Shown here piece by piece: positions 1-20,617 of a stretch of DNA of 20,617 nucleotides. The position numbers and the translations under genes are program-made. The stretch is from a virus. The notes under the pieces are model-generated. The model did not search any database and was not told the origin of the DNA. It saw only the letters and a list, made by a program, of their open reading frames with translations. Within the stretch, counting starts at the first letter, position 1, and each line of letters starts with the position of its first letter. The DNA lies in IMG/VR virus record IMGVR_UViG_3300042197_000630, positions 1 through 20,617 of that record. The stretch is one strand, 5' to 3'.

Positions 1-243
1 GGCGTCACACACAACGGCATTCCAATGTTGTATGATGAAGATTGCGGTGTGAACCGTGCATACTTCATCAACAGCACCTACCTTCGTGCGCACATTCTCA
101 AGGGTGTGAACATGCGCACTAAGAACCTGGTTGCGCCGTGGACTGTGGATGCTATTGGTAAGCGTGTTGTGTGGCAAGGTAACTTCTGTAACTGGAAGTG
201 CTTCCGTACACATGCTGTCCTGCGCAACGGAACAACGGGGTAA
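1..243 (+). CDS. Major capsid protein, C-terminal fragment (5' end outside the window)
   Basis: The reading frame is open from base 1, so this is the last 80 residues of a longer protein. The visible part contains G-I-P-M-L-Y-D-E-D-C followed by YFINSTYLRAHI. This resembles the end of HK97-fold phage major capsid proteins, where a 'G(I/V)P(I/L)xxDxDC' segment and a 'YFLNxxYLxLH' strand precede a C-terminal strand with paired aromatic and basic residues. Known role of the family: it assembles the icosahedral head shell. The position just upstream of small head-associated genes and a terminator supports this. It could instead be another HK97-fold head protein; the missing N-terminus prevents certainty. 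Confidence 0.68.
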   Translation, partial: GVTHNGIPMLYDEDCGVNRAYFINSTYLRAHILKGVNMRTKNLVAPWTVDAIGKRVVWQGNFCNWKCFRTHAVLRNGTTG

Positions 244-247
244 TACC

Positions 248-640
248 ATGGCACAACGTAAATCAAAACGCTTTCAGATTGAAGTAGTGTACAATAAGGA
301 GCTGCTTCAAACTAAATACATGCGCAACAGAGACAAAAATGCTGAAGAAATCGAAGATGAAGATGGCAACATGATTGCCAATCCAAACTTCGGTAAAAAC
401 TTCATTGAAGTCAAAGATGCGGAAATTGTGCCAGAAAGCTACATGGTGTATTTCCCTGCTGGTCACAGCGTGTGGTTTCGCACCAAGGCTGACATGGCAC
501 GTGCTGGTATTGTTGAGCATGAAAACTTCGAGATTGATCTCAACACTGGCTTGCCAGTGGAAGTTGAACGTATGCTTGACTTGAAGCAGCATGTAATGAA
601 GAACACACGCGAAGTTCGCGTGATTAATCGGAGGGCCTAA
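248..640 (+). CDS. Unknown small head-associated protein (130 aa)
   Basis: I do not recognise this family. The ATG at 248 lies four bases after the stop of the capsid gene and is preferred over an in-frame ATG at 131, which would sit inside the capsid coding sequence. The N-terminus is basic (residues 4-7, RKSK); an acidic stretch (about residues 31-40, AEEIEDEDGN) follows, and the middle is rich in short strands (ESYMVYFPAGHSVWF, about residues 62-77). The C-terminus is basic. It has no membrane segment or signal peptide. Lying between the capsid gene and another head gene, and co-transcribed with them, it is probably a virion component such as a decoration or head-completion protein, but that is inferred from position only. 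Confidence 0.7.
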   Translation: MAQRKSKRFQIEVVYNKELLQTKYMRNRDKNAEEIEDEDGNMIANPNFGKNFIEVKDAEIVPESYMVYFPAGHSVWFRTKADMARAGIVEHENFEIDLNTGLPVEVERMLDLKQHVMKNTREVRVINRRA

Positions 641-643
641 CAA

Positions 644-1315
644 ATGCCGCGTCGTATTCCCACTTTCTTCCCGCAACGTGTGCGTATGAATGTGCGTCGA
701 AAGGTGTACACTTCTAGCATTGAAGGTGATGACCTGATCACTGCGGAGTTTGGCGCACCACTTGCGGCAAACAACACTGCAATTCTTGCAGCACAGAGCA
801 TTTCTTCTGCGGGTAATGCAAGCCCAGGTGCGAATTATACTGCAAGTGAAGGGCAAATGGGTCGTTGGGGTCGCGGTGTTCGTGTTGTTGCATCAGGCGC
901 TTCGACTGCATTGGTTACGATTACTGGTCGTGACTATCTTGGTCAGCGTATGCAAGAGGTGCTTACGCTCAATGGTGCTACGCCTGTGCTTGGTGTCAAG
1001 GCGTTTCGTTACATTGATAACGTTGCATGGGCTGCTGGTGGTGCGGTCACACTTGATGTTGGTATCACTAACCTGATGGGCTTGCCTGAAAAGGGTAAGG
1101 CTATGGTTAATGAAATCAAGAACAGCGCTGCAAGTGCAAACGCTGGTACGTTCGTTGCGGGTCTTGCCAATGCAACGACTCCTACTGGTACGAACGCAGA
1201 TGTGCGCGGTACGTACCTGCCTGTGACTGTCATTCCTGACGGTACAAACACGTTTGAAGTTCGGTACATTGCCGATACTTCAAACCTACACGGTAATGCT
1301 CAGTTTGCTGCATAA
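644..1315 (+). CDS. Putative head decoration/structural protein (223 aa)
   Basis: The start at 644 is supported by a strong Shine-Dalgarno GGAGGG at 630-635. The N-terminus is strongly basic and Pro/Arg-rich (MPRRIPTFFPQRVRMNVRRK), and the rest is low in charge and rich in Ala, Gly, Thr and Val. About residues 78-130 look like alternating beta strands (RVVASGASTALVTITGRDYL, then VLTLNG and VTLDVG). This is typical of phage capsid-surface or cement proteins with beta-sandwich folds. Its gene is the last before an intrinsic terminator, as expected for the end of a head-gene transcription unit. I cannot assign a named family; it could also be a minor tail or head-fibre component. A virion role is inferred from composition and neighbours. 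Confidence 0.72.
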   Translation: MPRRIPTFFPQRVRMNVRRKVYTSSIEGDDLITAEFGAPLAANNTAILAAQSISSAGNASPGANYTASEGQMGRWGRGVRVVASGASTALVTITGRDYLGQRMQEVLTLNGATPVLGVKAFRYIDNVAWAAGGAVTLDVGITNLMGLPEKGKAMVNEIKNSAASANAGTFVAGLANATTPTGTNADVRGTYLPVTVIPDGTNTFEVRYIADTSNLHGNAQFAA

Positions 1316-1345
1316 CGTGTAGCCTTTGCTGTAGCTGCTAACTTG

Positions 1346-1378
1346 GCCTGTCAGTGCGTGTCACTGACAGGCTCTTTT
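1346..1378 (+). terminator. Intrinsic terminator after the head genes
   Basis: A perfect 11-bp inverted repeat (GCCTGTCAGTG at 1346-1356, CACTGACAGGC at 1362-1372) with a 5-base loop CGTGT is followed by TCTTTT. This is a textbook rho-independent terminator on the + strand, 31 bases after the stop of the 223-aa gene. Only 16 bases separate the T-tract from the next start codon at 1395, so downstream tail genes must be reached by read-through. The position is similar to the leaky terminator downstream of the capsid gene in T7-like phages. Confidence 0.92.
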
Positions 1379-1394
1379 CAGCAAGGACCGTGTA

Positions 1395-2090
1395 ATGGCC
1401 TTTCGTTCATATTCTGCACTTGTACAATCAACAATAACAGCTTTGCGCATGGTTGCTGGTCCTAGCACTCAGCAATATGCAGAAGATGCTATTGGTGACA
1501 AGCTGCGTGAAGTGTATGAAACGGTGCGTACTGAACGCTGGTGGGATCATCTAATGCGGTGGGAAGCGCACCAATTAGATGGAACCACCGGCAAAATTGT
1601 CGGTACTATTAGCAATGCATCGCAGGGTTGGCATGATGTGCAGTATCTGTACTTCGGCAACAATCCGCGTCCAATGGATCAATTATCTTCTATTGAAAAT
1701 CCATATCGTTTAACAGGCACTACACCACGTTATGTAGAGCCATTGAATGTAACTGATGATCCTGAAGGCAACAAGCTGTTTCGCATATGGCCGTTGACTT
1801 CAATAACCACGATTGATAAGCCTATTCGCATTCGTGTTCGTGTTGATCCGCCTGATTTATTCACGGATCCATCAGTGCTTGTGCCGTTCGATGAATGGGT
1901 ATTGATCAATGGTGCTGCATTTAAGTACTCCGCTACTGACGCGGCTAATGCCGCACAGACTGCTGAACATCAAGCAGCATTCGAAGCACGACTAACACAG
2001 CTTATTCGCCGCTTTGATACGGCAGTCATTGTGCTTGATCCGCGCAGGACTAATCCAAATGGTGTTGATGAATGGTGGGAGGAACGATAA
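1395..2090 (+). CDS. Head-to-tail adaptor-like protein (231 aa)
   Basis: The ATG at 1395 has an AAGGA Shine-Dalgarno at 1383-1387, immediately after the terminator. Residues about 20-60 (starting AGPSTQQYAEDAIGDKLREV, then TERWWDHLMRW) form helices resembling those at the start of podovirus adaptor or tail tubular A-like proteins, which bind under the portal and receive the tail nozzle. A beta-rich middle (residues about 75-170, including FRIWPL and IRIRVRVDPPD) and a C-terminal helical bundle (LINGAAFKYSATDAANAAQ, then FEARLTQLIRRF) also fit phage adaptor proteins: fully helical ends that pack as a 12-mer. The following gene overlaps its stop codon and encodes a nozzle-like protein, the usual partner. 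Family assignment is from overall pattern, not from a catalytic motif. Confidence 0.62.
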   Translation: MAFRSYSALVQSTITALRMVAGPSTQQYAEDAIGDKLREVYETVRTERWWDHLMRWEAHQLDGTTGKIVGTISNASQGWHDVQYLYFGNNPRPMDQLSSIENPYRLTGTTPRYVEPLNVTDDPEGNKLFRIWPLTSITTIDKPIRIRVRVDPPDLFTDPSVLVPFDEWVLINGAAFKYSATDAANAAQTAEHQAAFEARLTQLIRRFDTAVIVLDPRRTNPNGVDEWWEER

Positions 2091-3832
2091 TGCAGCTAAT
2101 ACGCCGCAATCGCAATCCATCATTGCGTGTAACACGGCAAATACCTAATGTCGAAAAGATACGTGTTAGAGAAGCAAGAGAGTTTAAGGGCGGGTTGAAT
2201 ACATTCGACACGCCTCTTAATCTATCCACACGCTTCATCATTGAATGCCGCAATCTATATCCAGATACTAATGGCCGTTTGCGTCTGCGGTATGGTACAT
2301 CTGTGTTTGCAGATGTGACAGGTGTACTTGATGAAATCATTGCAATGGAGTATTACAACACGGGGATTATTGCTGTTGGTAAGAACGGCAAGATTGTCAG
2401 CATCAATGCATCAGGTGTTGCTACGTTGCGTTGGGATGCTACCATCGCAGATAATAGCGTAGCACCTAGTGGCAATAACTCACCTAGTGGCTGGTCAACA
2501 GGCTTGACCTTCGCAAGCTTCACACAGTTTGCAGGTGATCTAATCATTTGCAATGGTGTGGATAAGCCGTTGCGTATGCAGCCAAACTATGCCTGCACGT
2601 ATCTGTATGACGCAGGTACTGCAAGCAATGTGAATGTGCCGATTGCAAAGTTTTGCACCACATGCAACAATTATCTAATCCTTGCAAACACAACAACAGA
2701 TAAAACTACTTTGTACATCGGTATGAAGGCTGTGGCAGGCACATTTGTTGGTGATCCTGGTGTTGATAATGATGCAGTCAATTTCGTAACTAATACGTAT
2801 GTTAATCGTGGCAGTCCTGACATTACAGGTATTGCGGCATTTCGTGATACACTGATTGTATCATTCAACGAAACGCTGCTTGCAATCAAGCTAGGTACAT
2901 ACGACACATCAGGCAACCATCCTGCGCATATTCCTGATGTTGAAGATGTGATTGAAAATCATGGCAGTGTCAGCCATCGCTGCCTTGTGCCGCTTGGTGA
3001 TGATATTCTGCTGCTTGATCAGGCTGGCATGGCCGGGGTACAACGTGCAGCATTGACCGCTAAGCTGTCACCCACACGCGAAAGCACATTAATTGGCACA
3101 GACTTGCAGCAATCACTAGCACCATTTACGCAAGCACAGCTAGAGCAGCATGTGTTCGCCATACATGATCGCATTGCACAGCACATCATGTTCTTTGTGC
3201 CTAAGAGCGATACCGTAGCAGTGAACACTGACAACAATGTGTTCGTGTACTGCTTTGATCGTGCGCTGAAGTTTAATGCATGGGCGTACTTTGATCAGAT
3301 GGCGTATCGTTGTGGTTGTCGTACAGCCGAAGGACGCATCTTCCTTGCACAAGGTGTGAAGGTGTTCTTCTACCACAATCAATACAATCCATTGTACAAT
3401 GATTACTCAATCGGTGGTACACAAACATGGGACACTGGCCAGTTGTGGGATGATAACACTGGTTGGGAAGAGTTGTCAAACGCAGTTGGTGTGCCGATAC
3501 CATACACGTTTGCTACGCCATGGTCAGATATGCGCACTACGGGTATGTTGAAGTATTCTAAGTACGCATCAGTTATATGTGAAGGCAACGGCACGTTCTC
3601 ATTGCAAATGTTTGTGGATGATTTCTTGCAGCCAGAGTTGTCTATGCAGTTTCAAATGACGGAAATCCCTGCTAATACCAACGTCGCAACACGCCCTGCA
3701 AACAATGCACAGCTATACGCATGGCCAGCTAAGTTTAACTCTATGCGCCTGCGTGTAACTGGTGAAAGCAATGCGTACATCGCATTTGTTGGTTTGCAAA
3801 TGTATTACATCACTGGCTCCATCAGGAGATAA
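2090..3832 (+). CDS. Tail nozzle / tail tubular B-like protein (580 aa)
   Basis: The start is placed at 2090 because the ATG overlaps the upstream stop (TAATG) and has GGGAGGAA at 2077-2084 as its ribosome site; an earlier in-frame GTG-like extension inside the previous gene has no such site. Near the N-terminus the protein has EFKGGLNTFDTPLNL followed by CRNLYPDTNGRLRLRYGTSVF (about residues 33-72), the 'Nxxxxx-G-x-LxxRxGT' pattern common at the start of podovirus nozzle and P22-like tail-plug proteins. The rest is beta-rich with repeated short strands and few charged helices, consistent with a beta-propeller-like nozzle. Its place between adaptor and tailspike supports a role in closing and extending the short tail. 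A generic tail protein of another type is possible. Confidence 0.6.
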   Translation: MQLIRRNRNPSLRVTRQIPNVEKIRVREAREFKGGLNTFDTPLNLSTRFIIECRNLYPDTNGRLRLRYGTSVFADVTGVLDEIIAMEYYNTGIIAVGKNGKIVSINASGVATLRWDATIADNSVAPSGNNSPSGWSTGLTFASFTQFAGDLIICNGVDKPLRMQPNYACTYLYDAGTASNVNVPIAKFCTTCNNYLILANTTTDKTTLYIGMKAVAGTFVGDPGVDNDAVNFVTNTYVNRGSPDITGIAAFRDTLIVSFNETLLAIKLGTYDTSGNHPAHIPDVEDVIENHGSVSHRCLVPLGDDILLLDQAGMAGVQRAALTAKLSPTRESTLIGTDLQQSLAPFTQAQLEQHVFAIHDRIAQHIMFFVPKSDTVAVNTDNNVFVYCFDRALKFNAWAYFDQMAYRCGCRTAEGRIFLAQGVKVFFYHNQYNPLYNDYSIGGTQTWDTGQLWDDNTGWEELSNAVGVPIPYTFATPWSDMRTTGMLKYSKYASVICEGNGTFSLQMFVDDFLQPELSMQFQMTEIPANTNVATRPANNAQLYAWPAKFNSMRLRVTGESNAYIAFVGLQMYYITGSIRR

Positions 3833-3834
3833 CA

Positions 3835-5871
3835 ATGGTAAGCAACATCAATCCTGATTTCATTACTACTGCGCCAGTTTCTAAGACTGGTATGAAAGCG
3901 CAGTTGCAATTCGCTAAGGATGAAATCAGCGCACTACAAGCAGATGTCAGCACCATCGGTGTGTACTTCACACAGATAGGTACTGGTGCTGATGCACGTT
4001 CATGGTCAGATAAAATGGCCGAATTGGGCTTGTATGCTGGTGACTTTGGCGCAGATTTCACTGGTGTCACAGATACGCAAGCTAAGCTGCAAGAGTTGTT
4101 TGACGCTGCTGGTTCACAAGGCAAGCTTGCAATCATCCCTGATGGCGTGTATCGAGTTAATTCACCGCTGACGCTCCCTGCTGCTGCGGCTGGATTGATT
4201 ATGCGCGGCAAGATTGTGTATCATGGTACGGGTGTTGCATTAACCATTGGCAGTGCCGGCAATACATCACGTGTGCAATACAAATGGTTTGATGGTATTC
4301 ACATTGAGCGTAATGCCACAACTGATTGGCTAAACGAGTCTGACATTGGAGTGCTTGCACGTAACTGTGATAATTGTTATTTCAATGTGCGCAGGATTAA
4401 AGGCTTCACTATCGGCGTTCGCACGTTAGGCGCTGCTGCTGGTAGTGGTAGCGGTCTTGCGCATGGGTTTGAAGATAATCTCATATTCATTGGGCAGATT
4501 GTTGATTGCCGCTATGGCTTCGACATTCACACTGATGGTGAGTTTTCGTGGAACAATGCTAATCGCTACTTTGGCGGTCACTTTGCAAACGCAAGTGGAA
4601 CCAATACATCACTCTCACGCTTTGGTGTGCGGTTATCTCGTGCTGATATTGTAAGCTACAATCTGCATAATCAACACGTATTCTACGCTCCATCATTTGA
4701 ATTACAACGTCGTAACACAGATGGCAGTAACTATCGTGATGCTATACCATTCCTAGTTGGAGTGGCTGGTCGTGGCATTGTTGCACATGACATGCGCATG
4801 GAAGCCTGTACAAACTTCACCGCAAGACATACTGCTAATGCACAAGATTGCTTCTATGATGTAGCTTATGTTGGATCATGGGGCTATAATCTAAGCGTTG
4901 ACTACGATGCAGCAGTAACACGTGCTGGTGGTACTGTGCGTGTTATGCACCAGATGGGTGGTGTAGAAGAAACACAGCGTCTTGTTGCAGATGTACCGTC
5001 TGTGCGTGAGGCTATGTATTTTGATGAAGAGATTGAAGCCAACGGCAAAGCATTTGAACAGCTTGCGATACTTGGAGGCACTGCTGCTGGCGCTACGCTC
5101 GATGCAATGGTGCTTACTGGTGGTCGTGATAGCTTTGAGCTAACTACGAATGACGTGGGTATCAATGGTGCATACGCTGTAGGCTTCATTGTAGATTGTT
5201 CATCCTGCAAAGAGTTTTCATTAGCAGTTGGTGGTAGCAATTTACAGATGGTTGTCGCACAGTGGGATGGTTCACAGAATGAATTAGGTAGCTTAATACC
5301 TGTACGCTTTGCCGGCATGAGTTGCATTTACAATGCAACAGCGCGCTGGTGGGCTGCTGGCACTAACTTCGATGCAACAACGGCAGTAACGCATGAAACA
5401 GCGCAGAAGTATTATGAACATCAACGCATCACACTGCATTCTAACGCGCAATTTGCATTCATTGGCGTACTAGGTGAAGGTGCTTCACCTATTACTGGCC
5501 GTCTGAAAGCATTGCGCTTGTATGTTCCTGCACGTGCGCAAACGCCACGTGTGTTGTTTGGTGGTCAATATAAGTGGGGTTCGCGCGTAAAAGAGTTTAC
5601 AATCAATTATCCAAGTGGCATATCACAGGGACCAAATAGCTACAGTGTAGTGACACACACTGTTGCAGGTATGAGACAAGGTGATCAAGTACAAGTATCG
5701 TATGATCCTGGTACGGGCTTTCACAATGGCGGGCTGATCCTACACGCATTAGCTGGCATGGGTACAGGATCAAGCAACACACTTGCAGTTGTACAACAAA
5801 ACATAAGTGCCGGCACAATAAATTCTGCGGCTGGTAATTTATATGTGCGTTGGACACGTAGGAGAGCATGA
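3835..5871 (+). CDS. Tailspike with pectate-lyase-type beta-helix (678 aa)
   Basis: Start at 3835 has AGGAG at 3824-3828. Residues about 11-38 (TTAPVSKTGMKAQLQFAKDE then ISALQADV) form a predicted helix like the virion-attachment ends of podovirus fibres and spikes. Residues about 67-115 carry YAGDFGADFTGVTDTQAKLQ, then KLAIIPDGVYRV, matching the entry to the pectate-lyase superfamily 3 right-handed beta helix (D(F/Y)GAxxDGxTDxTxAxQ ... G(x)(V/I)xxPxGxYxV). A long Gly/Asn-rich strand-and-turn region follows (to about 430), then a jelly-roll-like portion and a C-terminal beta module (about 555-678) with QVQVSYDPG and LYVRWTRRRA, probably for trimerisation. Family knowledge: such spikes bind and often cleave host surface polysaccharide. 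Substrate and active residues cannot be read from sequence alone. It is followed two bases later by a membrane protein gene. Confidence 0.85.
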   Translation: MVSNINPDFITTAPVSKTGMKAQLQFAKDEISALQADVSTIGVYFTQIGTGADARSWSDKMAELGLYAGDFGADFTGVTDTQAKLQELFDAAGSQGKLAIIPDGVYRVNSPLTLPAAAAGLIMRGKIVYHGTGVALTIGSAGNTSRVQYKWFDGIHIERNATTDWLNESDIGVLARNCDNCYFNVRRIKGFTIGVRTLGAAAGSGSGLAHGFEDNLIFIGQIVDCRYGFDIHTDGEFSWNNANRYFGGHFANASGTNTSLSRFGVRLSRADIVSYNLHNQHVFYAPSFELQRRNTDGSNYRDAIPFLVGVAGRGIVAHDMRMEACTNFTARHTANAQDCFYDVAYVGSWGYNLSVDYDAAVTRAGGTVRVMHQMGGVEETQRLVADVPSVREAMYFDEEIEANGKAFEQLAILGGTAAGATLDAMVLTGGRDSFELTTNDVGINGAYAVGFIVDCSSCKEFSLAVGGSNLQMVVAQWDGSQNELGSLIPVRFAGMSCIYNATARWWAAGTNFDATTAVTHETAQKYYEHQRITLHSNAQFAFIGVLGEGASPITGRLKALRLYVPARAQTPRVLFGGQYKWGSRVKEFTINYPSGISQGPNSYSVVTHTVAGMRQGDQVQVSYDPGTGFHNGGLILHALAGMGTGSSNTLAVVQQNISAGTINSAAGNLYVRWTRRRA

Positions 5872-5872
5872 A

Positions 5873-6151
5873 ATGGATAACCTTAGCTTCATTAACCGCA
5901 TTGCTGAGAGCAGTCCAGCAATCATTGGCATTCTGCTTGCAGGATATGTCGCATGTTGGAATGTGTTAAAATCATTATTGCGCCGCCTAGACAAGAAGGA
6001 TGAACAGTTATTAGAGTTGAACAGTGAAATGCTCACTGCTGTAGCTGCCGTGACCAAAGCAGTAGAGCGTTTGACAGACTCCATATTGTATCGCAACACA
6101 AGTTCACTGATCAGTAACAGAGTTGTACGTAATGAAGAGGATGATTTGTGA
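5873..6151 (+). CDS. Small membrane protein, holin candidate (92 aa)
   Basis: The ATG at 5873 lies one base after the tailspike stop, with a GGAG ribosome site at about 5861-5864; an earlier in-frame start inside the spike gene is less likely. Residues about 13-35 (SSPAIIGILLAGYVACWNVL) form a single hydrophobic membrane segment. The rest is charged and looks like a coiled coil (LLRRLDKKDEQLLELNSEML, then VAAVTKAVERLTDSI). One N-terminal membrane helix plus a cytoplasmic coiled coil is the topology of BhlA/UviB-type holin-like proteins. Its position at the end of the tail genes would suit a lysis gene, but no endolysin is visible in the window. It may instead be a superinfection or membrane-anchoring protein. 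Confidence 0.72.
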   Translation: MDNLSFINRIAESSPAIIGILLAGYVACWNVLKSLLRRLDKKDEQLLELNSEMLTAVAAVTKAVERLTDSILYRNTSSLISNRVVRNEEDDL

Positions 6152-6156
6152 GAAAA

Positions 6157-6207
6157 GGGCTTGACAAGCCCGACTTTGGGGGTATAATAGCCCAAAACGG
6201 CTTGGGC
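6157..6207 (+). promoter_or_regulatory. Nested inverted repeats over the promoter and leader (operator candidate)
   Basis: Three dyads overlap the promoter. GGGCTT-GAC-AAGCCC (6157-6171) covers the -35 box. TTTGGG (6175-6180) and CCCAAA (6191-6196) flank the -10 box symmetrically with a 10-base gap. GCCCAA (6190-6195) and TTGGGC (6202-6207) form a 6-bp hairpin with a 6-base loop just ahead of the start codon. The first two could be operators for a repressor or activator. The last could mask the start region in read-through mRNA. None is followed by a T-tract, so I do not call a terminator. Function is inferred. Confidence 0.5.
6161..6188 (+). promoter_or_regulatory. Consensus sigma-70 promoter upstream of the GNAT gene
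   Basis: TTGACA at 6161-6166 and TATAAT at 6183-6188 are both perfect matches to the bacterial housekeeping consensus, with a 16-base spacer. The predicted start of transcription is about 6195, 20 bases before the GNAT start codon. It is the only promoter of this quality I found in the late block. Confidence 0.88.
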
Positions 6208-6214
6208 AGCTAGT

Positions 6215-6679
6215 ATGTCAATACGTATCCGCACTTACAAACATAGCAATGACTACTCGCGGGTGCTATTGTTGTCTGAGTTGATGTATAATGAGAGTAA
6301 ATACACGCATAAACCATTCATGCGTGAAGCAGTGTATGAGTTTTTGGAGAGAATTGATAATAACACGCTCATTGGTTACGTTGCTGAGCATAATGAGCGT
6401 GGTATTATCGGATTTATTGGCTTAACACAGATGCCATACATATTTACTGGTGGCTTCTTTGTACATGACCTGGCATTTTATGTAATGCCAGAGATGCGTC
6501 ACACATTAGCGTTCGCAGCATTGCTTCGTGCGGCTGAGGACTACGCTAAAAGTGGTGGTGCAGATGCAGTAGTGCTTGGCATTACTGCTCCACATGATGT
6601 TTCTCGCGTAGCACGTGCTTATCATAAGCGCGGTTACAAAACATTCGGTGCATTCATGCGCAAGGAGTTGACACAATGA
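6215..6679 (+). CDS. GNAT-family N-acetyltransferase (154 aa)
   Basis: The length and strand-helix order fit a single GNAT domain: an N-terminal strand and helices (residues 1-47), paired strands GYVAEH and GIIGFIGL (54-70), strand 4 FVHDLAFYVMP (82-92), the acetyl-CoA helix MRHTLAFAALLRAAEDYAK (94-112), strand 5 ADAVVLGIT, and a final helix and strand (ARAYHKRGYKTFGAFMRKEL). The family transfers acetyl groups from acetyl-CoA to amines; the substrate is unknown. The usual Q/R-x-x-G-x-G/A pyrophosphate loop is degenerate here, with R95 kept but Leu and Phe where Gly is expected. No clear Shine-Dalgarno precedes the ATG. The gene has its own strong sigma-70 promoter inside a late block, yet overlaps the next gene by ATGA. 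Confidence 0.82.
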   Translation: MSIRIRTYKHSNDYSRVLLLSELMYNESKYTHKPFMREAVYEFLERIDNNTLIGYVAEHNERGIIGFIGLTQMPYIFTGGFFVHDLAFYVMPEMRHTLAFAALLRAAEDYAKSGGADAVVLGITAPHDVSRVARAYHKRGYKTFGAFMRKELTQ

Positions 6680-7602
6680 GTTTTGGCGGCGGATATAAAC
6701 CACCCCCTGATAATTCCGTGCAGTTGCAACGTGAGCAATTTGCACGTGAAGATACAAACCGCGCTGCTGAGCGACAACGGCAAGAGGAAGATGCTGCTAG
6801 GCGTCGTGGCGAGTTCACAACGGCACGTGATACCGCTATTGGCGATTATCGTGATCGTTCAGCACAGCGCTTGACCGAACGCGGTCTTGATCCTACACAG
6901 TATAACTTCCTGATTGAGAACGCAATCAGAAGTGGCCGTAATGCGCTGCCTGATCTGGATACTAATCCATCGCAATACTTCACTGATGCATTACTAGACA
7001 ATGCTATCAATCGCACACAGGCTGATCGTCGTGCAAGCTACACTACGCAGGCTAATCGTGCGTTTGCTGATAACTTCGAGCGCGGATTGTTTCAAGATAC
7101 TGCTGATGATCAATTCATTAACGCAATTCTTGGCAATCAGCGCGGTGAAGCGGTTCGCTCGCTAGACATGGCACGTAGTCGTGGCAGTCTTGACCAAGTT
7201 GGGTATGATGCTGCAATGGCACGACTTGGTGAAATGGAACAAGCAGGCCGTAGCACCGCTAATAACCTTGGTAGCGCGGTCATTCAAGGCTATCGCAATC
7301 GTACACGTGATATTGGTAATCGTGCAAGAGAAGCTGCCGGTAACTATGAGTTGGGTGGTGATTTCAATCTTGGTGGTTACACTACAGAGTTGTCTGATCT
7401 AACTGGTACACTGCGTAATTCACTGGAAGGTGACATTAGCAGCGCACTAGCTGGCCAACAATTCTTTGATCTTGGCGACATACTAACACGTGGTGGTAGT
7501 GCGCAAGGTCCGACTAATCCTGCATCATTACCTGGCTTTATAGCCGAACGTGAACGTGTTCGCAATGCTGAACGCGGCGTTGGTGGTGGTGGAACATTCT
7601 AA
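6676..7602 (+). CDS. Putative internal virion protein (308 aa)
   Basis: The ATG overlaps the GNAT stop (ATGA) and has AAGGAG at 6662-6667. After a short Gly/Pro start (MSFGGGYKPPPDNSV) the protein is almost wholly hydrophilic and helical, with many Arg, Glu, Gln and Asp residues (for example QREQFAREDTNRAAERQRQE at about 18-37) and a Gly-rich tail (GVGGGGTF). There is no membrane segment, enzyme motif or signal peptide. This composition, and its place first in a row of similar genes after the tail genes, match podovirus internal core or ejection proteins that are released into the cell envelope at infection. Individual function is not recognisable; assignment rests on composition and context. 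Confidence 0.68.
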   Translation: MSFGGGYKPPPDNSVQLQREQFAREDTNRAAERQRQEEDAARRRGEFTTARDTAIGDYRDRSAQRLTERGLDPTQYNFLIENAIRSGRNALPDLDTNPSQYFTDALLDNAINRTQADRRASYTTQANRAFADNFERGLFQDTADDQFINAILGNQRGEAVRSLDMARSRGSLDQVGYDAAMARLGEMEQAGRSTANNLGSAVIQGYRNRTRDIGNRAREAAGNYELGGDFNLGGYTTELSDLTGTLRNSLEGDISSALAGQQFFDLGDILTRGGSAQGPTNPASLPGFIAERERVRNAERGVGGGGTF

Positions 7603-7614
7603 TAGGAGTGTGAC

Positions 7615-8628
7615 ATGGACCCCTTTACCATAGCAACGCTAGCATCTGCCGCATTAAGCGCGGCAGGTGTTGGCATGGGTGCGATGCAAGGTGCGCAAGC
7701 ACAGCAAGCAGCTAATGCACAGAATGATCTTGCATTGCGGCAATTCTATGCTAATCGCCGCATCGCACAGCAACAAGAAGAAATGGCTCGTGCAGGAACA
7801 CGTAATGCACGTGGTGATGTAACCGAATATGTGCCTGGTGTTGGGTGGGTAGAACGCCCAAGTGCTACAACACAAGGCATGATTGCTGCATCTGATCAAG
7901 AACAACGCTTACGCCTTGCACAAGATTTGCCACGTGCGCGTATGTTGCGTGAAGATAACTTTGGCAGGCAATTAAGAGAGGGTGCAGCGGCTGATGCAAT
8001 ACTTTCTGGCATCAATACCGGATCACAAAGTGTAGAAGATTTGCGGGGAGCATTGATCCGTGCAGGAACAGCTAGAGCTTCTAGTGGTGCTGACGATATG
8101 CGTAAGCGTATTGGTCTTGTATCACTTCGCAGTGGCAGTGGTGGAGAGCAAGCACTTGCTCAATTAGGCCGCAACCGCATAGCAGATACACGCACTGCAA
8201 TCGCTGAGGCTGATCTTGAAGCACCTAGTGAATATGTAGGTCGGCGTGGTGCGCGTACTAATTCACGCTTAAATCAGTATGGTGCGCTTGCTGCACGTGC
8301 ATCAGCACCAGAAGGTACACCATTCACACCTACTGTACTTGATGAACGTCTATCTGATGTACTGCGTAGCCGTGCTAACATGGCACCGCAGGCATTGGGT
8401 AATGCTATGAGCCTTGATGGACCACGTGTTCAACATGCAGAGGACCGTACACCTGTTGGTCTTGATAGCATTGGTCAATACCTGCAAGGACTTACGCGCA
8501 TGGCTGAGCGTGAAGGTTTGCGTAATCGTGGCACATACAACAACAATCCTTCATCGCTATCATTCAGCAATGTCAATCGCCCTGTGTCATACAACGAAGC
8601 ATGGGCATCTAATAACTACATGATGTGA
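7615..8628 (+). CDS. Putative internal virion protein with hydrophobic N-terminus (337 aa)
   Basis: Start at 7615 has TAGGAG at 7603-7608. Residues about 3-27 (FTIATLASAALSAAGVGMGA) are an Ala/Gly-rich hydrophobic helix without a cleavage site typical of secreted proteins. Next comes a long Ala/Gln helix (GAQAQQAANAQNDLALRQFY). This arrangement is common in the smaller ejection proteins of podoviruses (T7 gp14-type in role), where the N-terminal helix is thought to insert into the host envelope to form a channel. The rest is hydrophilic with Arg-rich helices. It follows a similar gene by 12 bases and precedes another by 10, in one transcription unit. The role is inferred; sequence homology to gp14 is not evident by eye. 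Confidence 0.68.
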   Translation: MDPFTIATLASAALSAAGVGMGAMQGAQAQQAANAQNDLALRQFYANRRIAQQQEEMARAGTRNARGDVTEYVPGVGWVERPSATTQGMIAASDQEQRLRLAQDLPRARMLREDNFGRQLREGAAADAILSGINTGSQSVEDLRGALIRAGTARASSGADDMRKRIGLVSLRSGSGGEQALAQLGRNRIADTRTAIAEADLEAPSEYVGRRGARTNSRLNQYGALAARASAPEGTPFTPTVLDERLSDVLRSRANMAPQALGNAMSLDGPRVQHAEDRTPVGLDSIGQYLQGLTRMAEREGLRNRGTYNNNPSSLSFSNVNRPVSYNEAWASNNYMM

Positions 8629-8638
8629 GGCTTAGACA

Positions 8639-9571
8639 ATGGCACGATACAGTCTGACAGTAGTTAGGCCGACACGCATTGGTCGTGTAAGTGCGCCCGG
8701 TGCAGACGAATTGCGCAGTGCAATGGCTGGTGAACAAGCAATGACGCAGGCTATGCTACAGCCTGGGGCTAGTCAAGTCATAGGCCACCGCTTTCTTGCA
8801 GAACAGAAGGCGGCAGATGCCAAGCGTGATTACACACTAGCGACTGAGCAGCATAATCAAACACTATCTGACATGCGTGAAGAGGATCGTCGTCGTGCGT
8901 TAGAGGATCAGGCAACACGTAATCGTCATGCATTGTTGACTGCGGGCATTAACAATCCTGCTGGCATGTCGGCAATGACTGCGCCAGAATTAGAAGGCTT
9001 GCTTGATCCTGGTGCGCGTGATTTGTATCGTAGCTTGTTGCGTGAGAGTGTAGCTGCGACAGGTCGCAGGTATTCATTGCGTCCAGAAGGTAGCAGTGAT
9101 GTTAGCCCAAATGTACAAGCAAACATTGATCAGCGCAATGCTGCGCTAATTGAGCGTTCTATCAACGCTGCTAGAGCTGATTTAACACGTCGAGAGGCTG
9201 CTATCATGGCAGATGCTACTCGTCGTTTGCAAACTGAGTTTAATCAAGCACGGCGACAAGCAATCACTCAAGAGCGCGATGTAGCTATTGCCGCTGCTAG
9301 GCAGCGTGCTAATGATTTGATTGCTGGTCTTGAAGCGCAGCGTCGTGGTGGCCGGGGTAATGCTGCACCTGCAACACCACAAGGCAATACACAACAAGCA
9401 GCACCGTCTAATAATGAAACAGTTGCACCGCTAGAAACACCTGATCCACGTGCGGCAATGATTGAGTCAGCACGTAGGCATCTGGCTAATCCTAGCACTA
9501 CACCACAACAGCGTGAAGCTATTCGTCAACGCTTGCAACAGAATGGCATTAACCCGGATACAATGCAATGA
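8639..9571 (+). CDS. Putative internal virion protein, coiled-coil rich (310 aa)
   Basis: The ATG at 8639 follows GTGAGG. Residues about 55-100 (HRFLAEQKAADAKRDYTLAT, then RRRALEDQATRNRH) and about 160-240 (LTRREAAIMADATRRLQTEF, then ERDVAIAAARQRANDLIAGL) are long charged helices likely to form coiled coils. A Pro/Gln/Thr-rich linker (about 243-275) leads to a short C-terminal helix. There is no membrane segment or catalytic motif. The gene ends by sharing ATGA with the 1334-aa gene, suggesting translational coupling and similar copy control. By context it is an internal core protein, perhaps the middle member of a three-part ejection complex; nothing in the sequence proves this. Confidence 0.68.
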   Translation: MARYSLTVVRPTRIGRVSAPGADELRSAMAGEQAMTQAMLQPGASQVIGHRFLAEQKAADAKRDYTLATEQHNQTLSDMREEDRRRALEDQATRNRHALLTAGINNPAGMSAMTAPELEGLLDPGARDLYRSLLRESVAATGRRYSLRPEGSSDVSPNVQANIDQRNAALIERSINAARADLTRREAAIMADATRRLQTEFNQARRQAITQERDVAIAAARQRANDLIAGLEAQRRGGRGNAAPATPQGNTQQAAPSNNETVAPLETPDPRAAMIESARRHLANPSTTPQQREAIRQRLQQNGINPDTMQ

Positions 9572-12500
9572 GTGGCAGTGATCCCTTTGCTGATATTGTA
9601 TCAGCACCGCAACAGAACGATCCATTTGCTGACATTGTGCAGCCTAGGCGTCGTGTAACTAGCGGTGGGATCATTGGTAACATTCCTGGCATGAGCATTG
9701 CAATGGATGTTGCGCGCGGCTTCACTGGTGCAGTGCCTGACATTGCTGGTCTTGCAGGCTATCTAAGCGGTAGTGAGGGGCTAACTGATTGGAGCAAGCG
9801 CGCGAATACATTCCTTGATCAAAACATAGCACAACGTGCTGAGTTTAAGGATGATCCAGTACGTGCATTTATACAAACTGCTGGCCCTGCATTGATACCG
9901 CTTGGCGGTCCTGTAGCTAGTACTGCAAGCACAGCTAATCGCATCGTTCGTATGCTGCCAACAAGATTACAGCAAACTCCTGGTGTGGCTGGTACGATTG
10001 GCGGTGTTGTTCGTGCTGGTGAAATTGCATTGCCCGGTTCTGCACCATACACTGCGGGTAACATTGCGTTGAATGCTGGTGCTGGTGCAGCATTGTCATA
10101 CGGTGCTGAGCAGCTTGGTGATGCGGCAGAAGAAGCAAGACTTGCGCGCATCAATCCACCACGTACTACGTCTGTAGTAGCGCCAGAACCCCCTGCTGAT
10201 CCATTCAATGACATTGTACCGCCTGGGCAAAAGTCATGGTATGAGACTGCACAAGATGTGTTGCCATGGGTAGTTGGTGGATTGGCTATTGCCAGTGTTG
10301 GCGCAGCTATGCGCTTTCAAAGCCGTTTTGCGCAGAAGCAGCTTGATGCTGCCAATCCAACAGCGCTAACACAGCCCGGTACGCCAGATGCTATGCAGCC
10401 TATGACTGGTGTGATTGAAGGCATTGAAAATGGATTGTTCAATCAGTACACTGTATTGAACAACCGCATTGATGAACGTGTTCGTGAAGGTGTCATTACT
10501 CGACAAGAGGGTGATAGCATCATGGGTACGGTGATCACACACGCCAATGAAGCTGTCAATAGCGATGTGCTGCGCGAAGTGTGGGACACTGGCTTATTCC
10601 CTGGGGGTACTAAGACAATCCCACCTAGTGAAGTCGCATATCGTGCATCACTGCTTCGTGGTCAAAATGTTGATCCGCGTACAAGCCGTGACGACTTCAC
10701 ACGCTTTAACGATATGCTCGCTGCGATGGATGAATTAGACTTGCGTAAGTCTAATCTCGATAATACTAAGACTGTGCGTGATCCTGTCACTGGTCATTAC
10801 AAGCAAGTGTCTGACCCTATATGGCGCACTGATCCGTTGACTGGTAAGCAAGTTAAAGGTGAACCTCGTAGGTCTGCATTGTCTGACATAGATGATGCGA
10901 CACTTAAACAGCGTGTGGCAGAAGGAATGCAGTCACCGCAAGTAGTAAAGATTGTTGATGAATACCGCCAGATTAACAATGCATTGCTAGATTATGGACA
11001 TAAGATGGGCATATGGTCAACAAAAGAAGTTGCTGACATGCGCGCTAAGAACCCTAACTACATGCATCGTATGATTGCTGATCTGGTATTAGAACGCAAT
11101 CAGCGCGCCGGGCTTAGCCCTATTGTGTCTGCAATGGAAGGTAACTCACCACTTACTAATCGTAATCGTGCGGAGAATGCTGGACCTGATCGCTATCAAG
11201 ATGCCATGATGAACATGCAGGATGGCATTGGACAGACGCTAGACTTCATTCGCCGTAATGAAGCATTGAAGAGTGTTGCAAACAATCTATCTAGCACATT
11301 TCCTAATAGCGCTGCAAAGCCTGTAAGCGGTATTGGGCGTGTGCTTGTTGATCGTCCTGGTGTGCAACCAAATAAAGGCTACATACCTGTGCCTTTTCGT
11401 GATCATAATGGAACACGATATATACTTGAATTGGATCCCACAATAAGCCAAGGCTTGTTGCCATACCCGCGCGCATTCGTGCCTATCGCTAATGGTGCGC
11501 GTATGCTAGAGCAGAAGTTGACAACCGGGCCTATAGGCTTTCTGCTTGGTAACTTACAGGCTCCCGCATCTATGGCAATGGGTGCCGTTGCTGCGCTTAT
11601 CAATGCGCCGCCACATCTGCGCATTGGCATTCTTGACAAGTGGATACAGAATAGCACAGGCATTAGCCCGCGCAAGTTTGGCATTGTTGATCCAACATTC
11701 TTTGCGCAGGTACTGTCAGCACCATTGCGTGATCTGTGGGATTTACGTGGTCAAGTGCTTGGTAATGCATTGCAGCGTTCACTAGACAAGAACGGCTTCA
11801 TTGCTAATCAGCTTGGTCCTGTTCGTGCGCAAGCTATGGCTGACGCATTTAAGCGCAGCTATGAAGCAAGTGATCTGCATCGTATGAAGAGTGAGGGGTT
11901 GATTGCGCAAGGTTTATCCTATGCCATGGAAGGGCAGGGATTGACGGGCTTTGCTGCGCAGATGCGCAATCTTGCGCAGAATAATCCTGAATATGCGAAG
12001 GTGATGAATTACGGTGGATTTGCTCCTGATATAACTAAGGTACGTTCGCTAGAACAGTTTCGTGAATATGCCGCTGTAAAAGGTGCGCGTATAACGCCGA
12101 TTACTATGCGCAAGATATGGCAGGGGTATTCTAAGTTTCTTGATCTAGTAGCTAACGCACCACAAAGCGCTATTTATCGTGCAAACAAAGGCCGCAATGA
12201 TCGTGGTACTATTGGCTTTGCACGATCTGTGACGGGTGATCCATCACAATATGGTAATTACCGCATTGTGCAAGGTGTGCTATCTATGGTTCCATATGGT
12301 AACATCATGGTGCAGGGTGCGCACCAACCTGTCAAGGCTTTCAAGCGTGAACCTGCGGCATTTGCGGTGCGCACTGCTATGTTTGCTACTATGGCTACTA
12401 CTGCAATGCTGCAATCTGCTGTAGATGCAGATGAACGTGCGATTGCAGAAGGCAAGCCACCTAAATCTGTGGCACATTTGCTAACACGTGATAGCCGTGA

Positions 12501-13572
12501 TGCTGCTGGTGCGTTTCGTTTCTATTGGAACAGTGATGATCCTGAAAGCAGCATTCGTGTACCCATTGAACAGTCATTCGCACCGTTCTTTAGCGCTGTA
12601 TTGGGGTCAATTCAAGCTGGTTTTGATGTAGATAACCCTGATTTCTTCACAGAACGCTATGCACCGCTGCGTGATAGCCTGCATAGGCTCATTGAGGATG
12701 GGAATGATCAGCGTATGCGCGCGTCATTTGGCTTAGCGGGTGCTGATATACCGATGCTTGGCGCAGTTGATGCAGCTTCACGCATGATTACTGGCAGCAC
12801 AGTAGAGGATGCTATGTCATTTGCTACTGGTCCACGTATTGCACCTGATCGCAGCACTAAATCGCTTGATCGTCTAATGATGAATAACGATGTAAGCGAT
12901 AGATACACTGCAACAGTGTTGCAGACTGCACTAGGCTATGGGGGCGAAGCATTGCTGGACCTATGGCGCACGTTTGGTATTGTGCAACGTACTGAGGGGA
13001 CTGCGGCTGCTGCAAAAGCAACGCTTGGGCAGTACGGTGCGAACATTACTGGTGGTGCGCGTATCGTAGGTCCAGCAATGTTCGGCCAAGAACGCAGAAT
13101 GCGCAGTAATGACGTTGTTGGTGAAACAATCCTAGCTATGGAGCAGAAGTTAGACACTATCACACGCAATCTAGGGCAGATACGTGGTGGTGAAGGCACG
13201 ATTGGCCCATCTACACGCTTGCGTGAACCGGAGTTTGGTGGTGGACGTGCTGGTGTTCCAGAAGATATGCAGCCAGTGTTGCTACAGCTTGCGCAATTCA
13301 ATTCACAGATTAGTAAGATACAGCAACAACGCAAGGATAAGCTAGAAGAATTGCGCACATTGAATAGTTCGCCAATTCTTCGTGCTAATCCTGGCGAGTT
13401 GCGCACCAAGACTAATCAGGTAGCGCAAGAAGTGCGTGAGATAAACGCACAGATATACCAAGCTATGTTGAGTGTTGAAGCTGATCTATCTGATGATACA
13501 GGGCGGCGTGTGCGCATTGCTGACATTGATCCGATGAAGGGCCTTGATCAGTTTCCGCGCATACATCGCTAA
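9568..13572 (+). CDS. Giant internal virion / DNA ejection protein (1334 aa)
   Basis: The largest protein in the window and the last of the late block, in the place of the large ejection proteins of podoviruses (T7 gp16-type in role). No lysozyme or transglycosylase motif is visible at the N-terminus. Instead it begins with a repeated short motif DPFADIV (residues 5-11 and 18-24), with DPFNDIV at 211-217. Hydrophobic segments lie at about 231-248 (VLPWVVGGLAIASVGAAM), 652-680 (PIGFLLGNLQAPASMAMGAV) and 933-952 (AVRTAMFATMATTAMLQSAV). The rest is helical. The segment YRQINNALLDYGHKMGIWST (about 467-486), followed by KNPNYMHRMI, resembles helical regions of large polyvalent phage proteins. The C-terminus (1240-1268) is a coiled coil. 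Its stop overlaps the stop of the opposing operon. Confidence 0.78.
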   Translation: MSGSDPFADIVSAPQQNDPFADIVQPRRRVTSGGIIGNIPGMSIAMDVARGFTGAVPDIAGLAGYLSGSEGLTDWSKRANTFLDQNIAQRAEFKDDPVRAFIQTAGPALIPLGGPVASTASTANRIVRMLPTRLQQTPGVAGTIGGVVRAGEIALPGSAPYTAGNIALNAGAGAALSYGAEQLGDAAEEARLARINPPRTTSVVAPEPPADPFNDIVPPGQKSWYETAQDVLPWVVGGLAIASVGAAMRFQSRFAQKQLDAANPTALTQPGTPDAMQPMTGVIEGIENGLFNQYTVLNNRIDERVREGVITRQEGDSIMGTVITHANEAVNSDVLREVWDTGLFPGGTKTIPPSEVAYRASLLRGQNVDPRTSRDDFTRFNDMLAAMDELDLRKSNLDNTKTVRDPVTGHYKQVSDPIWRTDPLTGKQVKGEPRRSALSDIDDATLKQRVAEGMQSPQVVKIVDEYRQINNALLDYGHKMGIWSTKEVADMRAKNPNYMHRMIADLVLERNQRAGLSPIVSAMEGNSPLTNRNRAENAGPDRYQDAMMNMQDGIGQTLDFIRRNEALKSVANNLSSTFPNSAAKPVSGIGRVLVDRPGVQPNKGYIPVPFRDHNGTRYILELDPTISQGLLPYPRAFVPIANGARMLEQKLTTGPIGFLLGNLQAPASMAMGAVAALINAPPHLRIGILDKWIQNSTGISPRKFGIVDPTFFAQVLSAPLRDLWDLRGQVLGNALQRSLDKNGFIANQLGPVRAQAMADAFKRSYEASDLHRMKSEGLIAQGLSYAMEGQGLTGFAAQMRNLAQNNPEYAKVMNYGGFAPDITKVRSLEQFREYAAVKGARITPITMRKIWQGYSKFLDLVANAPQSAIYRANKGRNDRGTIGFARSVTGDPSQYGNYRIVQGVLSMVPYGNIMVQGAHQPVKAFKREPAAFAVRTAMFATMATTAMLQSAVDADERAIAEGKPPKSVAHLLTRDSRDAAGAFRFYWNSDDPESSIRVPIEQSFAPFFSAVLGSIQAGFDVDNPDFFTERYAPLRDSLHRLIEDGNDQRMRASFGLAGADIPMLGAVDAASRMITGSTVEDAMSFATGPRIAPDRSTKSLDRLMMNNDVSDRYTATVLQTALGYGGEALLDLWRTFGIVQRTEGTAAAAKATLGQYGANITGGARIVGPAMFGQERRMRSNDVVGETILAMEQKLDTITRNLGQIRGGEGTIGPSTRLREPEFGGGRAGVPEDMQPVLLQLAQFNSQISKIQQQRKDKLEELRTLNSSPILRANPGELRTKTNQVAQEVREINAQIYQAMLSVEADLSDDTGRRVRIADIDPMKGLDQFPRIHR

Positions 13573-14816
13573 ACATCAGTTAGCTTCTCAAGCATCAGTG
13601 AGTTAAGATTGCGCGCTAGTATTCGGTTAGTAGCGCGCCACACTGTTTTGCGCCTGCCCTGTGTTGCTACGTCAAAGCGCTGCACCATTTCCATTTCATG
13701 CATGATAGCTAATGCGTACTCCAATTCACGTGTCTTTAAGTGTCTGCGTGTTTTGAATAGTACTTCGCTTTGACCAATGCCCAATTCACCAGCTTCTAGC
13801 AACACAGTACGCAGCTTGTCTATGCCATTCGTCATGCGCATGGCTTCTTTGTTTGCACCGAATAAATCTGCTGCTGCTGCTTTATTATGCTGAATGATCT
13901 TAATCGCATGATTGATGTGGTGTGCATCAATCATCCAGCTTTCATCATTAGCACTGAGCAATGCTGCTAGGCGCAGTATGTGATGATCCTCTCTAGCTTC
14001 AAACGATGCAATGAATGGATCATTCGCATCGCCATCGCGTCGTTGCTCATACCACCGCACGAACCTAGCTTTAGCGTTCTCAGTTAGATTGATCCCACGC
14101 TTGGACCAATTCTCTGCTTGTGTACGCAGTGAGCGTAGTTGTTCCGCTAATGCATCAACATTGTTGTCCTGTTCCTCTGGCCATGCTACAAGTCTCTTGC
14201 GCTTCTCTTCAATGATGAAGAGACAACGGCTAGTAAAGCCACCTTCGATTACATCAGGATTGATTGCGCGCACTAACCAGCTAGGTGTGGATGCTGCTGC
14301 AAAGGTGAGATACACGTTGCGAACGCTTGTCTTATCAGTTGACATACGGCTGTATTCACGCAATTCAGGACAGTCATACAGGTCTGTCAGCATACCTGGC
14401 ATTGCGATGGCATACTGCTCTTTGCCCAGGAATGTGACTAACTCACTGACAAGTATTGCACATGATGCAGCATCGTGTGTCTGTGTATGCAGTGCTAACT
14501 GTTCACGCAGCTTCTCTGGTGTGATGTTTCCAGTCACTGTAACGATATCATTGTGAAATCCTGCCGCACGAAATACACGTTCGCACATGCGGATAGCAGT
14601 TGACTTGCGTGTGGTTCCTGCTTCTGCACACAGTACAACATACAAGTTCAGGAACACAGGCGCATTAGGCCGCCGCACAATCATGCGACGGCCAATAGCG
14701 TTGCTGATTAACCACATTCCACACCAGAAGTCATATCCTACTGGTGTTTCTAATGGACTCATGTACTGCAAATACTTGTCCAGAAACGTACCCTCTTTTA
14801 CGGCTTCACGATACAT
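13569..14816 (-). CDS. DUF3987-like replicative P-loop ATPase (415 aa)
   Basis: Start placed at the ATG at 14816, with GGAG at 14826-14829; an in-frame GTG at 14840 lacks a ribosome site. Residues 58-74 (LYVVLCAEAGTTRKSTA) are a P-loop in which the usual Gly before Lys is Arg (GTTRKST, residues 67-73). A hydrophobic strand ending in acid (AILVSELVTFL, 120-130) would be Walker B, and GGFTSRCLFII (192-202) fits an arginine-finger segment. This set is typical of DUF3987-type phage proteins, thought to act as helicase or helicase-primase-associated ATPases in replication. The C-terminal 80 residues (IGQSEVLFKTRRHLKTRELE and after) look like a winged-helix DNA-binding domain. It is the last gene of the replication operon. 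Confidence 0.72.
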   Translation of the reverse strand: MYREAVKEGTFLDKYLQYMSPLETPVGYDFWCGMWLISNAIGRRMIVRRPNAPVFLNLYVVLCAEAGTTRKSTAIRMCERVFRAAGFHNDIVTVTGNITPEKLREQLALHTQTHDAASCAILVSELVTFLGKEQYAIAMPGMLTDLYDCPELREYSRMSTDKTSVRNVYLTFAAASTPSWLVRAINPDVIEGGFTSRCLFIIEEKRKRLVAWPEEQDNNVDALAEQLRSLRTQAENWSKRGINLTENAKARFVRWYEQRRDGDANDPFIASFEAREDHHILRLAALLSANDESWMIDAHHINHAIKIIQHNKAAAADLFGANKEAMRMTNGIDKLRTVLLEAGELGIGQSEVLFKTRRHLKTRELEYALAIMHEMEMVQRFDVATQGRRKTVWRATNRILARNLNSLMLEKLTDV

Positions 14817-15055
14817 TTTGTTTGTCTCCGCCGATTGCACAAACTGTGTGCTAGTTGCAGATTGTTGAACCTGTTTGTGCCACCTAATGCTACGGGTATG
14901 ATGTGATCTATGTGTGCATCCTCATACTCCATAGCACTGCCACATAGTGCGCAGTCACCGCCTTGTGCCGCATATAGCTTTGCTTTAATGCCTCTGCGTT
15001 CACTAGCTTTGATGTAGCGTGTACCTTGTTTGCTGCTTGGCGATCTCTTAGGCAT
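14798..15055 (-). CDS. HNH endonuclease (85 aa)
   Basis: A compact HNH domain fills most of the protein: CALC zinc knuckle (C35, C38), the beta-alpha-metal core H48-I-D50-H51 with P54 and GG58-59, N61, then NNLQLAHSLCN (64-74) containing H70 and C73. This is the McrA/5-methylcytosine-type HNH layout. A basic N-terminus (MPKRSPSSKQGTRYIKASER) may bind DNA. HNH proteins cut DNA using one divalent metal; in phages they act as homing endonucleases or in genome packaging. Its ATG overlaps the polymerase C-terminal gene's stop by 8 bases, and its end overlaps the next gene. Sitting beside a split polymerase gene it may be a homing enzyme, but that is inference. Confidence 0.87.
   Translation of the reverse strand: MPKRSPSSKQGTRYIKASERRGIKAKLYAAQGGDCALCGSAMEYEDAHIDHIIPVALGGTNRFNNLQLAHSLCNRRRQTKCIVKP
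14826..14829 (-). promoter_or_regulatory. Ribosome site that decides the DUF3987-like start
   Basis: GGAG, nine bases before the ATG at 14816. It lies inside the HNH coding region, so ATPase translation begins 19 bases before the HNH stop. The upstream in-frame GTG at 14840 has no purine-rich site. Confidence 0.6.
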
Positions 15056-15881
15056 CGAATTTCAGCTTCTTCATGTTAGACCAGCGATGCATACCTTGTT
15101 CATCCGCATAGCTGACTTTGAAATCTGCGGGGATGATCAATGGTTCACCGTGGATGATCAATGGACTCTCGGCGTACTTGCGCATAATCTTCGCTACGCG
15201 TTGCACATCACGCTCTCTGCACAATGCAGTGAGACTGTCATGGTTATTAAACGGTATTCTTGCATAGCGCGGCCATTGATCATCCTCTTGTGCTTTGTAT
15301 TGTACACTGCATACGAAGTCACCTAGTGTTGACTGCGGCTTGAATGCAATGATGCTGTCGAGCAAGTCCTCGTCAATACGACTACCTGGAAACTCCATGC
15401 GCCTTCCTAGGCATGTCCACAATTCACGATGCTTGTACACTTCATCAATGATCACCTTCCACCATATCTTTAGTTCTGGTGTTGCACGATGGTAAGCGGC
15501 ATAGGCAAGTTCAGCATCCTTAATGGACAAGCCAGTGGTCGCCGCAAGTCTAGCAGCTTGCATTCGGTAGTTAAGCCCATGTCTGCATCGCTTACTAATG
15601 GCTCTAAGACTAAGGCTGCCGACAGGGTGTTCGGGTGTTGCGTTGGTGCTATCGTAATAGTCAAACTTAGGGACACTATCATATGGCACCTTGAACATTT
15701 CACTGGCAAGTGCGATGTGAGCATCGTATGATCCTGGGTTGAGTCTTGCACGTTCGAATTGATCCTTCCATTTGATGATCTTCGCTTCCCATCCTACGAT
15801 GCGCGCTTCTGCTTGTGCGCCATCGAAGTACACATAGACTAAGCTTTCTTCTCTGGACCGTTTAATTGCGGGAGTTGCCAT
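15048..15881 (-). CDS. DNA polymerase I, C-terminal catalytic half (277 aa)
   Basis: The start at 15881 (MATPAIKR) is chosen because AGAGG lies seven bases upstream; the frame stays open further upstream only as a shadow of the preceding gene. The protein carries the rest of a family A polymerase: motif A YVYFDGAQAEARIVG with D20, Q23, E25 and R27; motif B R93-x3-K97-x7-Y105; the LWTCLGRRMEFPG turn (155-166); QSTLGDFV (183-190), which matches the QGxAAD block; and motif C HDS (214-216), where the usual Glu is Ser but the catalytic Asp is kept. It lacks everything before motif A, which is in the 560-aa gene upstream. The two products presumably bind each other to form one enzyme that copies phage DNA. 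Confidence 0.9.
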   Translation of the reverse strand: MATPAIKRSREESLVYVYFDGAQAEARIVGWEAKIIKWKDQFERARLNPGSYDAHIALASEMFKVPYDSVPKFDYYDSTNATPEHPVGSLSLRAISKRCRHGLNYRMQAARLAATTGLSIKDAELAYAAYHRATPELKIWWKVIIDEVYKHRELWTCLGRRMEFPGSRIDEDLLDSIIAFKPQSTLGDFVCSVQYKAQEDDQWPRYARIPFNNHDSLTALCRERDVQRVAKIMRKYAESPLIIHGEPLIIPADFKVSYADEQGMHRWSNMKKLKFDA

Positions 15882-16135
15882 GCTTCTACCTCTTTTTCCT
15901 CTACTGGTGGTGGTTCTTTGGGATGCTGTATTTCTACACCAAACATAAACAATCGTTGCGTTGGCTCGTATCGCCCCACACGCATAGCAGTCATGTTGAT
16001 GTACTGCGCTAAGATGCGCCACGAACGCCAATCCACCATGATTGCGTTTAGTTGCACATCTAATGCCGCTGCATCATCTTTCATCCTGCTCACAAGCTGC
16101 ACAAACTTCTCTGGATTAGACAGTGCAAACCTCAT
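15839..16135 (-). CDS. Unknown protein between the polymerase halves (98 aa)
   Basis: I do not recognise this family. The ATG overlaps the upstream stop (ATGA, 16132-16135), implying translational coupling. Residues about 1-60 are helical and amphipathic (MRFALSNPEKFVQLVSRMKD, then VDWRSWRILAQYINM). A short strand FMFGVEIQHP follows, and the C-terminal 28 residues are Pro/Glu/Lys-rich (KEPPPVEEKEVEAW) and probably disordered. The tail overlaps the start of the polymerase C-terminal half in another frame. There is no nuclease, zinc or P-loop motif, and no membrane segment. Its place suggests a small replication accessory factor or a bridging subunit of the split polymerase, but there is no direct evidence. 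Confidence 0.72.
   Translation of the reverse strand: MRFALSNPEKFVQLVSRMKDDAAALDVQLNAIMVDWRSWRILAQYINMTAMRVGRYEPTQRLFMFGVEIQHPKEPPPVEEKEVEAWQLPQLNGPEKKA
15889..15893 (-). promoter_or_regulatory. Ribosome site that decides the polymerase C-half start
   Basis: AGAGG, seven bases before the ATG at 15881 on the - strand. It lies within the 98-aa gene, whose end overlaps the polymerase half by 43 bases. It shows that the C-terminal half has its own translation start. Confidence 0.65.
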
Positions 16136-16347
16136 GGCAAGCCCTTTGCATACTCAATCATTTCTTCATACGTCATGCCTTTATACGCTGCCGACTTCTC
16201 CATGTACGCGATCATGCGTTCCTCTGCTAAATCGCGTGACTTGCTACGTGCTTTGATCTTCACCCATTCAGTGTGTATATCTAAGCCACGCTCACTAGCC
16301 GTTGTGTATGGTGTGAGAGGAATGATATGTGTTTTCTGTCTGATCAT
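16132..16347 (-). CDS. Unknown small protein between the polymerase halves (71 aa)
   Basis: I do not recognise this family. It starts and ends with four-base ATGA overlaps with its neighbours (16344-16347 and 16132-16135), so it is very probably translated in series with them. The N-terminal 25 residues are neutral to basic (MIRQKTHIIPLTPYTTASER). The middle is Lys/Arg-rich (VKIKARSKSRDLAEER), and the end is an acidic helix (YKGMTYEEMIEYAKGLP). It is too small for a homing endonuclease and has no Cys/His cluster. A role in the replication complex is inferred from position alone. Confidence 0.68.
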   Translation of the reverse strand: MIRQKTHIIPLTPYTTASERGLDIHTEWVKIKARSKSRDLAEERMIAYMEKSAAYKGMTYEEMIEYAKGLP

Positions 16348-16679
16348 TTGATCGCTCCATACTTCTTTATCAAGATTTGATTGAGGAAAGCCGTCACGGC
16401 ATCAAAATCTTCTTGGCCTGACATTATCTTTCGCCACAATACAGGGTCTTTCTTTGCATAATTTACAAGCTTGTGCATGACTTTAGCAGCCCCTGTTAAT
16501 TGCAGCATTGTCGGTATCTTTATTGAGGACGGTAAGCCGTAGTCATCAGCAGCAATGACTGTATCTGGATGATCATTATCACGCATTGCTTTTGATAACT
16601 CGTACACTTCTTGCCACATCGCACGTGCAGCACCCTCTGCTTCGTGCGCTAGACGTTCTAGCTTTTCAATGTCAATCAT
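16344..16679 (-). CDS. Unknown helical protein after the polymerase N-terminal half (111 aa)
   Basis: I do not recognise this family. Its ATG overlaps the stop of the polymerase N-terminal gene by eight bases, and its stop overlaps the next start (ATGA). The protein is predicted almost all helical: IEKLERLAHEAEGAARAMWQ at residues 4-23, continuing through EVYELSKAMRDND, then TMLQLTGAAKVMHKLVNYAK, and a final helix FDAVTAFLNQILIKKYG. It lacks enzyme motifs, cysteines and membrane segments. A helical scaffold or accessory subunit of the polymerase would fit, but this is inference from location. Confidence 0.72.
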   Translation of the reverse strand: MIDIEKLERLAHEAEGAARAMWQEVYELSKAMRDNDHPDTVIAADDYGLPSSIKIPTMLQLTGAAKVMHKLVNYAKKDPVLWRKIMSGQEDFDAVTAFLNQILIKKYGAIK

Positions 16680-18354
16680 CGAACATCATCCTATCTGCTA
16701 TGAACATGCCTCGCAGCATTTCAGGTTGGTTTTGAAGGTTCATACCGCTGCCCCACAGTGTCTGACTACTAGACAAACGGCCAGGGACATACTGTGTTCC
16801 AAACTGTTTGTAATCACTGCGCATACGACCGTCTGCATCAATATCCGCTGTGATGTACGTGCTATACAGTTTGTGCTGTTCCTTGTATCTATTGAGTAGG
16901 ATCAGCATACGCCTAGCTGCATCGCTAGTACGCGGGTTCTCGATCATTGCTAGACGATTAGCTTCGTCTGTGCTTGCTGTCTTGCCTGTAAGTCTTAGCT
17001 GCTCAAAGAACAGCTTACCAAGTTGTTGCGACGAGTTTGGATTTGGATTGATAGTATCATCATCAACAGCCTCACGTGCTGCTGCAACAAACTCTGCACT
17101 TAGTTTGTCAACACTCGTACCAAACTCCATTTCTAGCTGCTGACGCATTGCAGCGTCAACACGATTACCTAGTACGGTAGCCGCAATCAGGTGTGGCTGC
17201 AATCGCATGACATGATCACGATAAAACTTCCACAGCTTCTGCGACTCTAACTCTTTCTCGATGCGTCGTGCGACTTCCCAAGTAATGCAAACATCCTTGA
17301 CGTTGTACTCCCAGAAGCTTGCAATGTTACCCCCTTCTTTCCATTCACTCTTCTCATTCTTATAGTAGGGGTGTGTTGTGTACTGCCCAGTGAGAAAGCC
17401 AAGATTGTGTGGCCATGTGGGATGCAGCGTGTGATGTGCAAGTAGCGTGTCAATCCACAACGGCTTTGCCTTGATACGATCTTTATACCAAAGCCACGCG
17501 CAGTCAAATCCCCCGTTTTGCGCCACAAGTTGTACACTTGCATAACGAAGCACACGCTGGATCGCACGTCTAACAGTTGCTTCATCAACCACCGACCAAC
17601 GATTATTTGACAAGCCCCGAAAGTTGATGCACATGCCCTCATTAGCGTTGTTTGCAAAGCCGATGCACGCTGTCTCATTAGCGATTACCTCTACGTCAAA
17701 CGATACTGGTTTGCCTTCTTGTATCATACGATCACACCATTGCACTGCTTCACGTGGTGAGGGATCATAGATAGGCGTGATGTTATGTTCACGCCACACA
17801 CCCCGTCGAACCATGTCTAACTTGCTAATGTCAAGCCTAAAGATTGGTTCTAGTGAAGGCTTACGCATGATGTTTGCAGGATTGTGTGCAATGATAAAGT
17901 CACGTTCTCCATCACCAACCACACTACCGCGCCATTGATCAATACCGGACTGCCCAACAATCGCTTGCAATGCAATGTCTCCAAGCACAAGTATGTGCTT
18001 GAGGTTGGGTAGTTGTGACAATTCCCATTGGAGCAGTGCATTCCAGTGTGATAATTCGCCACGTGATATTCCTTTCTTATCTCCACCTTTGGTATCTACT
18101 AGCTGACGCTTCACTACGTTAGTGATGTAAAAGTGTTGGCGATGCAAGCCAAAGCCTTTCATCACGTCCCATAGGAACCTACCTGATCCACCTACTAACG
18201 GCACTTTTAGTTGTGTTTCCCTAAACCCAGGTGCTTCACAAACAATAGCAATGCTACTGCCAAAGTTACCGTCAGCAAGGCAATCCGTAGTAAGCTGTGC
18301 AGCCTGCGCTTTGCGAATAAACTCACGGTTCAATTCTCCTACAGACTCAACCAT
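16672..18354 (-). CDS. UDG-exonuclease-DNA polymerase I, N-terminal half (560 aa)
   Basis: Residues 35-170 resemble family 4 uracil-DNA glycosylases: CEAPGFRE (39-46), VPLVGGSGRFLW (51-62), YITNVVK with N79, and AHNPAN (156-161) in place of the HPA/HPS block. Residues about 212-370 are a DnaQ-like 3'-5' proofreading exonuclease with Exo I D220-x-E222, Exo II N280-x3-D284 and Exo III Y350-x3-D354. Residues about 385-560 begin a family A polymerase: thumb helices, then GTQYVPGRLSSSQTLW (519-534), MNLQNQP (538-544) and LRGMFIAD (547-554). The gene stops six residues later, just before motif A, which lies in a separate gene 790 bases downstream. The start at 18354 has AGGAG at 18366-18370 and overlaps the kinase gene by 16 bases. 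UDG-polymerase fusions are known in SPO1-like phages. Confidence 0.9.
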   Translation of the reverse strand: MVESVGELNREFIRKAQAAQLTTDCLADGNFGSSIAIVCEAPGFRETQLKVPLVGGSGRFLWDVMKGFGLHRQHFYITNVVKRQLVDTKGGDKKGISRGELSHWNALLQWELSQLPNLKHILVLGDIALQAIVGQSGIDQWRGSVVGDGERDFIIAHNPANIMRKPSLEPIFRLDISKLDMVRRGVWREHNITPIYDPSPREAVQWCDRMIQEGKPVSFDVEVIANETACIGFANNANEGMCINFRGLSNNRWSVVDEATVRRAIQRVLRYASVQLVAQNGGFDCAWLWYKDRIKAKPLWIDTLLAHHTLHPTWPHNLGFLTGQYTTHPYYKNEKSEWKEGGNIASFWEYNVKDVCITWEVARRIEKELESQKLWKFYRDHVMRLQPHLIAATVLGNRVDAAMRQQLEMEFGTSVDKLSAEFVAAAREAVDDDTINPNPNSSQQLGKLFFEQLRLTGKTASTDEANRLAMIENPRTSDAARRMLILLNRYKEQHKLYSTYITADIDADGRMRSDYKQFGTQYVPGRLSSSQTLWGSGMNLQNQPEMLRGMFIADRMMFDD

Positions 18355-18914
18355 ATGCTGACAATCTCCTTCACCTGTTCACAGAAATGTGTGGTGCTAC
18401 TATCGTTTGACATTTCAAGGGTGCGCACACCTGGCAATTCAATGTAGCCACGACTGTCACCTGCAAAGGTTTTACCTTCACGATGCAAGCGCACTAACAA
18501 TACATTGCTGATACCAAAGTAAGGTAGCAATGGTGCAGCTTCGTAGTCAAATCCACTATCACTGCATACGAATATCTTGCTTGGTGACTTCTGTATCTCA
18601 CGCAATGCAAGCTTGCCAAACACGCGCATACCAAACTTGTCTTTGGCCCAATACTCAGACATGCTGATCTGCACATCCACATAACTGTTCTGAAACAGCA
18701 ATTCATCTGGTTCAGTTTTCTTGCTTTCGAGATACGCAACCTGTGCATCTGTAAGATTGAAGAATGCTTTAATACCATCCTTCAATGGGCGGCTCATTTT
18801 GAACCGCATTGTGTCAGGAAACGAGGACCATACATGATTAGCAGCAGTGTCTTTGCCACTGTGTCGAGGGCCATTGAACAGTATCAGCTTTTGATTAGCC
18901 AATCCGTGCAGCAT
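18339..18914 (-). CDS. dNMP kinase-like P-loop protein (191 aa)
   Basis: The start at 18914 is chosen because GGAGAG (18919-18924) lies four bases upstream; the ATG lies one base after the helicase stop. An in-frame TTG at 18926 would use no ribosome site. ILFNGPRHSGKDTAANHV (residues 11-28) is a Walker A loop of the GxxxxGKD type seen in phage deoxynucleoside monophosphate kinases such as T4 gp1. A later strand, KIFVCSDSGFDYEA, would carry the Walker B/substrate region, and VLLVRLHREGKTFAGDSRGY the lid-like basic segment. The family phosphorylates dNMPs to dNDPs to feed phage DNA synthesis. It lies between helicase and polymerase genes in one coupled operon. Substrate specificity cannot be read. 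Confidence 0.78.
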   Translation of the reverse strand: MLHGLANQKLILFNGPRHSGKDTAANHVWSSFPDTMRFKMSRPLKDGIKAFFNLTDAQVAYLESKKTEPDELLFQNSYVDVQISMSEYWAKDKFGMRVFGKLALREIQKSPSKIFVCSDSGFDYEAAPLLPYFGISNVLLVRLHREGKTFAGDSRGYIELPGVRTLEMSNDSSTTHFCEQVKEIVSIWLSL

Positions 18915-18915
18915 A

Positions 18916-20247
18916 TCACTCTCCAAAGATGCGGGGTTCTTTGATTGTCACTGACAGGGCCAAGCCCTTTGAGTCAGCAATCATTGTTACATGCTCACGC
19001 GCACGTGTGATTGCTGTGTACAGGTTCTTGCGATTAAGCAGTGTGTGATGTGACTTGTTGACCACATAAATCACATGCTTATACTCACTGCCTTGTGCCT
19101 TGTGTGTAGTCAATGCATACGCAAGATACAAGTCGTTTTGTGGATAGCCAATGCGCACTTGATTGTCCACCACAGTTTGCACAGCAGGTGGAATAGAGCA
19201 TATGCGATCCTCGAAGTCAACGACAATCTCATGCAGGTCAGTGATTTCGATAACCTTACCTACCTCACCATTGAACACACCATTGGTGCCGTTGTTGCAT
19301 TCAAGGTCGTACCAATTCTTAGCCATCACAACCTTGTCACCAACACCAACACGAATAGGCGGATCGTACACCTTACCATTGTATGACCTACGCGGTACAT
19401 CAATAGTCACACGATCATCTGGCATCAGCAGCATTTGCAGCAGCGCATTAAGCTTGTGTGTACCTACCCATGACTTGTTGCCAGGGGTGAGTATTTGATT
19501 ACGCAAGCTGGTGAAGTCAGACTTCTGCAATGCATTGATCCATTCAGGATGCAATGACTCTGCAATAACTTCTACTGGCCGATCAGTGATGATCAAGTCA
19601 AAGTCAGGCAGACGTTGTGGTGAGCTGCCTTTCAACACACGCTGCGCATTAGTCAGAATACCACTATCACCTGTCTGCCTATGCACACGATCAAGACGAA
19701 TGCCATCGAAGCGCTTGAGCAAGTCATTGAATGCAGTTGGTTTAGCTGCTAGTGCAGAGTTGCTTTCAATAGGTGGAAGCTGCGACTCGTCACCGAATGC
19801 AAGCAGCCTGCATCCTGCGGGAAATGCATCAAGCAAGTTGCGATGCAATTCTTGATTGACCATTGCGTATTCATCAGCAATAACCGTATCGTATTCGATA
19901 GGCTTCTCACGTGTCCTGCGCGGTACAGTTACACCATACGGCTTACCAGTGCGCGGATTGATTTCACGCGGTGCTGTGTATTGCAGCAGCATGTGAATGG
20001 TCATAGCAGGTGCGCCGGTTGCTTCACGAATACGGCGCGCAGCTTTACCAGTTGGTGCTGCAAGCACTGGATTGTAGCCATTCTCTACTAGCTTCTCATA
20101 GATTGTGCGCATGATCGTTGTCTTGCCACTGCCAGCAGGGCCAGTGACTGCGACAATTCTGCGTGACACATCTAGCGCACGTTCGACTGCAAGCTTCTGC
20201 TTCTCGTCAAACTGATCTAGTGTGATTGGTGTAGCTGCTTCTGACAT
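18916..20247 (-). CDS. RecD/Dda-like SF1B DNA helicase (443 aa)
   Basis: All main SF1 motifs are visible: motif I GPAGSGKTT (36-44), motif Ia LAAPTGKAARR (62-72), motif II DEYAM (125-129), motif III FGDESQLPPI (151-160), motif IV-like DRVHRQ (186-191), a beta-barrel-like insertion (about 280-360, starting VTIDVPRRSYNGKVYDPPIR), motif V TTHKAQGSEY (380-389) and motif VI LYTAITRAR (409-417). This is the arrangement of 5'-3' SF1B enzymes such as RecD2 and T4 Dda, which unwind DNA at replication forks or during recombination. The length equals a Dda-sized core without the N-terminal RecD2 extension. AAGGA lies seven bases before the ATG. The gene begins 10 bases after the ribbon-helix-helix gene ends. 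Confidence 0.93.
   Translation of the reverse strand: MSEAATPITLDQFDEKQKLAVERALDVSRRIVAVTGPAGSGKTTIMRTIYEKLVENGYNPVLAAPTGKAARRIREATGAPAMTIHMLLQYTAPREINPRTGKPYGVTVPRRTREKPIEYDTVIADEYAMVNQELHRNLLDAFPAGCRLLAFGDESQLPPIESNSALAAKPTAFNDLLKRFDGIRLDRVHRQTGDSGILTNAQRVLKGSSPQRLPDFDLIITDRPVEVIAESLHPEWINALQKSDFTSLRNQILTPGNKSWVGTHKLNALLQMLLMPDDRVTIDVPRRSYNGKVYDPPIRVGVGDKVVMAKNWYDLECNNGTNGVFNGEVGKVIEITDLHEIVVDFEDRICSIPPAVQTVVDNQVRIGYPQNDLYLAYALTTHKAQGSEYKHVIYVVNKSHHTLLNRKNLYTAITRAREHVTMIADSKGLALSVTIKEPRIFGE
18919..18924 (-). promoter_or_regulatory. Ribosome site that decides the dNMP kinase start
   Basis: GGAGAG immediately before the helicase stop TGA (18916-18918), four bases from the ATG at 18914. It overlaps the last helicase codons, so the two genes are translationally linked. 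Confidence 0.7.
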
Positions 20248-20256
20248 TTGTTTTCC

Positions 20257-20517
20257 TTACGGCGTTACTTGTGGATGAATGCCTGTGTTTTCTTTATGCA
20301 ATGCTGCTGCGCCAAATACGCAAAGCCATCGCATTAACTCGCCACGTGTAATGCCTAGCCTTTCTGCTTCGACATTCAGCAGCGCTAAATCTTCTTCATG
20401 CATACGCACTGCAACGCATCTACCACTGCTATTTAGTGATGCAATGCCTCTACGAAATGATAGCTTGATTGGTTTTGGTATTGTGATTGAACCAAGACCG
20501 GATACGTTTTCACTCAT
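20257..20517 (-). CDS. Ribbon-helix-helix-like DNA-binding protein (86 aa)
   Basis: Residues about 32-75 have the MetJ/Arc-type pattern: a basic strand GRCVAVRM, then helix EEDLALLNVEAERLG, a turn I-T-R-G, and helix ELMRWLCVFGAAALHK. The N-terminal 30 residues (SITIPKPIKLSFRRG) are basic and may be a flexible arm. RHH proteins dimerise and insert the strand into the major groove, most often as repressors. As first gene of the replication operon it may regulate its own transcription; a near-perfect inverted repeat lies just upstream. AAAGG lies eight bases before the ATG. Length is usual for such phage regulators, but the strand residues alone do not prove DNA binding. Confidence 0.7.
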   Translation of the reverse strand: MSENVSGLGSITIPKPIKLSFRRGIASLNSSGRCVAVRMHEEDLALLNVEAERLGITRGELMRWLCVFGAAALHKENTGIHPQVTP

Positions 20518-20537
20518 TGCGGATACCTTTGCTATAC

Positions 20538-20571
20538 AAAAATAGGCGGTAACATTACTGCTACCGCCTAT
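20538..20571 (-). terminator. Intrinsic terminator or attenuator ahead of the replication operon
   Basis: Read on the - strand, ATAGGCGGTA (20571-20562) pairs perfectly with TACCGCCTAT (20551-20542). The loop side extends by G-U, C-G and A-U pairs to close a GUAA (GNRA-type) tetraloop, giving a 13-bp stem. It is followed by a T-tract (20542-20538). The T-tract ends 20 bases before the ATG at 20517, leaving no room for a promoter. It may end a gene further right, or act as an attenuator in the leader. The repeat could also be an operator. Confidence 0.83.
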
Positions 20572-20617
20572 CGTAATGTATCACACGTGTTAGCTACAAA
20601 CACCGCTGCGAGAGTGT
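20572..20617 (-). other. Possible weak promoter region at the window edge
   Basis: No coding frame is visible in these 46 bases. On the - strand TTGTAG, 18 bases, then TACGAT (ending just inside the hairpin) could be a poor sigma-70 promoter for the replication operon; only three of six -35 bases match. The transcript would start inside the hairpin. A small palindrome ACACGTGT lies at 20583-20590. I see nothing stronger. Confidence 0.2.

Follow-up and report, generated by a model that had tools for sequence, protein, structure and literature searches.

A close parallel in layout to the locus described here is found in phages T7 and T3 (NC_001604, AJ318471), where the promoter phi13 directly precedes gene 13, the first of the genes for the internal proteins, and where a small gene is followed by the large internal protein genes (13-16). 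It is the phage's own polymerase that uses phi13, and in T7 the tail fibre gene comes after the internal block. Among phages in which a GNAT-family acetyltransferase gene is found in the corresponding position, roseophage SIO1 carries one of the same family as that seen here (phrog_1249), in the slot between the tail genes and the internal virion proteins, and the authors of the cobavirus study proposed that GNAT genes of the SIO1 type could correspond to T7 gp13 (PMC6775973). The closest named homologue of the present GNAT (31% identity) is that of Roseobacter phage CRP-810 (OR671924; PMC11288001), which occupies the same slot, past the tail fibre and ahead of the internal proteins. A small phage GNAT beside structural genes is also known from LUZ19 and the other phiKMV-type phages, namely Rac, through which the alpha subunit of the host RNA polymerase comes to be cleaved (PMC7552054); in these phages strong sigma-70 promoters are used early.

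The present locus comes from an IMG/VR record of 20,617 nucleotides, the whole of which is referred to below as the window. As in T7 and T3, a small gene is followed by large internal protein genes and a promoter lies directly in front, but this promoter fits the consensus for host sigma-70 whereas phi13 is a promoter for the phage enzyme, and the tail fibre or spike gene lies before the block instead of after it. The parallel to phi13 is a close one as regards layout, with the host polymerase apparently replacing that of the phage. Since no sequence relation could be found between the window GNAT and T7 gp13 (there was no match to phrog_308 (PF11090), and homology by sequence was rejected on an hhalign probability of 0.7%), the correspondence between the two is positional. 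Unlike the window GNAT, those of SIO1 and CRP-810 have no comparable promoter, the former overlapping its upstream gene and the latter starting 2 nt past the fibre gene.

The promoter sequence

The promoter, TTGACA-N16-TATAAT, lies on the + strand at 6161-6188, within a 63-nt gap between the end of a small ORF (6151) and the start of the GNAT gene (6215). Its -35 hexamer TTGACA (6161-6166) is contained in a block GGCTTGACAAG (6158-6168), its -10 hexamer TATAAT (6183-6188) follows after a 16-nt spacer without a TGn extension, and the predicted transcription start is an A at 6194-6196, placed 6-8 nt past the -10 box by the position rule alone. A perfect sigma-70 promoter had been reported at this point in the preliminary description, and direct reading confirms it: both hexamers agree with the housekeeping consensus throughout (12/12), the spacing falls within the usual 16-18 nt, and there is no other 12/12 match on either strand of the 20.6-kb record, as compared with 0.0225 perfect matches with 16-18 nt spacers expected per shuffled window. 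Weaker sigma-70 matches in the window number 26, fewer than in shuffles.

When the form GGCTTGACAAG-N14-TATAAT was scanned for across the whole collection it was found in 71 stretches, mostly from unrelated phages, so that we probably have here a strong promoter in general use and not a marker of this phage group. At the DNA level only chance matches to the window were obtained from INPHARED, and Rfam and tRNA scans found nothing.

The GNAT gene and the genes around it

The small ORF upstream of the promoter (5873-6151, + strand, 92 aa) has a hydrophobic N-terminal segment and is holin-like by appearance only, with no family match. The first gene past the promoter (6215-6679, + strand) encodes a GNAT-family acetyltransferase, recognised by its profile match to phrog_1249 (E=2.6e-19) and to PF00583 (37.6 bits, cut-off 20.7); the best matches of its predicted structure (pLDDT 79.5) are GNAT structures, and the fold can be regarded as fairly confident. 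No clear Shine-Dalgarno sequence was seen at this gene in the window. It is followed on the + strand by a gene for a 308-aa protein (6676-7602), which occupies an internal virion protein slot and is gp14-like by position only, and then by three ORFs at 7615-8628, 8639-9571 and 9568-13572 (337, 310 and 1334 aa), taken from their position and size to be internal virion (ejection) proteins. None of these four proteins gave a family match; the order and sizes within the block follow those of the T7 internal virion protein block. Because the GNAT stop overlaps the start of the next ORF (ATGA, 6676-6679) and no terminator-like site was found on the + strand between 5871 and 7615, a transcript from 6195 should continue into the following four proteins.

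Morons are cassettes of promoter, gene and terminator found in the structural regions of phages, and the preliminary description had applied this label to the GNAT gene. The likeness extends to a host-type promoter, belonging to the gene itself, inside a structural block, but goes little further, and the label is not supported, given the missing terminator, the overlap with the next gene, which leaves GNAT not separate from its neighbours, and a slot that is common to related phages, CRP-810 and SIO1 among them. Every close relative whose sequence extends to the slot has the gene, as do the more distant L122, L130, L131 and L132; ahead of the homologue of the next protein in L133 no GNAT was found. 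Neither GNAT nor the tail protein had a relative among the bacterial genome contigs.

The only moron-like trait found is that the distances between lineages are discordant for this gene. Amino acid identity of GNAT is flat among the four lineages described in the next section (81-86%), while for the lineage L007 the neighbouring genes range from 44 to 82%; it is in those genes, and not in GNAT, that L007 is an outlier. Identity at fourfold sites, in each case for GNAT versus its neighbours, is 0.71 vs 0.49 between the L004 and L007 lineages (p=0.002), 0.64 vs 0.47 between L003 and L007 (p=0.017) and 0.64 vs 0.50 between the window and L007 (p=0.06), which hints that GNAT may have been exchanged between lineages, or may be under stronger constraint. 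The gene for a 223-aa protein elsewhere in the window (644-1315) similarly shows lineage distances discordant with those of other genes, as might be produced by recombination or by strong constraint.

Conservation of the promoter

IMG/VR relatives having GNAT at the same place comprise four independent lineages, namely the window, L003, L004-L006 and L007 (L002, a near-identical record, was not counted as independent). In an alignment of the four, all of the 12 hexamer columns are invariant, compared with 3 of the 16 in the spacer (Fisher p=1.5e-5); the block GGCTTGACAAG and TATAAT are likewise invariant and lie exactly 14 nt apart in every lineage, while the nucleotides between them have diverged. 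A more distant example, L130, was reached by searching with the protein encoded after GNAT (A6), of which it has a 33% identical homologue, and forms part of a 40-kb genome (G008, IMGVR_UViG_3300049049_000041, which also includes L141-L143). In the same slot, about 60 nt upstream of GNAT, it carries GCTTGACAAGTTAGGAATGTACGGTAAAAT, which can be written as CTTGACAAG-N14-TAAAAT or as GCTTGACAAG-N14-TAAAAT, and which agrees with the consensus at 11/12 positions with the same spacing as in the window. This is the top-scoring + strand promoter in the whole of that genome, and similarly in the 44.7-kb genome G002 it is the GNAT promoter that has the best + strand score (16.4, the next being 12.9).

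Given that the hexamers and their spacing are kept while the spacer has diverged, and given also the L130 promoter, a functional promoter is strongly supported, and that it is both real and conserved seems to us very probable indeed; it is on the hexamers and their spacing that selection appears to act. It is, however, a trait of the lineage and not a requirement of the GNAT gene, since no comparable promoter was found in the distant relatives that have GNAT in the slot (L122, L131, L132, CRP-810 and SIO1). In L122 (8580-8830), where the tail protein is 45% identical, the sequence in front of GNAT contains no sigma-70 consensus but a hairpin, together with the inverted repeat GCATATATACCAT/ATGGTATATATGC.

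Palindromes around the promoter

The preliminary description had also noted dyads at the -35 and -10 boxes, and both are present in the window, though the second has one mismatched pair. The first, GGGCTTG-A-CAAGCCC (6157-6171), has 7-bp arms and is centred on the -35 box, while the other, GGGGTATAATAGCCC (6179-6193), lies around the -10 box; a third dyad that was not named there, GCCCAA-N6-TTGGGC (6190-6207), spans the predicted start. Three perfect dyads with 6-bp arms per 65 nt compare with an expectation of 0.13, the same number being reached by 0.5% of shuffles and by 0.7% of real 65-mers, and the counts for the same 65 nt across the four lineages are 3, 3, 2 and 1. In reading these figures it must be remembered that the -35 dyad comes partly free with the promoter, since TTGACAA is in itself TTG-A-CAA, and that the -10 dyad comes partly free with TATAATA.

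The dyads have fared quite differently from the hexamers they surround. The outer right arm of the -35 dyad, CCC in the window, has become TTA, TGC or TCC in the other lineages, and the dyad is unique to the window lineage. That around the -10 box is perfect, as GGGCTATAATAGCCC, in L003 and in L004-L006, and is lost in L007 and in L130 with its genome G008, while the third, in the leader, survives in L003 and in weaker form in L004, but has disappeared from L007 and L130. In L007 its place is taken by another palindrome, CGGCCTAGGCCG, directly after the -10 box, and it is true of each close lineage that some palindrome, of changing sequence, is found there, which is the one finding around the window promoter that lends an operator or a hairpin some probability. 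The search for the same dyads elsewhere that had been suggested in the preliminary description gave no close recurrence in any of the four genomes, the mismatched matches being at chance level. One further palindrome, ATACGTAT (6220-6227, in GNAT codons 3-5), falls within a run of six codons that are nucleotide-identical in the four lineages, and may be considered a weak operator candidate; it resembles, with three mismatches, the core of the dispersed palindrome of G008 described below. Overall, the palindromes around the promoter are best regarded as additions peculiar to the clade (a hairpin in the RNA or an operator, limited to close relatives, or else chance) and not as a conserved switch.

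Polymerase usage and interpretation

A search that does detect the RNA polymerase of T7 found no T7-type RNA polymerase in the genomes G002, G003 and G006, and none was found in SIO1 either. From its absence in G002 it is probable that host RNA polymerase transcribes these phages, while the fact that every genome of the group is either a fragment or of uncertain completeness means that there may be an unrelated or multisubunit phage RNA polymerase in this group. In the early arm of G002 and G006 all six of the promoters found with the same kind of pattern have a 17-nt spacer and a TGn extended -10 box; early-arm promoters of this kind are located at 8464-8492 and 9143-9171 in L091, 42827 and 42214 in G002, and 25803 and 21886 in G006. 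These early-arm promoters share TTGACA, and often begin TTGACATAGC or TTGACATAAG. The GNAT promoter has neither the 17-nt spacer nor the TGn, but has a spacer of 16 nt and begins CTTGACAAG, and by these features it constitutes a separate class within these genomes.

The explanation that we favour, and hold to be reasonably probable, is that the element acts as an operon promoter through which host RNA polymerase serves GNAT and the ejection-protein genes. It would then be a true promoter, internal to the late block and used by the housekeeping (sigma-70) enzyme of the host, from which a transcript would start near 6195 and read GNAT, followed by the overlapping and subsequent ejection protein genes as far as 13572, giving the ejection block transcription of its own on top of read-through from the late genes upstream. 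Because it matches the host consensus, such a promoter could in principle fire without the late programme, and might, as the preliminary description had it, be used as soon as the DNA has entered, the promoters of the early arm being however of another class. What began as a consensus match thus becomes a conserved promoter, the likely target of which is corrected from a lone moron to the head of the ejection block, and the question of why podoviruses place a separate promoter before their ejection genes becomes testable in phages without a polymerase of their own. A more far-reaching proposal would be that the head of the ejection operon has its own, independently regulated host promoter, working to another schedule than the late genes, and that in G008 this promoter is gated by a palindrome-binding regulator; were this true, which we think rather unlikely, GNAT (and perhaps also the ejection proteins) would be made on a schedule different from that of the remaining late genes.

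Several other explanations need to be weighed against an operon promoter. The preliminary description envisaged a switch, in which a phage or host repressor would bind the dyads and occlude RNA polymerase, so that GNAT would be expressed apart from the late programme. Such an arrangement would account for three dyad placements in 65 nt where 0.13 are expected, for the replacement palindrome right after the -10 box of L007, and for the situation in G008, where the promoter of the same slot is flanked on its two sides by CCAATACGTGTTGG and CCAACACGTATTGG, each an exact copy of a 14-bp palindrome that is dispersed through the genome. The difficulty is that the dyads are not kept together with the promoter (the arms at the -35 box are lost although the hexamer is kept, and neither L007 nor L130 has the -10 or the leader dyad), while no dyad has a second copy at another promoter or anywhere else in the genomes, and the G008 palindrome is represented at the window promoter only by a site with three mismatches; the repressor switch for GNAT is left unsupported and, though it should be kept in mind, unlikely. 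Alternatively the palindromes might act as RNA, forming hairpins in the read-through late mRNA that undergo processing or that stabilise the 5' end, much as an annotated T3 stem-loop (the RNase III site R13) overlaps phi13 before gene 13. In three lineages the fold of the segment is a little more stable than that of shuffled sequences (z -1.7, -1.6 and -3.1), but no structure above chance is seen in L007 (z 0.0) or L130 (z 0.4), and the accessibility of the start region is about equal in read-through and promoter-initiated RNA, making this quite unlikely. A translational switch like that of T4 gene e, in which the start would be concealed in read-through RNA and freed in RNA made from the promoter, was also considered, and was rejected as giving no consistent difference (mean accessibility in the window 0.52 vs 0.48).

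It could also be that GNAT is an early enzyme of host takeover, like Rac. There is precedent for a phage GNAT in such a role (PMC7552054), a promoter of host consensus could fire upon DNA entry, and the L007 GNAT is, as seen above, more conserved than its neighbours. However, Rac of LUZ19 belongs to another family, phrog_3986, to which the window GNAT gave no match, and reaches phrog_1249 only at E=5e-4; its gene sits before that of the portal and not before ejection genes, and its alignment with the window GNAT shows 13% identity. The six early-arm promoters are moreover of a different class, and the host polymerase seems to be required by these phages at every stage, so that an early takeover enzyme must be judged improbable. 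Finally, a consensus match alone is no proof of function, and with 26 weaker matches in the window it might be suggested that this one fell in the gap by chance and has no promoter function; against this stands the conservation of hexamers and spacing where the spacer has diverged, and again in L130, which makes chance a very remote prospect.

Dispersed palindromes and other observations

The palindrome that flanks the G008 promoter is of interest apart from the present locus. This 14-bp sequence, CCAAYAYRTRTTGG, occurs in the 40-kb genome as 10 exact copies (0.0 expected) and as 24 copies when up to two mismatches are allowed (1.3 expected), and in many cases the copy continues outwards as TAT/TAG and ATA/CTA; examples are at 220, 4240, 5335, 5834, 7180, 7382, 7975, 13566, 22399 and 22533. 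The family looks like a genome-wide set of operator or stoperator-like sites, and it offers a separate lead on a genome-wide regulator; apart from G008 itself, no close relative of that genome was found in IMG/VR. The window has a single site with three mismatches to this palindrome, at the GNAT start (6217-6230, a region that includes ATACGTAT), and no relation between the two is claimed. A dispersed operator was also sought in the window's own group, where G002 has 31 palindromes within two mismatches of GCATTGCAATGC against 8 expected (e.g. at 44409, 44447, 42905 and 35113), two exact copies lying near the right end; it was rejected, as many of these words fall within genes and the promoter itself has none.

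Two further features of the window may be recorded. Its DNA polymerase is split between two ORFs on the - strand, at 16672-18354 and 15048-16031 (phrog_17 positions 539-1003 and 1009-1237); the two parts are separated by small ORFs and are followed by an HNH endonuclease ORF (14798-15055); the region (15048-18354) has no Rfam match, and in L090 there are likewise two separate - strand ORFs of similar size lying apart. A small protein encoded at 20257-20517, also on the - strand, matches the ribbon-helix-helix family PF01402 below the threshold (17.8 bits, cut-off 20.5), and is probably the RHH protein to which the preliminary description referred.

Follow-up and report, generated by a model that had tools for sequence, protein, structure and literature searches.

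Phage DNA polymerases encoded by two genes are already known. In the T4-related Aeromonas phages 25 and 44RR, gene 43 is split into 43A and 43B. The two proteins of phage 25 co-purify and are active as a polymerase (PMC2988022); in the literature consulted, this is the one split phage polymerase for which both association and activity are shown. Jumbo phages have a split PolIII-like enzyme (PMC7824862) and, in the case of MIJ3, a split PolB with an intein (PMC6892783). Among the family A enzymes, the polymerase of the OM43 phages MEP401 and MEP402 (Zobellviridae) is split, for which the authors proposed an intron (PMC10580990). A uracil-DNA glycosylase (UDG) domain and a split family A polymerase occur together in Vibrio phage VS-ABTNL-3 (MF497422), in which an unrelated gene separates a UDG–exonuclease–polymerase N-gene from the C-gene (PVS_29/PVS_28/PVS_27). 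The SPO1-type polymerase, exemplified by that of Bacillus phage Goe26, also unites UDG-like, exonuclease and family A domains, and its gene is interrupted, some 35 aa before motif A, by an intron that contains an HNH ORF. In Goe26 (L235) the HNH-bearing intron (2440–3520) interrupts the polymerase gene after GRLSSENPK, and the record annotates separate genes. Another break is seen in Caulobacter phage Kuura (L007), where two small genes lie between Kuura_029 (UDG and exonuclease) and Kuura_026 (polymerase domain).

The window analysed here is the whole 20,617-nucleotide stretch of IMG/VR virus record IMGVR_UViG_3300042197_000630. A six-frame PF00476 scan of this 20.6 kb virus contig found a family A polymerase in exactly two pieces, both exceeding the cut-off; each half was matched once (profile 5–148 and 149–357), the matches abutting at 148/149. 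The pieces belong to a minus-strand operon of overlapping genes that runs from a helicase to a DUF3987/primase-like gene and in which neighbours overlap by 4–43 nt (Table 1), and Shine–Dalgarno-like sequences are present upstream of the N-half and of the C-half. An earlier note on this DNA had described genes of 560 and 277 aa, 790 nt apart and broken just before motif A, with each Pol I block present once and none lost; the ORF coordinates confirm the former and the two abutting profile matches bear out the latter.

Table 1. Features of the polymerase operon, in nucleotide positions of the window.
Feature	Position	Strand	Remarks
RecD-like helicase	18916–20247	(-)	Operon with polymerase halves
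dNMP kinase	18339–18926	(-)	Same operon as polymerase halves
Polymerase N-half, 560 aa	16672–18354	(-)	UDG-like + 3'-5' exonuclease + thumb + first palm part
Slot between halves, 790 nt, holding small genes	15882–16671	(-)	Length and content vary among close subgroups
Slot ORF111	16344–16679	(-)	ATG overlaps N-half stop by 8 nt
Slot ORF71	16132–16347	(-)	Relatives in slots of L008–L011
Slot ORF98	15839–16135	(-)	Overlaps C-half start by 43 nt
Polymerase C-half, 277 aa	15048–15881	(-)	ATG at 15881; rest of palm + fingers
HNH endonuclease, 85 aa	14798–15055	(-)	Overlaps C-half stop by 8 nt
DUF3987/primase-like gene	13569–14840	(-)	Same operon as polymerase halves

By Pfam, the N-half comprises a UDG domain (aa 29–168; 2e-15), an exonuclease (aa 211–370; 7e-8) and DNA_pol_A positions 5–147, and the C-half comprises DNA_pol_A positions 151–357. 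The N-half ends with NLQNQPEMLRGMFIADRMMFDD and a stop codon, its LRGMFIAD being followed by the short tail RMMFDD, and the C-half opens with a short head that leads into motif A, YVYFDGAQAEAR. Three small overlapping ORFs lie between the N-half stop and the C-half start. Within the C-half, motif A provides D20, motif B R93, K97, H101 and Y105, and motif C H214 and D215. D20, R93, K97, Y105 and D215 are invariant across the family, as is the His–Asp pair of motif C, and all invariant residues of motifs A, B and C are kept. GRLSS and NLQNQP are located in the N-half and not in the C-half; GRLSS and NLQN are palm-side elements of family A polymerases. With these elements in one chain and motifs A, B and C in the other, neither protein has a complete polymerase site. 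The DNA_pol_A domain and the three motifs identify the pair as a predicted family A DNA polymerase. Where Escherichia coli Pol I has Phe762, the window and the family alignments have His throughout (RHGLNY; C-half aa 101), and motif C of the family reads HDS or HDA, not HDE. A viral PolA survey retained only F, L or Y at position 762 (PMC9069017), so that a group with RHGLNY would have been filtered out of it.

Modelled alone with AlphaFold, the C-half yields a pLDDT of 92.7 and a pTM of 0.87, and the best PDB matches of the model are family A polymerases (Taq/KlenTaq derivatives, Bst, Klenow and Pol theta); the C-half by itself is predicted with confidence to fold as palm and fingers. The single-chain relative L087 was modelled as well (pLDDT 91.8), and there the break corresponds to the turn that leads from helix 549–554 to the motif A strand 561–568. 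L087, the nearest single-chain relative, reads GMFIAD-PK-YVYVYFDGAQAEAR across the junction; in the split relatives this turn alone is replaced, by the short tail and head.

Relatives were retrieved from IMG/VR with each half, and the reading frame over the junction was then inspected. Whether they have one gene or two, as the earlier note had asked, varies: among 91 non-redundant loci that include the two parts, 81 have them in one ORF, and ten, the window included, are split. The split loci are all close to the window (58–93% in the N-half), are cut at the identical site, after GMFIA[DP], and in every case retain both halves together, with 110, 206, 275, 279, 395, 435, 453, 570 or 790 nt from the N stop to the start of the C alignment. 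The direct homologues of the window's pair form a single-gene UDG–exonuclease–polymerase family of uncultured phages, with one ORF where the window has two, and the nearest of them (L087, L095 and others) are 57–65% identical over the N-half. In the records of four split relatives (44.7, 42.3, 42.0 and 42.6 kb; completeness unrated) neither a second family A polymerase nor PolIII alpha was found; in a PolB search the control itself gave no match, so that the negative covers family A and PolIII alpha. A DNA-level search of annotated phages returned no match. Two conserved ORFs, no second family A polymerase or PolIII alpha in the four records, and single-gene sisters together point to a split two-gene polymerase by sequence criteria. 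Both halves are under strong purifying selection: dN/dS is about 0.07–0.13 for the N-half against close split relatives and about 0.05–0.13 for the C-half among them, with 0.05–0.06 for the C-half of the window; some pairs were saturated.

The split appears to have arisen recently within an otherwise one-piece enzyme family. In the N-half tree the split loci and the fused L087 fall together, with 100% support, inside a family whose other members are single genes, and L087 pairs with the split L086 with 99% support. Since a fused gene lies inside the split clade, re-fusion, repeated splitting or recombination must be part of its history. Monophyly of the split loci is rejected by the AU test for the N-half (p 0.014) and not for the C-half (p 0.37), and the L087/L086 pairing and the N-half result both speak against a single clean origin. 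Recombination is suggested by the end of the N-half of L086, where about 40 aa are 98% identical to L012 while the remaining N-half is far more diverged, and by the tails (ADRM.FD[DE]) and heads (EE[SQ]L) common to split relatives. We read these data as one origin with recombination or re-fusion; two origins are possible.

Compared with the described systems, the window is closest in its break to MEP401 and MEP402, in which an exonuclease and polymerase N-part, a small unknown ORF and a C-part follow one another and the break falls at the same point, between ...LFLSRYGE and motif A. Unlike the window, these phages are without a UDG domain, and their polymerases belong to a distant family A clade with the single-gene sisters HTVC033P and HMO-2011, so that their split is independent in origin. 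A broad tree joins the split polymerases of MEP401 and the Alcaligenes phage to HTVC033P and HMO-2011 (100%) and that of the Vibrio phage to the single-gene L004/L005 (100%), from which it follows that this part of the gene was broken on at least three occasions; at least one further phage lineage acquired a very similar split on its own. Every MEP401 relative with both halves in the fetched locus is also split, with a variable gap of -17 to 635 nt. In MEP401-type loci (L197, L199, L200, L211, L217 and others) the overlap between the halves may be 1 or 17 nt, so that no intron would fit there, an argument against the one proposed (PMC10580990); in Alcaligenes phage vB_Af_QDWS535 (L232) the break is closely similar in position and the halves overlap by 1 nt. 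VS-ABTNL-3 shares the layout of the window, but its break lies about 20 residues earlier, just past NLQN.P, it is 27% identical, and its grouping with single-gene relatives marks a separate event; a viral scan with its C-half gave no match. Gene 43A/43B resembles the window in that a phage replicative polymerase consists of two proteins, but belongs to family B and is interrupted by a seg homing endonuclease or untranslated sequence, and the SPO1-type gene, similar in domains, differs in the nature and position of its interruption. The earlier note knew of no enzyme with this domain set and break point. The break has its precedent in MEP401/402, and the union of UDG with a split polymerase in VS-ABTNL-3; what does seem to be new is the UDG domain set with the MEP401-type break, along with the independent origin nested among single-gene relatives, the gene turnover in the slot and the evidence against the published intron idea.

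Across the split relatives the slot between the halves ranges from 110 to 790 nt and has held about ten mutually unrelated small ORFs. Relatives of the three in the window (111, 71 and 98 aa) are confined to the slots of some near neighbours: ORF111, which has no Pfam or PHROG match, is restricted to the window phage and to L075/L076, a nearly identical contig, ORF71 shows purifying selection (dN/dS 0.05 in comparison with L010), and ORF98 has a 35% identical relative in the slot of L012. The slots of L012, L014, L016, L017, L018 and L086 contain other small ORFs, mostly unrelated to those of the window. In most split relatives the ATG of the first slot ORF sits within the last N-half codons. 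On the other side, an HNH gene adjoins the C-half in part of the split clade. It was absent from this place in the split L016–L018 and L086 and in the fused relatives tested, and as a strict marker of the split it was ruled out by these four split loci. The HNH gene of the window is a candidate homing endonuclease, of which the polymerase gene might be the target.

We consider it highly probable (about 0.86) that the window encodes a family A replicative polymerase consisting of two polypeptides that assemble into one enzyme, for which we infer separate translation, association and activity. The N-subunit would supply the UDG-like domain, the proofreading exonuclease, the thumb and the first part of the palm, and the C-subunit would supply the motif A strand, the fingers and motifs B and C, and hence both metal-binding aspartates. 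As the cut lies in the turn between the LRGMFIAD helix and the motif A strand, the two chains would have to re-form the palm jointly. The split would have originated within a single-chain enzyme family, and the cut would then have acted as a slot that took in small phage genes and allowed their exchange. This reading is the best supported because the tests for an assembly error, an intron and a second polymerase all came back negative, the RNA scan being weakly sensitive and the PolB control giving no match. The two-subunit enzyme of the earlier note comes through these tests with the correction that the palm, assigned there to the C-half, is common to both halves. Judged from its sequence, the pair is most likely a real, well-conserved, two-subunit polymerase.

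The best surviving alternative, itself improbable, is that the gene is decaying while a host or other polymerase replicates the phage, or that one half has acquired a new role on its own. Lone polymerase proteins of the size of the C-half (298–334 aa) are found among viral predicted structures, and the motif-2 His of UDG aligns with Asn in the window. Decay is, however, hard to reconcile with the retention of both halves in every split relative, the low dN/dS and the presence of every active-site residue, and a solo role with the division of the palm elements between the chains, neither of which holds a complete site.

Even less probable is a self-splicing intron in the gap, from which a single polypeptide would result in the manner of the SPO1-type group I intron. 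Group I introns do occur in the polymerase genes of phages, the SPO1-like example lying not far upstream of motif A, an HNH gene adjoins the C-half, and the MEP401 authors invoked an intron for their split gene (PMC10580990). However, the gap contains no group I (RF00028) or group II match in Rfam even at E<=10, in a scan of weak sensitivity, the SPO1-like control intron scoring RF00028 at 16.6 bits (E 0.17) and being missed at the gathering threshold. The turnover of the gap content is the stronger argument: the contents are non-homologous among relatives and come down to 110 nt. Purifying selection on ORF71, the divergent coding tails and heads that splicing would need to drop, and the overlapping halves of the MEP401-type relatives and the Alcaligenes phage all argue in the same direction.

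A sequencing or assembly artefact, which might be suspected in a metagenome contig, is barely credible given the same cut in many independent contigs with differing gap lengths and intact long overlapping ORFs. Ligation of the halves by a split intein, as reported with the split PolB of MIJ3 (PMC6892783), or their joining by a programmed frameshift or bypass has a negligible chance of being correct, as the N tail of 6 aa and the C head of about 15 aa fall short of what intein halves require and a frameshift site would not stretch over 790 nt that include three genes and stops.

The UDG-like domain (window 17851–18270) can be placed in the UDG superfamily by its predicted fold and motif 1, its EAPG aligning with motif 1 of solved type-4 UDG/UdgX. 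In the alignment to UdgX, the motif-2 His (HP[SA]) of type-4 UDG/UdgX aligns with Asn here, and N158-P159 hardly varies within the family; HP is kept in some other phage UDG-polymerases (L004, L005 and Kuura). Of the fusion to a uracil-DNA glycosylase claimed earlier, the fold stands; the name is best taken as a fold assignment only, which gives no ground for assuming activity.

Close relatives here differ in whether the polymerase chain is broken directly before the active-site strand, and an independent lineage is broken at the same point. The set amounts to a clean natural experiment, which argues that a break there is tolerated without splicing and bears on the open intron question in OM43 phages. 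Naturally evolved two-part polymerases are also possible starting points for split-enzyme tools. A broader proposal, tentative and rather unlikely to hold as a whole, is that family A polymerases of phages break recurrently at the turn before motif A. The broken turn would then be inherited as a slot in which small genes of the replication operon are swapped, and recombination would spread the split allele, in keeping with the likeness of the L086 junction to that of L012. One conceivable advantage is that a split gene shields the conserved motif A DNA against a homing endonuclease, for which the adjacent HNH is an example. Elsewhere in the window, the majority of the plus-strand proteins scanned were without a PHROG match, and a GNAT-type acetyltransferase gene is situated at 6215–6679, amid structural genes.
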